Positions 1-64,000 of a stretch of 64,000 bases of DNA are shown here, piece by piece. The position numbers were made by a program, and so were the translations under genes. Source of the DNA: Micromonospora sp. PLK6-60 (GTDB taxonomy: Bacteria > Actinomycetota > Actinomycetes > Mycobacteriales > Micromonosporaceae); assembly GCF_019890675.1 (NCBI RefSeq), contig NZ_JAIOAA010000002.1:310001-374000 (forward strand), given 5' to 3'. Below the pieces are notes generated by a model. The model had not been told where the DNA came from and ran no database searches. It saw only the letters and a list, made by a program, of their open reading frames with translations. Positions within the stretch are counted from its first letter, which is position 1. The number at the start of each line of letters is the position of its first letter.

Positions 1-442
1 CGGCGAGCCGGCGGACCGCCTCGTCCGGGTCCCAGTCCGGGCCGAGCAGATCCGGCCCGAGGTGCCCGACCAGGGACTCCTCCTCCGCAGTCGGCACCAG
101 GGCCAGCTCGTGCAGGTGGTAGCCGACCGCCACCGCGCCGGGGCTGCGCAGCACCACCCGGATCAGGTGCGCCGGCCGGCCCGTCCAACGCTCGCCCGGG
201 GCGTACGCCCGCCAGGCGCCGTCCATCCGCAGGTGGGAGTGGAGGGTGCGGCGGTCGCCGTCCGGGGCGCTGAGCCGGAGCAGCAGGTGCTTGCCCCGGC
301 TCGCCGACTCGCGGACCGTCCAGCCGGTCAGGTCGGTCGTCGCCAGCTGCGGCACCCGGAAGTCCGAGCCGGTCAGGGTGGCGCCGGCCAGCGCGCGGTG
401 CAGCACGCGGGCCGTGTTCCAGACGGTGTCGCCTTCGGGCAC
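1..442 (-). CDS. nei: Fpg/Nei family DNA glycosylase (endonuclease VIII-like), partial
   Basis: Base-excision repair glycosylase/AP lyase for oxidised pyrimidines. The translation from the GTG at 442 begins V-P-E-G-D-T-V-W-N-T-A-R, the family signature; after Met removal Pro2 is the Schiff-base nucleophile and Glu3 the general acid. Further family segments are visible: SRGKHLLL at about residues 55-62 and HSHLRMDGAW at about 76-85. The gene runs off the left edge, so the H2TH and zinc-finger parts are not seen. An ATG slightly upstream is out of frame. It lies 19 bp downstream of the CPCC gene on the same strand and four genes from lhr; nei2 sits beside lhr in mycobacteria. Confidence 0.9.
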   Translation of the reverse strand, partial: MPEGDTVWNTARVLHRALAGATLTGSDFRVPQLATTDLTGWTVRESASRGKHLLLRLSAPDGDRRTLHSHLRMDGAWRAYAPGERWTGRPAHLIRVVLRSPGAVAVGYHLHELALVPTAEEESLVGHLGPDLLGPDWDPDEAVRRLA

Positions 443-461
443 GTGCCCATTGTCCCCTTCG

Positions 462-722
462 TCAGGGGCGTTCGTCGGGGCGGGCCGGGCGGACCAGGTC
501 CTGGTAGCGGGGGTGGCTGGCGCCGTAGACGGCGAAGTTGAGCCGGGCGTGGGCGAGGCTCAGGTCGCCGTTCGGGCCGCCGCGCACCACGTCGGCGTCG
601 GCCTCGGCCTGCCCGTCGTCGGTCCAGAAGCAGACCGGGCAGGTGCCGCCGCCGGTCAGGGCGGCGCAGCAGGGACAGGCGACGGGAACCTCGAGCTCAC
701 CCACCAGAGAAGCATTCCACAC
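462..722 (-). CDS. CPCC cysteine-rich protein
   Basis: Small (86 aa) protein with C-P-C-C at residues 16-19 and C-P-V-C at 28-31, followed by F-W-T-D-D-G, as in the CPCC family of presumed metal-binding proteins of unknown role. The C-terminal half (LSLAHARLNFAVYGASHPRY) also fits the family. The start is uncertain: GTG at 722 gives 15 residues before the first Cys, GTG at 704 gives a shorter form, and neither has a strong ribosome binding site. Probably co-transcribed with the glycosylase gene that follows. Confidence 0.75.
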   Translation of the reverse strand: MWNASLVGELEVPVACPCCAALTGGGTCPVCFWTDDGQAEADADVVRGGPNGDLSLAHARLNFAVYGASHPRYQDLVRPARPDERP

Positions 723-748
723 CGGACGCCGTGAAGCAGCCGGCGAAC

Positions 749-771
749 GGCCCGGTTCCCGGCACCGGGCC
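749..771 (-). terminator. hairpin after the SAM hydroxide adenosyltransferase gene
   Basis: Inverted repeat GGCCCGGT / ACCGGGCC, 8-bp arms with a 7-nt loop, 6 bp past the stop codon of the minus-strand gene ending at 778. It has no T-run, as is usual for high-GC actinobacterial terminators. Confidence 0.5.
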
Positions 772-777
772 GGTACG

Positions 778-1566
778 TCACCGGTCGGCGGTGACGGTGA
801 GCAGCTCGCCGGGGCCGGCCGCCAGCAGGTCGACGGCCCGACCGCCGTTGACCGCCACCGCCACCAGGCCGGCGGAGTCGGCATAGACCACCAGGCCCCC
901 GGCCGGGGTGTCGCCGAACGTCGCGCCGTGCGCCGCGACGTGCCCCGCCACCCGGACCGAGCCGGGCAGCCCGGCCAGCAGCCCGGCCGGCGCGGCGAGC
1001 TGCACGTTGCCGAAGTGGTCCACCGTCAGCACCTCGGCGGTGAAACCGTCGCCGGTACGGCGTACCACCGGGTCGGGCAGCCGGACCAGGTGCTCGGCGG
1101 GCACCGCCGGGCCGGCATCGGCCAGCCGCCCGCCCCGGGCCAGCCGGGCCGCGACCGGGGCGAACACGTCCCGGCCGTGGAAGGTCCGGGACACCAGCGG
1201 CGCCAGCCACGCCGGGTTGGTCAGCTCCACCGCGGCGGTGATCCCGCCGAGGGCGGTGGCCGCGTCGAGCAGCAGGCCGTTGTCCGGACCCACCAGCAGG
1301 CCGCCCGGGGTGTCCAGGGCGACGCCGCGGCGGTCGGTGCCCACCCCCGGGTCCACCACGGCGACGTGCACCGCGGCCGGCAGGTACGGCACGGTCTGGG
1401 CGAGCACCGCGGCGCCCCGGCGGACGTCGGCGGGAGGCACCTGATGGGTCACGTCGAGCACCCGGACCTCGGGCGCGAGGCGGGCGATCACCCCGTGGCA
1501 GGCCGCCACGAAACCGTCGGTCAGGCCGTAGTCGGTGGTCAGCGAGATCCAACCGGTCGGCGGCAT
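778..1566 (-). CDS. SAM hydroxide adenosyltransferase (DUF62 family)
   Basis: 262 aa, full length for the SAM hydrolase/fluorinase-like superfamily, which uses hydroxide to split S-adenosylmethionine into adenosine and methionine. Visible family motifs are TTDYG near residue 12 (the Asp that binds the ribose), H-Q-V-P-P, V-V-D-P-G-V-G-T, G-P-D-N-G-L-L and D-H-F-G-N-V-Q-L. The ATG at 1566 gives the typical short N-terminus (MPPTGWISL); longer in-frame extensions are shadow sequence. No halogenation function is suggested; this subfamily is widespread and its cell role is poorly defined. The divergent lipoprotein gene starts 100 bp away. Confidence 0.9.
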   Translation of the reverse strand: MPPTGWISLTTDYGLTDGFVAACHGVIARLAPEVRVLDVTHQVPPADVRRGAAVLAQTVPYLPAAVHVAVVDPGVGTDRRGVALDTPGGLLVGPDNGLLLDAATALGGITAAVELTNPAWLAPLVSRTFHGRDVFAPVAARLARGGRLADAGPAVPAEHLVRLPDPVVRRTGDGFTAEVLTVDHFGNVQLAAPAGLLAGLPGSVRVAGHVAAHGATFGDTPAGGLVVYADSAGLVAVAVNGGRAVDLLAAGPGELLTVTADR

Positions 1567-1666
1567 GCCGGAAGGGTAGCGGTTGACGGGGGCGCCACGG
1601 ATCGACACCCTCGATCGGCCGACCGGCCGGTGCCTGCCCGCGCGGCCGCTCGGGCAGACTGCCGGA

Positions 1667-2242
1667 GTGACGAAACGCCTTCGCATGATGTCGACCGCCG
1701 CCGCCGTCCTGCTCGCCTTCGGCCTGAGCGCCTGTGGGAAGGACGCCGCGGACCCCGACACCGGCTCCTGGGCGGACGGCCGGTCCCCGGCCCCGACCAG
1801 CAGCGCGGCCGCCGCGCCCGCGCCGACCGCCCCGGCCGCCGCGCCCACGGCAAAGTCCACCAAGGACGCTGCGCCCACCCAGCGCCGGCCCACCGAGAGC
1901 CCGTCCACCCCGCCGTTCACCATGCCCACCAAGGCCGCGAAAACGCCGTCCGCACGCGCCGTCGTCGACGCGTTCCGGGCGGCCGGCCTGAGCGTGCCGA
2001 ACGTCCGCGACCGGACCCGGGACTGCGGGCCGGACGGCCTGGGCATCGGCTGCGCCCAGCTGGTCGCCACCGACGCCGTCACCGTGTACGTCTTCCCCGA
2101 CGAGGCGACCGCGACCAACCAGACCGACATGTGGGGCAGCGACGCGCACCGGTCGGGCGCGGTGGTGCTGAACTACCTGGGCACCCGCACCCCCACCGCC
2201 GAGCGGCAGCGCTACGCCGCGGTCCTCGCCAAACTCGGCTGA
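1667..2242 (+). CDS. putative lipoprotein
   Basis: 191 aa. From the GTG at 1667 the protein opens with a lipoprotein signal: basic VTKRLR, hydrophobic core and lipobox L-S-A-C with Cys23. A low-complexity Ala/Pro/Thr/Lys stretch (about 35-100) acts as a spacer, then a conserved-looking domain of about 80 residues has Cys pairs in RTRDCGPDG and GIGCAQLV that could form a disulfide, ending ERQRYAAVLAKLG. No known family is recognised. It should be exported and tethered to the outer face of the membrane. The function is unknown. Confidence 0.8.
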   Translation: MTKRLRMMSTAAAVLLAFGLSACGKDAADPDTGSWADGRSPAPTSSAAAAPAPTAPAAAPTAKSTKDAAPTQRRPTESPSTPPFTMPTKAAKTPSARAVVDAFRAAGLSVPNVRDRTRDCGPDGLGIGCAQLVATDAVTVYVFPDEATATNQTDMWGSDAHRSGAVVLNYLGTRTPTAERQRYAAVLAKLG

Positions 2243-2290
2243 GCCCCGACCGGCCGGTCGCCCCCGCGCCACGGCCTCGGCACCGGTCCT

Positions 2291-2333
2291 CCCCGCGCCA
2301 CGGCCACCCGCCGCTGTGGCCGGCGCGGCGGGG
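2291..2333. terminator. possible bidirectional terminator between lipoprotein gene and lhr
   Basis: Imperfect GC-rich inverted repeat (CCCCGCGCC...CGGCCA against TGGCCG...GCGGGG) between two convergent genes. The arms have mismatches, so the call is tentative. Confidence 0.35.
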
Positions 2334-5300
2334 TCAGCCGCGCAGCCGCAGGCCGCGCGGGGTGGCCCGGAAGCCGGCCGCGGTCAGCGCGTCGCGCAGC
2401 GGCGAGGAACCCACCGCCTCGCCGTCGGCCCGCTCCACCGACATCGCGCCCAAGGCGCCGGAGTGCACCGCGTCGGCGAGCGCCTTGCCGGCGGCGGTGA
2501 GCGCGTCCGGGTCGTCGGTGAAGGAGAGCAGGGTCCGCCCGCCCCGCTCGACGTAGAGCGCCAGCTCGCCCTCGACCAGCACGACCAGCGCCCCGGCCTT
2601 GCGGCCGGCCCGGTGCCCGGTGGCCGGCGCGGCGCCGTCGCCGGAGTCGACCACCCGCTCCGGCCAGGGCAGCGCGGCGCCGTACGGGTTCGCCGGGTCG
2701 GTGGCCGCCAGCACCAGCGTCGGCCCGCCCCGGCCCCGGACACCCTCACCCGGGTCGGCCAGGGCGCGGAGCCGGTCCACCGCCCCGGGCACCGCGAACT
2801 GGGCCGCCCCCAGGCCCTCGACGAAGTAGCCCCGGCGGGCCGCGCCGCGCTCCTCCAGCGCGGACAGCACCGGGTAGACCGCGGCGAACCCGCCGGTCAC
2901 CTGCTCGGCCACGACCGCGCCCCGGGTCACCACGCCGTGCCGCTCCAGCAGCAGGTCGGCCAGCGCGGCGGCCCGGCGGGTGGGGTCGAGGTCGCGCTCG
3001 GGCAGCCGGGACCAGCGGCCGGCGACGGTCGGCGGGCCGCCCCGGCTGGGCAGCGCCACCCGCCCGGGGCGGCGGTAGCGGGTGCGCGGGGCGGCCGGCC
3101 GGGACCGGTGTGCGCCACCACCACCGAGCGCCGCCCGCAGCGGCGCCAGGGTGTCGTTGGTGAGCTGACCGGCCCAGACCAGGTCCCAGATCGCGGCGGT
3201 CAGCGCGGTGTCGTCGGTGGACCCGACCCGGTCGGCCAGCGAGCGGAAGAAGAGCGCCTGCCCGTCGGCGAGCGCGTCGAGGACCGCCTCGTGCAGCGGC
3301 GTCCGGGCCGCCGCGTCGTCCGGCGGGGGGAGCAGCAGCGGCGCGGTGTCCGCGTACGCCAGGGTGACCCACCCGTCGCCGCCGGAGATCGCGCCGGACC
3401 CGGCCCAGACCACCTCGCCGCCGGCGCAGAGCTCGTCGAGCTGGGCGGGGGAGTAGTCGGCCACCCGGGCGGGCAGCACCAGGCGCTCCAGGGCGGAGGC
3501 GGGCAGCGCGACGCCCTGCAACTGCTCGACGGTGGCGGCGACCGCCTCGACGCCCCGGGCGGACGAGCCGACCTGCTGCCAGCGCGGCAGGAACGTGGCA
3601 AGCGCCCGCGGCGGCACCGGCTCGATCTCCCGGCGCAGCGCGGCCAGCGAGCGGCGGCGCAGCAGCCTCAGCACCTCGGCGTCGCACCACTGGGTGCCGA
3701 CGCTGTCCGGGGCGAACTCGCCGGAGACCACCCGCCCGGTGGCCGCGAGCCGGCGCAGCGCCTGCTCGACGACGAAGACCCCGAGCCCGAACCGGGCGGC
3801 GCAGCTGGCCGCGGCGAACGGGCCGTGGGTCCGGGCGTACCGGGCGACCAGGTCGCCGAGCGGGTCGGCCACCGGCGTCAGGTACGCCTCGGCCACCCCG
3901 ACCGGCAGGGCGGCACCGAGCGCGTCACGCAGCCGGCCGGCGTCCTCCACGCCCACCCAGCGCTCCTCGCCGGCGATCCGGACCGGCAGCACCCGGCGGG
4001 CCGCGGCCAGCTCGGTCAGCCACCCGACCGGTACGCCCCGCTCGGCCAGCTCCGCCTCGCTCAGGTCGCCGACCACCCGGAGCAGCTCGACCACGTCCTC
4101 GGCGTCGCGGGGCCGGCGTTGCTCGGTGCGCCAACGCAACTGCCGTTCGGTCTCGGCGAGCACCGCCGGGTCCAGCAGCTCGCGCAGGTCGACCCGGCCG
4201 AGCAGCTCACCGAGCAGGGCCGAGTCGAGGGCCAGCGCGGCGGCGCGGCGCTCGGCCAGCGGCGCGTCCCCCTCGTAGAGGAACGCCCCGACATAGCCGA
4301 ACAGCAGCGAGCGGGCGAACGGCGACGGGCGTTCGGACTCCACCTCGACCAGGCGCACCTTGCGGCTGCCCAGGTCACGCATCAACGCGGCCAGGGCGGG
4401 CTGGTCGAAGACGTCCTGGAGGCATTCCCGGGCCGCCTCCAGGGTGACCGGGAAGTCGGCGTACTCCCGGGCGACGTCGAGCAGTTGGGCGGCGCGCTGG
4501 CGTTGCTGCCACAGCGGCTGGCGGCGGCGCGGGTCGCGGCGGGGCAGCAGCAGCGAGCGGGCCGCGCACTCCCGGAACCGGCTGGCGAACAGCGCGGACG
4601 TCCCGACGGACTCCTCGACCAGCTGGGCGATCTCGTCGGGCTCGAAGACCACCACGTCCGCGCCGGGCGGCTCGTCGGCCGTGTCGGGGAGCCGGACCAC
4701 GATGCCGTCGTCGGAGGGCATCACCTGGGCGTCCACGCCGTACCGCTCGGCGAGCCGGCGGCCGATCGCGAGCGCCCACGGGCCGTTCACCCGGGCGCCG
4801 AGCACCGAGTGCACGGCGAGTCGCCAGTCGCCCAGCTCGTCGCGGAACCGCTCGACCACCACCGTCCGGTCGTCGGGCAGCGACCGGGTGGCGGCCTGCT
4901 GCTCCCGCAGGTAGGCCAGCAGGTTTCCGGCCGCCCAGTCGTCCAGCCCGCCGGCGCGCAGCGCGGTGACCGCGTCGGCGTCGCTCAGCCGCAGCAGCCC
5001 CCGGACCCGGGCGCCGATCGCCCGGCCCAGCTCCACCGGCCGGCCGAGCTGGTCGCCCTTCCAGAACGGCATCCGGGCGGCCTGGCCGGGGGCGGGGGAG
5101 ACCAGCACCCGGTCGGGGGTGATCTCCTCGATCCGCCAGGACGACGAGCCGAGCAGGAAGACGTCGCCCACCCGCGACTCGTAGACCATCTCCTCGTCCA
5201 GCTCGCCGACCCGGGCGGCGCGCTCCGCGCCGGCCAGGAAGACCCCGAAGAGCCCCCGGTCGGGGATGGTGCCGCCGCTGGTCACGGCGAGCCGCTGGGC

Positions 5301-6926
5301 GCCGGGCCGGCCGGTGAGCACGTCGGCCGCCCGGTCCCAGACCAGCCGGGGACGCAGCTCGGCGAAGGCGGTGGACGGGTAACGGCCGGAGAGCATGTCC
5401 AGCACCGCGTGCAGCGCCGAGTCGGGCAGCTCGGCGAAGGGCGCGGCCCGGCGGACGACCGCGGCCAGGTCGCCGACCCGCCACGGTTCGAGCGCCACCA
5501 TCGCCACGATCTGCTGGGCGAGTACGTCGAGCGGGTTGCGCGGATAGTGCAGTTCCTCGATCGCGCCGGCCCCCATCCGCTCGGCCACCACGGTGCAGGA
5601 GAGCAGGTCGCCCCGGTGCTTCGGGAAGACCACCCCACGGGAGACCGCGCCCACCTGGTGCCCGGCCCGGCCGACGCGTTGCAGCCCGGCGGCCACGCTG
5701 GGCGGCGCCTCGATCTGCACGACCAGGTCGACCGCGCCCATGTCGATGCCCAGCTCCAGGCTGGAGGTGGCCACCACGGCCGGCAGCTGACCGGACTTGA
5801 GCGCCTCCTCGATGTGCTTGCGCTCCTCGCGGGAGACGCTGCCGTGGTGGGCCCGGGCGATCACCGGCGCGGCGCCGGCCGCCGCACCGGACTGGGCCAT
5901 CACCTCGGCGGGTGGGCGGGGGGCCCGCAGCGGCCCGACCTGGCCCGGCTCGTCGGCGCTCAGCCCGTCGGCGCTCAGCTCGTCGGCGCTCAGCTCCTCG
6001 GCGCTCAGCTCCTCGGCGGCCAGCTCGTTGAGCCGGGCGCAGAGCCGCTCGGCGCTGCGCCGCGAGTTGGTGAAGACGATCGTCGAGCGGTGGGACCGGA
6101 TCAGCGCGAGGACCCGCTCCTCGACGGCCGGCCAGATCGAGGCGCGCCGGGGGCCCGGACCACCGAGATCGTCCTCGGGCTCGTCCTGCTCGTCCAGCCG
6201 GGTCATGTCCTCCACCGGCACCTGGACGCTTACCTCGATGGTCTTGTCGCTGGGCGGCTGGACCACCTCGACCGGGCGGGCGCCGCCGAGGAAGCGGGCG
6301 CAGCCGTCGATCGGGCGGACCGTGGCCGACAGCCCGATCCGCTGGGCGGGCCGCTCCAGCAGCGCGTCGAGGCGTTCCAGGGAGAGCGCCAGGTGGGCGC
6401 CGCGCTTCGTGCCGGCGACGGCGTGCACCTCGTCCACGATCACCGTCTCGACCCCGCGCAGCGAGTCCCGTGCCGCGGAGGTGAGCAGCAGGAACAGCGA
6501 CTCGGGGGTGGTGATGAGGATGTCCGGCGGGGTGCGGGCGAAGGCCCGCCGCTCGTCGGCCGGGGTGTCGCCGGTGCGCATGCCGACGGTGATCCCGGGC
6601 GGGGCGATGCCGAGCCGGGTGGCGGCCTGGCGGATGCCGGCCAGCGGGGCGCGCAGGTTGCGCTCGACATCGACCGCGAGCGCCTTGAGCGGGCTGACGT
6701 AGAGCACCCGGCAGCGTCGCCGGGCGTCGGCCGGCGGCGGCTCCTGGGCCAGCCGGTCGAGCGACCAGAGGAAGGCGGCGAGGGTCTTGCCGGAGCCGGT
6801 CGGCGCGACCACCAGCGCGTTGCGCCCGGCGGCCACCGCCTGCCACGCGCCCACCTGGGCGGGCGTGGGCGCCGCGAAGGCCGCGGCGAACCACTCCCGG
6901 GTCGCCGGGCCGAACTCGGTGGTCAC
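2334..6926 (-). CDS. lhr: Lhr-family ATP-dependent helicase
   Basis: Superfamily 2 DNA helicase implicated in DNA repair. From the GTG at 6926 the protein is 1,530 aa, close to mycobacterial Lhr (about 1,510). Motif I is A-P-T-G-S-G-K-T at residues 41-48, followed by V-S-P-L-K-A-L-A (Ia), V-I-V-D-E-V-H (II), L-S-A-T-V-R-P (III), then the helicase C domain (SLELGIDMG, QRVGRAGH). The long C-terminal half (winged-helix and Lhr-CTD) is complete. The start is set by GGGAG seven bases upstream and by family length; the open frame continues upstream through an 18-bp tandem repeat that is not conserved Lhr sequence. A hydrophilic 5-residue repeat (AEELS/ADELS/ADGLS) lies near nucleotides 5950-6015. 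Nei and UdgX homologues nearby suggest a DNA-repair neighbourhood. Confidence 0.95.
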   Translation of the reverse strand: MTTEFGPATREWFAAAFAAPTPAQVGAWQAVAAGRNALVVAPTGSGKTLAAFLWSLDRLAQEPPPADARRRCRVLYVSPLKALAVDVERNLRAPLAGIRQAATRLGIAPPGITVGMRTGDTPADERRAFARTPPDILITTPESLFLLLTSAARDSLRGVETVIVDEVHAVAGTKRGAHLALSLERLDALLERPAQRIGLSATVRPIDGCARFLGGARPVEVVQPPSDKTIEVSVQVPVEDMTRLDEQDEPEDDLGGPGPRRASIWPAVEERVLALIRSHRSTIVFTNSRRSAERLCARLNELAAEELSAEELSADELSADGLSADEPGQVGPLRAPRPPAEVMAQSGAAAGAAPVIARAHHGSVSREERKHIEEALKSGQLPAVVATSSLELGIDMGAVDLVVQIEAPPSVAAGLQRVGRAGHQVGAVSRGVVFPKHRGDLLSCTVVAERMGAGAIEELHYPRNPLDVLAQQIVAMVALEPWRVGDLAAVVRRAAPFAELPDSALHAVLDMLSGRYPSTAFAELRPRLVWDRAADVLTGRPGAQRLAVTSGGTIPDRGLFGVFLAGAERAARVGELDEEMVYESRVGDVFLLGSSSWRIEEITPDRVLVSPAPGQAARMPFWKGDQLGRPVELGRAIGARVRGLLRLSDADAVTALRAGGLDDWAAGNLLAYLREQQAATRSLPDDRTVVVERFRDELGDWRLAVHSVLGARVNGPWALAIGRRLAERYGVDAQVMPSDDGIVVRLPDTADEPPGADVVVFEPDEIAQLVEESVGTSALFASRFRECAARSLLLPRRDPRRRQPLWQQRQRAAQLLDVAREYADFPVTLEAARECLQDVFDQPALAALMRDLGSRKVRLVEVESERPSPFARSLLFGYVGAFLYEGDAPLAERRAAALALDSALLGELLGRVDLRELLDPAVLAETERQLRWRTEQRRPRDAEDVVELLRVVGDLSEAELAERGVPVGWLTELAAARRVLPVRIAGEERWVGVEDAGRLRDALGAALPVGVAEAYLTPVADPLGDLVARYARTHGPFAAASCAARFGLGVFVVEQALRRLAATGRVVSGEFAPDSVGTQWCDAEVLRLLRRRSLAALRREIEPVPPRALATFLPRWQQVGSSARGVEAVAATVEQLQGVALPASALERLVLPARVADYSPAQLDELCAGGEVVWAGSGAISGGDGWVTLAYADTAPLLLPPPDDAAARTPLHEAVLDALADGQALFFRSLADRVGSTDDTALTAAIWDLVWAGQLTNDTLAPLRAALGGGGAHRSRPAAPRTRYRRPGRVALPSRGGPPTVAGRWSRLPERDLDPTRRAAALADLLLERHGVVTRGAVVAEQVTGGFAAVYPVLSALEERGAARRGYFVEGLGAAQFAVPGAVDRLRALADPGEGVRGRGGPTLVLAATDPANPYGAALPWPERVVDSGDGAAPATGHRAGRKAGALVVLVEGELALYVERGGRTLLSFTDDPDALTAAGKALADAVHSGALGAMSVERADGEAVGSSPLRDALTAAGFRATPRGLRLRG

Positions 6927-7324
6927 CGCCGCGCTCCCGCCCGCCGGGCCGCCGCCCGCCGCCAACGGCACTCTCCCGCCCGCCGGGCCGCTGCCCGCCG
7001 CCAACGGCGCGGGGAAGGCCCTGCACCCCGCACCGCACGCGGGAGGCCCCGACGTGCGGCACGTCGCGCCATCGGCGAGACCGGAAGGCCCCACATGCCG
7101 CACATCGCGCCCTCGACCGCGGTCGGACCCTCGGCGGGGGTCGCGCCCTCGGCGGGGGTCGCGCCCTCGGCCAGGGTCGGACCCTCGGCGGGGGTCGCGC
7201 CCTCGGCCAGGGTCGGACCCTCGGCGGGGGTCGCGCCCTCGGCCAAGGTCGGACCCTCGGCCGGGGCCGCAGTCGGGGCGTCCCGGCCGGGGAGGCCGTC
7301 GTTGGCGCCTGCCTGATCCGTCAC
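6923..7324 (-). CDS. possible small leader ORF overlapping the lhr start
   Basis: A GTG at 7324 with AGGA seven bases upstream opens a 133-codon frame whose TGA overlaps the lhr GTG in a GTGA arrangement. The N-terminus (MTDQAGANDGLPGRD) is acidic and plausible. The middle is a six-residue repeat made by the 18-bp tandem repeat, and the end is Arg-rich and looks like chance sequence. It could be a coupled leader peptide, a decayed lhr N-terminus or a spurious frame. Weak support. Confidence 0.2.
   Translation of the reverse strand: MTDQAGANDGLPGRDAPTAAPAEGPTLAEGATPAEGPTLAEGATPAEGPTLAEGATPAEGATPAEGPTAVEGAMCGMWGLPVSPMARRAARRGLPRAVRGAGPSPRRWRRAAARRAGECRWRRAAARRAGARR
7041..7110. repeat. two degenerate copies of a 29-30 bp repeat containing a palindrome
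   Basis: The copies at 7041-7070 and 7082-7110 share GG(G/A)AGGCCCC, the core (GACGTGCGGCACGTCG against ACATGCCGCACATCG) and CGCGCC. The first copy holds a perfect inverted repeat CGACGTGC-g-GCACGTCG at 7050-7066. It lies upstream of lhr and next to the 18-bp tandem array. Confidence 0.5.
7121..7264. repeat. tandem array, 8 copies of an 18-bp unit
   Basis: Eight head-to-tail 18-bp units, alternating GGTCGGACCCTCGGCGGG and GGTCGCGCCCTCGGCCAG types with one or two substitutions each. The length is a multiple of three, so any frame across it stays open; on the minus strand one frame reads AEGPTL/AEGATP. It fills most of the lhr upstream region. Confidence 0.9.
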
Positions 7325-7420
7325 GCCTCCATCCTGCCCCGCCGGTCCGACAGTCGACCGGTCCGCGCGAGCGACCTGTCCGACTGTGGGCCCTTACATG
7401 CCAGATCAAGATGGTTGATG

Positions 7421-7439
7421 TGTTAAGTCTTACTTAACA
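7421..7439. promoter_or_regulatory. perfect 8-3-8 inverted repeat, operator candidate
   Basis: TGTTAAGT-N3-ACTTAACA is AT-rich in a very GC-rich background and sits 67 bp upstream of the small gene at 7506. AT-rich sequence continues to about 7475 (AACATAAAGTAACTT). Dyads of this form are typical binding sites for dimeric helix-turn-helix repressors. Confidence 0.5.
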
Positions 7440-7505
7440 GCTTGCTAGCCGCCCGCAACATAAAGTAACTTCTTCCGCAACGGGGCATCGGGTGGAGGAA
7501 TGCGG

Positions 7506-7883
7506 ATGGCGGTCGAGGAGGCTCGCTTCACGCCCGGCACCGACGTGCTCATCCGCAAGGTCGACGGTCATCTCGCCGCGCTCCGCGCCACCCTGCGCGG
7601 CGCCGAGCTGGAGCTGGCCGAGCGGCTCGCCGACTGCCTCAAGGAGCTGGTCGTCGGCACCGCGCAGGCCAGCGCCGCCGACCGGGGCCAGGTGCGGGCC
7701 GCCGTGCACTTCTTCGTCCTGCGGCGGGAGAGCCGGGGCCGGCTGCTGTCGGTGCGTTCGCTGGCCGCGGCCCAGCGGGTGGTGAACCGGGTGGCCCACC
7801 AGCTCGACCGGCCCGACCTCGCCGTCGAGGTCCGCCCGACCCGCGGGGCGGCGCTCTCCACCGGCGACACCGCCCGGCGCTGA
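7506..7883 (+). CDS. hypothetical protein
   Basis: 125 aa. The ATG at 7506 has GGAGG seven bases upstream; an ATG at 7500 is too close to that site. The sequence is soluble and alpha/beta-like with no signal peptide: MAVEEARFTPGTDVLIRK, a helix-like stretch rich in Leu/Glu (GAELELAERLADCLKELV), then AAVHFFVLRRESRGRLLSVRSLAAAQRVVNRVAH. No family is recognised. It has its own upstream region with the AT-rich dyad at 7421 and is separate from the mrp operon, so it may be a singly regulated gene. Confidence 0.7.
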   Translation: MAVEEARFTPGTDVLIRKVDGHLAALRATLRGAELELAERLADCLKELVVGTAQASAADRGQVRAAVHFFVLRRESRGRLLSVRSLAAAQRVVNRVAHQLDRPDLAVEVRPTRGAALSTGDTARR

Positions 7884-7903
7884 CCCGCGCCGGCCGGCCT
7901 CGG

Positions 7904-7954
7904 CGATGATCATCGGCTGCTGAGCCACTCGACACGCCGAGAGCAGTACTGCTC
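7904..7954. promoter_or_regulatory. two perfect palindromes upstream of the mrp operon
   Basis: CGATGATCATCG at 7904-7915 and GAGCAGTACTGCTC at 7941-7954 are loopless palindromes between the small gene ending at 7883 and mrpA. They could be operators for mrp or part of a terminator. Nothing else coding is seen in 7884-8129. Confidence 0.35.
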
Positions 7955-8129
7955 ACCTGCCAACGATCATGGCGCGGCGTGGACCCGAGCAGGCGGAGGC
8001 CAGTCAGCGCCCGGAACCGGTCGGTGGCCAATCTGGCGAAAACCGCCCGTCGGCACGCGAATTCCCGTCTGATCGTTCGTGGCCGGACTTTCCCGCCCGG
8101 CGCGCCGCCGGCTCGACGGGGGAGGACGG

Positions 8130-10961
8130 GTGCTCGTACTGCTGCTCCTCCACCTGCTCGCGGCCCTCGTCGCCCCGGTGCTGGTCCGCTGGTGGGGGCC
8201 GCGGGCCTGCTACTGCCTCGCGCTGGTGCCGGCCGCCGCCGCCGGCTGGGCGGTGACCCGCACCCCGGCGGTCCGCGACGGGGGCGCGGTCGTCGAGACG
8301 TACGGGTGGATCGGCCAGCTCCACCTCGCGGTGGCGCTGCGGATGACCACCCTCTCCTGGCTGATGGTCCTGCTGGTCGGCGGGGTGGGCGCGCTGGTGC
8401 TGGTCTACTGTGGCCGGTACTTCGACCGGGACTCGGTCGGGCTGGCCCGGTTCGTGGCGGTGCTGGTCGCCTTCGCTGGCGCGATGTTCGGCCTGGTCGT
8501 CTCCGACGACCTGCTGCTGCTCTACGTCTTCTGGGAACTCACCACCGTCTTCTCCTACCTGCTGATCGGGCACAGCACCGAACGGCGGTCCAGCCGGTGG
8601 GCGGCCGCCCAGGCGTTGACCGTCACCACCCTCGGCGGCCTGGCCATGCTTGTCGGGTTCCTGATCCTCGGTGGGCACGCCGGCAGCTACCGCTGGTCGG
8701 CGATCGCCGCCGCGCCGCTGCCCGGCGGCGCCCCGCTGGTGGTCGCGGTGCTGCTGATCCTGACCGGCGCGCTGGCCAAGTCGGCGATCGTGCCGTTCAA
8801 CGCCTGGCTGCCGGTGGCGATGGCGGCGCCCACCCCGGTCAGCGCTTACCTGCACGCCGCCGCCATGGTCAAGGCCGGGGTCTATCTGATCGGGCTGCTC
8901 GGGCCGGTGCTGGCCGGCGCCGGCGGGTGGCGGCCGGTGCTGCTCACCCTCGGCCTGGTCACCATGCTGGCCGGTGGCTGGGCGGCGCTGCGCCAGTGCG
9001 ACCTGAAGCTGCTGCTGGCGTACGGGACGGTCAGCCAGCTCGGCCTGCTGGCGGTGGTGATCGGCGCCGGCACCGCCGACGCGGCGCTCGCCGGGGTGGC
9101 GATGCTGCTGGCGCACGCCCTGTTCAAGGCCGCGCTCTTTCTCGTGGTGGGCATCATCGACCACGACGTCGGCACCCGCGACCTGCGGGAACTCAGCGGT
9201 CTCGGCCGGCACGCCCCGCTGCTGGCCGGCGTCGGCACGCTGGCCGCCGCCTCGATGGCCGGGGTGCCGCCGCTGCTCGGTTTCGTCGCCAAGGAGGCGG
9301 TCTTCACCGCCCTCGCCGACCAACCGGTGGTCCTCGCCGGGCTGGTCGCCGGCACCGTGCTCACCGTGGCGTACAGCATCCGGTTCGTCTGGGGGGCGTT
9401 CGGCGTCCGGCCGGGGGTCCCGCAGGCCGACGCCGGCCACCCGGCGGCGCCGCTGCTGGTGCCCCCGGCGCTGCTCGCGGTGGCCGGACTGGTCGCCGGG
9501 CCCGCCGCCGCCGGGCTGGACGGCCTGCTGCGCCCGTACGCGGAGCTGTTCGGCGCCCCGCACGAGAAGCTGGCGCTCTGGCACGGCCTCACGCCGGCGC
9601 TGGGGCTCTCCGCGCTGGCGCTCGCCGGCGGGTACCTGCTGCACCGGGTGCGCGGCCCGCTCGCCCCCGCGCTGGCCCGGTTCCGCTCGCCGGTGGGCGG
9701 CAACCAGGGGTACGAGTGGGTCACCCGCCGCTTCGACCGGGTGGCCATCGAGGTCACCGGCGCCACCCAGCGGGGCGCCCTGCCGCAGTACCTGGGCGTG
9801 ATCCTGCTGGCCCTGGTGCTGGTGCCCGGCTGGGCGTTGCTGAGCGTGGCGCCGTGGCGGGCCCGGATCGCCGCCTGGGACACCCCGCTGCAACTGGTGG
9901 TCGGCGTGGTGGTCGTCGTCGCGGCGCTGCTCGCGGTGGGCGCCCGGCGGCGGCTGACCGCGATGCTGCTGGTCGGGGTGACCGGCTACGGCACCGCGAT
10001 GATGTTCGTCCTGTACGGCGCGCCGGACCTGGCGCTTACCCAGTTCCTGGTGGAGACGGCGACCATCACGGTGTTCGTGCTGGTGCTGCGCCGGCTGCCG
10101 GAGCGGTTCTCGGCCCGGCCGCTGCGCCGCAGCCGCTGGGTACGCCGGGCGATCGGCGTCGGGGTCGGGGTGGTGCTGGCCGGCCTGGCGGTGGTGGCCG
10201 GCGCCGCCCGCACCGCCGAGCCGATCTCCACCGCCTTCCCCGGCCTCGCGGTGGCCCAGGGCTACGGGCGGAACGTGGTGAACGTGGTCCTCGTCGACAT
10301 CCGCGCCTGGGACACCATGGGGGAGCTCTCGGTGCTGGTGGTGACGGCGACCGGGGTGGCCAGCCTGATCTTCGAGCGCTCGCGCACCGGCCCCCGGCCG
10401 CGCCGCGAGCCGGTCCGGCCGCGCACCGACCACCGGACGGTCTGGCTGCGCGGCGGGGCGACGCTGCACGCGCGGCGCCGCTCCATCGTGTTCGAGGTGG
10501 TCACCCGGCTGATCTTCCACACCGTGGTGCTCTTCTCGCTGTTCCTGCTCTTCTCCGGGCACAACGCGCCGGGCGGCGGCTTCGCCGGCGGCCTGGTGGC
10601 GAGCCTGGCGCTGGCCCTGCGCTACCTGGCCGGCGGCCGGTACGAGCTGGCCGAGGCGGCGCCCGTCGGCGCCGGCACGGTGCTCGGCGTCGGACTGGCC
10701 GTGTCCGTCGGCAGCGGGGTGGTCGGCCTGCTGACCACCGGCTCGGTGCTGCAGAGCACCAAGGTGGACCTGCCGCTGCCCTGGCTGGGCGGGCCCTATC
10801 TGGTGACGTCGGTCTTCTTCGACATCGGCGTCTACCTGATCGTGGTCGGCTTGATGCTGGACATCCTGCGCAGCCTCGGCGCCGAGGTGGACCGGCACGT
10901 CGAGGCCGCCGGCAAGGCGGAGCGGGGACTGGTGGTCGACCGGGAGGGAGGGCCGACGTGA
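8130..10961 (+). CDS. mrpA: Mrp-type Na+/H+ antiporter subunit A with fused MrpB-like domain
   Basis: 943 aa integral membrane protein, largest subunit of the multisubunit cation/proton antiporter related to complex I NuoL. The GTG at 8130 is preceded by GGGGGAGG; it starts directly in the first membrane helix. The proton-channel core is visible (LYVFWELTTVFSYLLIGH near 150; VPFNAWLPVAMAAPTPVSAYLHAAAMVKAGVY near 230-260). The C-terminal part contains an MrpB-type segment (VVLFSLFLLFSGHNAPGGGFAGG), and there is no separate mrpB, so A and B are fused. Its GTGA overlap with mrpC shows an operon. It exports Na+ and supports pH homeostasis. Confidence 0.93.
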   Translation: MLVLLLLHLLAALVAPVLVRWWGPRACYCLALVPAAAAGWAVTRTPAVRDGGAVVETYGWIGQLHLAVALRMTTLSWLMVLLVGGVGALVLVYCGRYFDRDSVGLARFVAVLVAFAGAMFGLVVSDDLLLLYVFWELTTVFSYLLIGHSTERRSSRWAAAQALTVTTLGGLAMLVGFLILGGHAGSYRWSAIAAAPLPGGAPLVVAVLLILTGALAKSAIVPFNAWLPVAMAAPTPVSAYLHAAAMVKAGVYLIGLLGPVLAGAGGWRPVLLTLGLVTMLAGGWAALRQCDLKLLLAYGTVSQLGLLAVVIGAGTADAALAGVAMLLAHALFKAALFLVVGIIDHDVGTRDLRELSGLGRHAPLLAGVGTLAAASMAGVPPLLGFVAKEAVFTALADQPVVLAGLVAGTVLTVAYSIRFVWGAFGVRPGVPQADAGHPAAPLLVPPALLAVAGLVAGPAAAGLDGLLRPYAELFGAPHEKLALWHGLTPALGLSALALAGGYLLHRVRGPLAPALARFRSPVGGNQGYEWVTRRFDRVAIEVTGATQRGALPQYLGVILLALVLVPGWALLSVAPWRARIAAWDTPLQLVVGVVVVVAALLAVGARRRLTAMLLVGVTGYGTAMMFVLYGAPDLALTQFLVETATITVFVLVLRRLPERFSARPLRRSRWVRRAIGVGVGVVLAGLAVVAGAARTAEPISTAFPGLAVAQGYGRNVVNVVLVDIRAWDTMGELSVLVVTATGVASLIFERSRTGPRPRREPVRPRTDHRTVWLRGGATLHARRRSIVFEVVTRLIFHTVVLFSLFLLFSGHNAPGGGFAGGLVASLALALRYLAGGRYELAEAAPVGAGTVLGVGLAVSVGSGVVGLLTTGSVLQSTKVDLPLPWLGGPYLVTSVFFDIGVYLIVVGLMLDILRSLGAEVDRHVEAAGKAERGLVVDREGGPT

Positions 10962-11437
10962 CGCACAGCGGCCCCGGCCTCAACCTGGTGCTGGTGCTCG
11001 TCGTCGGGGTGCTGGCCGCCACCGGGGTGACGCTGCTGCTGGAGCGCAGCCTGACCCGGATCCTGCTCGGCGTGGTGCTGCTCGGCAACGGGGTGAACCT
11101 GCTGATCCTGGTCGGCGGCCGGTCGGGGACGGCGCCGCTGGTGGACGGCGCCCGGCCGGGCTCGATGAGCGACCCGCTGCCGCAGGCGATGGTGCTCACC
11201 GCCATCGTGATCACCTTCGGGCTGACCGCCTTCCTCGCCGCGATCGCCTACCGGAGCTGGTATCTCACCGGCGACGACGAGGTGCAGGACGACCTGGAGG
11301 ACCGGCAGGTCGTGCGGCTCGCCGAGCACAACGAGGTGACCAACGCCGACCTCGGCGGCGAGGGCCCCGGCGACGACCCGGAGCAGGTCGACCCCGGGCC
11401 GGCCCGGCGCCGGCTGCGGCGGGCGGACGAGCAGTGA
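10958..11437 (+). CDS. mrpC: Mrp-type Na+/H+ antiporter subunit C
   Basis: 159 aa NuoK-like subunit with three predicted membrane helices: NLVLVLVVGVLAATGVTLLL, ILLGVVLLGNGVNLLILV and MVLTAIVITFGLTAFLAAIAYR. The family motif LGNGVNLL and the segment DPLPQAMVLTAIVI are intact. The C-terminus adds an acidic cytoplasmic tail of about 45 residues. Starts at a GTG overlapping the mrpA stop and itself overlaps mrpD. Confidence 0.93.
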   Translation: MTHSGPGLNLVLVLVVGVLAATGVTLLLERSLTRILLGVVLLGNGVNLLILVGGRSGTAPLVDGARPGSMSDPLPQAMVLTAIVITFGLTAFLAAIAYRSWYLTGDDEVQDDLEDRQVVRLAEHNEVTNADLGGEGPGDDPEQVDPGPARRRLRRADEQ

Positions 11438-12939
11438 ACGAGCTGCTGCCGCTGCCGGTGGTGGTGCCGCTGCTCGGCGCCGCGCTGACGCTGCTGCTGC
11501 CGCGCTGGCCGCTGGCGCAGCGGACGGTCAGCGTGGTGGCGCTGGGCACCAACCTGGTGGTCGCGTCGCTGCTGCTGGTGCGGGCGTACCGGGTGGGGCC
11601 GGTGGTGACGCAGATCGGCGGCTGGCCGGCGCCGGTGGGGATCGTGCTGGTCGCCGACCAGCTGGCGGCGCTGATGGTGCTGGTCTCCTCGGCGGTGACG
11701 CTGTGCGTGCTGCTCTATTCCATCGGGCAGGGCCGCAGCGAGACCGGCGAGTCCGCGCCGGTGAGCATCTTCCACCCGACCTACCTGGTGCTGACCGCCG
11801 GCATCACGAACGCGTTCCTCGCCGGCGACCTGTTCAACCTCTTCGTCGGCTTCGAGATCCTGCTGGCGGCGAGCTTCGTGCTGATCACGCTGGGCGGCAC
11901 CGCGACCCGGATCCGCACCGGCAGCACGTACGTCGTGGTCAGCGTGCTCTCCTCGATGATCTTCCTGGCCGGCGTCGGCCTGGTGTACGCGGCCACCGGC
12001 ACCCTCAACATGGCCCAGCTCGCCACCCGGCTGGACGCGCTGCCGGACGGCGTACGCCTCGGGTTGCAGCTGATGCTGCTGCTGGCCTTCGGCATCAAGG
12101 CGGCGGTCTTCCCGCTCTCCGCCTGGTTGCCGGACAGCTATCCGACGGCCCCCGCGCCGGTGACCGCCGTCTTCGCCGGCCTGCTCACCAAGGTCGGCGT
12201 CTACGCGATCATCCGGACCGAGACGCTGCTCTTCCCCGGCGGCGCGGTCGGCGGCCTGCTGATGGTGGTGGCCGCGCTGACCATGCTGGTCGGGGTGCTC
12301 GGCGCGGTGGCGCAGTCGGACCTGAAGCGGCTCTTCTCGTTCACCCTGGTCAGCCACATCGGCTACATGATCTTCGGGGTGGCGTTGAGCACCACCGCCG
12401 CGCTCTCCGGCGCGATCTTCTACGTGGTGCACCACATCACCATCCAGACCACCCTCTTCCTCGTCGCCGGCCTGGTCGAGGAGCGGGCCGGCAGCACCGA
12501 CCTGCGCCGGCTCGGCGGGCTGGCCCGGGTCGCCCCGCTGCTGGCGGTGCTCTTCTTCGTGCCGGCGATGAACCTGGCCGGCATCCCGCCGTTCTCCGGC
12601 TTCCTGGGCAAGGTGGGCCTGCTCCAGGCCGGAGTGGCCGCCGGCGGCCCGCTGGCCTGGGTGCTGGTGGCAGCGGGGACGGTGACCAGCCTGCTCACCC
12701 TCTACGCCGCCTCCCGGGTGTGGAACATCGCGTTCTGGCGGGCGCCGCAGCCGGGCACCGCCCAGCCGGTGACCCGGCTGCCCGCCCTGATGGTCGGCGC
12801 CACCGCCGCCCTGGTGGTGCTCGGCCTGGCGCTGACCGTGGTGGCCGCACCGCTGTTCCGGGTCACCGCCGACGCCGCGATCGACCTGCGCGAGCGCACC
12901 CCGTACGTGCGCGCCGTGCTGCCCGGGGGCCCGCCGTGA
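11434..12939 (+). CDS. mrpD: Mrp-type Na+/H+ antiporter subunit D
   Basis: 501 aa NuoM/N-like membrane subunit. Conserved channel sequence is visible: GDLFNLFVGFEILLAASFVLI near 130 and KAAVFPLSAWLPDSYPTAPAPVTAVFAGLLTKVGVYAIIR near 225-265, with the Lys residues expected in the proton path. It starts at the GTG overlapping the mrpC stop and ends overlapping mrpE. Together with MrpA it forms the proton-pumping arm. Confidence 0.94.
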   Translation: MNELLPLPVVVPLLGAALTLLLPRWPLAQRTVSVVALGTNLVVASLLLVRAYRVGPVVTQIGGWPAPVGIVLVADQLAALMVLVSSAVTLCVLLYSIGQGRSETGESAPVSIFHPTYLVLTAGITNAFLAGDLFNLFVGFEILLAASFVLITLGGTATRIRTGSTYVVVSVLSSMIFLAGVGLVYAATGTLNMAQLATRLDALPDGVRLGLQLMLLLAFGIKAAVFPLSAWLPDSYPTAPAPVTAVFAGLLTKVGVYAIIRTETLLFPGGAVGGLLMVVAALTMLVGVLGAVAQSDLKRLFSFTLVSHIGYMIFGVALSTTAALSGAIFYVVHHITIQTTLFLVAGLVEERAGSTDLRRLGGLARVAPLLAVLFFVPAMNLAGIPPFSGFLGKVGLLQAGVAAGGPLAWVLVAAGTVTSLLTLYAASRVWNIAFWRAPQPGTAQPVTRLPALMVGATAALVVLGLALTVVAAPLFRVTADAAIDLRERTPYVRAVLPGGPP

Positions 12940-13508
12940 CCGGCCCCGCCACCGCCCGCCGGTACGGCCGCCGCCGGGACAAGCTGATCGCGCTCGGCTG
13001 GCTGGTGCTGGTGTGGAACCTGCTCTGGGGCCGGTTCTCCCTCGGCAACCTGGTGGGCGGGGTGCTGGTGGGCGGGGCGGTGCTGCTGTTCTTTCCGCTG
13101 CCGCCGGTCTCCTTCGGCGGCCGGCTGCGCCCCCGCGGGCTGCTGGTGCTGGCCGGGACCTTCGTCGTCGAGCTGGTCGCCGCCAGCGTGCACGTCGCCG
13201 CGATCGCCGTACGCCCCGGCTACCGGCCGCGCGGCGCGATCATCGGGGTCCGGCTGCGGGTGCGCACCGACCTGAACCTGGCGCTCACCGCCGAACTGCT
13301 CTCGCTGGTCCCGGGCACCCTGATCGTGGAGGTGGACCGGGACGCCGGCGTGCTCTACGTGCACGTACTCGACGTGCGCGGGCCGGCGGACCTGACCGGC
13401 TCCCGGGACCGCGTCCTCGGCGTCGAGGAGCGGATCGTCCGGGCGGTCGGCTCCGCCGCCGAGGTACGCCAGCTCGCCGACCCACGCTCGACCGGAGGTG
13501 TCCCGTGA
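12936..13508 (+). CDS. mrpE: Mrp-type Na+/H+ antiporter subunit E
   Basis: 190 aa. An N-terminal basic segment is followed by two or three helices (LGWLVLVWNLLWGRFSLGNLVGGVLVGGAVLLFFPLPP) and a cytoplasmic domain with the family motif TAELLSLVPGTLIVEVDRDAGVLYVHVLD. GTG start and GTGA overlaps on both sides. MrpE is needed for assembly and activity of the complex in other bacteria. Confidence 0.93.
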   Translation: MTGPATARRYGRRRDKLIALGWLVLVWNLLWGRFSLGNLVGGVLVGGAVLLFFPLPPVSFGGRLRPRGLLVLAGTFVVELVAASVHVAAIAVRPGYRPRGAIIGVRLRVRTDLNLALTAELLSLVPGTLIVEVDRDAGVLYVHVLDVRGPADLTGSRDRVLGVEERIVRAVGSAAEVRQLADPRSTGGVP

Positions 13509-13768
13509 CCGTCGTCCTGGCCGTCGCGCTGACCGTGCTGCTGTCAGTCACCGCGCTGCTCGCCCTGGCCCGGATGTACCGCGGCCCGTCCCTGCTGGAC
13601 CGGGTGATCGCCGCCGACCTGCTGCTGGCCACCATGCTCGGCGCGGTCGGCGCGGAGGCGGCGGTGACCGGGCACGCCACCACCCTGCCGGTGCTGGTGG
13701 TGCTCTCGCTGCTCGGGTTCGTCGGCTCGGTGGCCCTGGTCCGCTTCGCCGCCCGGGAGGAGGCGTGA
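13505..13768 (+). CDS. mrpF: Mrp-type Na+/H+ antiporter subunit F
   Basis: 87 aa with three predicted membrane helices. The family segment R-M-Y-R-G-P-S-L-L-D-R-V-I-A-A-D is intact at residues 24-39, as is LLGFVGSVALVRF near the C-terminus. Overlaps both neighbours (GTGA). Confidence 0.93.
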   Translation: MTVVLAVALTVLLSVTALLALARMYRGPSLLDRVIAADLLLATMLGAVGAEAAVTGHATTLPVLVVLSLLGFVGSVALVRFAAREEA

Positions 13769-14166
13769 GGGCCGTCGCCGCCGCCCTGGGCACGGTCGCG
13801 GCCGGAGGCAGCACCCTGAGCACCGTCGCCGACGTGCTGGGCGCGGTCGCGTTGCTGGCCGGCGCGCTGCTCAGCCTGGCCGCCGGGATCGGGGTGCTGC
13901 GCTTCCCGGACGTGCTGGACCGGATGCACGCCGCCACCAAACCCCAGGTGCTGGGGGTGCTGCTCCTGCTGCTCGGGCTGGCGCTGCGGCTGCGCGGCCC
14001 GATGGACCTGGGGATGATCGCCCTGGTCGCCGTCTTCCAGCTCGCCACCGCCCCGGTGGCGGCCCAGATGATCGGCCGGGCCGCGTACCGGTCCGGCCGG
14101 GTGGACCGCACCCTGCTGGACACCGACGAACTCGCCGGCAACCAGCCGCCGCGGGCCGGCCGGTAA
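13765..14166 (+). CDS. mrpG: Mrp-type Na+/H+ antiporter subunit G
   Basis: 133 aa, last gene of the operon. The family motif G-V-L-R-F-P-D-V-L-D-R-M-H-A-A-T-K is seen at about residues 42-58, followed by helices LLLLLGLALRL and IALVAVFQLATAPVAAQMIGRAAY. The first 18 residues precede the usual start of the family, so translation could begin slightly later, but the GTGA overlap with mrpF supports 13765. Confidence 0.92.
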   Translation: MRAVAAALGTVAAGGSTLSTVADVLGAVALLAGALLSLAAGIGVLRFPDVLDRMHAATKPQVLGVLLLLLGLALRLRGPMDLGMIALVAVFQLATAPVAAQMIGRAAYRSGRVDRTLLDTDELAGNQPPRAGR

Positions 14167-14326
14167 CCGGACGACGGGTGCGTTGCCCCCACCTTCAGCG
14201 GACGTCAAGCCAGCGCCGGTAGAATTGCCGGATGATCGACTCTTCTGCCCAGGAGGGCAGCAGTAGCCGGCCGGGTCGTACCCGGCATCCCCTCCGCCCG
14301 ACGACCCCGGGAGCCCTGAGCGTCCC

Positions 14327-15670
14327 GTGTTGATCGTCGTCGGTCTTGTCCTCATCATCGTCCTCACCGCCGCCACGGGCTACTTCGTGGCCCAGGAGTT
14401 CGGCTACGTCGCGGTGGACCGCGGCAAGCTCCAACAGCTGGCCGACGGGGGTGACGAGAAGGCCGCCCGGGCCCTCCAGGTCACCGGTCGGCTCTCCTTC
14501 ATGCTCTCCGGCGCCCAGCTCGGCATCACCGTGACCGCCCTGCTGGTCGGTTACGCCGCCCAGCCGTACCTGGGCGCGGGGCTCGCCGAGCTGCTCGGCG
14601 GCGCCGGCGTCTCCACCGCGGTCAGCCTGCCGCTGTCGGTGGCGCTGGCCCTGCTCATCGCCACCGTGGTGCAGATGGTCCTCGGCGAGCTGGCCCCCAA
14701 GAACCTGGCCATCGCCCGCGCCGAGCCGCTGGCCCGGGCGCTGGCCAGCTCCACCCTGATCTACCTGAAGGTCGCCGGTCCGCTGATCAAGCTGTTCGAC
14801 CGGGCGGCGGTGCGGCTGCTGCGCCGGGTCGGCATCGAGCCGATCGAGGAGCTGCCCAGCGGCGCCACCCCGGAGGACCTCGAGCAGATCATCGCCGAGT
14901 CCCGGGAGGAGGGGCACCTCGACGCCGAGATGTCCGACCTGCTCGACCGGGGGCTGGACTTCCGGCAGCTGACCGCCGGGGAGGCCATGGTGCCCCGGGT
15001 CGACGTGCACACCGTACGGGCGCACGATCCGGTCAGCCGGGTGGTGGAGATGCTCGACACCGGCCACTCCCGCTTCCCCGTGCGCGGCGCCGAGGGCGTC
15101 GACGACCTGGTCGGCGTCGTCGGCATCGCCGACGTGCTCGGGGTGCCGCCGGCCCGGCGGGCGACCACCCCGGTCAGCGCGGTGGCCGTACCGCCGCTGC
15201 TGGTGCCGGAGACCCTGCCGCTGCCCACGGTGCTGGACCGGCTCCGCTCCGGGCACCGGCAGCTCGCCTGCGTGGTCGACGAGTACGGCGGGTTCGCCGG
15301 GGTGATCACCCTGGAGGACATCGCCGAGGAACTGGTCGGCCCGATCCGGGACGAGGACGACCCGCCGGAGCGGGCCCCGGCCCGGCAGGACGACGGCTCC
15401 TGGGTGGTGCCGGCCCGCTGGCGGATCGACGAGGTCGCGGACAGCACCGGCATCGCGCTGCCCGAGGCCCCCGAGTACGACACCCTCTCCGGGCTGGTGA
15501 TGCGCGAGCTGGGCCGGGTGCCCGAGGTGGGTGACCTGCTGGAGATCGAGCTGACGCCCGACGGCGAGGAGCGGCGGCAGCCGAAGGTGCTGGTGGAGGT
15601 GCTGGCGGTGGACCGGCACGTGGCCGACTCGGTGCGGCTGCGGGCCACCGGCGGGGAGGTGACCGCGTGA
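14327..15670 (+). CDS. CNNM/CorC-type hemolysin-family membrane protein (first of pair)
   Basis: 447 aa. Domain order is DUF21/CNNM transmembrane region (about 1-190), CBS pair (about 215-335: MVPRVDVHTVRAHDPVSRVVEML and CVVDEYGGFAGVITLEDIAEELVGPI), then the CorC_HlyC domain (about 350-430). Such proteins are implicated in Mg2+/Co2+ efflux. The N-terminus starts in a helix (MLIVVGLVLIIVLTAATGYFVAQEF). The GTG at 14327 is chosen; the next codon is TTG. Its TGA overlaps the start of the second paralogue, so the two probably form a pair in the membrane. Confidence 0.9.
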   Translation: MLIVVGLVLIIVLTAATGYFVAQEFGYVAVDRGKLQQLADGGDEKAARALQVTGRLSFMLSGAQLGITVTALLVGYAAQPYLGAGLAELLGGAGVSTAVSLPLSVALALLIATVVQMVLGELAPKNLAIARAEPLARALASSTLIYLKVAGPLIKLFDRAAVRLLRRVGIEPIEELPSGATPEDLEQIIAESREEGHLDAEMSDLLDRGLDFRQLTAGEAMVPRVDVHTVRAHDPVSRVVEMLDTGHSRFPVRGAEGVDDLVGVVGIADVLGVPPARRATTPVSAVAVPPLLVPETLPLPTVLDRLRSGHRQLACVVDEYGGFAGVITLEDIAEELVGPIRDEDDPPERAPARQDDGSWVVPARWRIDEVADSTGIALPEAPEYDTLSGLVMRELGRVPEVGDLLEIELTPDGEERRQPKVLVEVLAVDRHVADSVRLRATGGEVTA

Positions 15671-16731
15671 GCCCCGGAATCGCCCTGCTGGTCTCGATCC
15701 TGCTGCTCGCCCTCAACGGGTTCTTCGTGGCCGCCGAGTTCGCCCTGGTCGCCTCGAAGCGCTACCGCCTGGAACAGGCCGCGGCCGGTGGCGGGCGCGC
15801 GGCGAAGGCCGCGCTGGACGGCGTACGCGAGCTGTCCCTGATGCTGGCCGGCGCGCAGCTCGGCATCACCCTGTGCACGCTGGGCCTGGGTGCGCTCGCC
15901 GAACCGGCGATCGAGCACCTGCTCAGCCCGCTGCTGCACGCGGTGGGGCTGCCCGCCGCGGCCAGCCACGTGGTGGCGCTGGTGTTCGCGCTGGGCCTGG
16001 TCACCTTCCTGCACCTGGTGGTCGGTGAGATGGCCCCGAAGTCGTGGGCGATCACCGACGCGGAACGCTCGGCGACGCTGCTGGCGCTGCCGTTCCGGGC
16101 CTTCGCCCGGGTCGCCCGGCCGGTGCTGTCGCTGCTCAACGGGCTGGCCAACGCCATCCTGCGGCTGGTCGGCGTGCAGCAGCAGGACCAGCTCGCCCAG
16201 GTGCACGGCCCGAGCGAGCTGCGCATCCTGCTGGAGCAGTCCCGCGAGCACGGCCTGCTGGAGGCCGAGCAGCACCAGATGCTGACCAGCATGCTGCAGT
16301 TGCAGGCCACCACGGTGGCCGACGTGATGGAGCCGTTCGACCGGATCGTCACGGTGGGCCGGCACGAGCCGGCCGAGCGGATCGAGCACGTGTCCCGGGA
16401 GAGCGGCCGGTCCCGGCTGGCCGTGGTGGACCCGGGCGGCGAGGTCTGCGGCCTGGTGCACGTACGGGAGGCGGTCCGGGCGGTGACCACCGGTCGGGTG
16501 GCCACCGCGGGGGAGCTGATGACCCCGTCGTTCACGCTGCCGGCGACCGCCTCGGTGACCGAGGCGGTGGCCGCGATGCGGGCCCGACAGTCCCAGCTCG
16601 CGCTGGTGCGCAACGGTGGCGGCCCGACCCGGCCGATCGGCTTCGTCGCCCTGGAGGACCTGCTGGAGGAGGTCATCGGCGAGTTCGACGACGAGACCGA
16701 CCCGGTGCCGCGCGGCCGCCGGCTGGCCTGA
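15667..16731 (+). CDS. CNNM/CorC-type hemolysin-family membrane protein (second of pair)
   Basis: 354 aa paralogue of the preceding gene, with the same DUF21 region (LNGFFVAAEFALVASKRYRLEQ) and CBS pair (VADVMEPFDRIVTVG; PIGFVALEDLLEEVIGEFDDE), but it stops after the CBS domains and lacks the C-terminal CorC_HlyC domain. This long-plus-short arrangement is common in actinobacteria. It starts at a GTG overlapping the upstream stop and is followed by a strong hairpin. Confidence 0.9.
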   Translation: MSPGIALLVSILLLALNGFFVAAEFALVASKRYRLEQAAAGGGRAAKAALDGVRELSLMLAGAQLGITLCTLGLGALAEPAIEHLLSPLLHAVGLPAAASHVVALVFALGLVTFLHLVVGEMAPKSWAITDAERSATLLALPFRAFARVARPVLSLLNGLANAILRLVGVQQQDQLAQVHGPSELRILLEQSREHGLLEAEQHQMLTSMLQLQATTVADVMEPFDRIVTVGRHEPAERIEHVSRESGRSRLAVVDPGGEVCGLVHVREAVRAVTTGRVATAGELMTPSFTLPATASVTEAVAAMRARQSQLALVRNGGGPTRPIGFVALEDLLEEVIGEFDDETDPVPRGRRLA

Positions 16732-16746
16732 TCCCCGTCCCACCCA

Positions 16747-16778
16747 CGCTGCCGCACCGGCCACCCGGTGCGGCAGCG
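16747..16778 (+). terminator. strong hairpin terminator after the CNNM pair
   Basis: 14-bp perfect stem (CGCTGCCGCACCGG against CCGGTGCGGCAGCG) with a CCAC loop, 15 bp past the stop at 16731. It is followed by GCCGTTTCC, a short T-run. Confidence 0.75.
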
Positions 16779-16924
16779 CCGTTTCCGCGGTGGCTCCCGG
16801 CCCGCGGTGGGCCGTGCGGGCGCCGGTCCCGCTGGGCGGCAGCGCCGGTCCCGCTGGTTCGCCCGGGTTCGGAACGGGTCGGGCCGGGAAAGCGGCCGGT
16901 GACCGGCGGGGGACGGGGGAGCGG

Positions 16925-17848
16925 ATGCGGCTGACCGGGGTGGCCCGGGAGTCCGGCTGGACCGGGCTGACGGTGCACACCACCGTGGCCAACCCGAGCA
17001 CCCGGCCCGGCCTGCGCCTGCCGGGGCGGGTGACCCTCGCCGCCGGCCGCGACGACGTCCCGGTACGCGACCTGCGACTCGGCCTGGTCGCCCAGGTCGA
17101 ACCGGAGGACCCGGACGCGCCGAAGCGGCTGGCGCAGTTCCTCGAGGTGCCGATCGGCGGCCGGTTCGTGGTGCCGGCCGGGCGGCGGCGGGCGGTGGAC
17201 TTCGCGCTGCCGCTGCCGTGGGAGACCCCGGTGACCATCTTCGGCGGGGTGCCGCTGATGAGCCTGCGGCTGGGCCTGCGGACGGCGGTCCGGGTCGACC
17301 CGGACTTCGAGCAGGGCGCGATGGTGCCGGTCTTCGTCCATCCGCTCCCCGTCCAGCAGCACATCCTGGCGGCGCTGGACACCCTCGGGTTCGTCATGCG
17401 TCAGGCCGGCCTCCAACGGGGCCGGCTGCCCGGGGTGGAGCAGACCCTGCCGGTGCACGAGCGGCTCGGCTTCTGGGTGGCGCCGCTCTACGCCGGGCCG
17501 ATCACCGAACTGGAGGTGATCTTCGTGGCGAACTCGGCCGGCCTGGAGGTGATCCTCTGGCTGGACCGTCGGCTCTCGCTCGCCGGGATCACCCACCAGA
17601 GCGTCAGCCGGTTCCGGGTGTGGCACACCGGGGCCGACCAGCGGGACTGGGTGGCCGTACTGGACGGGTGGCTGCGCGCCGCGGTCAACCGGCACGCGGC
17701 GGCCGCCGCGCACACCGACTGGTCCGCCCGGATCACCGAGTCCGCGCACGTCAGCCGCCCTCCGGACGAGCCGGTCCGGCCCGGCTTCGGACTGGGCGGC
17801 ACCGCCGGCAGCGGTGGTGTCGGCGGCGGGGGCGGCGACGGGACCTGA
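16925..17848 (+). CDS. SpoOM-family (arrestin-fold) protein
   Basis: 307 aa. The N-terminal about 250 residues match the Spo0M (sporulation-control) family, an arrestin-like beta-sandwich: VHTTVANPSTRPGLRLPGRVTLAAG, VPIGGRFVVPAGRRRAVDFALPLPWETPVTIFGG and LRTAVRVDPDFEQGAMVPVFVHPLPVQQHILAAL. The C-terminal tail is Gly-rich (GGTAGSGGVGGGGGDGT). The ATG at 16925 follows a GGGGGAG site. Role in actinobacteria is unclear; Spo0M influences cell-cycle and sporulation phenotypes in Bacillus. Monocistronic, convergent with the exporter gene. Confidence 0.85.
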   Translation: MRLTGVARESGWTGLTVHTTVANPSTRPGLRLPGRVTLAAGRDDVPVRDLRLGLVAQVEPEDPDAPKRLAQFLEVPIGGRFVVPAGRRRAVDFALPLPWETPVTIFGGVPLMSLRLGLRTAVRVDPDFEQGAMVPVFVHPLPVQQHILAALDTLGFVMRQAGLQRGRLPGVEQTLPVHERLGFWVAPLYAGPITELEVIFVANSAGLEVILWLDRRLSLAGITHQSVSRFRVWHTGADQRDWVAVLDGWLRAAVNRHAAAAAHTDWSARITESAHVSRPPDEPVRPGFGLGGTAGSGGVGGGGGDGT

Positions 17849-17866
17849 GCCGCCCGAGCCGAGGTG

Positions 17867-18535
17867 TCAGAGCGAGGCGGTGGCCAGCTTGATGCTGAAG
17901 CCCAGGAAGAGCGCGGCGACGCCGGTGGTGGCGCCGGCCGCCAGCCGGCGGCGCTGCCGGAACTGGGCGGCCAGGAAGGTGCCGGTGAAGATCAGCGCGG
18001 TCAGGTAGAGCGCGCTGGTCACCTGGGCGATCAGCCCGAGCAGCAGGAACGACAGCGCCGGCCAGGCGTACCCCGGGTCGACGAACTGGATGAAGAAGGA
18101 GATGAAGAAGAGGATCGCCTTGGGGTTGAGCAGGCTGACCACCAGCGCCCGCCGGAACGGGTCGCGCGTCGCCGCCGGGTCCGCGGCATCGATCAGCCGC
18201 GGCGTGGTCGGGTCGTTGCGGTCGCGCCAGCGCCGCCACGCGCCGCGCAGCATCATCAGGCCGACATACCCGAGGTACGCCGCGCCGGCGTACTTGATCA
18301 CCAGGAAGAGCGGCGGGTACGCCTTGAGCAGCGACGCCACCCCGGCGGCGGAGAGGATCATCAGCACCGAGTCGCCGACGAACACCCCGCCCGCGGCCCG
18401 GTAGCCGGCCCCCACCCCGCGGCGGGCGGCGGTGGAGAGCACGAAGAGTGAATTCGGCCCGGGCAGCAGCACGATCGCCACCGTCCCGAGCACGTACGTC
18501 CAGATGTCGGTGATGCCCAGCACGCCGGACATCAT
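17867..18535 (-). CDS. LysE/LeuE-family amino-acid exporter
   Basis: 222 aa with six predicted membrane helices. The diagnostic L-L-P-G-P-N-S-L-F-V-L is at about residues 24-34, then GYRAAGGVFVGDSVLM and KAILFFISFFIQFVDP, which place it nearest to leucine efflux protein LeuE. It starts at tandem ATGs (18535/18532) and overlaps the stop of the upstream flavin/GNAT gene by an ATGA, so the two are one transcript. The divergent MocR regulator suggests PLP- or amino-acid-linked control. Confidence 0.88.
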   Translation of the reverse strand: MMSGVLGITDIWTYVLGTVAIVLLPGPNSLFVLSTAARRGVGAGYRAAGGVFVGDSVLMILSAAGVASLLKAYPPLFLVIKYAGAAYLGYVGLMMLRGAWRRWRDRNDPTTPRLIDAADPAATRDPFRRALVVSLLNPKAILFFISFFIQFVDPGYAWPALSFLLLGLIAQVTSALYLTALIFTGTFLAAQFRQRRRLAAGATTGVAALFLGFSIKLATASL

Positions 18536-19779
18536 CGCCCCACCGGTGCCGCCGGACGAAGCCTTTCCCGCAGTCTGACCTGTGCTTCTGGCCACTCCTG
18601 GGCGAGCATCGAGTAGAGCGCGGAGTCCCGCCAGGTGCCGTCGGCCCGCCGCCGGTTGGCCCGCAGCGTGCCCTCCCGGGTGGCGCCCAGCCGCTCGATC
18701 GCCTGCCGGGACCGCGCGTTGTCCACGTTCGTCTGCCAGGTCACCCGGACCGCGCCCAACTCCTCGAAGGCGCGGGTGAGCAGCAACAGCTTCGCCTCGG
18801 TGTTGATCCCGCTGCGCCACCACGGCCGGCCCAGCTGGGTGAACCCGATCTCCACCGTGCGCAGGTCCGCGTCGGGTTGGTAGTACGAGGTGGTGCCCAC
18901 CACCGCCCCCGTCACCGCGCAGCGCTGCACCCAGGGCACCCGCGCGTCGCGGTGGTGGGCCGTCAGGGCGGACCGGATGTTGTCGGCCATCCCGGCCACC
19001 GACCGGGGGCGCACGCCGCCCACATACCGCCAGACCTCCTCGTCGTCCAGCGCGGCGTACAGCTCTTCGGCGTGCGCCTCCGCCAGCGGCTCCAGCACCA
19101 CGTGGTCGCCGCGCAGCACCACCGGCTCCCGCCACGGCGAGCCCGCCGGCCGCAGGTACGCCGGCACCGGCGCGACCACCCCGGCGTCCGGCTCGGGCGG
19201 CCCGGCGGTCACCCGCAGCGGCACCACCCCCGCCCAGTACGGCAGCGCCAGGTCGGCCGCCTCCTCGCTGACCCCGCCCGCGCGCACCCGGACCGACACG
19301 TCGCGCAGCGGCAGCGCCAGCACGGCGGTCTCGGCCAGCTCGCGCCGGTTCGGCGGCCGGCTGTCCGCGCTGCGCCCGGTCGCCACCTTGTCCACCAGCG
19401 CGGTCAGCACCCGGGCCCGCTCGGCCTCGTCGGTGACCAGCCGGGCGGTGCCGTGCGCGACCACCGATCGGTAGTTGGCGCTGTGGTGGAACTGGGAACG
19501 GGCGAAGACCAGGCCGTCGAGGTGGGTCACCGTCACGCAGACCGGCAGCCCGGCCCCGCCCCGGGCGGCCAGCAGCGGCCGGCTGCCGGTGGAGCCGTGC
19601 AGGTAGAGGGTGTCGTCGACGCGGACGTGCAGGGTGGGCAGCACCCGCGGCGCACCGTCCACGACGAACCCCAGCGCGCAGTGGTACGCCTCGTCGAGCA
19701 GGGCGTGCGCGGTGTCCCGGTCATAGCTCATCCGGTCCCGGGTGCGGGTGGCGGTGGTCCGTTCGGTACGCGGGTACAT
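18532..19779 (-). CDS. pyridoxamine 5'-phosphate oxidase-like domain fused to a GNAT acetyltransferase
   Basis: 415 aa. Residues about 15-190 are a split-barrel flavin/PNPOx-like domain (HALLDEAYHCALGFVVDGAPRVLPTLHVRVDDTLYLHGSTGSRPL; FARSQFHHSANYRSVVAHGTARLV). Residues about 240-410 are a RimJ/RimL-type GNAT domain (VLEPLAEAHAEELYAAL, ending KLLLLTRAFEELGAVRVTWQTNVDNARSRQAIERLGATREGTLR). The ATG at 19779 has AAGGTGGG upstream; an in-frame ATG at 19731 is an alternative. It is translationally coupled to the LeuE-type exporter and divergent from a MocR gene, suggesting a vitamin B6 or amino-acid modification/export unit. The substrate is unknown. Confidence 0.85.
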   Translation of the reverse strand: MYPRTERTTATRTRDRMSYDRDTAHALLDEAYHCALGFVVDGAPRVLPTLHVRVDDTLYLHGSTGSRPLLAARGGAGLPVCVTVTHLDGLVFARSQFHHSANYRSVVAHGTARLVTDEAERARVLTALVDKVATGRSADSRPPNRRELAETAVLALPLRDVSVRVRAGGVSEEAADLALPYWAGVVPLRVTAGPPEPDAGVVAPVPAYLRPAGSPWREPVVLRGDHVVLEPLAEAHAEELYAALDDEEVWRYVGGVRPRSVAGMADNIRSALTAHHRDARVPWVQRCAVTGAVVGTTSYYQPDADLRTVEIGFTQLGRPWWRSGINTEAKLLLLTRAFEELGAVRVTWQTNVDNARSRQAIERLGATREGTLRANRRRADGTWRDSALYSMLAQEWPEAQVRLRERLRPAAPVGR

Positions 19780-19793
19780 GTGACATCCCACCT

Positions 19794-19808
19794 TTGTTCT
19801 AGTACAAT
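19794..19808. promoter_or_regulatory. divergent promoter with near-palindrome, candidate MocR operator
   Basis: TTGTtCTAGtACAA at 19794-19807 is a palindrome with one mismatched pair, in the 38-bp gap between the divergent starts. A -10-like TACAAT (19803-19808) lies ten bases before the MocR GTG, so that mRNA would be almost leaderless; no Shine-Dalgarno sequence is seen for it. MocR proteins commonly bind in such divergent gaps. Confidence 0.5.
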
Positions 19809-19817
19809 AACCGAACT

Positions 19818-21155
19818 GTGGTAGCACATTATCAGATCACCGGTTCGTCGTCCGCCGCGATTTCGGCCAGTGTGGAAAGCGGCATCCGCGGCGGGGCCCT
19901 GCCGCCGGGCGCCGCGCTGCCCGCGGTCCGCACCCTCGCCGTCGAGCTCGGGGTCAGCCCGGCCACCGTCGCCAAGGCGTACCAGGACCTGCGCCGGCGT
20001 GGCCTGGTCGCCACCGCCGGGCGGCACGGCACCCGGGTCCGTCCCCGCCCGCCGGTCGCCGCCCGCTCCGCGCTGCACCCGCCGCCCGCGCCGGGCATCC
20101 GCGACCTCGCCCTCGGTGAGCCCGACCCGCGGCTGCTGCCACCGCTGGGCCCGCACCTGGCCGCGCTCGCCGCCGAGGTCGGCCCACCCACCGGGTACGC
20201 CACCACCGCCGTGCACCCGGCGCTCGCCGAGGCGGCCCGGGACCGGCTCGCCGCCGACGGCGTACCGGCCGGTGAGCTCACCGTGACCGGCGGCGCTTTG
20301 GACGGCATCGAGCGCCTGCTCGCCGCCCACCTGCGCCCCGGCGACGCGGTCGCGGTGGAGGACCCGGGCTGGGCCAACCTGCTCGACCTCGTCGCCGCGC
20401 TCGGGCTGCGACCGATCGGCGTGCCGGTCGACGCGGAGGGGCCCACCGAGACCGGGGTGCGCGACGCCCTCTTTCTCGGGGCGCGGGCACTGATCGTCAC
20501 CAGCCGCGCCCAGAACCCGACCGGCGCCGCGGTCGGCGCCGACCGGGCCGGCGCGCTGCGCGCCCTGCTCGCCGGCCGGCCCGACCTGCTGCTGATCGAG
20601 GACGACCACGCCGCCGAGCTGGCGGACATCCCGCTGCACCCGCTCGCCGGCGCGACCCCGACCTGGGCCTTCGTCCGGTCGGTGAGCAAGCCCTACGGCC
20701 CCGACCTGCGGCTGGCCGTGCTGACCGGCGACGAGGCCACCGTGGCCCGGGTGGCCGGCCGGGCCCGGGTCGGCGCCGGCTGGGTCTCCGGCGTGCTGCA
20801 ACGCCTGGTGCTGGCGCTGTGGCGCGACCCGGCCACCACGGCGCTGGTGCACCGGGCGGGGGAGAGCTACGAGCGGCGGCGCACCGGCCTGCTCACCGCC
20901 CTCGCCGCCCGGGGGCTGACCGGCCACGGCCGGTCCGGCATCAACGTCTGGCTCCCGGTGCCCGACGAGACCGCGGCGGTCACCGCGCTGCGCGACGCGG
21001 GCTGGGCGGTGGCCCCCGGCGCGCTGTTCCGGCTCGGCGCCCCACCCGCCATCCGGATCACCGTCAGCTCGCTCGACGACGCCGACCTCCTCCCGCTGGC
21101 CGACGCCGTGGCCCGCGCCGTACGCCCCACCCCGCCAAACATCTTCACCGCCTGA
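19818..21155 (+). CDS. MocR-family (PtsJ-like) transcriptional regulator with aminotransferase domain
   Basis: 445 aa. The N-terminal GntR winged helix-turn-helix (about 10-75: GALPPGAALPAVRTLAVELGVSPATVAKAYQDLRRRGLV) is followed by a class I/II aminotransferase-like domain. S-V-S-K-P-Y-G places the PLP-binding lysine at residue 291; S-R-A-Q-N-P-T-G-A and EDDHAAEL are also present. Members sense PLP or its derivatives and activate or repress a divergent gene. The GTG at 19818 leaves essentially no leader. It most likely controls the flavin/GNAT-exporter pair and itself. Confidence 0.92.
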   Translation: MVAHYQITGSSSAAISASVESGIRGGALPPGAALPAVRTLAVELGVSPATVAKAYQDLRRRGLVATAGRHGTRVRPRPPVAARSALHPPPAPGIRDLALGEPDPRLLPPLGPHLAALAAEVGPPTGYATTAVHPALAEAARDRLAADGVPAGELTVTGGALDGIERLLAAHLRPGDAVAVEDPGWANLLDLVAALGLRPIGVPVDAEGPTETGVRDALFLGARALIVTSRAQNPTGAAVGADRAGALRALLAGRPDLLLIEDDHAAELADIPLHPLAGATPTWAFVRSVSKPYGPDLRLAVLTGDEATVARVAGRARVGAGWVSGVLQRLVLALWRDPATTALVHRAGESYERRRTGLLTALAARGLTGHGRSGINVWLPVPDETAAVTALRDAGWAVAPGALFRLGAPPAIRITVSSLDDADLLPLADAVARAVRPTPPNIFTA

Positions 21156-21175
21156 CCCGCCCCGGCCCCTGTGCG

Positions 21176-21233
21176 CAACTTCGGGGAAGTTGCTGCCTCC
21201 CACCGACCTGAGGCAGCAACTTCCCCGAAGTTG
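21176..21233 (+). terminator. long nested inverted repeat after the MocR gene
   Basis: Two perfectly complementary 23-nt arms (21176-21198 and 21211-21233) with a 12-nt loop. Each arm also contains its own 7-3-7 inverted repeat, CAACTTC-GGG-GAAGTTG, so a cruciform or two small hairpins are also possible. It lies 21 bp after the stop codon. Confidence 0.7.
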
Positions 21234-21304
21234 TCGAGGCCCGCGTGGCGGAGGGGTGCGTGGCGGGTCGCGTAGGGCGCGGTGGAGCGGGTAGAACGGG
21301 CGGC

Positions 21305-22006
21305 ATGGCCGAGATAGAGATCGCGCCCGGCGCTCAGCAGTTCATCCCGCCGCAGGCCGACACCATCGACCAGTTGCGCGCCGCCGCGACCGGCTGCCGG
21401 GGCTGCGAGCTGTACCGGGACGCGTCGCAGACGGTCTTCGGTCGGGGCGACGAGAGCGCCCGGGTGGTCTTCGTCGGCGAGCAGCCCGGCGACCTGGAGG
21501 ACCAGAAGGGCCTGCCGTTCGTCGGGCCGGCCGGTCGGGTGCTGCGCCGGGCCGTCGACGACGCGGGCATCGACCCCGGCCACATCTATCTGACCAACGC
21601 CGTCAAGCACTTCCGGTTCGAGTTGCGGGGCAAGCGGCGCATCCACCAGACCCCGGACCGGGTGCACATCACCGCCTGCCGGCCCTGGCTGGTCGCCGAG
21701 TTCGCCCGGCTCCGCCCCGACCTGGTGGTGGTGCTCGGCGCGACCGCCGCCAAGGCGCTGCTCGGCCCGAGCTTCCGGGTGACCAAGCAGCGCGGCGAGC
21801 TGATGCCGTGGCCCGCCGCCGCGCAGCGCCCGGAGGATTTCGCCCGGGTGCCGGTGGACGACACCGGCAAGGTGGCCGACGCCCCGCCGGCCCGGCTGCT
21901 GGCCACCATCCACCCGTCCGCCGTGCTGCGCGCCGACAACCAGGACGTGGCGTACGACGGGCTGGTCGCGGACCTGAAGGTCGCCGCCCGCGCCCTCGCC
22001 GGCTGA
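21305..22006 (+). CDS. udgX: UdgX-type uracil-DNA glycosylase/uracil-DNA binding protein
   Basis: 233 aa. The UdgX signature loop K-R-R-I-H is at residues 110-114; in mycobacterial UdgX this His forms a covalent bond to the abasic site after uracil removal, giving an irreversible complex. Motif A is G-E-Q-P-G-D-L-E-D-Q-K-G (59-70) and motif B is H-P-S-A-V-L-R. Iron-sulfur ligands visible are Cys31, Cys34 and Cys125; the fourth family-4 Cys position reads His in AVKHF (residues 99-103). ATG at 21305. It acts in uracil repair; it stands alone after a strong hairpin. Confidence 0.93.
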   Translation: MAEIEIAPGAQQFIPPQADTIDQLRAAATGCRGCELYRDASQTVFGRGDESARVVFVGEQPGDLEDQKGLPFVGPAGRVLRRAVDDAGIDPGHIYLTNAVKHFRFELRGKRRIHQTPDRVHITACRPWLVAEFARLRPDLVVVLGATAAKALLGPSFRVTKQRGELMPWPAAAQRPEDFARVPVDDTGKVADAPPARLLATIHPSAVLRADNQDVAYDGLVADLKVAARALAG

Positions 22007-22023
22007 CCCCGCCGCGCGGGACC

Positions 22024-22105
22024 GCGAAGATCACGCTCGAACCGGGAAACAGTGGCCATCCGCCCGCGCGGAGCGCACTACTTCCAGGAACGAGCACGAT
22101 CTTGC
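22024..22105. repeat. imperfect long inverted repeat
   Basis: Left arm 22024-22048 (GCGAAGATCACGCTCGAACC and following) pairs with right arm 22082-22105 (AGGAACGAGCACGATCTTGC at its end), with a few mismatches and a loop of about 33 nt. It begins 17 bp after the udgX stop, so it may terminate udgX or be a dispersed intergenic repeat. Confidence 0.5.
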
Positions 22106-22160
22106 TGGCGCAACCCTCCACACAGGAGTGGGGCGGGGGCGGTGGGGGTAAGGCTGCCGG

Positions 22161-22652
22161 GTGTGGCTTCCACGGGTACGGCTGGGCGCGCCCGGCCCGT
22201 TCGTGGTCCTCGCCTGGCTCGGCGCCCTGCTCTGGTATCCCGTCCGCTGGTACGAGGACCCGGCCGCGTCCTGGGCGCTGACCGCAGCCCGGGCCGGGCT
22301 GTGGGCGGTCGGCTCGGCGGTGGCCGCGCGGCTGCTCGCGACCTTCCGGCCGACCGAGCCCCGGGACGAGTCGTGGTTGCGGGCGGGGGCGGCGCTCCGG
22401 CGCGGCACGGCACCCTCCGACGAGGGTGAGCGCCGGCTGCTGGCCGGACACCTGCCCGAGTTGCGGCGCGGCGCCCGGCTCGGCCTGGCGGCGGGGGTGC
22501 CCCTCTTCGCGGCGCTCACCGGGGCCGCCGTCGAGGTCGACCGGCCCGGCTCGGCCGTCCTCTTCGGACTCTGCCTCGTCGGCGTCGTCGCCGTGGCCGC
22601 CCGCACGCTGACCCGGGTCCGCCGGACCCGGGCCGACCTCGACACCAACTAA
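22161..22652 (+). CDS. small membrane protein (paralogue 1)
   Basis: 163 aa, GTG start. Four probable membrane helices: FVVLAWLGALLWYPVRWY, LTAARAGLWAVGSAVAARLLA, LGLAAGVPLFAALTGAAVEV and AVLFGLCLVGVVAVAARTLTRVRR. A polar central segment (RPTEPRDESWLRAGAALRRG) would be cytoplasmic. It ends T-R-V-R-R, as does the next gene, with which it shares helix layout and size. No named family is recognised. Confidence 0.7.
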   Translation: MWLPRVRLGAPGPFVVLAWLGALLWYPVRWYEDPAASWALTAARAGLWAVGSAVAARLLATFRPTEPRDESWLRAGAALRRGTAPSDEGERRLLAGHLPELRRGARLGLAAGVPLFAALTGAAVEVDRPGSAVLFGLCLVGVVAVAARTLTRVRRTRADLDTN

Positions 22653-22666
22653 CCGGGAGCGATGCC

Positions 22667-23245
22667 ATGTCCGACGCCCGTGCCCGCCGCGCCCGCGCAC
22701 TAGACCGGTCGCCGGTCCTGCTGCTCTTCGGTGCCCTCTGGGCGCCGATGACCGTGCTGGTGGCGCTGCCGATGCGGTGGCTCTTCGACCGCGCCGAGCC
22801 ACTCGACCAGGCGTTGGTCGGGGCGGCCTTCAACCTGGCCTGGCTCGGGCCGGCGATGTGGCTCTCCCGGCGGCTCACCGAGGGGCATCACCAGTCCCGG
22901 GACCAGGACGGGACGGCCCTGCGCCGGGCCCTGCGCGACGGGGAGCCGCCGGCCGGCGCCGGTGCCCGCGCCGAACTGCCGGCATTCCTTCGGCGGCAGC
23001 GGCGGGGCACCCTGCTGGGGCTGGCGCTGATCCTGGCGTACTGCGTCGGGCTGAGCCTCTTCGCCGTGCTCACCCTGCCCGCCGTGGGCGGTTGGTGGCC
23101 GATGGTCTTCGGGGTGGTCGCCGGGCTCGCCGCCGCCACCGCCGCGCTGACCCTCACCCGGGTCCGCCGGCTGGCGGGGCGCCCCGCGGTGACGGCCCCC
23201 GGCGCCGAGACGAACGCTGCGGCGGCCCCTGGGCAGCGGGGTTGA
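22667..23245 (+). CDS. small membrane protein (paralogue 2)
   Basis: 192 aa. ATG at 22667 with GGGAG upstream, 14 bp after the previous stop, so the two are co-transcribed. Helices: SPVLLLFGALWAPMTVLVALPMRWL, VGAAFNLAWLGPAMWLS, LGLALILAYCVGLSLFAVLTL and GWWPMVFGVVAGLAAATAALTLTRVRR. The central polar loop (DGTALRRALRDGEPPAGA) resembles that of paralogue 1. It may pair with it in the membrane. Unknown function. Confidence 0.7.
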   Translation: MSDARARRARALDRSPVLLLFGALWAPMTVLVALPMRWLFDRAEPLDQALVGAAFNLAWLGPAMWLSRRLTEGHHQSRDQDGTALRRALRDGEPPAGAGARAELPAFLRRQRRGTLLGLALILAYCVGLSLFAVLTLPAVGGWWPMVFGVVAGLAAATAALTLTRVRRLAGRPAVTAPGAETNAAAAPGQRG

Positions 23246-23265
23246 GCGGTGCCAGACTGGCCCGC

Positions 23266-24408
23266 ATGGAGCAGCATCTCTACCAGCCCGTCCACGAGGA
23301 GTTCCGCGACCTGTGCCGGGAGTTCCTGGCCCGGGAGGCCGTGCCGCACCACGCGCGCTGGGAGGCCGACGGGATCGTCGACCGGGAGGTGTGGCGCAAG
23401 GCGGGCGCGGCCGGGCTGCTCGGCATGGACGTCGACACCGAACTCGGCGGAGGGGGTCAGCGGGACTTCCGGTTCAACGCGGTGCTGGACGAGGAGATCA
23501 TCGCGGCGGGCTGCTCGGGGCTGGGCTTCGGGCTGCACAACGACGTGGTGGCGCCCTACCTGACCGAGCTGACCAGCGACGAGCAGCGCAAGCGTTGGCT
23601 GCCCGGCTTCTGCTCCGGCGACCTGGTCACCGCGATCGCGATGAGCGAGCCGGGGGCCGGCAGCGACCTGGCCGGCGTCCGCACCTCCGCGGTGCGCGAC
23701 GGCGACACGTACGTGCTCAACGGGCAGAAGACGTTCATCACCAACGGCGAGCTGGCCGATCTGGTGGTGGTGGTCGTGCGGACCGCCCCGGACCAGGGCG
23801 CGCACGGGGTGAGCCTGGTCGTGGTGGAGACCGGCACCCCCGGCTTCAGCCGGGGCCGGCGGCTGGCCAAGGTCGGCCTGAAGGCCAACGACACCGCCGA
23901 GCTCTTCTTCGACGACTGCCGGATCCCGGCGGAGAACCTGATCGGCACCGAGAACCACGGCTTCTACCACCTGATGGCCAACCTGCCCCGGGAGCGGCTG
24001 AGCATCGCCGTCGCCGCGGTGGCGGCCGGCGAGAAGCTGCTCGCGCTCACCCTGGAGTACGCCCGCTCCCGGCAGGCGTTCGGCCGGCCGATCGGGAAGT
24101 TCCAGCACAACCGGTTTCTCCTCGCCGAGCTGGACACCGAGCTGACCATCGCGCGGACCTTCGTCAACCACTGCGTCGCCGAGTACAACGCCGGCCGGCT
24201 GTCGGTGACCGACGCGGCGAAGGCCAAGTGGTGGACCACCGAACTCCAGAACAAGGTGGCCGACCGGTGCGTGCAGCTGCACGGCGGCTACGGCTTCATG
24301 CTGGAGTACCCGGTGGCGAAGGCCTGGCTGGACAGCCGGGTGCAGACCATCTACGGCGGCACCACTGAGATCATGAAGGAGATCATCGGCCGCGGCCTCG
24401 GCCTCTGA
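23266..24408 (+). CDS. acyl-CoA dehydrogenase
   Basis: 380 aa FAD enzyme of the acyl-CoA dehydrogenase family (alpha,beta-dehydrogenation of acyl-CoA, electrons to ETF). Visible: N-terminal helical domain, AIAMSEPGAGSDLAGVRTSAV (FAD/substrate loop, about 125-145), NGQKTFITNGELADLVVVV, and C-terminal RSRQAFGRPIGKFQHNRFLLAELDTEL. IYGGTTEIMKEIIGR near 363-377 carries the catalytic-base region typical of the family. The start is ATG at 23266 (MEQHLYQPVHEEFRDLCREFL). Substrate not determined; long-chain type possible. Confidence 0.92.
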   Translation: MEQHLYQPVHEEFRDLCREFLAREAVPHHARWEADGIVDREVWRKAGAAGLLGMDVDTELGGGGQRDFRFNAVLDEEIIAAGCSGLGFGLHNDVVAPYLTELTSDEQRKRWLPGFCSGDLVTAIAMSEPGAGSDLAGVRTSAVRDGDTYVLNGQKTFITNGELADLVVVVVRTAPDQGAHGVSLVVVETGTPGFSRGRRLAKVGLKANDTAELFFDDCRIPAENLIGTENHGFYHLMANLPRERLSIAVAAVAAGEKLLALTLEYARSRQAFGRPIGKFQHNRFLLAELDTELTIARTFVNHCVAEYNAGRLSVTDAAKAKWWTTELQNKVADRCVQLHGGYGFMLEYPVAKAWLDSRVQTIYGGTTEIMKEIIGRGLGL

Positions 24409-24478
24409 ACGCAGGGCGGGGCAAAAGCCGCTCGGCCGTCGGCAGAAACCAAGCCGTCGGCGGGACGGTTGGGCAAGG

Positions 24479-25822
24479 ATGAGCCAGCCCACCGACCCCC
24501 ACCCCGGAGCGCCGATGACCACCGACCTGACCGCCCCGAAGCCCACCCCGACCCAGGTGGCGCCGATCCAGCGCCGGACGATGCGGCTGCTCTTCAGCAC
24601 CCAGATCGTCGCCGGGGTCGGGGTCACCATCGGGGTCGCGGTCGGTGGCCTGCTCGCCGCCCGGGTCGCCGGCACGGCGCTGGCCGGGGTGGCGCAGAGC
24701 GCCGCGGTGGTGGGCGCGGCGCTGCTCGCCGTACCGGTCACCCGCATCATGACCAGTCGCGGCCGGCGGCCCGGGCTGATCGTGGCGTACCTGGTCGGGG
24801 CGGTCGGTGGCGTGCTGGTGGTGGTCGCGACGGCGACCCGCCAGGTGCCGCTGCTCTTCGTCGGCATGCTGTTCTTCGGTGGCGGCACCGCGGCCAACCT
24901 CCAGGCCCGGTACGCCGCGGTGGACCTGGCCGAGCCGGCCCGTCGGGGACGGCAGCTCTCGATCATCGTCTGGGCCACCACCATCGGCGCGGTCGCGGCG
25001 CCGAACCTCGCCGGCGTCGCCGAACAGCTCACCCGCAGTTGGGGCCTGCCCCCGCTGGCCGGCCCGTTCGCGTTCAGTTCGGCCGCGTTCGCGCTGACCT
25101 CGATCGTACTGCTGATACTGATGCGGCCGGACCCGCTGGTCACCGCGCGCCGGCTGGCGGCGGCCGCGCCGGCCGCCGACGGCGCCGCGGCGCGCGACGA
25201 GCACCCGCACGGCACGGGCATGGCCGCGGCCTGGCGGATGGTACGCGCCCGCCCGGCGGCCCGCCTCGGCGTCGCCGCGCTGGCCGTCGGCCACGTGGTG
25301 ATGGTCGCCGTGATGGCGATGACCCCGGTACGCCTCGGCGAGTTCCACGACGACGCCGACGTGCTGCGGGTGGTCGGCCTGGTGCTCAGCCTGCACATCG
25401 CCGGCATGTACGCGTTCTCCCCGGTGGTGGGCTGGCTGACCGACCGCTTCGGCCGGCGGGCGGTGATCCTCGGCGGGGTGGCGGTGCTGCTGGTCGCCTG
25501 CGCGGTGGCCGGCACCGCCGGGCACCACACCCCGGAGCTCTCGGTCGGGCTGACCCTGCTCGGTCTGGGCTGGTCGGGCACCATGGTGGCCGGCTCCACC
25601 CTGCTCTCCGAGTCGGTGCCGCCCGGGGTGCGGCCGAGCGTGCAGGGGCTGTCCGACCTGATCATGGGGTTGGCCGGGGCCAGTGCGGCGGCGGCCAGCG
25701 GGTTCGTCATGCGGGCGGCGGGTTATCCGACGCTGACCCTGCTGGCCGCGATCGCGACCGTGCCGCTGGTGGCGCTAGCGTTGCGTCGGGTGCCCGAGCG
25801 GGTGCCCGTCGAGGAGGAGTGA
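24479..25822 (+). CDS. MFS transporter
   Basis: 447 aa with about 12 predicted membrane helices in two halves joined by a cytoplasmic loop near 220-255. The MFS motif is seen as TDRFGRRAVILGG after helix 8 and less well as TSRGRRPGLIVAY after helix 2. There is an N-terminal polar extension of about 30 residues. ATG at 24479 (another at 24515 would give a shorter N-terminus). Substrate unknown. The DUF3046 gene follows 4 bp downstream. Confidence 0.88.
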   Translation: MSQPTDPHPGAPMTTDLTAPKPTPTQVAPIQRRTMRLLFSTQIVAGVGVTIGVAVGGLLAARVAGTALAGVAQSAAVVGAALLAVPVTRIMTSRGRRPGLIVAYLVGAVGGVLVVVATATRQVPLLFVGMLFFGGGTAANLQARYAAVDLAEPARRGRQLSIIVWATTIGAVAAPNLAGVAEQLTRSWGLPPLAGPFAFSSAAFALTSIVLLILMRPDPLVTARRLAAAAPAADGAAARDEHPHGTGMAAAWRMVRARPAARLGVAALAVGHVVMVAVMAMTPVRLGEFHDDADVLRVVGLVLSLHIAGMYAFSPVVGWLTDRFGRRAVILGGVAVLLVACAVAGTAGHHTPELSVGLTLLGLGWSGTMVAGSTLLSESVPPGVRPSVQGLSDLIMGLAGASAAAASGFVMRAAGYPTLTLLAAIATVPLVALALRRVPERVPVEEE

Positions 25823-25826
25823 TCAC

Positions 25827-26027
25827 GTGCGGCTGACCGACTTCTGGGCCCGCCTGGAGGAGGCGTTCGGGCCGGGCTACGCGGCCAGCATCGCCAGCGA
25901 TCAGGTGCTGCCCCAGCTCGGCGGGCGGACCGTCGAGCAGGCCCTCGCGGCGGGTGAGGAGACGCACGTGGTGTGGCGGGCGGTGGTCGCCGCCTACCCC
26001 GACCGGGTGCCCGCGCGGCTACGCTGA
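25827..26027 (+). CDS. DUF3046 protein
   Basis: 66 aa. [53 protein letters not shown] is the conserved actinobacterial DUF3046 sequence. The gene regularly lies directly upstream of recA in this phylum, as here. The role is unknown. GTG start four bases after the MFS stop. Confidence 0.9.
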
Positions 26028-26064
26028 GCAGCCTTTTCGTCGATCCCGCGTGTCGCTTGCCCGC

Positions 26065-26080
26065 TCGTACAGGTGTTCGG
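26065..26080 (+). promoter_or_regulatory. LexA (SOS) box upstream of recA
   Basis: TCGTACAGGTGTTCGG matches the actinobacterial SOS box consensus TCGAAC-N4-GTTCGA at 10 of 12 fixed positions. It lies about 130 bp before the recA start, between DUF3046 and recA. LexA binding here would make the upstream recA promoter damage-inducible. Confidence 0.75.
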
Positions 26081-26134
26081 CTATTGTCCACAGCGGGGTG
26101 CTCGTCCACAGCTCGCGGCCCGTCGGCTGGTTTT

Positions 26135-26157
26135 CTGTCGGACCCAGCGCCTAGCGT
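26135..26157 (+). promoter_or_regulatory. RecA-NDp/PafBC-type promoter of recA
   Basis: CTGTCGGAC-N8-TAGCGT matches the mycobacterial LexA-independent damage promoter (TTGTCRGTG-N8-TANNNT) with three mismatches and exact spacing. It would start transcription about 50 bp before the recA ATG. Motif known from recA and other PafBC-regulated genes. Confidence 0.65.
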
Positions 26158-26212
26158 GTCCCACGTGACGCGAAGCTCAGGAAAGACGCCGGCGAAGGCA
26201 GGGGTGGCAACG

Positions 26213-27262
<1,050 letters not shown>

Positions 27263-27267
27263 TCCGC

Positions 27268-27975
27268 GTGGCAGGACGACGCGCCCGTGCGGGGCGGGGC
27301 TGGGATGCCAGCCCGCCTCGTGCGGGTGACGCCAGACCGCGCCGGGCGCGCCGTGGCCGTGCCGACGGCACCGAGCCGGAGGCAGCGGCCCGGCTGGGCG
27401 GCGAGGCGCCGGCCCCGCCGCGCGACGAGGCCGAGGTGGCGCGCGAGATCTGCCTCCGCCAGCTGGCGGTGCGGCCGCGTACCCGGGCGGAGCTGGCCGG
27501 CGCGCTCGCCCGGCGGGGCATCTCCGAGGAGGTGGCCGGCCAGGTTCTCGACCGGTACGACGAGGTCGGCATCATCGACGACGCCGCCTTCGCCCGGGCG
27601 TGGATCTCCACCCGGCACGCCGGCCGGGGGCTGGCCCGGCGGGCGCTCGCCAACGAGCTGCGCCAGCGCGGCGTGGACGGCGAGGTGGCCACCGAGGCCC
27701 TCGGCGAGCTCGACGAGGAGACCGAGGCGGAGACGGCCCGCGCACTGGTCGAGCGGAAGCTGCGGTCGGCCCGAGGGGAGCCCGACGCTGTCTTCCGCCG
27801 GCTGGTCGGGATGCTGGCGCGCAAGGGCTATCCGCCGGGGGTGGCCATCCGGGCGGTGAAGGACGCGCTGGCCGCGCAGAGCGCCGAGGCGGCCGAGTTC
27901 GCCGAGCACATCGACGCCGACGCCCTCGCCGAGGCGGAGGGCGAACTCGACCGGGACGCCCGCGGCCTCGACTGA
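27268..27975 (+). CDS. recX: regulatory protein RecX
   Basis: 235 aa inhibitor of RecA filament extension. After a basic, low-complexity N-terminus of about 60 residues come the three helical RecX repeats: VAREICLRQLAVRPRTRAELAGALARRGI, ARAWISTRHAGRGLARRALANELRQRGV and LVERKLRSARGEPDAVFRRLVGMLARKGYPPGVAIRAVKDAL. The GTG at 27268 is five bases from the recA stop; the true start could be later, since the family core begins near residue 58. Confidence 0.93.
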   Translation: MAGRRARAGRGWDASPPRAGDARPRRARRGRADGTEPEAAARLGGEAPAPPRDEAEVAREICLRQLAVRPRTRAELAGALARRGISEEVAGQVLDRYDEVGIIDDAAFARAWISTRHAGRGLARRALANELRQRGVDGEVATEALGELDEETEAETARALVERKLRSARGEPDAVFRRLVGMLARKGYPPGVAIRAVKDALAAQSAEAAEFAEHIDADALAEAEGELDRDARGLD

Positions 27976-28022
27976 TTCCCGGCCGGTGGGTGGGGTGCGA
28001 CGGCGGGGGCGAAGATGGTCCG

Positions 28023-28724
28023 ATGTTGAAGGCGTGTCTGAACGGGAGCCGGTCCCGCGACGAGCATCCCGCCGTCCCGGTCACTCCGGCCGAGTTGGCG
28101 GCCGACGCCGCCCGGTGCGCCGCGTCCGGCGCGGCGGCGGTGCACGTCCACCCGCGGGACACCGCCGGCGTCGAGTCCCTCGCCCCGGACGTGATCGCCG
28201 CGGCGGTGACCGCGATCCGGGCGGCTCACCCCGGCCTGCCGGTGGGGGTGAGCACCGGCGCCTGGATCGAGCCGGATCCGGCGGCCCGGGTCGCCGCCGT
28301 ACGCGACTGGACGGTGTTGCCCGACTTCGCGTCGGTCAACGCGCACGAGGAGGGCGCCGACGCGGTCGCCGAGGCGCTGCACGCGCGCGGCGTCGCGGTG
28401 GAGGCCGGGCTCTGGACGCCACCGGCGGTGGCGGCGTTCCGGCGGTGGCGGGTGCCGGTCGTCCGGATCCTGGTGGAGTGCATGGCGCAGGAGCCCGACC
28501 GGGCGCTGGCCGACGCGGCGGTGCTGCTGGACCTGGTACCGGGGGACGTGCCGGTGCTGCTGCACGCCGAGGGCGACGCGGTCTGGTCGGTGCTCGCCGA
28601 GGCGGTCCGCCGTGGTCTGCCCACCCGGATCGGCCTGGAGGACACCGTGCGGCTGCCGGACGGCTCACCGGCCGCGGACAACGCCGCGCTGGTGGCCGCG
28701 GCGATTGCCCTCGGCGCCCGCTGA
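28023..28724 (+). CDS. 3-keto-5-aminohexanoate cleavage (BKACE)-like protein
   Basis: 233 aa TIM-barrel-type protein of the beta-keto acid cleavage family, a shortened form (usual length 270-310). Visible: LNGSRSRDEHPAVPVTPAELAADAARCAASGAAAVHVHPRD with the H-V-H metal-binding motif, and the C-terminal GLEDTVRLPDGSPAADNAALV. The family condenses a beta-keto acid with acetyl-CoA; the substrate here cannot be told. ATG at 28023, 47 bp after recX, so it could be in the recA-recX transcript. It ends at a clear hairpin. Confidence 0.8.
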   Translation: MLKACLNGSRSRDEHPAVPVTPAELAADAARCAASGAAAVHVHPRDTAGVESLAPDVIAAAVTAIRAAHPGLPVGVSTGAWIEPDPAARVAAVRDWTVLPDFASVNAHEEGADAVAEALHARGVAVEAGLWTPPAVAAFRRWRVPVVRILVECMAQEPDRALADAAVLLDLVPGDVPVLLHAEGDAVWSVLAEAVRRGLPTRIGLEDTVRLPDGSPAADNAALVAAAIALGAR

Positions 28725-28743
28725 CCGACCCCGCCCCCTACGG

Positions 28744-28764
28744 ACGGACCGCCATGCGGTCCGT
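28744..28764 (+). terminator. hairpin terminator after the BKACE-like gene
   Basis: ACGGACCGC-CAT-GCGGTCCGT, a 9-bp perfect stem with a 3-nt loop, 19 bp after the stop codon. Confidence 0.7.
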
Positions 28765-29069
28765 TGGGGCTGTCCGGTGGCGGCGATGGGCCGGGATACG
28801 GCGTAGCGCGGTGTCCGGCGGCGAGGATGGGCCGGGATGCGGCACGTCGCGAGTATCTGGGGCGCGGGCGGGCCGGGATGGGGGTGTCCGGCGTGGTGCC
28901 GGCCGGGGATGGGGCCGGATGCGGGTAATGGGGAAGTCGTGCGGCCGGCGTCGAGGGCGGCGGTGGGTCGGGTCGGGTGGACGGTTGCTGTCGTGCGGCG
29001 GGACGGGCGTGGGGATTGTCCGGCGTTGTCCGGCCCAATATGAGCGGTGCGTGATGAGACAAACTCTCT
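28765..29069. repeat. non-coding stretch of degenerate G-rich repeats
   Basis: No convincing gene. The plus strand is G-rich with imperfect repeats of a unit like GTCCGGYGGCGAGGATGGGCCGGGAT (copies near 28770 and 28810, weaker ones near 28875 and 28910). The bases T and A are nearly limited to GAT/GGT positions. Open frames across it are compositionally biased and match no protein type. Confidence 0.5.
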
Positions 29070-29108
29070 CCGTTCGGGGGGTTTGATCATGAGTTCTTGA
29101 CCGAACGG
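29070..29108. repeat. 8-bp inverted repeat straddling the rny promoter
   Basis: CCGTTCGG at 29070-29077 and CCGAACGG at 29101-29108, 23 bp apart, flanking and overlapping the -35 box of the rny promoter. It may be an operator for a factor binding across the promoter. Confidence 0.4.
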
Positions 29109-29126
29109 CACTCGGAGACCTAGCCT
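29097..29126 (+). promoter_or_regulatory. sigma-A type promoter for rny
   Basis: TTGACC-N18-TAGCCT is close to the actinobacterial housekeeping consensus. Initiation near 29133 would leave a leader of about 390 nt before rny. The leader contains an 8-bp hairpin (CGGCCGGC / GCCGGCCG at 29205-29226) and no convincing ORF. Confidence 0.55.
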
Positions 29127-29521
29127 CGCCTTAAAGGCTCACTTTGCCCGACCAGCGCAGGCTAAGCGCACAACATAGATCGCGTAACAGAACAGCATCA
29201 CTTTCGGCCGGCGGTGCTGCCGGCCGGCGGCGACAGCTCTGGACTGGCCGGTCCGGCGCTGACGGATAACTGCATCCGGCCACCGGTGGCGTCCGTGCGG
29301 GCGTCGCTGGTGGAGACCTACCCACGGCCAGCCGCGCTCGGTCGGGCGTTCACAGCCGCAGGGTACGTGCCATCGGCACGGTCGCTGCGGCCCCGACGTT
29401 CAGGGGAGGCGGCCATGGCGGGTCGGCACAGAATCACCGGTGGTCCCCCACGAGGCACACGCATCGGTTGGCGGGCGGATCCGCGCCGGCGGCTCTCCCC
29501 GCCGCGACCGGGAGTCCCGGC

Positions 29522-31288
29522 ATGAACGCCTTCGACGTGCTGATCCTGGCGGTCGTGGTGATCCTGGCGGTCGTGGTGGTCGGCGCGGTGCTGGTCGGGG
29601 TGCGCACCCTGCGCCGGATCAGCGTGGCGCCACGGCCGGAGGATCCCGCCTACATCGCCGAGAAGGACCGGCAGGAGCAGTCCCTCGCCGCGCTGCGCAG
29701 CGCCGCCGACGAGGTGAACAGCACCATCGACGTGGCGAAGTCGGCCGCGGCGGCGGCCCGGACGGAGGCGGCCGCCGCCAAGGCCGAGGCCAAGTCGGCC
29801 CGGGCCGAGGCCCGTCGGGTGCTCGACGACGCCCGCGCCGAGGCGGACACCATCCTGGAGCGGGCGCACAAGCAGGCCGAGCTGGACGCCGAGCAGTTGC
29901 GCACCGCCGCCCGGCGCAGCGGGGAACGCGAAGTGGCCGTGCTGGCCGCGACCACCCGGGAGCAGGCCGCCGAGGTGGAGCGGCGGGCCGCCCGGATGGA
30001 CGAGCGGGAACGGCTGCACACCGAGGAGGTGGAGCGGCTCGCCGAGCGGGAGCGGCAGCTCACCGCCGCCAGCGCCGCCCTCGCCGCCCGGGAGTCGGCG
30101 CTGGCGGAACGGGAGCAGGCGCTGACCGAGGCCGAGGAGCAGCGCCGCCGGGAGCTGGAGCGGGTGGCGGGGCTGACCGCCGACACGGCCCGGGCCGAGC
30201 TGATCGAGGCGATCGAGACGCAGGCCAAGCGGGAGGCCGCGCTGCTGGTGCGGGACATCGAGTCCGACGCCCGGGGCACCGCGGAGCAGCGCGCCCGGCA
30301 CATCGTGGTGGACGCCATCCAGCGGGTGGCCAGCGAGCAGACCGCGGAGAGCGTGGTCAGCGTGCTGCACCTGCCCGGCGACGAGATGAAGGGGCGGATC
30401 ATCGGCCGGGAGGGCCGCAACATCCGCGCCTTCGAGTCGGTCACCGGAGTCAACCTGATCATCGACGACACCCCCGAGGCCGTCCTGCTCTCCTGCTTCG
30501 ACCCGGTACGCCGGGAGGTCGGCCGGCTCACCCTGGAGAAGCTGGTCCTCGACGGGCGGATCCACCCGCACCGGATCGAGGAGGTGCACGACCTGGCCCG
30601 GCAGGAGGTGGAGGAGCTCTGCCACCGGGCCGCCGAGGACGCGCTGGTCGAGGTCGGCATCACCGAGATCCACCCGGAGCTGGTCGACCTGCTCGGCCGG
30701 CTGCGCTACCGCACCTCGTACGGGCAGAACGTGCTCAAGCACCTGGTGGAGACCGCGCACATCGCCGGCATCATGGCCGCGGAGCTGCGGCTGGACGTGC
30801 CGACCATCAAGCGCTGCGCGTTCCTGCACGACATCGGCAAGGCGCTCACCCACGAGGTGGAGGGCAGCCACGCCATCATCGGCGCCGACCTGGCCCGCAA
30901 GTACGGCGAGAGCGAGGACGTGGTGCACGCCATCGAGGCGCACCACAACGAGGTGCCGCCACAGACCATCGAGGCGGTGCTCACCCAGGCCTCCGACGCC
31001 TGCTCCGGCGGGCGGCCGGGCGCGCGGCGGGAGAGCCTGGAGGCGTACGTCAAGCGGCTGGAGCGGATCGAGGAGATCGCGGCCGGCAAGCTGGGCGTGG
31101 AGAAGGTCTTCGCCATGCAGGCGGGCCGGGAGATCCGGGTGATGGTCAAGCCGGACGACGTCGACGACATCGGCGCGGCGGTGCTGGCCCGGGACGTGGC
31201 GAAGCAGATCGAGGAGGAGCTGACCTACCCCGGTCAGATCCGGGTGACGGTGGTCCGCGAGTCCCGGGTCACCGAGATCGCCCGCTGA
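29522..31288 (+). CDS. rny: ribonuclease Y
   Basis: 588 aa membrane-anchored endoribonuclease. Domain order: N-terminal membrane helix (about 5-27), long Ala/Glu/Arg-rich coiled coil (about 40-260), KH RNA-binding domain (VVSVLHLPGDEMKGRIIGREGRNIRAFE, near 280-310), then the HD metal-dependent domain with H-D-I-G-K-A (His436-Asp437) and EAHHNEVPP. The C-terminus AGREIRVMVKPDDVDD is also conserved. The ATG at 29522 places the helix directly at the N-terminus. It initiates mRNA decay at the membrane. Confidence 0.96.
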   Translation: MNAFDVLILAVVVILAVVVVGAVLVGVRTLRRISVAPRPEDPAYIAEKDRQEQSLAALRSAADEVNSTIDVAKSAAAAARTEAAAAKAEAKSARAEARRVLDDARAEADTILERAHKQAELDAEQLRTAARRSGEREVAVLAATTREQAAEVERRAARMDERERLHTEEVERLAERERQLTAASAALAARESALAEREQALTEAEEQRRRELERVAGLTADTARAELIEAIETQAKREAALLVRDIESDARGTAEQRARHIVVDAIQRVASEQTAESVVSVLHLPGDEMKGRIIGREGRNIRAFESVTGVNLIIDDTPEAVLLSCFDPVRREVGRLTLEKLVLDGRIHPHRIEEVHDLARQEVEELCHRAAEDALVEVGITEIHPELVDLLGRLRYRTSYGQNVLKHLVETAHIAGIMAAELRLDVPTIKRCAFLHDIGKALTHEVEGSHAIIGADLARKYGESEDVVHAIEAHHNEVPPQTIEAVLTQASDACSGGRPGARRESLEAYVKRLERIEEIAAGKLGVEKVFAMQAGREIRVMVKPDDVDDIGAAVLARDVAKQIEEELTYPGQIRVTVVRESRVTEIAR

Positions 31289-31301
31289 CGGTCAACCGCT
31301 T

Positions 31302-31336
31302 CAGGGCCGGTCCAGGTGAGTCCTGGGCCGGCCCTG
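31302..31336. terminator. bidirectional terminator between rny and gluD
   Basis: 15-bp stem with one G-U pair (CAGGGCCGGTCCAGG against CCTGGGCCGGCCCTG) and a 5-nt loop, between two convergent genes and 13 bp past the rny stop. Confidence 0.75.
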
Positions 31337-31358
31337 ACGGCGGTACACACGGTTGTCG

Positions 31359-32321
31359 TCAGGTGGTCGTGCCGGCGACCGCCTCGGTGCCCAGCTCGGT
31401 GTCGGCCGCACCGGTCCGAGGAGCGGACTTGCGGCCCCGGGAGAGGCGGTGCTGCACGTACTGGGCCAGCTTCGACAGTGAGTAGTTGACCGCGATGAAG
31501 ATGGCGGCGATCACCACGTAGACCTGGATCGGGTTGTCCAGCACGCCGATGATCTGCTTGCCGATGCTGAGGGTCTCCTCGTAGCTGATGATGAAGCCGA
31601 GCGAGGTGTCCTTGAGCACCACGACGAGCTGGCTGATCAGTGCCGGCAGCATGATCCGGAACGCCTGCGGCAGCAGGATCATCCGGGTGGACTGCAGCGG
31701 GGAGAGCCCGATCGCGGCGGCGGCCTCGCCCTGGCCGCCGGGGAGCCCCTCCATGCCGGAGCGGAGGATCTCGGCGATCACCACGGAGTTGTAGATGGTG
31801 AGGCCGATGACCAGGTACCAGAGCGTGTCGAAGGTGACGCCGAACTCCGGGAAGCCGCGAGCCACGAAGAAGATGGTGATGACGACGGGCAGCCCCCGGA
31901 ACACCTCGACGCAGACCCGGGTGACCGCCGACAGCACCGTGCTCAGGCCGCGCAGCAGGTACGACAGCGGCGTGGCCAGCCCGGTGAACCGCCGCCGGGC
32001 GAGGCTCTTGAGCTGGATCCGCAGCACGGCGAGCAGGGTGCCCACCACCAGCGACGAGACGATGGCCAGCGCCGCCGCGGTGAGGGTGTTCTTCAGGCCG
32101 AGGCCGAGCCGGTCCCAGACCTGCGAGAAGCTCTCGTTGGAGGGGTCGACCAGCGGCCCCCACAGCTCCATCGAGAACTGGCCCTTCTCCTCCAGCGGCC
32201 GGTAGATCAGGAAGTACGCCCCGACGAGCAGCACCACCGTGGCGACGATGCTGCTGATCAGGGTGATCCGGCGCTGGCGCGGACCCGGTACGTCGTAGAG
32301 GACGGTGTTCTGCTGGCTCAC
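31359..32321 (-). CDS. gluD: glutamate ABC transporter permease GluD
   Basis: 320 aa inner-membrane permease of the polar amino-acid ABC family. After a cytoplasmic N-terminus and a first helix (ITLISSIVATVVLLVGAYFLIY) it has the permease core; the coupling loop GMEGLPGGQGEAAAAIGLSPLQSTRMILLPQAFRIMLPAL is intact. The C-terminal tail is polar (RGRKSAPRTGAADTE). GTG start overlapping the gluC stop. It partners GluC and the ATPase GluA. Confidence 0.93.
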   Translation of the reverse strand: MSQQNTVLYDVPGPRQRRITLISSIVATVVLLVGAYFLIYRPLEEKGQFSMELWGPLVDPSNESFSQVWDRLGLGLKNTLTAAALAIVSSLVVGTLLAVLRIQLKSLARRRFTGLATPLSYLLRGLSTVLSAVTRVCVEVFRGLPVVITIFFVARGFPEFGVTFDTLWYLVIGLTIYNSVVIAEILRSGMEGLPGGQGEAAAAIGLSPLQSTRMILLPQAFRIMLPALISQLVVVLKDTSLGFIISYEETLSIGKQIIGVLDNPIQVYVVIAAIFIAVNYSLSKLAQYVQHRLSRGRKSAPRTGAADTELGTEAVAGTTT

Positions 32322-33025
32322 CGGGCCACCGCCTGTCGCTTCTCCAGCCGGTCCAGCAGGGCGCCGAGCGGCACGGTCATGATCAGATACCCGACGGAGA
32401 TACCGATGGCGACCGGGATGAACGCGTAGCCCCCGGCCGACGTGAGCTGGTCGGCGGTCTGGGCGAGGTCGCCGACCACCCCGAAGAAGCCGACCAGCGC
32501 GGAGTTCTTGATCATCGCGATGATCACCGAACCGAGTGGCACGACCGAGGCCTTCCAGGACTGCGGCAGTACGACGTGGCGCAGGTTCTGCCCGAAGGTC
32601 AGCCCGAGCGAGCGCGCGGCCTCGGCCTGCCCGGCGGGCACCGCGTTCACGCCGGAGCGCAGCGCCTCGCAGACGAACGCCGCGGTGTAGAGCACCAGGG
32701 CGATCAGGCCGAAGCGGAAGTACGGCAGGTCGGTGCCGAGCCGGCTGAAGATCGCGTCCAGCCCGGGGATGCGCAGGAAGTCCGCGTTCGAGCCGAGCGC
32801 CGGCAGGCCGAACGCGGCGAAGAACAGCACCACCGTCAGCGGCATGTTCCGGAAGATGTTGACGTAGGCGGTGCCGACGGCGCGCAGCGGCGGCACCGGC
32901 GAGATGCGCAGCACCGCCACGACGGCGCCCAGGAGCAGGGCGCCGATCGCGGCGAGCACGCAGATCTGGAGGGTGAGCCAGAATCCACCCGCAAAGACGT
33001 CGAACTTGTCGATGAGCACGTTCAC
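32318..33025 (-). CDS. gluC: glutamate ABC transporter permease GluC
   Basis: 235 aa permease with five predicted helices and the coupling loop SGVNAVPAGQAEAARSLGLTFGQNLRHVVLPQSWK. The segment AYVNIFRNMPLTVVLFF is typical of HisMQ-type permeases. GTG start 39 bp after gluB. Forms the transmembrane heterodimer with GluD for glutamate (or related amino-acid) uptake. Confidence 0.93.
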   Translation of the reverse strand: MNVLIDKFDVFAGGFWLTLQICVLAAIGALLLGAVVAVLRISPVPPLRAVGTAYVNIFRNMPLTVVLFFAAFGLPALGSNADFLRIPGLDAIFSRLGTDLPYFRFGLIALVLYTAAFVCEALRSGVNAVPAGQAEAARSLGLTFGQNLRHVVLPQSWKASVVPLGSVIIAMIKNSALVGFFGVVGDLAQTADQLTSAGGYAFIPVAIGISVGYLIMTVPLGALLDRLEKRQAVAR

Positions 33026-33064
33026 GGGTCGGTTGTCCTCCCCACCCTCCAGATCAGCGGTCGG

Positions 33065-33946
33065 TCAGTAGCGCTCGATGGTCGGCGGGTTGCCCAGCTC
33101 CGCGCCGAACTTGCCGGCGGTGTCGTCCCAGGCCTTCTTCCAGCTGCCGTCCGAGTACGACTTCTCGAGGATGTCGTTGATGAAGTTGCGGAAGTCGGTG
33201 TCGTCCTTCTTCACGCCGATGCCGTACGGCTCCTTGGTGAAGTTCTGGCCGGCCATCTTGAAGGACGCCTCGTCCTTGGCGATGTAGCCGAGCAGGATGA
33301 CGTTGTCGGTGGTCACCGCGTCGACCTGACCGCCCTTGAGGGCGTCACGGCACTTGTCGTAGGTGTCGAAGAGCACCAGCTGGGTGGCGACGTCCTTGAC
33401 GTACTTCTTGATCTCCTCGGCCGGGGTGGAGCCGGTCACCGAGCAGACCTTCTTGGTGCCGTCCTTGAACGAGTCCGGACCGGTGATCGCGGAGTCGTCC
33501 TTCTTGACCATGATGTTCTGGCCGGCCTCGTAGTACGGCCCGGCGAAGGAGATCCGCTCCTTGCGCTCGTCCTTGATCGTGTAGGTCGCCGCGACCAGGT
33601 CGACGGTGCCGTTGGCGATGACGTCCTCACGGACCTTCGACGGCGTCTCGACGAACTCGATCTTGTCCTCGGGGATGCCGAGCTCCTTGACGATGAGCTT
33701 GGCGATCTCGACGTCGAAGCCCTCGGGCTTGCCCGACAGGCCCTTCTGGCCGAAGCCCGGCTGGTCGAACTTGGTGCCGACCTTGATCTTCTGGGCCTTG
33801 TTCAGCCGCTCCATGGTGCTGCCGGCGGCGAAGGTCTTGCTGCCGGAGCCGGTGTCGCCGCCCTCCTCCGAGTCGCCACCGCAGGCGGCGAGGCCGAAAG
33901 CCAGGGTCGCCGCGGCCGCGACCGCTGCCACGCGCTTGAACCGCAT
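33065..33946 (-). CDS. gluB: glutamate ABC transporter substrate-binding lipoprotein GluB
   Basis: 293 aa family 3 solute-binding protein. The signal ends in lipobox L-A-A-C (Cys22). The binding fold shows KIKVGTKFDQPGFGQKGLSGKPEGFDVEIAKLIVKELGI and VDLVAATYTIKDERKERISFAGPYYEAGQNIMVKK, with the Arg and Asp positions expected for acidic amino-acid binding. The ATG at 33946 has a strong GAAGGAG eight bases upstream. Tethered outside the membrane; delivers glutamate to GluCD. Lower GC and more biased codons suggest high expression. Confidence 0.95.
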   Translation of the reverse strand: MRFKRVAAVAAAATLAFGLAACGGDSEEGGDTGSGSKTFAAGSTMERLNKAQKIKVGTKFDQPGFGQKGLSGKPEGFDVEIAKLIVKELGIPEDKIEFVETPSKVREDVIANGTVDLVAATYTIKDERKERISFAGPYYEAGQNIMVKKDDSAITGPDSFKDGTKKVCSVTGSTPAEEIKKYVKDVATQLVLFDTYDKCRDALKGGQVDAVTTDNVILLGYIAKDEASFKMAGQNFTKEPYGIGVKKDDTDFRNFINDILEKSYSDGSWKKAWDDTAGKFGAELGNPPTIERY

Positions 33947-34003
33947 ACATTTCTCCTTCTTCGACGGAACCCGCCGGGTTGCGGCGCGCTCCATTTCGGA
34001 CGC

Positions 34004-34750
34004 CTAGTGAGTGAGGATCTTGGAGAGGAAGTCCCTCGCCCGCTCGCTGCGCGGGTTGGCGAAGAACTCGGTCGGCGGGGCGTCCTCCACGAGTTGCCCG
34101 TCGGCCATGAAGATGACCCGGTTGGCCGCGTGCCGGGCGAAGCCCATCTCGTGGGTGACCACCACCATGGTCATGCCCTCGCGGGCCAGCGAGGTCATCA
34201 CGTCCAGCACCTCGCCGACCATCTCCGGGTCCAGCGCGCTGGTCGGCTCGTCGAAGAGCATCGCCTTGGGCTGCATGGCCAGCGCGCGGGCGATCGCCGC
34301 CCGCTGCTGCTGGCCGCCGGAGAGCTGCGCCGGGTACTTGTCGGCCTGGTTGGCGATGCCGACCCGGTCGAGCAGGGCCAGGCCGCGCTCGCGGGCGGCG
34401 GCGGGCTTCTCCTTGCGCACCTTGATCGGGCCGAGGGTGACGTTCTCCAGGATCGTCTTGTGCGCGAAGAGGTTGAACGACTGGAACACCATGCCGACCT
34501 CGCTGCGCAGCTTGGCCAGCGGCTTGCCCTCGGCCGGCAGCGGCTGCCCGTCGAAGGTGATCGTGCCGGAGTTGATCGGCTCCAGCCGGTTGATCGTCCG
34601 GCAGAGCGTCGACTTGCCGGACCCGGACGGGCCGATCACCACGACGACCTCGCCCCTGCCCACGGAGAGTGACACGTCGTCCAGCACGTGCAGCGGGCCG
34701 AACCACTTGTTGACCCCGTCCAGCACGATGAGCGGTTCGCCCGTCGTCAC
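34004..34750 (-). CDS. gluA: glutamate ABC transporter ATP-binding protein GluA
   Basis: 248 aa ATPase. Walker A is G-P-S-G-S-G-K-S-T, the Q-loop is [17 protein letters not shown], the signature is L-S-G-G-Q-Q-Q-R, Walker B is [15 protein letters not shown] and the switch His is in [13 protein letters not shown] at 34750 with AGGACGG eight bases upstream; an in-frame GTG at 34759 is an alternative. First gene of the gluABCD operon; promoter must lie in 34751-35129. Confidence 0.95.
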
Positions 34751-35049
34751 GTCGTCCACCGTCCTGTCGCTTGCTCGCGTCGTGGGTCGCTCGACCCCCG
34801 GTCCGGCAACTCTAGGCGGCCTGACGTGGCGGAACGCAACCTGGTTGGTCACGGAGCGGTAACACCGAGGGCGGTGTGGCCCCGCGTCGCGCCGGTCGCG
34901 CCGATTGCGCCGATCGTCCCGGTGCCGCATGGGCGCCACCGCGTCCGTCGCCGACGCCCCGGACCCGCCTACCGTTTCGGCAGTCTGTCCGATATTCGGC
35001 GGCTTTGCTTATCGGCCTTCCGTCCAATCTGCCTTATAGGAGGAGCTCG
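34751..35049. other. intergenic region between divergent gluA and the redox gene group
   Basis: No convincing gene. It must hold the gluA promoter (minus) and the promoter of the plus-strand genes. Around 34990-35035 the GC content falls and A/T-rich words occur (CCGATATTCGG dyad at about 34989-34999, TTATAGG at 35034). No riboswitch or repeat family is recognised. Confidence 0.4.
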
Positions 35050-35115
35050 ATGCTTGTGAGGGGCCGGCATCCGTCGGTAAGGTCATCGATACACGTAGTT
35101 GCGAATCCTCAATAG
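35050..35115 (+). CDS. possible 21-codon leader ORF
   Basis: An ATG at 35050 follows an ideal AGGAGG at six-base spacing and opens a 21-residue frame (MLVRGRHPSVRSS, ending VVANPQ) that stops 14 bp before the next gene. It could be a leader peptide that couples translation, or chance. The strong Shine-Dalgarno sequence is the only real support. Confidence 0.3.
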   Translation: MLVRGRHPSVRSSIHVVANPQ

Positions 35116-35129
35116 AGCGGGGGTCCCGG

Positions 35130-35867
35130 ATGGTCGTCCGTATCGCGCCGGATGGTGCGCGAGTGCAGGTGCACATTCCCCAGGAATTCGGCGAAGCTGT
35201 TTGGTACGGGATCACGCGACTCGCGGGGCCTCGTATCCAACGTGACTTCCATATCGCGCCGGTCGGGCAGTACCGACTCATTCCGACCAAGTTGCTGCCC
35301 GGCGCCTCCGTCCGGACCTTCGTCCGACGCGGATACGACGTCCTGCTCTACGAGGCGGCCGATCGCACCGACAGCTGCCTGGTCTGGGTCGGGCCCTACC
35401 ACGAGGCGACGACCTGGTTCGGCGCCGCGGCCCCGCGCCCCGACCTCGTCGCCTCGCTGATCAACCTGATTCGCTACGAGGACGCCCCGGACGGGGCGCG
35501 GCTGACATCCACCTCTCCCCGGCTGACGCAACAGCACGGCACGGTGCTGACCGGGTGGAGCGAGTGGGCCTGGCTCGCCGTACGCAGCGCCGCCGAGGGC
35601 GCCGGGGTGCTGCCGGACTGGCGGGGGATGACCAGCGGTGACCGGGAGATCTGGCGCGGACAGCGCGGCCTGGAGGATGCCGAGCGGGCGCAACTCACCG
35701 GCACCGCGTACGAGTGGCGTTACCTCATCGCGGGCCCCGACTCGGTGGCGGAGGTGACCCTGCACCCGCCGGGCAGCCCGCTGCGGCCGGCCGGTCTCCG
35801 CGACGACGCGGACCGCAGGGCGGCGGCCCTGGTGGACGGGCTCCGAGTGAGCTGGAGCGGTGCGTGA
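35130..35867 (+). CDS. hypothetical protein, first gene of redox/Tat group
   Basis: 245 aa soluble protein without signal peptide or membrane helix. Sequence has mixed alpha/beta character with conserved-looking aromatic stretches (EFGEAVWYGITRLAGPRIQRDF, SCLVWVGPYHEATTWFG, TGWSEWAWLAVRSAAEGAG, YEWRYLIAGPDSVAEVTL). No family is recognised. ATG at 35130; a weak GGGGG lies upstream. Its TGA overlaps the GTG of the thioredoxin-like gene, so it belongs to that operon. GC content at its 5' end is lower than in neighbours, consistent with an acquired segment. Confidence 0.75.
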   Translation: MVVRIAPDGARVQVHIPQEFGEAVWYGITRLAGPRIQRDFHIAPVGQYRLIPTKLLPGASVRTFVRRGYDVLLYEAADRTDSCLVWVGPYHEATTWFGAAAPRPDLVASLINLIRYEDAPDGARLTSTSPRLTQQHGTVLTGWSEWAWLAVRSAAEGAGVLPDWRGMTSGDREIWRGQRGLEDAERAQLTGTAYEWRYLIAGPDSVAEVTLHPPGSPLRPAGLRDDADRRAAALVDGLRVSWSGA

Positions 35868-36394
35868 GCGTCTCCCTCCCGGTGGCCCTCGCCCTGCTGG
35901 CCATCGTGGTGGCGGCGTTCGCCCTGCTGGCGGTGCTCGCCGTCTACGCCCGGCTGCGGCAGGCCGAACGGGTCATCGCCGATCTCACCTTCGGCTCCGA
36001 CCGGCGGTCGCTGCCCGAGTCCCTGCGGCCCGGGCCCGGCGTGCCCGCCAGCGTGCTGCTGACCCTGGACGGCGAGTGCCCCACCTGTCACGAGCTGGCC
36101 CGCGCGGCGGCGGCCTCCGACTGGTCCGGGCTGCGCGTGGTCCGGCTCTTCAGCAGCGCGGCCGCCCGGGACCGGCACGCCGCCACCCCGGGGCTGGAGA
36201 CCGTCGTCGACCCGGACACCTGGGCCGCCGTCTACGAGGGTTACACGCCGACCGTGACGGTCGTCGACGCCGCCGGAACCACCGTCCACCGCCGCTTCGT
36301 GTACGCCGACAACGACATGACCGCCCTGCTGGCCGAGGCGCGTGACCGAGGTCGCGGGCTCGCCGGGCAGGTAGCCACCCTGGAGGCATCGTGA
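35864..36394 (+). CDS. membrane-anchored thioredoxin-like (MauD-type) protein
   Basis: 176 aa. One N-terminal membrane helix (about 7-28), then a thioredoxin-like domain with VLLTLDGECPTCHELARAA, active-site motif C72-P-T-C75, and VDPDTWAAVYEGYTPTVTVVDAAGTTVHRRFVY near the cis-Pro region (T-P-T). This resembles MauD and TlpA-like proteins that shape disulfides in exported partners. GTG start in a GTGA overlap with the upstream gene; its own stop overlaps the start of the Tat-exported Cys-rich protein, its likely client. Confidence 0.75.
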   Translation: MSVSLPVALALLAIVVAAFALLAVLAVYARLRQAERVIADLTFGSDRRSLPESLRPGPGVPASVLLTLDGECPTCHELARAAAASDWSGLRVVRLFSSAAARDRHAATPGLETVVDPDTWAAVYEGYTPTVTVVDAAGTTVHRRFVYADNDMTALLAEARDRGRGLAGQVATLEAS

Positions 36395-36900
36395 ACCTGA
36401 ATCTGATCCCCTCCGCGGACACCGCTCCCGCCGGCGCGGCGCCGAGCACTCTGGTGGCCGCCCTGCGCAGCGCCAGCCCACCGCGACGGCTGATCTTCAA
36501 GGGGCTGCTGGCCTCCGCCATGGCCAGTGCCCTCGTCCCGCTGGACTGGTTCATCGAGCGGCGTGCCGCCCGGGCCGCCGGTCCGACGAGCGAATTCACC
36601 TCCTGCTCGCCGTCCAGTTACACGGAACAGGCCGCGAACTGGTGGAGCGGCCCGGCCATCTGCTACGGCGGCTGGCGGCGTGGCTCGTACCCCTGCGCCA
36701 GCGGCTACCACTTCGAGGGGTTCCGGTCCTACAGCGACGAGGGCTACACCTCCAACCGGGTCACCACCTGCGGCGGCCGCAACGCGTGGCGGTGGACGTA
36801 CAGCGGGCGCTCGTACCGCTGCTCGGACGCGAACACCACATGCGTGTGGAACAGCGGCGAGCGGTACACGGCACTGACCATCGCCCAGTGTGGGCTCTGA
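36391..36900 (+). CDS. Tat-exported Cys/Trp-rich protein
   Basis: 169 aa. Residues 31-60 look like a twin-arginine signal: P-R-R-L-I-F-K followed by a modest hydrophobic stretch (GLLASAMASALVPLDWF). The mature part has seven Cys (first at residue 72) and many Trp, Tyr and Gly residues: CYGGWRRGSYPC, RVTTCGGRNAWRWTYSG, YRCSDANTTCVWNSG. Such a protein next to a MauD-like thioredoxin recalls methylamine dehydrogenase small subunit, which is also Tat-exported and disulfide-rich, but I see no sure homology and no matching large subunit. Function unknown; likely an exported, disulfide-bonded protein. Confidence 0.7.
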   Translation: MNLNLIPSADTAPAGAAPSTLVAALRSASPPRRLIFKGLLASAMASALVPLDWFIERRAARAAGPTSEFTSCSPSSYTEQAANWWSGPAICYGGWRRGSYPCASGYHFEGFRSYSDEGYTSNRVTTCGGRNAWRWTYSGRSYRCSDANTTCVWNSGERYTALTIAQCGL

Positions 36901-36906
36901 CGGTCG

Positions 36907-37104
36907 ATGTCGGCTGAGGCGACCAGCGGCCCGACGCCGGGGCGATCCCGGCGTCGGGCCCTGCTGGACCCGCGCGTCATCGGGTTCGCCATCTTCCTGG
37001 CGGCGGTGGGCTGTGTGGTCGCGATCGGCACGCCGGCGGCACCCGTCGTGGCGCTGCTGCTGGCCGGGACCGTGGCCGGCTACGCGAACTCCGGCTCCAC
37101 TTGA
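36907..37104 (+). CDS. small two-helix membrane protein
   Basis: 65 aa. A basic N-terminus (SRRRALLDPR) is followed by two hydrophobic helices, VIGFAIFLAAVGCVVAI and PVVALLLAGTVAGYA. It starts at ATG 36907, six bases past the previous stop. The frame meets TGA at 37102-37104 but then stays open to 37668 in the same register, encoding the next membrane protein. It may be a stand-alone small protein or the N-terminal part of a longer one interrupted by UGA. Confidence 0.6.
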   Translation: MSAEATSGPTPGRSRRRALLDPRVIGFAIFLAAVGCVVAIGTPAAPVVALLLAGTVAGYANSGST

Positions 37105-37272
37105 AGCCACAACTCAGCGTTCCTGCTGACCGCGTCGGTCTGGCGCGGACAAAGCGCACTTCGTTACTTCGGGGTTGGCCTGTGGGTCGGCGCGACCGCG
37201 GTCGCCGTTGTCTCCGCAATTGTCGGTGGCATTGTTCAGGCGAGCGTTCCGTCCGTTCTGCGGTGGTCGCTC

Positions 37273-37668
37273 ATGGCCGCCGTTGCCGTCCCCATATTTG
37301 CCAGGGAGTTGGGCCTGGTGTCCTTTCGAATTCCGGAGAACCGTCGCCTGGTGCCCGAATCCGTGACGTATCGCGGTGCCGAGTTGGGGGCTTTCCAGTT
37401 CGGTTTCGAGATGGGCACGGGGATGCGTACCTATTCGCCGTCCGCGTTGCCGCACCTGGTGCTGGCCGGGCTGGTGCTGGTGGTCCCGTTCGGCGGTGCG
37501 CTGCTGGCGGCGGCGGGCTTCGCCCTCGGCCGGTGGGTGATGGCGGCGGCCAGTGTCCACTACGACGAGGACGGTTACTGGAGCGAGGTCTGGGACGCTC
37601 ATCGTCGCCTGCTGGCCGGGACGTTGACCCTCTCCATCGCGCTGGCGGGGGTGGTGGGGCTCGGGTGA
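37273..37668 (+). CDS. membrane protein with no usual start codon for its full frame
   Basis: The first ATG (37273) gives 131 aa: RELGLVSFRIPENRRLVPESV, GAELGAFQFGFEMGTGMRTYS and helices LVLAGLVLVVPFGGALLAAAGFALGRWV and LLAGTLTLSIALAGVVGL. However the open frame begins right after the TGA at 37102, and the 56 codons before 37273 look coding (ALRYFGVGLWVGATAVAVVSAIVGG is a membrane helix), yet contain no ATG, GTG or TTG. Explanations are a CTG start (37123 or 37126), a frameshift from the TTG at 37101, UGA readthrough, or a true start at 37273. GC content is lower here. Confidence 0.6.
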   Translation: MAAVAVPIFARELGLVSFRIPENRRLVPESVTYRGAELGAFQFGFEMGTGMRTYSPSALPHLVLAGLVLVVPFGGALLAAAGFALGRWVMAAASVHYDEDGYWSEVWDAHRRLLAGTLTLSIALAGVVGLG

Positions 37669-37669
37669 C

Positions 37670-38014
37670 GTGGTGACGACGCGCACGTTCACCGCGGCGA
37701 CGCCGCTGCGGCTGTATCTGATCTACGACAGCGCCTGCGGCGACTGCGCGGGGATCGCGTCGCGGGCGGCGGCCCTCTTCGCCGTCCCGGTCGCCCTTCG
37801 ATCGTGTCGTGACCCCCGGCCCGACTGGGGGCCCGCGTCGACAGTCCCCGGCCCGCCGTGCCGCCGACCGGTGCTGGTGCTCGTCGGGCCGGGGGACCGG
37901 GTCCGTGCGGTGGCGGGCCTTCGGCTCTGGTGGCACGCCGCGCTGCTGGTGCCCTGGCGGCGCTGGCCCGCCGCGGTCGCCCTGGCCGCCCGGGTGCTGC
38001 GGGCGCGCCGGTGA
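37670..38014 (+). CDS. DCC-type thiol-disulfide protein
   Basis: 114 aa. Near the N-terminus RLYLIYDSACGDCAGIASRAAALF resembles the DCC family (D-x-x-C-x-x-C) with Cys23-Gly-Asp-Cys26. The middle contains a Cys/Pro-rich loop and the C-terminus is amphipathic and Arg/Trp-rich (LRLWWHAALLVPWRRWPAAVALAARVLRARR), probably membrane-associated. Tandem GTGs at 37670 and 37673 lie just after the upstream stop. The second redox protein of the group. Family assignment rests mainly on the short motif. Confidence 0.6.
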   Translation: MVTTRTFTAATPLRLYLIYDSACGDCAGIASRAAALFAVPVALRSCRDPRPDWGPASTVPGPPCRRPVLVLVGPGDRVRAVAGLRLWWHAALLVPWRRWPAAVALAARVLRARR

Positions 38015-38064
38015 CCCGGTGGGACCGGGTCCCGGTGGCGCGGTCGGAGCCGAGTGGAGATCAT

Positions 38065-39060
38065 ATGGGGATGACCACACGCGTACGCCTGACGGAGCAC
38101 GCCCGCGGCGGTGGCTGCGCGTGCAAGATCCCGCCCGGTGAGCTGGAGGCGATGGTGGCCGGCCTGAGCCCGGCGACCGGGACGGCCGAGCTGCTGGTCG
38201 GGCTGGAGAACGGCGACGACGCCGCGGTGGTCCGGCTGGACGAACGGACCGGGCTGGTGAGCACCGCCGACTTCTTCACCCCGGTGGTCGACGACCCGTA
38301 CGACTGGGGCCGGATCGCCGCCGCGAACGCCCTCTCCGACGTGTACGCCATGGGCGGCACCCCGCTCGTCGCGCTCAACCTTCTCTGCTGGCCGCGTGAG
38401 GTGCTGCCGATGGAGCTGGCCCGGGAGGTGCTGCGCGGCGGTCAGGACGTGGCCCGGGAGGCCGCCTGCCACCTGGCCGGCGGGCACAGCGTCGACGACG
38501 ACGGGCCGAAGTACGGGCTGGCCGTCACCGGCGTGGTACGCCCGGAGGAACTGATCACCCTGGACGCGGGTCGGGCCGGGCTGCCGCTGTCGCTGACCAA
38601 GCCGCTCGGGGTGGGCGTGCTGAACACCCGGCACAAGGCCACCGGCGAGGTGTTCGCCGAGGCGGTCGCCACGATGAGCGCGCTGAACCGGGACGCCGCG
38701 CGGGCGGCCGTCGCGGCCGGGGTGCGCTGCGGCACCGACGTGACCGGCTTCGGGCTGCTCGGCCACGCCTCGAAGCTGGCCCGGGCCAGCGGCCTCACGG
38801 TCGCCGTCGACACCGCCGCGGTGCCGTACCTGCCGGGGGCGCGGGAGGCGGTCCGTGACGGGTACGTCAGCGGCGGCAGCCGGCGCAACCTCGACTGGGT
38901 GACCCCGTGGACGGACTTCGGGGCCGCCTCGGACGCCGAGCGGCTGCTGCTCGCCGACGCCCAGACCTCGGGCGGGCTGCTGGTCGCCGGGGAGCTGCCG
39001 GGCGCGCCGGTGATCGGCGAGCTGCTGCCCCGGGGCGAGCACCTGGTGGTGCTTCGCTGA
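38065..39060 (+). CDS. selD: selenide, water dikinase SelD
   Basis: 331 aa. Makes selenophosphate from selenide and ATP for Sec-tRNA or selenouridine. The glycine-rich catalytic loop is G-G-G-C-A-C-K at residues 15-21: Cys18 stands where other SelD have Sec or Cys, and Lys21 is the essential lysine. NGDDAAVVRL, TADFFTPVVDDPYDWGRIAAANALSDVYAMGG and GTDVTGFGLLGHASKLA are conserved AIRS-fold segments. ATG at 38065 with GGAG five bases upstream (ATG at 38071 possible). No selA, selB or tRNA-Sec is seen nearby. It lies 50 bp after the redox genes and could be co-transcribed. Confidence 0.93.
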   Translation: MGMTTRVRLTEHARGGGCACKIPPGELEAMVAGLSPATGTAELLVGLENGDDAAVVRLDERTGLVSTADFFTPVVDDPYDWGRIAAANALSDVYAMGGTPLVALNLLCWPREVLPMELAREVLRGGQDVAREAACHLAGGHSVDDDGPKYGLAVTGVVRPEELITLDAGRAGLPLSLTKPLGVGVLNTRHKATGEVFAEAVATMSALNRDAARAAVAAGVRCGTDVTGFGLLGHASKLARASGLTVAVDTAAVPYLPGAREAVRDGYVSGGSRRNLDWVTPWTDFGAASDAERLLLADAQTSGGLLVAGELPGAPVIGELLPRGEHLVVLR

Positions 39061-39088
39061 GCCGGGTGGCCCTGCCGCCCCCGACTTC

Positions 39089-39187
39089 CGGCAAGACGCT
39101 CCCACCCCCGCTGGGGAGAGCGCGAGGCGCGGCAAGACGTGCCCACCCCGCTGGGGAGAGCGCGAGTCGCGGCGCGACCTGCCCACC
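39089..39187. repeat. about 41-bp tandem repeat, 2.4 copies, after selD
   Basis: Copies at 39089-39129 and 39130-39169 share CGGCAAGACG, CCCACCCC and CGCTGGGGAGAGCGCGAG, with a partial third copy to 39187. Each full copy can fold as an imperfect hairpin (CGCTCCC against GGGGAGAGCG), so the array may act as a multi-hairpin terminator of selD. Confidence 0.75.
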
Positions 39188-39310
39188 TTGGCCTGCGACA
39201 CCCCGGTTTGCGCAAGGTGACCGGGCGCGACGCCATCGGTCGGCGCGCCTGGCGTGGCCTTGCGCCGGCCGGGGCACCATACCCGATAAACTGTCATCTT
39301 CCCGCTACTC

Positions 39311-39336
39311 GGAGCAACGGTGCTCCAGGATTTTTT
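39311..39336 (+). terminator. hairpin with T-run
   Basis: GGAGCA-ACGG-TGCTCC followed by AGGA and six Ts, the classical intrinsic terminator form and rare in this GC-rich window. It lies 250 bp past selD and 114 bp before the next gene. The rest of 39188-39449 shows only low-GC patches such as GATAAACTGTCATC. Confidence 0.65.
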
Positions 39337-39449
39337 GCCCGGAATGGTCACAGACCGGTAACTTGCCCCCGGCTGCGGTCATATGCACCCCACCATCGTT
39401 TTAAGGCCCGATCCGGAGGCCGGTGGGACGAGCACAGCGAGGAGGCGGC

Positions 39450-39929
39450 ATGACCGAGCTGTGGAACTGGAGAATCGACGGGGCACGCCCGGCGGTGGTG
39501 TACCCGGCGCTGGCCGAGGCGCTCGGCCGGGTGGTGATGCCCCTCGCCGCGGCCGACCCGGCGCGGCTGCCCGCGTACGCGGTGGTCTGCGACGTCTGGG
39601 AGGCGCCCGGCAGGTTCGGCACCGTGGTGGACAGCTACGGGGTGCCCGAGCGGCTCTCCGAGCACGCGTCGATCGCGGCGCTCGCCCGGCTGCTGGGGCG
39701 GGACTGCCTGCTCCCCGACGACACCCTGGACGCCGGCCGGCACCTGCTCGTCGCGCCGGACGGCACGGTCCGCCCGGTCCACTTCGACGTGGCGGAGACC
39801 GACGACGGCGAGGTGCTGAGCAATCAGCGGTTGTGCACCTTGGCCGACCCGCGGTGTCGGGGCTGGTCCCGGTGTCAGCGCTCGCGCTGGGCGCCCGACT
39901 CGGTCGCCCCGGTGCTCGCCGCCGCCTGA
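39450..39929 (+). CDS. hypothetical protein upstream of the Fxs operon
   Basis: 159 aa. ATG at 39450 has GGAGG close upstream. The protein is soluble: MTELWNWRIDGARPAVVYPALAEALGRVVMPLAA, YAVVCDVWEAPGRFGTVVDSYGVPERLSEH, LLVAPDGTVRPVHFDVAETDDGEVL, and a Cys/Trp/Arg-rich end (CTLADPRCRGWSRCQRSRW) with three Cys that could bind metal. No family is recognised. It lies 220 bp before fxsA with its own upstream region. Its role in the Fxs system is possible but only by position. Confidence 0.65.
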   Translation: MTELWNWRIDGARPAVVYPALAEALGRVVMPLAAADPARLPAYAVVCDVWEAPGRFGTVVDSYGVPERLSEHASIAALARLLGRDCLLPDDTLDAGRHLLVAPDGTVRPVHFDVAETDDGEVLSNQRLCTLADPRCRGWSRCQRSRWAPDSVAPVLAAA

Positions 39930-40052
39930 CGGCCCGACCACACCAACGGACCGCCGCCGCGCGCCGCCGGCTGATCCGGCCGGGACGCGACGGCGGCGGT
40001 CGGCACCGTCCAATATGGTCCCCACGGGCGGTGCCCGAAGCCGCACCGACGG

Positions 40053-40080
40053 TGACAACCGGTCGAGAGTTGTCTATTCT
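40053..40080 (+). promoter_or_regulatory. fxs promoter with internal inverted repeat
   Basis: -35 TGACAA (40053-40058), 16-bp spacer, -10 TATTCT (40075-40080), about 73 bp before fxsA. Between and partly over the boxes lies GACAAC-N9-GTTGTC (40054-40059 and 40069-40074), a 6-9-6 dyad well placed for a repressor. No regulator gene is adjacent. Confidence 0.6.
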
Positions 40081-40152
40081 GGTCACGGATCGCAGCCCTT
40101 CGAGCCACGCCGCCGCTCGCGCTCCCGCGCCCCGGGCCCCCGGAGACTCATT

Positions 40153-40341
40153 GTGGACCAGACGCCCACCCGTCCGACCCCTCCGTCCCTCGACGCCCTG
40201 ACGCGCAGCCTGCGCACCCCGCTCGGCCGGGTCGCCACCGAGCACCCCGACGCCCTCGCGCTGGTCCGCCTGCGGGTCCTGCCGCAGGCCGCCACGCCGC
40301 CGGTCACCGTCCCCGTCGCCTGCTTCAACTCCGCCATCTGA
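40153..40341 (+). CDS. fxsA: FxSxx-COOH RiPP precursor peptide FxsA
   Basis: 62 aa. The GTG at 40153 has CGGAGA eight bases upstream. The C-terminus is VACFNSAI: F58-N59-S60-A61-I62 is the F-x-S-x-x-COOH motif that names the family, in which a radical SAM enzyme links the Phe ring to a nearby side chain as a cyclophane. The leader shows the usual SLDALTRSLRTPLGRVATEHPDAL. Phe58 is the only Phe and there is no Trp or Tyr, so only one crosslink is likely. Cys57 just before the motif is notable. fxsB starts 3 bp downstream. Confidence 0.9.
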   Translation: MDQTPTRPTPPSLDALTRSLRTPLGRVATEHPDALALVRLRVLPQAATPPVTVPVACFNSAI

Positions 40342-40344
40342 GGG

Positions 40345-43146
40345 ATGGCGTGCCGGTGCGGTGCCGCCGACCCGGACCCGTGCCGCCCGATCAGCCAGTT
40401 CGTCCTCAAGGTGCACAGCCGCTGTGACCTGAGCTGCGACCACTGCTACGTCTATCAGGAGGCGGACCAGACCTGGCGGACCAGGCCGGCCCGGATGGCG
40501 CCGGAGACCGTCCGCGCGGCCGCCGACCGGATCGCCGAGCACGTCCGCGCGCACGCCCTGCCCGCCGTGCACGTCGTGCTGCACGGCGGTGAGCCGCTGT
40601 TGCTCGGCGCGGACGGGCTGCGCGAGGTGTTGGCCACCCTGCGCGCGACCCTCGACCCATGGACCGCCCTCGACCTGCGGATGCAGACCAACGGTGTGCT
40701 GTTGGACGCCGGGCTGTGCCGGCTGCTGGTGGCGTACGGCGTCAGGGTCGGGGTGTCGCTGGACGGCGACCGCGCCGCCCACGACCGGCACCGGATCTTC
40801 GCGCACGGCGGCGGCAGCCACGCCCACACCCGCCGGGCCCTGGCCCTGCTCCGCGAGCCCGCGCACCGGGCCAGCTACGCCGGCATCCTCTGCACCGTCG
40901 ACATCCGTAACGACCCCGACCGGGTCTACGCCGCGCTGCTGGCCGAGCGCCCGCCCCGGATCGACCTGCTGCTGCCGCACGCCACCTGGGACCGGCCACC
41001 GTGGCGACCGGCGGGGGCCGGCACCCCGTACGCCGACTGGCTCGGCCGGATCCACCGGCGCTGGGTGGCCGACGGGCGGCCGGTGCCGATCCGGCTCTTC
41101 GACGCCCTGGCCCCCGGCGGCTCCGCCGCCGGTGGGACCGAGGCGGTCGGGCTCGCCCCGGCCGACCTGCTGGTGGTGGAGACCGACGGCAGTTGGGAAC
41201 AGGTCGACTCGTTGAAGGTCGCCTTCCACGGCGCGGCCGGCACCGACCTGGACGTCTTCGCCCACCCGGTCGACGAGGCCGCCCGGCACCCCGGCGTCGC
41301 GGTCCGCCAGTCGGGGGCGGCCGGGCTCTGCGCCACCTGCCGCGGCTGCCCCGTGGTGGAGCGCTGCGGCGGCGGGCTGTACGCGCACCGCTGGCGGTCT
41401 GGGCGCGGCTTCGACAACCCGTCCGTCTACTGCGCCGACCTGTGGACCCTGATCGCCACCCTGGACCGCCGTCCAGCGGCCGCCGCCGCGACGGTCAACG
41501 GTGACCGAGGCCGCGCCGCCCGCCGGCCGGCGGACCCGATCGCCGAGACCCGGCCCGAGACCCGGCTCGAGGAGCGGCCCGAGACCCGGCCCGCGGAGCA
41601 GCCCCAGATGCGGCCCGAGACGCAGCCCGAGACGCGGTCCGAGACGCGGTCCGAGACGCGGTCCGAGACGCGGCCCGAGACGCGGCCCAGGAACGGGCAA
41701 CTCGTCGATGGCCGGGCCGGGGAGCGGCCCGGGAGCGGGCGGGCGGCAGCGGTCGACCAGCCGGCCGGGGACGGGCAGCCGGGCCCGGACGCGCAGTGGC
41801 TGCTGGACGAGCTGGCCACCGGCCACGGTGGCCCCGCGGCGCTGCGGCTGCTCGACGAGACCCAGCTCTCCATCACCCGGGCGCTGCTGGCCACCTGGCG
41901 GGACGTCGCCGGGGGCAGCGCCGCCTGGGAACTGCTCGCCGACCTCGACGCCACCGCCCCCGCCACGGTCGGCGCGGTGCTGGCGCATCCGTTCGTCCGC
42001 CCGTGGCTGGTCCGCCGGCTGGAGCGCCCCGGCACGCCCGGCGCCGACCTGCTGCCGGCGCTGGCCGCCGCGGCCGCCGTCCGGGCCGGCGTGGCGGCAC
42101 CGGTGACGGTGCCGGTGCGGGCCGGCGCGGTGCTGCTGCCCACGCTGGGCCGGCTGCCGGTGACCGGCCCGTCCGGCGCGCTGGTGACCGCCGTGCCGGG
42201 CGGCTTCCGGATCCGGGCCGGCCCGACCGATCGCGTGGTGCCGCTGACCGCCGGCCCGCCACCGCCCCCCGCGCTCGAACGCGTGGTGCCGCTGACCGCC
42301 GGCCCGCCACCGCCCCCCGCGCTCGAACGCGCGGTGCCGCTGAACGCCGGCCCGCCACCGCCGGCTGCGACCGAACGCGTGACGGCGGGCAGCGGCGGTG
42401 CGCCGCCGTCGCCCCGGACGGCCGAACGCGTGCCGGCGGGCGACGCCGGCGATCCGCCGCCGGCCGGGTGGCAGCCGGTCCGGCGGGTCCCGGTGGCCGG
42501 CGGGGAGGTCGCCGTCGAGGACACCGATCCGGAACGGGACTGCTACGACCAGCCCGTCGCGCCACGGCTCGCCGGCGCCGCCGCGCACGCGCTGGGGCGT
42601 ACCCTCGCCGGGGCCTGGCGGTCGGTGCACCGCGACGTGCCCGCGCATGGTGCGGCGCTCGACGCCGGGCTGCGCTGCGTGGTGCCGCTGGCGGCGGACC
42701 CGGCCGCGCCGCTGCGCAGCGCCACCGCCCGGCAGGCGTACGGCGCGGTCGCGGTGACTCCGGTGCCCGGGCCGGAGACGATGGCCGTGCTGCTGGTGCA
42801 CGAGTGGCAGCACGCCAAGCTCGGTGCGCTGCTCGACCTCTACGACCTGGTCGATCCGGTGTCGGCGCACCGGATCCGGGTGGCCTGGCGGCCCGATCCG
42901 CGCCCCGTCGAGGGGGTGCTCCAGGGCACGTACGCGCACCTGGCGGTGGCCGAGGTGTGGCGTGCCCGGGCGACGGCCGGCGGAGCCGACGCGGCGGCCG
43001 CCCGGGCGCACGCCACCCGCTACCGGGACTGGACCAGGACGGCGGCGGACGCGCTGCTCGCCGGCGACGGCCTCACCGACCTCGGCGAGCGCTTCGTGCG
43101 GCGGCTGCGGCAGGCGGTGGAGGGCCCGGATGCCGGCGGAGACTGA
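40345..43146 (+). CDS. fxsB: FxsB-type radical SAM/SPASM peptide maturase fused to HEXXH domain
   Basis: 933 aa. Radical SAM cluster motif C27-x3-C31-x2-C34 (RCDLSCDHCYVY), AdoMet core, then SPASM cysteines (LCATCRGCPVVERCGGG, about 328-345) that bind auxiliary Fe-S clusters. From about 395 comes a charged ETRPETR repeat linker, a second domain (about 470-625), a Pro-rich repeat linker (about 630-710), and a C-terminal domain with H819-E-W-Q-H823, the HEXXH motif of a putative zinc site. The family forms the Phe-containing cyclophane on FxsA; the HEXXH part may trim or further modify it. The stop lies inside the next gene. Confidence 0.93.
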   Translation: MACRCGAADPDPCRPISQFVLKVHSRCDLSCDHCYVYQEADQTWRTRPARMAPETVRAAADRIAEHVRAHALPAVHVVLHGGEPLLLGADGLREVLATLRATLDPWTALDLRMQTNGVLLDAGLCRLLVAYGVRVGVSLDGDRAAHDRHRIFAHGGGSHAHTRRALALLREPAHRASYAGILCTVDIRNDPDRVYAALLAERPPRIDLLLPHATWDRPPWRPAGAGTPYADWLGRIHRRWVADGRPVPIRLFDALAPGGSAAGGTEAVGLAPADLLVVETDGSWEQVDSLKVAFHGAAGTDLDVFAHPVDEAARHPGVAVRQSGAAGLCATCRGCPVVERCGGGLYAHRWRSGRGFDNPSVYCADLWTLIATLDRRPAAAAATVNGDRGRAARRPADPIAETRPETRLEERPETRPAEQPQMRPETQPETRSETRSETRSETRPETRPRNGQLVDGRAGERPGSGRAAAVDQPAGDGQPGPDAQWLLDELATGHGGPAALRLLDETQLSITRALLATWRDVAGGSAAWELLADLDATAPATVGAVLAHPFVRPWLVRRLERPGTPGADLLPALAAAAAVRAGVAAPVTVPVRAGAVLLPTLGRLPVTGPSGALVTAVPGGFRIRAGPTDRVVPLTAGPPPPPALERVVPLTAGPPPPPALERAVPLNAGPPPPAATERVTAGSGGAPPSPRTAERVPAGDAGDPPPAGWQPVRRVPVAGGEVAVEDTDPERDCYDQPVAPRLAGAAAHALGRTLAGAWRSVHRDVPAHGAALDAGLRCVVPLAADPAAPLRSATARQAYGAVAVTPVPGPETMAVLLVHEWQHAKLGALLDLYDLVDPVSAHRIRVAWRPDPRPVEGVLQGTYAHLAVAEVWRARATAGGADAAAARAHATRYRDWTRTAADALLAGDGLTDLGERFVRRLRQAVEGPDAGGD
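41546..41692 (+). repeat. 12-bp in-frame repeat array in the fxsB linker
   Basis: About twelve head-to-tail copies of a 12-bp unit GAGACGCGGYCC (E-T-R-S/P), perfect in the centre (three E-T-R-S units) and drifting at both ends. It encodes a charged flexible linker after the SPASM domain. Confidence 0.85.
42232..42471 (+). repeat. 48-bp in-frame repeats in the second fxsB linker
   Basis: Units start at 42232, 42280 and 42328 with two more degenerate units to about 42471. Each encodes (E)RVVPLTAGPPPPPAL-like sequence. The first two copies are identical over 48 bp, indicating recent duplication. Confidence 0.85.
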
Positions 43147-43951
43147 GCTGGCCCCGCTCACGCCGCACCGCGTCCGCCTCGTCGGGCAGCTGCGGGCGCT
43201 GGGCCTGCGCGCCGGCGACGACGTGCTGGTGCACAGCTCGCTGCGCCGGGTGCGCCCGGTGGGCGGCCCGGCCACCCTGGCGGCCGCGCTGCGGGAGGTC
43301 ATCGGCCCGGCCGGCACGCTGCTCGTGCCCACCGAGAACGCCGGCAACTCGACGACCTCCCGGGCCTACCGGGCGGCCACCCGCGACCTGGACGCGCGGG
43401 AACTCGCCGCCTACCACGCGGCGATGCCCGGTTGGGACCGGGCCACCACCCCCTCGGCGGGCACCGGGGCGTTCGCCGAGCACATCCGGCTGACCCCGGG
43501 CGCGGTGCGCAGCGACCACCCGCAGACCTCGTTCACCGCGCTGGGCCCCCGCGCCCGCGAGTTCACCGACGGCCACGAGCTGGACTGCCACCTGGGCGAG
43601 CGGTCCCCGCTGGGCCGGCTCTACGCCGCCGGCGGCCAGATCCTGCTGCTCGGCGTCGGCTACGCGGCCTGCACCGCGCTGCACCTGGCCGAGTACCGGC
43701 TGCCGGTGCCGCCGCCGCGCCGCCGCTACCACTGCTATCGGCTGGTCGACGGACGGCGGGTCAGCCTGGAGTTCGAGGCGGCCGACCTGGACGACAGCGA
43801 CTTCCCGCGGGTCGGCGCGGCCCTGGACAGCGCCCCGTTCGTCCGCGTCGGTCGGGTCGGCGACACCGGGGCCCGGCTGCTGCCGGTACGTGACACGGTG
43901 GACCGCGCGGTCGAGTGGTTCACCGCCCACCGGCCGGGTTTCGGGCGTTGA
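43130..43951 (+). CDS. AAC(3)-family N-acetyltransferase in the Fxs operon
   Basis: 273 aa, antibiotic N(3)-acetyltransferase (FrbF/AAC(3)) fold. Visible: GDDVLVHSSLRRVRPVGGPATLAAALREVIGPAGTLLVPTEN, TTPSAGTGAFAEHIRLTPGAVRSDHPQTSFTALGPRAREF, SPLGRLYAAGGQILLLGVGYAACTALHLAEYR. It starts at ATG 43130, overlapping fxsB by 17 bp. The family transfers acetyl from acetyl-CoA to amines; in this operon the acceptor could be the modified peptide or a toxin-like product. Aminoglycoside resistance is possible but not implied by context. Confidence 0.88.
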   Translation: MPAETELAPLTPHRVRLVGQLRALGLRAGDDVLVHSSLRRVRPVGGPATLAAALREVIGPAGTLLVPTENAGNSTTSRAYRAATRDLDARELAAYHAAMPGWDRATTPSAGTGAFAEHIRLTPGAVRSDHPQTSFTALGPRAREFTDGHELDCHLGERSPLGRLYAAGGQILLLGVGYAACTALHLAEYRLPVPPPRRRYHCYRLVDGRRVSLEFEAADLDDSDFPRVGAALDSAPFVRVGRVGDTGARLLPVRDTVDRAVEWFTAHRPGFGR

Positions 43952-44003
43952 CGTGGGGACTACGCTGATGGTCCGGCCGCGTGGGGAGGGCGGAGGCGCA
44001 TCG

Positions 44004-44654
44004 GTGAGCACAGTGGACAGTCCGGTGGGGGTGCCGGCGCCGCTGTTCTTCCTGAGCTACTCCCGGCCGCACCGGGCGGCCGGTGGCCCGTTCGACTACG
44101 TGCCGCAGTTCTTCGAGGACCTGTCGGTCCACGTCAGCGAGCTGGTCGGCCCGGAGCCCGGCGTGGATCCGGGCTTCATGGACAGCACCATGTCCGGCGG
44201 GCAGCGCTGGACCCCGGAGCTGCTCCGCGCCGCCGGCACCTGCCAGGTCTTCGTGCCCCTGCTGTCCAGCGCGCTGCTCGGCAGCGACTGGTGCGGCCGG
44301 GAGTGGCACGCCTTCTCCCGCCGCCGGGTGCTGTCGCGCAGCCCCGGCTTCTCGGCCCACGAGACGGCGATCGTGCCGGTCAACTGGTCACCGACCCATG
44401 AGACGGACCTGCCCAAGGTGGTCCGCGACATCCAGCGGTTCTCGCCGACCCCGATGCCCGCCGACGTGGTGGGCAAGTACGAGCGGGAAGGAGTCTACGG
44501 ATTGCTGACCCTGCGGTTGGAGAACGAGTACCGGGCGGTGGTCTGGCGGCTCGCCCAGCGCATCGTCGCGATCCACCGGGCGTGCCGGATCGAGCCCCTG
44601 GTGCCGGCGGGCGTCGGCGAGCTGCGCAACCTCTTCGCCGGGGGGCGGGGATGA
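44004..44654 (+). CDS. TIR-like protein of the Fxs system (short form)
   Basis: 216 aa. GTG at 44004 with GGAGG seven bases upstream (an ATG at 43968 has none). TIR-fold features: PLFFLSYSRP (beta-A), CQVFVPLLSSALLGSDWCGREWHAF with W96-C-G-R-E100, the WCxxE motif holding the catalytic Glu of TIR NADases, and ETAIVPVNWSP. The remainder (PKVVRDIQRFSPTPMPADVVGKYEREGVYGLLTLR) is typical of Fxs-associated TIR-like proteins. Its stop overlaps the next gene (ATGA). It may hydrolyse or bind NAD+; not shown. Confidence 0.82.
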   Translation: MSTVDSPVGVPAPLFFLSYSRPHRAAGGPFDYVPQFFEDLSVHVSELVGPEPGVDPGFMDSTMSGGQRWTPELLRAAGTCQVFVPLLSSALLGSDWCGREWHAFSRRRVLSRSPGFSAHETAIVPVNWSPTHETDLPKVVRDIQRFSPTPMPADVVGKYEREGVYGLLTLRLENEYRAVVWRLAQRIVAIHRACRIEPLVPAGVGELRNLFAGGRG

Positions 44655-45910
44655 GCCGGCGGGCCGGCGCGGCGGCCACCCGGCGCGGGACGTACTTCTT
44701 CCTCAGCTACGCCCACTCGGTGCCGCCGCACGGCGGGCACACCGACACCGACACCTGGGTGAACCGGTTCTTCGCCGACCTGTCGGCGGAGGTCTCCCGG
44801 CTGGCCCGGCCGGCGGCCGGGATGGGGATCGGCTTCTACGACCAGGAGATCCCGCTCGGCGCGGACTGGAAGGCCGCGTTGGCCGAGGCGCTCGGCCGCG
44901 CCCAGGTCTTCGTGCCGCTGTACTCCCCGGGCTACTTCCGCCAGTCGTGGGCGCAGGGGGAGCAGGCGTCCTTCCGGGGCCGGCTGGCCGTCGCCCCGGG
45001 CGCCGACCCGTCGATCCATCTGGCGCCGGTGCTCTGGATCCCGTCCCCCACCTGGGAGCTGCACCCCGACCTGGTGCCCGCGCGGGCGCTCGGGGAGGGG
45101 CTGCCCCGCTATGCCGAGGACGGGGCGCGGGCGCTGTGCATGCTGGACGTCTACCACGACCAGTACGCCGCCCTGCTGGCCCGGCTGGCCGGCCGGATCG
45201 TGGACGCGGCCGAACGTCACCCGCTCGCCCCGTCCCGGGCACCCGGGCTGGACGAGGTGGCCCGGCCGGCGCCGGCCGACCCGGACCTGGCGGTGGCCGT
45301 GCTGGCACCCACCCGGGACCGGCTGCCCGCCGGCCGCGGCGCCAGCCGGTACGCCGCCACCAGCCGCGGCTGGCGCCCCTTCGGCGACCAGCAGAAGCTG
45401 CCGGCGGCCGAGTACGCGGTCAGCACCGCCGAGCGGCTGGGCCTGTCGGCCCGTCCGGTCGACTTCGACGCCGCGGGTGACCTGCTCGACCGTCGGCCCG
45501 CCGTCCTGCTGATCGACCCGTGGGTGGCGGCGGCGCCCGGCGCGGTGGGCGCGCTCGTCGCGGCCGTGCGGGGCCTGCGGCCCTGGGTGGTGCCCGTGGT
45601 GATTACCGACGCGGACGACCCGCAGAGCGGCGCGCGGCTCGCCGGTGACGTCACCACGATGTTGCAGAATGCGGGCGTAGCGCAGGTCAAGCGGGCGGGC
45701 AGCGTGCGGGAGTTCGTCGCGCTCACCCCCGCGCTGGTCGACGAGGCCCGCCGCCAATACCTGAAACACGGCCCGGTGACGGAGTTCCCCGAGCCGCCGG
45801 AGCCACCGCCCAGCCTCCGGGACGGGCCCCGGCCCCGGCCCGACCGGGCCGAGCAGACGGAAGCCCACGACGACCCGGCGTCACCGTTCCCCCATGGAGA
45901 GAACCGATGA
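44651..45910 (+). CDS. fxsC: TIR-like protein FxsC
   Basis: 419 aa. N-terminal TIR-like domain: YFFLSYAHSVPPHGGHTDTDTWVNRFFADLSAEV, GFYDQEIPLGADWKAALAEALGRAQVFVPLYSPGYFRQSWAQGEQASF, where W100-A-Q-G-E104 keeps Trp and Glu of WCxxE but lacks Cys. The C-terminal half (about 220-390) looks like a second alpha/beta domain (LAVAVLAPTRDRLPAGRGASRYAATSRGWRPFGDQQ; VLLIDPWVAAAPGAVGALVAAV). It overlaps both neighbours by ATGA. Named for the conserved Fxs operon; probably signals with FxsT. Confidence 0.88.
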   Translation: MSRRAGAAATRRGTYFFLSYAHSVPPHGGHTDTDTWVNRFFADLSAEVSRLARPAAGMGIGFYDQEIPLGADWKAALAEALGRAQVFVPLYSPGYFRQSWAQGEQASFRGRLAVAPGADPSIHLAPVLWIPSPTWELHPDLVPARALGEGLPRYAEDGARALCMLDVYHDQYAALLARLAGRIVDAAERHPLAPSRAPGLDEVARPAPADPDLAVAVLAPTRDRLPAGRGASRYAATSRGWRPFGDQQKLPAAEYAVSTAERLGLSARPVDFDAAGDLLDRRPAVLLIDPWVAAAPGAVGALVAAVRGLRPWVVPVVITDADDPQSGARLAGDVTTMLQNAGVAQVKRAGSVREFVALTPALVDEARRQYLKHGPVTEFPEPPEPPPSLRDGPRPRPDRAEQTEAHDDPASPFPHGENR

Positions 45911-48900
45911 GCAACGATCGCGAAGGTCAGGTCGTCACGTTCTACTCGTTCAAGGGCGGGACGGGCCGGACGATGGCCCTGGCCAACGTCGCCTGGATCC
46001 TGGCCGCCAACGGCCGGCGGGTGCTGGTCGCCGACTGGGACCTGGAATCCCCCGGCCTGCACCGGTTCTTCCACCCGTTCCTCGACGCCGAGGCGATCCA
46101 GAACACCAGCGGGGTCATCGACATGATCCGCGACTACGAGTGGGAGACCACCCGGACCGTCGACCGGCCGGACCGCTGGGTCGAGCAGTTCGCCCGGGTC
46201 GGCCGGCACGCCTTCTCGCTGCGCTGGACCTTCCCGGACGGCGGCAGCCTGGACTTCCTCTCCGCCGGCCGGCAGAACAGCGACTACGCGGTGTCGGTGA
46301 GCGGCCTGGACTGGGACAACTTCTACAACCGGCTGGGCGGCGCGCAGTTCTTCGAGGCGCTGCGGGCGGACCTGCGGCGCGAGTACGACTACACCCTGAT
46401 CGACAGTCGCACCGGCCTCAGCGACGTCGCCGACATCTGCACGCTGCACCTGCCGGACACCCTGGTGGACTGCTTCACCCTCAGCGACCAGGGCATCGAG
46501 GGGGCGGCCCGGGTCGCGCACTCGGTGCGGGACCGGTTCCGCCGCCGCGACATCCGCATCCTGCCGGTGCCGATGCGCGTCGACCAGGCCGAGAAGGAGA
46601 AGGCCGAGGCCGGCCGCTCGCTGGCCATGCGCCGGTTCGCCGGGCTGCCGACCGGGATGACCGAGGCGGAACGCCGGCGGTACTGGGCCGCGGTGGAGGT
46701 GCCGTACCGGCCGTTCTACGCGTACGAGGAGACGCTGGCGACCTTCGGCGACCCGCCCGGCTCACCGACCTCGCTGCTGGCCGCGTTCGAGACGCTGACC
46801 GGGATCCTCACCGACGGCGAGGTCACCGCGCTGCCGGTGATGGACGAGTCGGTCCGGGAACGGGGCAAGGCCCGCTTCCGGCGCCGGACCGAGGCGGTCG
46901 ACGACCAGATCGTGCTCCGGTACGCCCCCGAGGACGCGGTCTGGGCGGAGTGGCTGGAGCGGGTGCTCACCGCGGCCGGGCTGCGGGTGGTCGAACCGGC
47001 CGCCGCGGTCGGCTCGGCGGCCAGCCCGGCGCCGCGGACGCTGACCGTGGTCTCGCCGGCCTACCTGGCCACGCCCGCCGGCAGCCTGCCGCCGCGGGAG
47101 CCGAGCACCGGCTCGACGGCCCTCGCCGCCTACGTGGCCGACCTGCGACCGCTGGCGGAGTTCCCGGCGCAGGCCTCCGCCCAGCTGGTCAACGTCAGCG
47201 CGGAGACCGCCGTGGAACGGGTGCTGCGGCTGGTCGGCCGGCCCGTGCCGCCGGCCGCCCAGGGCGCGCCGGCCGGCGCCGCCCGCTATCCCGGCGCGGA
47301 GCCGGCGATCTTCAACGCGCCGAACCGCAACGCCCGGTTCACCGGCCGCGAGGACGACCTGGCGGAGCTGCGCCGGCAGTTGCAGAGCGGGGGCAGCGCG
47401 GTGGTGCTGCCCGTCGCCCTGCAGGGCATGGGCGGCGTCGGCAAGACCCAGGTGGCACTGGAATACGTGCACCGCTTCCGGTCCGCGTACGACCTGGTCT
47501 GGTGGATCGTGGCGGACCCGCCGCAGTTCGTCGACACCTCGGTGGCCGACCTGGCGCCGCGGCTGGACCTGCCCACCGGGCCGACGCTGCCGGACACCGT
47601 GCAGACCGTGCTCCAGGCGCTCGGCCGCGGCGAGCCGTACGAGCGGTGGCTCGTCGTCTTCGACAACGCCGAGGAGCTCGAACACATCGAGCAGTTCCTC
47701 CCGCAGGGCTCCGGGCACGTGCTGCTGACCTCGCGCAACCGGGCGTGGGGGGAGCGGGCCAACCCGATCCAGGTGGACGTCTTCGACCGGGCGGAGAGCG
47801 TCGCCCACCTCACCCAGCGGGTCCCGGCGATCAGCCCGGAGGAGGCGGACCGGGTCGCCGAGGCGCTCGGCGACCTGCCGATCGCGGTCGCCGCGGCGGG
47901 CGCCTGGCTGGCCGAGACGGGCACGCCGGTCCCCGACTACCTGCGGCTGATCGAACGGCACGGGCCCAGCGCCCTGTCGGTGGAGGCCACCTGGGACCTG
48001 TCGCTCAACCGGCTGCGGGACCAGGCCCCGGCCGCCTACCGGCTGTTGCAGCTCTGCTCGGTGCTGGCGCCGGAGATCGCCCTGGACCTCATCTACAGCG
48101 ACGAGATGGCCGGCGCGCTGGTGGCGTACGACCCGTCGGTCTCCGAGCGGCTGGTGCGCGGCGCCCTGGTCCAGCAGATCAACCGGCTGGCGCTGCTCAA
48201 GCTCGACGTGCAGGGCGGCCGGATCCAGGTGCACCGGCTGTTGCAGGCGGTGGTCCGGGACCGGATGACCCCGGAGGAGATCGCCGAGGCCCGGCACCAG
48301 GTCCACCTGGTGCTGGCGGCGTCCCGGCCGCGCGGCGACGTGGACGACCCCGCGACGTGGCCCCGGCTGCGGATGCTCTGGCCGCACCTGGAGGTGTCCG
48401 AGGCGGTCACCTGCCCGGAGGAGTCGGTGCGCCAACTGCTCATCGACCGGGTCCGTTACCTGTGGCAGCGCGGCGGCCTGACCCAGGCCGAGGAGTTCAG
48501 CCAGCAGGTGGACGAGCTCTGGTCGGGGCAGCTCGACGGGCCGGACGGCGGCGGGGCGTTGCCGCGGCAGCTGCTGCACCTGCGGTTCAACCGGGCGAAC
48601 ATCCTGCGCAGCCTGGGCCGGTTCGCCGAGGCCCGGGAACTCGACGAGGCGGTCCTCGCCGAGCAGCGCCGGGTGCTCGGCGAGCTGCACCCGCACACCC
48701 TGATGACGGCCGGCAGCCTCGCCGGGGACCTGCGGGCCCTCGGCCGGTACGGCGAGGCGCTGGACCGGGACCGGGCCACCTACGCCTCCTGGGTGCAGGT
48801 GCTCGGTGAGGACGACCGCCGGACGTTGAGCGCTGCCAACAACCTCGCCGTGTCGTACCGGCTGGTCGGCGACTACCGGGCGGCCCGGCGCTGGGACGAC

Positions 48901-49767
48901 GAGGTGCACCAGCGGCGGCGGCTGGTGCTCGGCCCGACCAACCCGTACACCCTGATCTCCGCGGTCCGGCTCGGTACGGACCTGCGCGAGGCCGGCGAGT
49001 ACGAGAAGTCGGTGGCGCTGCTGCGCGGGGTGCTGGACAGCTTCGTGCAGGTGCTCGGCGCGGAGGACCAGCAGACCCTGACCGCGCAGGTGAACCTCGC
49101 GGTGTCGATGCGCAGCGTGGGCCGGCCCGCGGAGGCCGCGCCGATGTTCGAGGCCGCCTACCGGACGCTCGTCGACCGGTTCGGGCCGCACAACCCGGAC
49201 ACGGTGGCCTGCCGGTCCAGCCGGGCGGCGAACCTGCTGGCCGTGCAGGACGAGGCCCGGGCGCTGGCCGAGATGAACGTGGTGGCCCGGGCGTACGAGG
49301 AGGTGCTGCGCCTCGGCCCGACGCACCCGCACACGCTGGCGACGCTGAGCAACCGCTCCGCCGCCGAGCGTGCCCTGGGCCGCCGTTCCGCGGCCCGGGC
49401 CACCGCCGGCCGGGCCGCGGAGGAGCTGCGCAAGGTGCTCGGCACGGACCACCCGCACACCCTGGCCGCGGAGGTCAACCACGCGGTCTGCCTGGCCGAG
49501 GACGGCGACTGGGAGCAGGCCCGGGACCGGCTGCGCGACGTCGCGGAGCGGCTCGCCCGCGCGGTCGGCGCGGGCCACCCGGACACGCTGCGCTGCCTCG
49601 GCGACCTGGCCCTGGTCACCCGGCGGGCCGGGGGCGGCGGGCCGGAGGCGGACGACGCGGCCGCGGCCGACCGGCTGGCCGACGTGATCGGGCAGGACCA
49701 CCCGAGCGTGCAGACGTTGCGGGAGCGCCGGCTGGTGGTCCGGGTGATCGACCCGAACCCGTTCTGA
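45907..49767 (+). CDS. fxsT: FxSxx-COOH system MinD-like/NB-ARC/TPR protein FxsT
   Basis: 1,286 aa. Residues 1-300 form a MinD/ParA-like P-loop domain with deviant Walker A K16-G-G-T-G-R-T-M and VLVADWDLESPGLHRFF; a possible second TIR-like region follows (DDQIVLRYAPEDAVWAEWLERVLTAAGLRV, about 335-420). At about 475-800 is an NB-ARC/STAND NTPase (FTGREDDLAELRRQL; P-loop G507-M-G-G-V-G-K-T; RWLVVFDNAEE; HVLLTSRN). From about 860 to 1265 are TPR-like repeats spaced 42 residues with the H-P-x-T-L motif. STAND proteins oligomerise on sensing a ligand. Last gene of the operon; overlaps fxsC. Confidence 0.9.
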   Translation: MSNDREGQVVTFYSFKGGTGRTMALANVAWILAANGRRVLVADWDLESPGLHRFFHPFLDAEAIQNTSGVIDMIRDYEWETTRTVDRPDRWVEQFARVGRHAFSLRWTFPDGGSLDFLSAGRQNSDYAVSVSGLDWDNFYNRLGGAQFFEALRADLRREYDYTLIDSRTGLSDVADICTLHLPDTLVDCFTLSDQGIEGAARVAHSVRDRFRRRDIRILPVPMRVDQAEKEKAEAGRSLAMRRFAGLPTGMTEAERRRYWAAVEVPYRPFYAYEETLATFGDPPGSPTSLLAAFETLTGILTDGEVTALPVMDESVRERGKARFRRRTEAVDDQIVLRYAPEDAVWAEWLERVLTAAGLRVVEPAAAVGSAASPAPRTLTVVSPAYLATPAGSLPPREPSTGSTALAAYVADLRPLAEFPAQASAQLVNVSAETAVERVLRLVGRPVPPAAQGAPAGAARYPGAEPAIFNAPNRNARFTGREDDLAELRRQLQSGGSAVVLPVALQGMGGVGKTQVALEYVHRFRSAYDLVWWIVADPPQFVDTSVADLAPRLDLPTGPTLPDTVQTVLQALGRGEPYERWLVVFDNAEELEHIEQFLPQGSGHVLLTSRNRAWGERANPIQVDVFDRAESVAHLTQRVPAISPEEADRVAEALGDLPIAVAAAGAWLAETGTPVPDYLRLIERHGPSALSVEATWDLSLNRLRDQAPAAYRLLQLCSVLAPEIALDLIYSDEMAGALVAYDPSVSERLVRGALVQQINRLALLKLDVQGGRIQVHRLLQAVVRDRMTPEEIAEARHQVHLVLAASRPRGDVDDPATWPRLRMLWPHLEVSEAVTCPEESVRQLLIDRVRYLWQRGGLTQAEEFSQQVDELWSGQLDGPDGGGALPRQLLHLRFNRANILRSLGRFAEARELDEAVLAEQRRVLGELHPHTLMTAGSLAGDLRALGRYGEALDRDRATYASWVQVLGEDDRRTLSAANNLAVSYRLVGDYRAARRWDDEVHQRRRLVLGPTNPYTLISAVRLGTDLREAGEYEKSVALLRGVLDSFVQVLGAEDQQTLTAQVNLAVSMRSVGRPAEAAPMFEAAYRTLVDRFGPHNPDTVACRSSRAANLLAVQDEARALAEMNVVARAYEEVLRLGPTHPHTLATLSNRSAAERALGRRSAARATAGRAAEELRKVLGTDHPHTLAAEVNHAVCLAEDGDWEQARDRLRDVAERLARAVGAGHPDTLRCLGDLALVTRRAGGGGPEADDAAAADRLADVIGQDHPSVQTLRERRLVVRVIDPNPF

Positions 49768-49802
49768 CCGTCGTCGCGCCGCTCGCCGGGCGCGGTTCGC
49801 CC

Positions 49803-49898
49803 GGCACCGGCCCGGCCGGTCTCAGCGGCACCGGCCCGGCCGGTCTCAGCGGCACCGGCCCGGCCGGTCTCAGCGACACCGGCCCGGCCGGTCTCAGC
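49803..49898. repeat. four tandem 24-bp units with internal dyads
   Basis: GGCACCGGCCCGGCCGGTCT + CAGC repeated four times (49803, 49827, 49851, 49875), the last with one base change. Each unit contains ACCGGC-CCG-GCCGGT, so the array can form up to four hairpins between the convergent fxsT and hydrolase genes. The hydrolase stop codon (49894-49896) lies inside the last unit. Confidence 0.9.
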
Positions 49899-50826
49899 GG
49901 CGCCGGACGTCGGCCAGTTCGGGGGTGGTCAGCCAGGCGAGGGTCTGCGGCAGGATCTCCACCGCGCCGAAGTGCGCCGCGCCGGGCTGCACCTGGACCT
50001 CGGCGTTGGTGATGCGGTCGGCGAGCCACCGGGAGTGCGCCACCGGGGTGAAGCGGTCCTGCTCGCCGTGCCACAGCCGCACCGGCGCCCGGATGGCGCC
50101 GAGGTCGAAACCCCAGCCCCGGCGCAGGGCGAGCACGTCGTCGATCCAGCCGTCCGGGCCGTGCCGCAGCGCCTCCGCGTACATGGCGGCCAGCAGGCGG
50201 CGGATCGTCACGTCGTCCACCACCCGGATGTCCGGCTCGGTGAGCTGCGGGCGGAGGAACTCCAGCAGGGTGACCGGGTCCCGCTGGGCGTCCTGGGCGC
50301 GCAGGGTCAGCGACAGCCGTAACTCGGCGGCGTCCTCGTCGGCCAGGCCGAAGTCGTCGACGTTCGCGTCGGCCATGCCGGCGTACCAGTCGAGGTCGGG
50401 GGAGCCGGCGGGGGCGAGCCCGACCAGCACCGCGGCCCGGGTCACCCGCTCCGGCAGCAGCGCGGCGCAGGCCAGGGCGTGCGGGCCGCCGCCCGAGCGG
50501 CCCACCACGGCGAACCGCTCGAGGCCCAGGTCGTCGGCGATCGCGGCCACGTCGGCCGCCGCGTCGGCCACCCGGCGACCCTCCCGCCGGTCCGAGTCGC
50601 CGTAGCCGGGCCGGTCGTAGCAGACCAGGTGCACCCCGAGCCGGTAGAGGACGACCGGGCGGGGGCGGGGGCCGCTGCGGCTGCCGGGAGTGCCGTGCAG
50701 CAGGAACACCGCGGGCCCGTCGGGCGCGCCGGAGGTCTCCACCGCGAGTCGCCGCCCGTCGGGGGTGACGACGGTGCGCTGCGCGTCGTTTTCCAGCGTC
50801 ACGGTGGCCTCCCGCGGGTTCGTCAT
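49894..50826 (-). CDS. alpha/beta hydrolase
   Basis: 310 aa. Alpha/beta-hydrolase fold: VFLLHGTPGSRSGPRPRP (oxyanion loop), nucleophile elbow G-R-S-G-G-G-P-H-A-L, APVRLWHGEQDRFTPVAHSRWLADRI (acid Asp) and GAAHFG (catalytic His). ATG at 50826 (MTNPREATVTL) is preferred; upstream in-frame sequence resembles non-coding DNA. Possibly an esterase or epoxide-hydrolase-like enzyme; substrate unknown. Divergent from miaB across 187 bp. Confidence 0.88.
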   Translation of the reverse strand: MTNPREATVTLENDAQRTVVTPDGRRLAVETSGAPDGPAVFLLHGTPGSRSGPRPRPVVLYRLGVHLVCYDRPGYGDSDRREGRRVADAAADVAAIADDLGLERFAVVGRSGGGPHALACAALLPERVTRAAVLVGLAPAGSPDLDWYAGMADANVDDFGLADEDAAELRLSLTLRAQDAQRDPVTLLEFLRPQLTEPDIRVVDDVTIRRLLAAMYAEALRHGPDGWIDDVLALRRGWGFDLGAIRAPVRLWHGEQDRFTPVAHSRWLADRITNAEVQVQPGAAHFGAVEILPQTLAWLTTPELADVRRR

Positions 50827-51013
50827 GTGCTCCCCCGAAGCGGAGACGCGCATCGGTGGCGCAAAGCCCCCGAAACCGCCCAGAACACAGTCCTGCTGTG
50901 CAGCGTACTGCCCGGCGTGTGCCCCCGCCATGGGCCGGCGGGCCAATGCCGGCCGGCGGGCCCGGCCGACCGGGCCGCTACCCTGGTAGCCCGAGGAAAG
51001 GGGCGCCGAGCAG

Positions 51014-52492
51014 GTGGCTAGGACCTACAACGTCGTGACGTACGGCTGCCAGATGAACGTGCACGACTCCGAGCGCATCTCCGGCCTGCTGGAGCGGGCC
51101 GGATACGAGCGTGCCCCCGCCGGCGAGGAGACCCCGGACGTGGTGGTCTTCAACACCTGCGCGGTCCGGGAGAACGCCGACAACCGGCTCTACGGCAACC
51201 TCGGCCGGCTGCGCCCGGTCAAGGACAAGCACCGCGACATGCAGATCGCCGTGGGCGGCTGCCTGGCCCAGAAGGACCGTGGCGAGATCGTCCGCAAGGC
51301 GCCCTGGGTGGACGTGGTCTTCGGCACCCACAACATCGGTTCGCTGCCGGTGCTGCTGGAGCGCGCCCGGCACAACGCCGCCGCCGAGGTGGAGATCCTC
51401 GAGTCCCTCGACGTCTTCCCCTCCACGCTGCCGACCCGCCGCGAGTCGACGTACGCCGGCTGGGTGTCGATCTCCGTCGGCTGCAACAACACCTGCACCT
51501 TCTGCATTGTGCCGTCGCTGCGCGGCAAGGAGCGCGACCGCCGCCCCGGCGACATCCTCTCCGAGGTGCGCGCGCTTGTCGACGAGGGCGTGCTCGAGGT
51601 GACCCTGCTCGGCCAGAACGTCAACTCCTACGGGGTGGAGTTCGGCGACCGGTACGCCTTCGGCAAGCTGCTGCGCGCCTGCGGGGAGATCGACGGGCTG
51701 GAGCGGGTCCGGTTCACCAGCCCGCACCCGAAGGACTTCACCGACGACGTGATCGCCGCGATGGCCGAGACCCCGAACGTCTGCCACTCGCTGCACATGC
51801 CGTTGCAGTCCGGCTCCGACGACGTGCTGCGCGCGATGCGCCGCTCGTACCGGTCGGAGAAATACCTGGGCATCATCGAGAAGGTGCGGGCGGCGATGCC
51901 GGACGCGGCGATCACCACCGACATCATCGTCGGCTTCCCCGGCGAGACCGAGGCCGACTTCGCCAGGACCCTCGACGTGGTCCGCGCGGCCCGGTTCTCC
52001 TCGGCGTTCACCTTCCAGTACTCCAAGCGCCCCGGCACCCCGGCCGCGACGATGGACGGCCAACTGCCCAAGCAGGTCGTGCAGGAGCGCTACGACCGGC
52101 TGATCGCCTGCGTCGAGGAGATCACCTGGGCGGAGAACAAGCGGCTGCTGGGGGAGACCGTCGAGGTGCTGGTCGCCGTCGGCGAGGGGCGCAAGGACGA
52201 GCGCACCGGCCGGATGTCCGGCCGGGCCCGGGACGGCCGGCTCGTGCACTTCGCGACCGGCGACCTGGCCGGGTCGATCCGCCCCGGCGACATCGTGCAC
52301 ACCACCATCACGTACGCCGCCCCGCACCACCTCAACGCCGACGGCGCGCCGCTGTCGCACCGGCGTACCCGGGCCGGCGACGCGGCCGAGGCGGGGCGGG
52401 CCCCGCGTACCCCGGGGGTGCTGCTCGGGCTGCCCACGGTCGGCGCGCCGGCCGCGGCACCCACCCCCGCCACCGGCTGCGCCGCGCACTGA
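51014..52492 (+). CDS. miaB: tRNA-2-methylthio-N6-dimethylallyladenosine synthase MiaB
   Basis: 492 aa. Adds the methylthio group to i6A37 of tRNAs. UPF0004 domain with three cluster Cys (YGCQMN at Cys12, [19 protein letters not shown]), radical SAM motif C157-x3-C161-x2-C164 (GCNNTCTFC), and C-terminal TRAM domain ([31 protein letters not shown]). GTG at 51014 with GAAAGGGG upstream. A low-complexity tail of about 50 residues ends the protein. MiaA, which makes the substrate i6A, is encoded 7.6 kb downstream. The stop codon is within a 68-bp palindrome. Confidence 0.97.
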
Positions 52493-52556
52493 GGTGTAAG
52501 GAGGGGCCCCTTATTAACAGACGTCTGTTAATAAGGGGCCCCTCCTTACACCTCAG
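52489..52556. terminator. 68-bp perfect loopless palindrome holding both stop codons
   Basis: Thirty-four base pairs of perfect dyad centred between 52522 and 52523 (core AACAGACGTCTGTT, flanked by GGGGCCCC-type blocks). The miaB TGA (52490-52492) is in the left arm and the pectate lyase TGA (52553-52555, minus) is the same triplet in the right arm. RNA from either side folds into a very stable hairpin, so it is a bidirectional terminator; it may also be a mobile REP-like repeat. Confidence 0.9.
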
Positions 52557-53893
52557 ACGGTGATCCGCCCGGCGCCCGCGCCGCCGGTCACGATCGACTT
52601 GACGCTGCTCGCGCCGTCCAGGGTGTACGGGTACGGGATGCCCGCCACGCTGCCGCCGGTCTGCCCGCCGCCCGAGTTGACGAAGTGGTTGTTCCGGGCG
52701 ACCAGGCTGCCCGGCCCGGAGCTGCCCTCACCGAGGTGGTACGGGTCCTTGACGTTCTCGAAGTAGTTGCCCTCGACCAGGACCCCGGCGTTCATGGTGG
52801 ACGCCACCCCGTAGCCGCTGTTGGCGTAGTAGTAGTTGTTGTAGACGTGCACCGGGTTGCCGAAGCGGACCCGGGGGTGGCGCTGGGTGCTGGCGTCGAA
52901 CCAGTTGTGGTGGTAGGTCACCCGCAGGTGACCGGCGTCCTGCCCGCCGTTGTCGTCGCTGTGCCCCAGCAGCATCGACTTGTCGTGGTTGAACACCCGG
53001 TTCCAGGACACGGTGACGAAGTCCGAGCCACGCTTGATGTCGACCGCGCCGTCGTACCCCTGGCTGAAGGTGTTGTGGTCGATCCAGATGTTGGTGGCCG
53101 ACTCCTGGACGTTGACGGCGTCGTCGTTCCAGCCCCGGAAGGTCAGGTTGCGGATGATGACGTTGCGGTCCCCGCTGATGTTGAGGCCGCAGCCGACGAT
53201 TGTCGCGCCCGCGTTGCCGAGAATGGTCTTGTTCGACCGGACCCGCAGCATGCCGGTGCAGGAGATGGTGCCGGAGACCCGGATGACCGCCGCCCCGGTG
53301 GCCCCGAGCGCGCTGCTGAGCGCGCTCGCGCTGGTGACGGTGGTGGTCGGCCCGCCGCTCCCGCCGGTGGTGCCGCCGTTCTGGGTGGCCCAACCCACCA
53401 GGCCGCTCGGCGGCGGGACGGGCGGCGGCGACTGGGACGGCGGCGGGCCGCTGGTCGGGCCGCTGGTCGGGGTGGTGCCGCCGGTGCAGGTCACCCCGTT
53501 GAGCGTGAAGCTGGTCGGCGCCGGGTTGCTGGTGTTGTTCCAGGTCCCGTTGAAGCCGAAGGACGTGCTCGCCCCGGTGGGCAGGCTGGCGTTGTAGCCG
53601 ACGTCGGTGGCGGTGACGTCGCTCCCGTTCTGGGTCACGGTGGCGTTCCACGCGTCGGTGGCCCGCTGGCCGGCCGCGAACGACCAGCGCAGCGTCCAGC
53701 CGGAGATCGGGTCGCCCAGGTTGGTGACGGTGACGTTGCCGGTGAAGCCGCCGGACCACTGGCCGCCGACCGAGTAGGTGACCGTGCAGCCGGTGGCGGC
53801 GTGCGCGGTGACGGCGGTCAGCACCCCGGTGACGAGCAGCGCGGCGGTGGCGGTGGCGGTGATCAGCGTCTGACGACGCGGGGTGGCGTGCAT
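52553..53893 (-). CDS. secreted CBM2-pectate lyase
   Basis: 446 aa. Sec signal (about 1-32, TAVTAHAA), CBM2 cellulose-binding domain (about 34-135: CTVTYSVGGQWSGGFTGNVTVTNLG, paired Cys, surface Trp), Pro/Ser linker (about 138-165), then a polysaccharide lyase family 1 beta-helix (about 168-446): NIWIDHNTFSQGYDGAVDIKRGSDFVTVSWNRVF, HHNWFDASTQRHPRVRFGNPVHVYNNYY with the catalytic Arg region. Cleaves pectate while bound to plant cell walls. ATG at 53893 with AGAGGA upstream. Follows the GH5 gene by 90 bp on the same strand. Confidence 0.93.
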   Translation of the reverse strand: MHATPRRQTLITATATAALLVTGVLTAVTAHAATGCTVTYSVGGQWSGGFTGNVTVTNLGDPISGWTLRWSFAAGQRATDAWNATVTQNGSDVTATDVGYNASLPTGASTSFGFNGTWNNTSNPAPTSFTLNGVTCTGGTTPTSGPTSGPPPSQSPPPVPPPSGLVGWATQNGGTTGGSGGPTTTVTSASALSSALGATGAAVIRVSGTISCTGMLRVRSNKTILGNAGATIVGCGLNISGDRNVIIRNLTFRGWNDDAVNVQESATNIWIDHNTFSQGYDGAVDIKRGSDFVTVSWNRVFNHDKSMLLGHSDDNGGQDAGHLRVTYHHNWFDASTQRHPRVRFGNPVHVYNNYYYANSGYGVASTMNAGVLVEGNYFENVKDPYHLGEGSSGPGSLVARNNHFVNSGGGQTGGSVAGIPYPYTLDGASSVKSIVTGGAGAGRITV

Positions 53894-53983
53894 GGTCTGT
53901 TCCTCTCCGCTGGAGGTGGGAGGCGGCCCGTGGCCGTCGGCGTCGGCCACGGGCCGCTCCCGATCTGGAGGTGGTGCCGGGGT

Positions 53984-55780
<1,797 letters not shown>

Positions 55781-55795
55781 TCAGCTCCGTCGCCC

Positions 55796-55824
55796 ATTCT
55801 GATCAGCTGACGTCGATGCGTCAA
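55796..55824 (-). promoter_or_regulatory. candidate promoter of the GH5-pectate lyase genes
   Basis: On the minus strand TTGACG (55824-55819), 17-bp spacer, CAGAAT (55801-55796). The spacer side carries the dyad TGACG-N6-CGTCA (55808-55823), a possible operator. It would leave a leader of about 200 nt in which no gene or riboswitch is recognised. Confidence 0.45.
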
Positions 55825-55837
55825 CGGGTGGACGCGC

Positions 55838-55874
55838 GGAAGCCCCCGATCCCGCGCGGGGACCGGGGGCTTCC
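55838..55874. terminator. hairpin downstream of the DUF349 gene
   Basis: GGAAGCCCCCG against CGGGGGCTTCC, 11-bp perfect outer stem with a further inner CCC/GGG pairing, 14 bp past the stop of the minus-strand gene. It separates it from the GH5 promoter. Confidence 0.75.
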
Positions 55875-55887
55875 GGGGTGGATCAGG

Positions 55888-57096
55888 TCAGCTGGACTGC
55901 TCGGCCAGCTGGAGGAACTGCCGCTTGGAGGCGAGCGCCTGCTCGGCCTCCTTGACCCGGCGGGCGTCGCCGGCGGCCTGGGCCCGGGCGAGCCGCTCCT
56001 CGGCCTCGGCGACCTGCGCCCGCATCTGGGCCAGCAGCGGGTTGTCCTCCTTGGTGGTGCGCCGCCACGCCGAGTCCATCACCTCGCGGACCTTGTCGTC
56101 CACGGCGCGCAGCCGGCGCTCCAGGCCGGCGGCGGCCTCCCGCGGCACCCGGCCCGCCTCGTGCCACTGCGCCTGGATCTCCCGCAGCTTGGCCTGGGCG
56201 CCCTTCGGGTCGCCGTCGACGTCCAGCGCCTCGGCCTCGACCAGCAGCGCCTGCTTGCGCTCCAGGTTGGCCCGCTGCTCGTTGTCCCGGGCGGAGAAGA
56301 CCTCGCTGCGGCGGCTGAAGAACCCGTCCTGTGCGGCGCGGAACCTCTCCCAGAGCTTCTGCTCGGCCTCCTTGGACGCCCGCGGCGCGGCCTTCCACTG
56401 GTTCATCAGGTCCTTGAGCTGGTTGGCGGTGGCCGCCCAGTCGGTGGAGTCCTTCAGCTTCTCGGCCTCGGCGACCAGCTCCTCCTTGACCCCCTGCGCC
56501 TGCTTGCGCTGCTGGTCCAGGGAGGCGAAGTGGGCGCCCCGGCGCCGGGTGAAGCCGTCCCGCGCGGCGGCGAACCGCTTCCACAGCTCACCGTCGGTCT
56601 TCTTGTCGACCCCGCGGATGGTCTTCCACTCGTCGAGGATCTCCTTGAGCCGGTCACCGGCGGTCTTCCAGCCGGTCGACTCGGCGGCCAGCTTCTCCGC
56701 CTCCTCGACCAGCGCGGTCTTGCGGGCCACGGCCTCGACCCGGGCGGCGTCGCGGGCGGCGCGCGCCTCCCCGGCCTTCTCCTCGGCGACGGTGGCGAGC
56801 TTGTCCAGCCGGGCGGCCAGGGCGTCGATGTCGCCGACCACGTGCGCCTCGGGCAGCGAGGCGCGGATCCGCCGGATCGTGGTCAGCGAGTGGCCGGCGT
56901 CCGCCGCGCCCGAGTTGAGCCGGGCCTCGGTCAGATCCACCTCGGTCACCAGGTCGGCGTAGCGGCGGGCGAAGTGGGCCAACCCCTCCTCCGGGGCCCC
57001 TGCCTGCCAGGACCCGACCACCCGCTCGCCCTCGGCCGTCTTGACGTAGACGGTGCCGTCCGCGTCCACCCGTCCGAAGGCAGTCCAGTCGCTCAT
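55888..57096 (-). CDS. DUF349 protein
   Basis: 402 aa. After an N-terminal segment (WTAFGRVDADGTVYVKTAEGERVVGSWQAG) there are four helical DUF349 repeats of about 70 residues, e.g. GDRLKEILDEWKTIRGVDKKTDGELWKRFAAARDGFTRRR and ANQLKDLMNQWKAAPRASKEAEQKLWERFRAAQDGFFSRR, largely coiled coil. The family occurs near this locus in many actinobacteria; function not settled. ATG at 57096. Cytosolic. Confidence 0.9.
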   Translation of the reverse strand: MSDWTAFGRVDADGTVYVKTAEGERVVGSWQAGAPEEGLAHFARRYADLVTEVDLTEARLNSGAADAGHSLTTIRRIRASLPEAHVVGDIDALAARLDKLATVAEEKAGEARAARDAARVEAVARKTALVEEAEKLAAESTGWKTAGDRLKEILDEWKTIRGVDKKTDGELWKRFAAARDGFTRRRGAHFASLDQQRKQAQGVKEELVAEAEKLKDSTDWAATANQLKDLMNQWKAAPRASKEAEQKLWERFRAAQDGFFSRRSEVFSARDNEQRANLERKQALLVEAEALDVDGDPKGAQAKLREIQAQWHEAGRVPREAAAGLERRLRAVDDKVREVMDSAWRRTTKEDNPLLAQMRAQVAEAEERLARAQAAGDARRVKEAEQALASKRQFLQLAEQSS

Positions 57097-57226
57097 GTGC
57101 CCATCCTCGTTCTCCCGGCGTCGACGGGACACTCCCGCGATCGCCGCCACGGCGCAGCCAAGTTACTCCCGGCATTGTCACAGGTCCGACCCGGTCCGTG
57201 TCGAGCGCCTGTCGTCGACCGTGACC

Positions 57227-57240
57227 ATACGGTGTCGTAT
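57227..57240. promoter_or_regulatory. palindrome ATACG-N4-CGTAT, operator candidate 1
   Basis: ATACG-GTGT-CGTAT in the gap between DUF349 and the SnoaL-like gene. Its half-site resembles that of the second dyad at 57284, and both have a 4-bp centre beginning with (G/T)GT. Confidence 0.5.
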
Positions 57241-57283
57241 CTGCCGCGGACCGCCAGGACGACGGGTGTGTCGGAAGTTAGCG

Positions 57284-57297
57284 TACCGTGTACGGTA
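57284..57297. promoter_or_regulatory. palindrome TACCG-N4-CGGTA, operator candidate 2
   Basis: TACCG-TGTA-CGGTA, 44 bp before the Shine-Dalgarno of the SnoaL-like gene. Sites of this pattern are typical of TetR-family regulators in actinobacteria. No TetR gene is adjacent in this window. Confidence 0.5.
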
Positions 57298-57350
57298 GTG
57301 CGTACGGCACGCGCCGGCCGGCGCCTGTGCCCGACCAAGGAGGACGCCCG

Positions 57351-57800
57351 ATGACCCAGTCCCGTACCCAGCTCCTGCCCCCGGTCGACCCGGGCTTCGT
57401 CCCCGACCCCGCCGACCTGGCCGAACTGGATGCGTGGTTCCGCGACTACGACGCGCTGGCCGAGGCCGGCGACGTGGCGGCCACCGCCGACCTGGCGATG
57501 TTTCCGCTCAACGCGGTCACCGACGACGCCGCCGGGGAGGGCTCGGCCCGGCAGCTCGACCGGGCGGCGTACCTGGAGATGATGGGCGGGGTGCTCAGCG
57601 GCGGCGGCGACCTCACCATGGAGTCGCGGCGCACGCCCTACTTCCTCACCCGCAGCCTGGTCGTGGTCTTCACCGACGCCGAGTTCACCGTCGACGGGGT
57701 GAAGCAGCGGGTCCGCTACGCCGACCTGCTGGTCCGGTCGGGCGGGAAGTGGCGGTTCCAGACCATGGTCCAAGGCGGGTGGGGCGGCCAGGCCGGCTGA
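57351..57800 (+). CDS. SnoaL/NTF2-like protein
   Basis: 149 aa. ATG at 57351 with AAGGAGG nine bases upstream. Helical start (PADLAELDAWFRDYDALAEAGDVAATADLAMFPLNAVTD) followed by beta strands (SRRTPYFLTRSLVVVFTDAEFTVDGVKQRVRYADLLVRSGGKWRFQTMVQGGW) fit the cone-like NTF2/SnoaL/DUF4440 fold. Members are enzymes or ligand-binding proteins; the role here is unknown. Two TetR-type dyads upstream suggest regulated expression. Confidence 0.75.
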   Translation: MTQSRTQLLPPVDPGFVPDPADLAELDAWFRDYDALAEAGDVAATADLAMFPLNAVTDDAAGEGSARQLDRAAYLEMMGGVLSGGGDLTMESRRTPYFLTRSLVVVFTDAEFTVDGVKQRVRYADLLVRSGGKWRFQTMVQGGWGGQAG

Positions 57801-57819
57801 CCCACCGCCCGTCCGGGCC

Positions 57820-57891
57820 GGCGGGTGCGGCGACGTCCGGGTTGGCGGGTGCGGCGACGTTCGGGATGGCGGGTGCGGCGACGTCCGGGAT
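57820..57891. repeat. three tandem 24-bp units
   Basis: GGCGGGTGCGGCGACGTCCG + GGNT at 57820, 57844 and 57868, with one or two substitutions. It lies between the SnoaL-like gene and the LigB-like gene and keeps frames open on both strands, which creates spurious N-terminal extensions for the latter. Confidence 0.9.
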
Positions 57892-57923
57892 GGCCCGGCC
57901 CGGGCGACCGATACGGTTGCCCC

Positions 57924-58640
57924 GTGTCACTGGTCGCCGCCGCCGTCTGCCCGCACCCGCCGCTGCTCGTCCCGGAGGTGGCCGGCGCCGCCGCACCGGA
58001 GCTGGACGACCTCCGGGCCGCCTGCGCCGCCGCGCTCACCGCGCTGCTCGCCGCCGCGCCGGACGAGATCGTCCTGGTCGGTGCCGGCCCACGGACGACC
58101 GGGTTCGGTGCCGCCGACCGTGGCTCGCTGCGTCCCTACGGCGTCGACCTGGCCGTCCAGGTCGGGCCGGCCCCCGGCGCGGGCGTCCCGGACGCCCTCC
58201 CGCTGAGCCTGACCATCGGCGCGTGGCTGGTCGGCCGCGCCGACGTGCCCCGGGCCGCCGAGGCGGTCGCCGTGGACGCCCCGCCGGCGGAGTGCGTCGC
58301 GCTCGGCGCCCGGCTGGCCGGCCGACCGGCGCGGCGCACCGCCCTGCTGGTGCTGGGGGACGGGTCGGCCTGCCGTGGCGTGCGGGCGCCCGGCTACCAC
58401 GACCCGCGCGCCGAGGCGTACGACGAGGGGGTTGCCCGGGCCCTGGCCGGCGCGGACGTCGCGGCTTTGCTCGGCCTGGACCCGGTGCTGTCGGCGGCGC
58501 TGAAGGTCGCCGGCCGGGCGCCGTGGCAGGTGCTGGCCGGCGCGGTCCGGGCGGCCGGCGGCGACTGGCGGGGCCAGCTGAGCTACCACCGGGCCCCCTA
58601 CGGCGTTGCCTACTTCGTGGCGAACTGGGTGAGTTCATGA
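57924..58640 (+). CDS. class III extradiol dioxygenase (LigB)-like protein
   Basis: 238 aa. N-terminus VSLVAAAVCPHPPLLVPEVAG carries the conserved His-Pro of the LigB fold; further ADRGSLRPYGVDLAVQVG, LPLSLTIGAWLV, LLVLGDGSACRGVRAPGYHDPRAEAYDEGVARALAG and a C-terminal YHRAPYGVAYFVANW. This family member is regularly found directly upstream of miaA in actinobacteria. Enzymatic activity has not been shown. GTG at 57924 is chosen because upstream codons fall in the tandem repeat. Its stop overlaps miaA (ATGA). Confidence 0.85.
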   Translation: MSLVAAAVCPHPPLLVPEVAGAAAPELDDLRAACAAALTALLAAAPDEIVLVGAGPRTTGFGAADRGSLRPYGVDLAVQVGPAPGAGVPDALPLSLTIGAWLVGRADVPRAAEAVAVDAPPAECVALGARLAGRPARRTALLVLGDGSACRGVRAPGYHDPRAEAYDEGVARALAGADVAALLGLDPVLSAALKVAGRAPWQVLAGAVRAAGGDWRGQLSYHRAPYGVAYFVANWVSS

Positions 58641-59545
58641 GCACCGTCGTCGCCGTGGTCGGGCCGACCGCGGCGGGCAAGTCGGCGCTGAGCATCGCCC
58701 TGGCGCACGCCCTCGACGGCGAGGTGGTCAACGCCGACTCGATGCAGCTCTACCGGGGCCTGGACATCGGCACCGCCAAGCTCACCCCGGCCGAGCGGGA
58801 GGGCGTGCCGCACCACCTGCTCGACATCTGGGCGGTGACCGAGCCGGCCAGCGTCGCCGAGTACCAGCGGCTGGCCCGCGCCGCGGTCGACGACATCCTG
58901 GCCCGGGGCCGGGTGCCGCTGCTGGTCGGCGGGTCCGGCCTGTACGTCCGGGCGGTGCTGGAGCAGTTCGAGTTCCCCGGCACCGACCCGGTGGTGCGGG
59001 AGCGGCTGGAGGCGGAGCTGGCCGCGGTCGGCCCGGCGCCGCTGTACGCCCGGCTGCGCGCGGCGGACCCGGTCGCGGCGGCCGGCATCCTGCCCGGCAA
59101 CGGCCGGCGGATCGTCCGGGCGCTGGAGGTGATCGAGCTGACCGGGGCGCCGTTCACCGCCGCCCTGCCCGAGCCGACACCTTTCTACCCGTCCGTCCAG
59201 CTCGGGGTCGACCTGGACACCGCGCTGCTGGACGAGCGGATCGCCCGGCGGGTGGACCGGATGTGGGCCGACGGCCTGGTCGCGGAGACCCGCGAGCTGG
59301 CCGGCCAGGGCCTGGCCGAGGGGCGTACGGCCAGCCGGGCGCTGGGCTACCAGCAGGTGCTGCGCCTGCTGGCCGGCGAGCTGACCGAGGCCGAGGCGCG
59401 CGACGAGACCGTGCGGGCCACCCGGCGGTTTGTCCGGCGGCAGCGGTCCTGGTTCCGCCGGGACCCGCGGATCCACTGGCTGGACTCGGCCGCGCCCGCG
59501 TTCCTCGACACTGCCCTGCGGATGGTCGCCGACCATCGGCGATGA
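58637..59545 (+). CDS. miaA: tRNA dimethylallyltransferase MiaA
   Basis: 302 aa. Transfers dimethylallyl to A37 of tRNAs reading UNN codons; product is methylthiolated by MiaB. P-loop G-P-T-A-A-G-K-S at 9-16, NADSMQLYRGLDIGTAKLT, GGSGLYVRAV, and C-terminal TRRFVRRQRSWFRRDPRIHWLD. ATG at 58637 overlaps the LigB-like stop; dapF follows after 7 bp. Confidence 0.97.
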   Translation: MSTVVAVVGPTAAGKSALSIALAHALDGEVVNADSMQLYRGLDIGTAKLTPAEREGVPHHLLDIWAVTEPASVAEYQRLARAAVDDILARGRVPLLVGGSGLYVRAVLEQFEFPGTDPVVRERLEAELAAVGPAPLYARLRAADPVAAAGILPGNGRRIVRALEVIELTGAPFTAALPEPTPFYPSVQLGVDLDTALLDERIARRVDRMWADGLVAETRELAGQGLAEGRTASRALGYQQVLRLLAGELTEAEARDETVRATRRFVRRQRSWFRRDPRIHWLDSAAPAFLDTALRMVADHRR

Positions 59546-59552
59546 TGGGGGT

Positions 59553-60395
59553 GTGGAGTTCACCAAGGGCCATGGCACCGGCAACGACTTCGTCATCCTG
59601 CCCGACCCGGACGGCGCGCTCGAGCTGACCCCCGCGCTGGTTGCGGCGCTCTGCGACCGCCGCCGCGGGATCGGCGCCGACGGCGTGCTGCGGGTGGTGC
59701 GCGCGGCCAAGCACCCGGAGGGCGCGGCCCTGGCGGGCGAGGCCGAGTGGTTCATGGACTACTGGAACTCCGACGGGTCGCTGGCGGAGATGTGCGGCAA
59801 CGGGGCCCGGGTCTTCGTCCGCTACCTGCTGGAGACCGGCCTGGCCGTCCCGTCCGGCGCGGCGCTGCCGGTGGGCACCCGGGCCGGCGTCGTGCGGGCG
59901 CGGGTCGAGGGGGAGACCGTCGCCGTCGAGATGCGCCGCCCCCGGCTGTACGACGCCTCGGCCGCCGCCCTCGGCGGGCTCAGCCTGCCCGGCACCGCGG
60001 TCGACGCCGGCAACCCGCACCTGGTCTGCCCGCTGCCGGCCGGCCTGGAACTGGCCGCGCTGGACCTGACCCGGGCTCCCGGCTACGACCCCACGGTCTT
60101 CCCGGCCGGGGTGAACGTCGAGTTCACCACCCCGGCCGAGCCGGTCGACGGCACCGACGGCCACGTGCTGATGCGGGTCTACGAGCGCGGCTCCGCCGAG
60201 ACCCTCTCCTGCGGCACCGGCGCCTGCGCGGTCGCCGCCGTGGCCCTGCGCGACCAGGGCCGGAACACCGGCACGATCACGGTGGACGTCCCCGGCGGCC
60301 GCCTCACGGTGACGGTCACCGACGACTCCTGCTGGCTCGCCGGCCCCGCCCTCCTGGTAGCCACCGGCACCCTCACCCCCACCGCCCTGACCTGA
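59553..60395 (+). CDS. dapF: diaminopimelate epimerase
   Basis: 280 aa. Interconverts LL- and meso-diaminopimelate for lysine and peptidoglycan. Both catalytic Cys regions are intact: A-E-M-C-G-N-G-A-R-V and L-S-C-G-T-G-A-C-A-V. FTKGHGTGNDFVI at the N-terminus and GNPHLVC are conserved. GTG at 59553 (an out-of-frame GTG lies at 59551). Confidence 0.97.
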   Translation: MEFTKGHGTGNDFVILPDPDGALELTPALVAALCDRRRGIGADGVLRVVRAAKHPEGAALAGEAEWFMDYWNSDGSLAEMCGNGARVFVRYLLETGLAVPSGAALPVGTRAGVVRARVEGETVAVEMRRPRLYDASAAALGGLSLPGTAVDAGNPHLVCPLPAGLELAALDLTRAPGYDPTVFPAGVNVEFTTPAEPVDGTDGHVLMRVYERGSAETLSCGTGACAVAAVALRDQGRNTGTITVDVPGGRLTVTVTDDSCWLAGPALLVATGTLTPTALT

Positions 60396-60420
60396 CCTGA
60401 CCCGACCCCAGGACCGCGTC

Positions 60421-60474
60421 GATCATGAAGTTTGGGTCAGCCCGGGCCAGATTCTCGACGCAAACTTCATGATC
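60421..60474. terminator. bidirectional terminator between dapF and the malic enzyme gene
   Basis: 18-bp arms with one mismatch (GATCATGAAGTTTGGGTC at 60421-60438 and GACGCAAACTTCATGATC at 60457-60474) and an 18-nt loop, between convergent genes. Its AT content is high for this genome, so it may be a dispersed repeat. Confidence 0.7.
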
Positions 60475-60507
60475 AACTAGTGCGGCCCGGGACGGGCCGG
60501 GCGGGGG

Positions 60508-62001
60508 TTAGGGGGTGGCGGAGGCTTCGGCGGCGATCTCGGGGAGGTCGGCGGGGGGGTCGGGGGTGGTCGCGGGGGCGGGGGTGTCGGTGAGGTTGGG
60601 GGCGGTGGCCGGGTTCTGCGCGGCGGCGCGGACCGCCGCGGCGACCGCGGGGGCGACCCGGGAGTCGAAGACGCTCGGCACGATCACCGTCGGGTTGATC
60701 TTTTCCTCGCCCACCACGTCGGCGATCGCCCGGGCGGCCGCGAGGGCCATCTCCTCGGTGAACTCCTCGGCGTGCGCGTCGAGCATGCCCCGGAACACGC
60801 CCGGGAAGGCGAGCACGTTGTTGATCTGGTTCGGCTGGTCGGACCGGCCGGTGGCCACGATGGCGGCGTGCTTGCGCGCCTCCCGCGGGTCCACCTCCGG
60901 GTCCGGGTTGGCCAGCGCGAAGACGATCGCGTCCTTGGCCATGGCGGCGATGTCGTCCCCACGGAGCAGGTTTGGCGCGCTCACCCCGATGAACACGTCC
61001 GCGCCGCGGATCGCCCCGGCCAGGTCGCCGGCGTAGCCGTCCTTGTTGGTGTTGTCGGCCAGCCACTGCCAGGCCGGGTTGAGCCCGGTCAGGCCGCGGT
61101 GCAGGGCGCCCTGCCGGTCGTACGCGATGATGTCGCCCACGCCCTGGCGCAGCAGCAGCTTCATGATCGCGGTGCCGGCGGCGCCGGCGCCGGAGACGAC
61201 CACCCGGACGTCCGCCAGCTGCTTGCCCACGACGCGCAGGGCGTTGGTGAGCGCCGCCAGCACGCAGATGGCGGTGCCGTGCTGGTCGTCGTGGAAGACC
61301 GGGATGTCCAGCGCCTCGCGCAGCTTGGCCTCGATCTCGAAGCAGCGCGGCGCGGCGATGTCCTCCAGGTTGATCCCGCCGTACGCGGGCGCGATGGCCT
61401 TGACGATGGCGACGATCTCGTCGGTGTCCTGGGTGTCCAGCACCACCGGCCAGGCGTCCACCCCGCCGAAGCGCTTGAACAGCGCCGCCTTGCCCTCCAT
61501 CACCGGCAGCGAGGCGGCAGGCCCGAGGTTGCCCAGGCCGAGCACCGCCGAGCCGTCACTGACCACCGCGACGGTGTTGCGCTTGATGGTGAGCCGGCGG
61601 GCGTCCGCCGGGTTCTCCGCGATCGCCTGGCAGACCCGGGCCACCCCCGGGGTGTACGCGCGGGACAGCTCGTCCCGGGTCCGCAGGGACACCTTGGAGT
61701 GCACCTCGATCTTGCCGCCCAGGTGCAGCAGGAAGGTGCGGTCGGAGACCTTGCGGACGTCCACCCCGTCCAGCGCGGTGAGCGTGTCGACCACCTGGTC
61801 GGCGTGGCTGGCGTCGGCGGTGTCGCAGGTCAGGTCGACGATCACGTTGGCGGGGTCGGAGTCGACCACGTCCAGGGCGGTGACGATCGCGCCGGCCTCG
61901 CCGACGGCGGTGGTGAGCCGGCCGATCGAGGACGCGTCCGCGGGCACCGCGATCCGGATCGTGATCGAGAATCCGGCACTCGGCAGTCGGGTGATGGCCA
62001 C
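60508..62001 (-). CDS. NAD-dependent malic enzyme with N-terminal ACT domain
   Basis: 497 aa. Oxidative decarboxylation of malate to pyruvate. An N-terminal ACT-like domain (about 10-85: SITIRIAVPADASSIGRLTTAVGEAGAIVTALDVV) precedes the malic enzyme N domain (SRAYTPGVARVCQAIAENP; TVAVVSDGSAVLGLGNLGPAASLPVMEGK; LEDIAAPRCFEIE; FHDDQHGTA) and the NAD-binding domain (VVVSGAGAAGTAIMKLLL). The C-terminal 35 residues are a Thr/Pro/Ala-rich tail. ATG at 62001. The ACT domain suggests amino-acid control. Confidence 0.95.
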   Translation of the reverse strand: MAITRLPSAGFSITIRIAVPADASSIGRLTTAVGEAGAIVTALDVVDSDPANVIVDLTCDTADASHADQVVDTLTALDGVDVRKVSDRTFLLHLGGKIEVHSKVSLRTRDELSRAYTPGVARVCQAIAENPADARRLTIKRNTVAVVSDGSAVLGLGNLGPAASLPVMEGKAALFKRFGGVDAWPVVLDTQDTDEIVAIVKAIAPAYGGINLEDIAAPRCFEIEAKLREALDIPVFHDDQHGTAICVLAALTNALRVVGKQLADVRVVVSGAGAAGTAIMKLLLRQGVGDIIAYDRQGALHRGLTGLNPAWQWLADNTNKDGYAGDLAGAIRGADVFIGVSAPNLLRGDDIAAMAKDAIVFALANPDPEVDPREARKHAAIVATGRSDQPNQINNVLAFPGVFRGMLDAHAEEFTEEMALAAARAIADVVGEEKINPTVIVPSVFDSRVAPAVAAAVRAAAQNPATAPNLTDTPAPATTPDPPADLPEIAAEASATP

Positions 62002-62197
62002 GGATAAATCCCTCCGTCAACGCTGAGCGGCTCGCAGCATTTCTACTCGCCCCCTGGACACGCCCGGTAGCCGCCCCCGCTACCGGTGGGTACGGCCACG
62101 GGCATATAGCAGGTGCGCCTGGCGTTGCCACATGTCAGGATTGCTGATACGCGCCCGAATTCACGCGGGAGCGGACATAACTGACAGGAGACGCGGT

Positions 62198-63649
62198 TTG
62201 CGCGACGAGGAGACCTACCTCACCCCCACCGACGACGAGCTCGACGCCACCACCGGCGAGTACGAGCTCTCCGAACGGCAGGCACTTCGGCGGGTCCCCG
62301 GTCTCTCCACCGAGCTCACCGACATCACCGAGGTGGAATACCGCCAGCTCCGGCTGGAGCGGGTCGTGCTCGTCGGGGTCTGGACCGAGGGCACCCAGGC
62401 GGACGCCGACAACTCCCTCACCGAGCTGGCCCAGCTGGCCGAGACGGCCGGCTCGCAGGTGCTCGAAGGGTTGATCCAGCGCCGCAACCGCCCCGACCCG
62501 GCCACCTACGTCGGCCGGGGCAAGGTCGACGACCTGGGCGCGGTGGTCCTCGCCACCGGGGCCGACACGGTGATCTGCGACGGTGAGCTGTCCCCGTCGC
62601 AGCTGCGCAACCTGGAGCAGCGCACCAAGGTCAAGGTGGTCGACCGGACGGCGCTGATCCTGGACATCTTCGCCCAGCACGCCAAGAGCAAGGAAGGCAA
62701 GGCCCAGGTCGAGCTGGCCCAGCTCGAATACCTGCTGCCCCGGCTGCGCGGCTGGGGCGAGACGCTGTCCCGGCAGACCGGCGGTTCCGGTCGAGGCGGC
62801 GGCGCCGGCGGCGGCGTGGGCCTGCGTGGTCCCGGTGAGACCAAGCTGGAGACCGACCGGCGCCGGATCCGGCACCGCATCGCCCGGCTGCGCCGCGAGA
62901 TCAAGGCCATGCGGACGGTACGCCAGACCAAGCGCGCCCGACGCTCCCGCAACGCGGTGCCCGCGGTGGCCATCGCCGGCTACACCAACGCCGGCAAGTC
63001 CAGCCTGCTCAACCGGCTCACCGGAGCGGGTGTGCTGGTGGAGAACGCGCTGTTTGCCACGCTCGACCCGACCACCCGCCGGGCCACCACGGCCGACGGG
63101 CGGCTCTACACGTTCTCCGACACGGTGGGCTTCGTCCGGCACCTGCCGCACCAGATCGTCGAGGCGTTCCGCTCGACGCTGGAGGAGGTCGCCGAGGCGG
63201 ACCTGGTGGTACACGTCGTGGACGGCACCCACCCCGACCCGGAGGAGCAGGTCCGCGCGGTGCGCGAGGTGCTGGCCGAGGTCGGCGCCGACCGGCTGCC
63301 CGAGCTGCTGGTGGTCAACAAGACCGACGCGGCGAACGAGGACGAGCTGCTCCGGCTGAAGCGACTCTGGCCGGAGGCGGTCTTCGTCTCGGCCCGCTCC
63401 GGCCGGGGGGTCGACGGGCTGCGCGAGGCCGTCGAGCAGCGGCTGCCGCGCCCGGCGGTGGAGGTCCGCGCCGTGCTGCCGTACGACCGGGGTGACCTGG
63501 TGGCCCGGCTGCACCGGCAGGGCGAGGTGCTGAGCACCGCCCACCTGCCGGAGGGCACCCTGCTGCACGTACGGGTCAACGAGGCGCTCGCCGCCGAGCT
63601 GGCCCCCTTCCGGGCCGCCGAGGCGGAGGTCGTCGCCGGCGGTCGGTGA
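62198..63649 (+). CDS. hflX: ribosome-associated GTPase HflX
   Basis: 483 aa. The TTG at 62198 has AGGAG seven bases upstream and gives LRDEETYLTPTDDELD; the upstream ATG at 62132 adds 22 non-conserved residues. HflX N-terminal domain (VLVGVWTEG; RRNRPDPATYVGRGKVDDL), Gly-rich linker GGSGRGGGAGGGVGLRGPGETKLETDRR, then the G domain: G1 G-Y-T-N-A-G-K-S, G3 D-T-V-G-F, G4 N-K-T-D. It splits stalled 70S ribosomes. Confidence 0.96.
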   Translation: MRDEETYLTPTDDELDATTGEYELSERQALRRVPGLSTELTDITEVEYRQLRLERVVLVGVWTEGTQADADNSLTELAQLAETAGSQVLEGLIQRRNRPDPATYVGRGKVDDLGAVVLATGADTVICDGELSPSQLRNLEQRTKVKVVDRTALILDIFAQHAKSKEGKAQVELAQLEYLLPRLRGWGETLSRQTGGSGRGGGAGGGVGLRGPGETKLETDRRRIRHRIARLRREIKAMRTVRQTKRARRSRNAVPAVAIAGYTNAGKSSLLNRLTGAGVLVENALFATLDPTTRRATTADGRLYTFSDTVGFVRHLPHQIVEAFRSTLEEVAEADLVVHVVDGTHPDPEEQVRAVREVLAEVGADRLPELLVVNKTDAANEDELLRLKRLWPEAVFVSARSGRGVDGLREAVEQRLPRPAVEVRAVLPYDRGDLVARLHRQGEVLSTAHLPEGTLLHVRVNEALAAELAPFRAAEAEVVAGGR

Positions 63650-63698
63650 CGCGCTGCGGTGTCACCGGTTGCCGGAGCGGGCATGCGACACTTGGCGA

Positions 63699-64000
63699 AT
63701 GCGCCGCGCTGTTTCCTCGGTCACGGTTGCCCTCGGCCTGCTCGGGGTGACCGTGGCGTTCTCCGGTGCCGTCCAGGCGGCGGCACCGGCGTCCTCCGCC
63801 CCCGCGCCCGGCAAGAAGCGCTGCACGGTCACCGACGAGCGGCTGCGTGAGCTGTCCGGGCTGGTGGCCACCAAGTCGGGCTACGTCGTCATCAACGACG
63901 GCAGCGACAAGGACAGCCGCAAGCGGGTCTTCTTCCTCGACACCAAGTGCGAGATCGCCAAGGACCCGGTGCGCTACACCGGCCAGGGGCCGCTGGACAC
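63699..64000 (+). CDS. secreted protein, partial
   Basis: About 100 residues visible before the right edge. Sec signal peptide (MRRAVSSVTVALGLLGVTVAFSGAVQAAAPA, cleavage near AQA/AAA or later). The mature start CTVTDERLRELSGLVATKSGYVVINDGSDKDSRKRVFFLDTKCEI looks like the first blade of an exported beta-propeller (a strand-turn-strand with a loop rich in Asp and Lys), but the family cannot be fixed from this fragment. Confidence 0.75.
   Translation, partial: MRRAVSSVTVALGLLGVTVAFSGAVQAAAPASSAPAPGKKRCTVTDERLRELSGLVATKSGYVVINDGSDKDSRKRVFFLDTKCEIAKDPVRYTGQGPLD

Follow-up and report, generated by a model that had tools for sequence, protein, structure and literature searches.

What becomes of a 62-residue peptide with a single aromatic residue, and which enzyme acts on it? 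This question is raised by a short gene in a stretch of 64,000 nucleotides from Micromonospora sp. PLK6-60, hereafter called the window. A sequence-only reading had described the gene as a precursor peptide gene with a GTG start, located beside FxsB, whose product carries one Phe, neither Tyr nor Trp, and a terminal F-x-S-x-x motif. It had predicted a unique crosslink centred on Phe58, detectable as a loss of 2 Da, and had suggested that Cys57 could form a disulfide, thioether or lipid link. Here, we compare the gene, its operon and its precursor core with those of related loci.

Identity of the fxsA gene

The translation of the open reading frame, VDQTPTRPTPPSLDALTRSLRTPLGRVATEHPDALALVRLRVLPQAATPPVTVPVACFNSAI, starts from GTG and ends with VPVACFNSAI (Table 1). 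Phe58 is the only Phe and the adjoining Cys57 the only Cys, Tyr and Trp are absent, and F-N-S-A-I is terminal, as had been read from the sequence. Three bases separate the stop codon from the ATG of fxsBH.

Table 1. Coordinates of the features discussed, as positions in the window
Feature	Position	Strand	Evidence
Promoter-like GTGACA-17-TATTCT upstream of fxsA	40052..40080	+	sigma-70-like scan; alignment
RBS-like GGAG, 7 nt 5' of GTG	40142..40145	+	invariant in 15/15 aligned sequences
fxsA, 62-aa precursor peptide	40153..40341	+	translation; TIGR04268 18 bits; 15 orthologs
Val55-Ala56 codons, predicted HExxH-domain target	40315..40320	+	invariant 16/16; V(-3) counts
Cys57 codon, lineage-specific	40321..40323	+	Cys at -1 in 1/162 precursors
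Codons Phe58-Asn59-Ser60, predicted three-residue cyclophane	40324..40332	+	FxS motif; MscB precedent
fxsBH, 933 aa, radical SAM/SPASM + aKG-HExxH fusion	40345..43146	+	TIGR04269 534 bits (cut-off 370), TIGR04267 146 bits (cut-off 40)
Radical SAM CxxxCxxC (CDLSCDHC), fxsBH residues 27-34	40423..40446	+	sequence
HExxH (HEWQH), fxsBH residues 819-823	42799..42813	+	sequence; aligned H, E, H intact
AAC(3)-family acetyltransferase-like, 273 aa	43130..43951	+	PF02522 241 bits (cut-off 25); overlaps fxsBH end
fxsC1, TIR-like	44004..44654	+	NF040588 156 bits (cut-off 130)
fxsC2, TIR-like + FxsC C-terminal domain	44651..45910	+	NF040588 149 bits, TIGR04276 72 bits
fxsT, 1286 aa, KGGVGR-variant ATPase, NB-ARC, TPR	45907..49767	+	NF040586 979 bits, NF047398 141 bits

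Fifteen orthologs with identities of 50-81% were aligned with FxsA, the nearest named relatives being Micromonospora. Val55, Ala56, Phe58, Asn59, Ser60 and Ile62 are among the residues constant in all 16 aligned sequences. The GTG start is supported because GTG with a preceding GGAG recurs in every one of the 17 clade members listed and the 15 sequences aligned, the window being counted in both sets. The promoter-like element upstream is the sole sigma-70-like match within 39000-50000 (shuffled mean 0.1); in its block, TGACA is constant and TATTCT or TATCCT is present in 15/15 aligned sequences, including the window. Substitutions relative to four sister genes peaked at the third codon position (6/10/21, 10/10/21, 6/6/11 and 11/9/17 for the three positions).

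The arrangement also recurs. We collected 53 named loci and excluded L058, which holds a C-terminal FxsB fragment. In all 52 remaining loci, an ORF ending in FxSxx was located at most 200 nt 5' of the FxsB match or slightly overlapped it; 81 of the 11,097 ORFs of at least 35 codons in the same loci, fxsA included, have this ending. The recurrence of the upstream FxSxx ORF exceeds chance. A chance ORF would fit the small size, the GTG start and a family score under the cut-off, yet the start, the GGAG and the C-terminus are conserved in relatives, where the substitution pattern is coding-like, and the probability of this reading is negligible. The frame is confirmed as a genuine fxsA gene by its translation and its conservation.

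As a short peptide with C-terminal FxSxx, FxsA corresponds to the description of family TIGR04268. Its score lies under the annotation cut-off of 28 bits, and the earlier remark that the gene is easy to miss was apt: nine of the ten orthologs scanned (15 were aligned) also remained below it. The tenth, from locus L006, reached 29 bits and is 76% identical to the window's FxsA, so the latter is homologous to a family member above the cut-off. The missed cut-off serves annotation and does not itself mark a biological feature. The gene does adjoin an FxsB above its cut-off (Table 1), and FxsA is an ordinary member of the known FxSxx RiPP family in an operon of known type. In the family, 225 of 354 genomes had an FxsB above the cut-off, as did 200/343 in the genus of genome G107, 79/394 in the class and 11/396 in the phylum; the FxsA peptide itself is one among very many.

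The operon and its surroundings

The partner enzyme had been named as FxsB, but the intact aKG-HExxH domain fused to it had been overlooked. FxsBH exceeded the cut-offs of the models for both halves, and its HEWQH motif is intact. Against NF040587, which represents the form with an inactivated extension, it scored 157 bits, under the cut-off of 225; with its intact motif, FxsBH is not of that form. Among solved structures, it matched the ChlB radical SAM chain 9gm3 (3.6e-67) and chain 22nu (2e-52). Because the oxygenase domain had been overlooked, a test for a loss of 2 Da alone is incomplete; with the domain intact, a gain of 16 Da or backbone cleavage is possible as well.

The window's fxsBH contains two in-frame tandem repeat arrays, at 41543-41688 (12 bp x 12.2) and 42228-42381 (48 bp x 3.2), which are located in the linker and in a stretch that does not align with chain 22nu. 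They accompany a protein of 933 aa, compared to 805-812 aa in the sister loci L006-L009.

The acetyltransferase-like gene can also be read as a longer ORF (42824-43951), which scored 159 bits against NCBIfam AAC_3, under the cut-off of 270. The best solved-structure match of its product is FrbF (3sma), and its substrate may be the FxsA-derived peptide, not an aminoglycoside. Among 194 fused loci (copies kept), FxsC was present in 182 and an AAC(3)-like gene in 109. The latter occurs beside intact (67) and lost (42) HExxH domains alike, and no clean rule connecting AAC(3) with the precursor core emerged.

Read from the sequence, the likely start of fxsC1 is the GTG at 44004, inside ORF 43890-44654, and that of fxsC2 lies inside ORF 44582-45910, with an ATGA overlap between the two genes. 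FxsC2 exceeded the cut-offs of both NF040588 and TIGR04276. FxsT matched the Pfam families PF00931 and PF13424. PADLOC returned no outstanding anti-phage family in the operon; its matches, all weak or partial, linked the radical SAM part with pVip and the N-terminal ATPase of FxsT with PDC-M28B.

Upstream of the operon, ORF 39423-39929 encodes 168 aa with 83-91% identity in 15 Micromonospora loci and had no family match in Pfam or NCBIfam. Further upstream, 37858-39060 matched selD (selenide, water dikinase) above the cut-off. On the 3' side, a convergent alpha/beta-hydrolase gene (49894-50946, minus strand) stands beside miaB. An apparently conserved plus-strand ORF, 49925-50605, was rejected, as it is the antisense frame of the hydrolase gene. 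That antisense frame gave tblastn matches 3' of FxsT in numerous loci, Streptomyces among them, and their recurrence suggests either a stable chromosomal position or, possibly, a further component.

Sequences used for the co-variation analysis

The input comprised 253 sequences, namely the window, L006-L057 and L070-L269; L058 and the short loci L001-L005 and L059-L069 were excluded. The loci are a non-random sample: the search patterns for the named loci included the HExxH region, and the 200 further stretches were chosen from score-ordered lists, among the matches listed. Two truncated sequences (L020, L042) and 56 without a strict FxSxx precursor were removed, leaving 195. After removal of rows identical in the last 25 aa and in HExxH state, 162 distinct precursors remained.

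The HExxH domain is intact in 111 of these and lost in 51. Of the intact ones, 99 are fused, and the other 12 are encoded by a separate gene or in a broken frame. The lost rows consist of 50 fused proteins whose motif is gone and L185, a short protein in which no HExxH domain was found. The domain model that decided between intact and lost was built from intact members. For L245, the nearer of two candidate ORFs was used, which is probably the wrong one; this row counts as intact without V. L025 was omitted from the tree only. A set with relaxed precursor assignments was analysed in addition, and some of these look spurious, for example L223, L246, L259, L264 and L266. Both F and S of the motif were fixed by the search pattern; therefore, their invariance is not a result.

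Cys57 in related precursors

A bond at Cys57 could be argued from its being the sole Cys of the peptide, next to the Phe predicted to be crosslinked, and from the neighbouring radical SAM/SPASM enzyme, whose class includes thioether-forming maturases and which is the only operon protein that could make a thioether. The comparison did not bear out the special role proposed for this residue. Among the 162 distinct precursors, Cys at -1, directly before the core Phe, was found only in that of the window, and six have a Cys somewhere within their final eight residues; a conserved Cys, as in a thioether- or lipid-linked peptide, is thus lacking. Likewise, one of the 16 aligned sequences has Cys at this position, which is Ala, Gly or Leu in the remainder, and we rejected Cys57 as a family feature. 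The matches of FxsBH to thioether-maturase models were far under the cut-offs (PapB, 72 bits vs 340; RumMC, 37 vs 720), and scans of the operon proteins with NCBIfam and Pfam models found no lipid-attachment enzyme. As far as these sequences tell, there seems to be no reason to assign Cys57 a bond, and a thioether, disulfide or lipid link at this residue is highly improbable.

Co-variation of the precursor core with the HExxH domain

Val at position -3 from the Phe, the position of Val55 in FxsA, was present in 87 of the 111 precursors whose HExxH domain, either fused or encoded nearby, is intact, but in none of the 51 whose domain is lost. The split appeared in both subsets, with 76/91 intact and 0/34 lost rows in the first part and 11/20 and 0/17 in the later part. 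Val(-3) was missing in 24 intact rows. At position -2, Ala was found in 88 of the intact rows and S, Q or T in 20. Gly, which has no beta-carbon, occurred at neither -3 nor -2 in the intact rows, compared to five and two, respectively, of the 51 lost rows. Elsewhere in the core, intact rows tolerate Gly, at -1 in 12/111 and at +1 in 25/111; the latter count led us to discard +1 as a general hydroxylation site.

Single loci illustrate the pattern. The precursor of L143, in which HExxH is lost, reads APEGSF, whereas its nearest HExxH-bearing relatives read VAVAAF, VSVAAF or VLVAAF. For several V-x-x-F precursors with a short FxsB, a separate HExxH protein is encoded nearby (L053, L170, L182, L189). 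A regular-expression HExxH match in L148 proved spurious on alignment.

A few further loci are recorded here in their own right. The second FxsB of the window's genome (L187, on G000:C34) accompanies a precursor with VAGWNSAM, in which Trp replaces Phe, and a separate HExxH protein. L168 and L241 encode long FxsBH relatives with a degraded HExxH, and their precursor has AAFNSEIGG plus a C-terminal extension, so that FxS is not terminal. L240 has two HExxH domains, the first fused and the other about 1.2 kb beyond it; its precursor ends in ISFSSAMM.

Because related rows are not independent, the counts reduce to about five well-supported independent contrasts, which alone remain below significance. 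The FxsB tree for the first set shows six changes of HExxH; in five well-supported pairs, V changed the same way in four to five and the other way in none. Five supported pairs of the larger strict set gave a mean of 3.3 the same way and 0 the other way for V (sign-test median p 0.25), and 2.7 and 0.5 for A(-2). Thr at -1, which its counts had made look diagnostic of HExxH loss, was rejected as such a marker, as independent pairs went the same way in 0.1 and the other way in 0.7 of five. For the extended set (188 rows), seven supported contrasts gave 3.5 the same way, 0.2 the other way and 3.3 without difference for V (median p 0.25). There, V(-3) occurred in two of 65 rows without HExxH, the FxN-type L173 and L174, near which no HExxH domain was found, and three intact rows had Gly at -3 (two) or -2 (one); several precursors of this set seem to be wrongly assigned.

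A Pagel-type likelihood test, in which some fitted rates lay at their bounds, yielded LR 26.0 (p 3.2e-5) for V(-3) and LR 14.4 for A(-2). Control positions gave LR 14.6 (p 0.0055) at +1, 5.0 at +3 and 8.9 at +4; the p-values are inflated, since control +1 also reaches p 0.0055. The V(-3) signal is nevertheless largest where it was predicted and exceeds that of the three controls. Since V(-3) splits by HExxH state and Gly is absent from -3 and -2 in the intact rows, Val55/Ala56 would be the target of the HExxH half. That hydroxylation takes place there has, judged from the co-variation, about an even chance.

Provided that the co-variation is real, it tells which residues deserve attention as regards the HExxH half, beyond the test for a loss of 2 Da, and the HExxH-lost lineages offer natural controls. 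The predicted target, residues 55-56, lies just outside the range 57-62 considered in the sequence-only reading. Text searches of the literature, with most subscription papers outside their scope, found no Val or Ala target of an FxsBH, a silence that is weak evidence of novelty.

Proposed maturation and alternative readings

We propose that FxsA matures into a RiPP of the triceptide type, which contains a cyclophane. The ring of Phe58 would be joined to the beta-carbon of Ser60 (-2.016 Da) by the radical SAM/SPASM half of FxsBH. The aKG-HExxH half would then oxidise Val55-Ala56, just before the ring in the sequence, most likely by beta-hydroxylation (+15.995 Da), and the matured C-terminal peptide would probably act on the operon's TIR-like and NB-ARC/TPR proteins as a signal or effector. 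For untagged FxsA that keeps its Met, the monoisotopic masses calculate to 6594.568 without modification, 6592.553 with the crosslink and 6608.547 with crosslink and one hydroxyl. We regard this proposal as a whole, with cyclophane, Val55-Ala56 oxidation and signalling role, as quite probable. Of the possible products, a Phe58-Ser60 crosslink is best predicted, since the radical SAM/SPASM enzyme MscB joins Phe C4 to Ser C-beta, according to a review (PMC12636437 or PMC11002830). Judging from such published relatives, the crosslink is very probable, and the unique Phe58-centred crosslink foreseen earlier stands as a prediction. The signalling role, which draws on a published proposal, is tentative, at somewhat below an even chance.

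Two readings compete with hydroxylation at Val55-Ala56. V-A-x-F may be conserved because the radical SAM half recognises it or because of shared ancestry, and not as a target of the HExxH domain. The number of well-supported independent contrasts, only about five, and the co-variation of control +1 speak for this explanation; yet the radical SAM half is retained in HExxH-lost lineages that lack V(-3), and the V(-3) signal is stronger than at the three control positions. We consider it somewhat unlikely. The main rival accepts the target and changes the reaction, Val55 and Ala56 standing side by side: alpha-oxidation of Ala56 by the HExxH half would cleave the backbone, giving a keto-capped C-terminal cyclophane and an amidated leader, and would make FxsBH maturase and release enzyme in one. 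According to a preprint (PMC12636437 or PMC11002830), the aKG-HExxH enzyme PosC cleaves at Ala, by a proposed alpha-oxidation, and beta-hydroxylates a Val put in its place. Ala at -2 in 88 of the 111 intact rows would suit such a cut, no dedicated protease was found among the operon proteins scanned, and the HExxH family was earlier proposed (PMC7159879) to release a C-terminal peptide. S, Q or T at -2 in 20 intact rows argues against cleavage, as Ser or Gln at the PosC site is reported in the same preprint to abolish it, and a fused relative is described as a beta-hydroxylase. Because S, Q or T replaces Ala(-2) in these 20 rows, hydroxylation, a predicted activity of the HExxH half, is preferred, and cleavage is unlikely.

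A broader statement joins three elements: FxsBH would be a self-contained maturase and release enzyme, one half making the cyclophane and the other oxidising Val55 or cutting at Ala56; the crosslinked peptide, perhaps acetylated, would once mature be an intracellular signal for the TIR/NB-ARC proteins; and lineages that lost the oxygenase would repeatedly have lost the V-A-x-F strip. Taken jointly, all three being correct is decidedly unlikely.

Comparison with known systems

FxsA and its operon share the terminal FxSxx, the adjacent FxsB, and FxsC and FxsT with the FxSxx-COOH RiPP systems (TIGR04268 and TIGR04269); they differ in a peptide score below the TIGR04268 cut-off and in the presence of Cys57. 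As a triceptide, with an aromatic ring-C-beta bond at i+2, FxsA is a predicted one, purely by precedent. The InterPro number of MscB is presumably that of the FxsB family. MscB is likened to FxsBH by its described chemistry: in the review cited above, this radical SAM/SPASM enzyme links C4 of Phe with the beta-carbon of Ser, and its class crosslinks i to i+2.

With ChlBH, FxsBH shares the two-domain fusion of radical SAM and aKG-HExxH and the match to the ChlB chain given above. According to a preprint citing the work (PMC12636437 or PMC11002830), the fused protein beta-hydroxylates Asp and His on a preformed cyclophane, whereas the predicted target of FxsBH is Val55/Ala56. PflC and PosC likewise are HExxH oxygenases acting on RiPP precursors; as far as they are described there, they work on runs of Gln and on an ARMD motif with no radical SAM half mentioned, and are probably standalone enzymes.

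A further parallel in gene content is with the standalone peptide-processing systems of a study in eLife from 2020 (PMC7159879), in which the peptide is suggested to be a toxin or a signal and the natural role of FxS operons is a prediction. Common to both are an HExxH protein, a small precursor, an AP-ATPase/TPR protein and an inactive MinD/ParA-like domain. The HExxH domain is called a peptidase there, and the window has, in addition, a gene of the AAC(3) type and a pair of FxsC genes.
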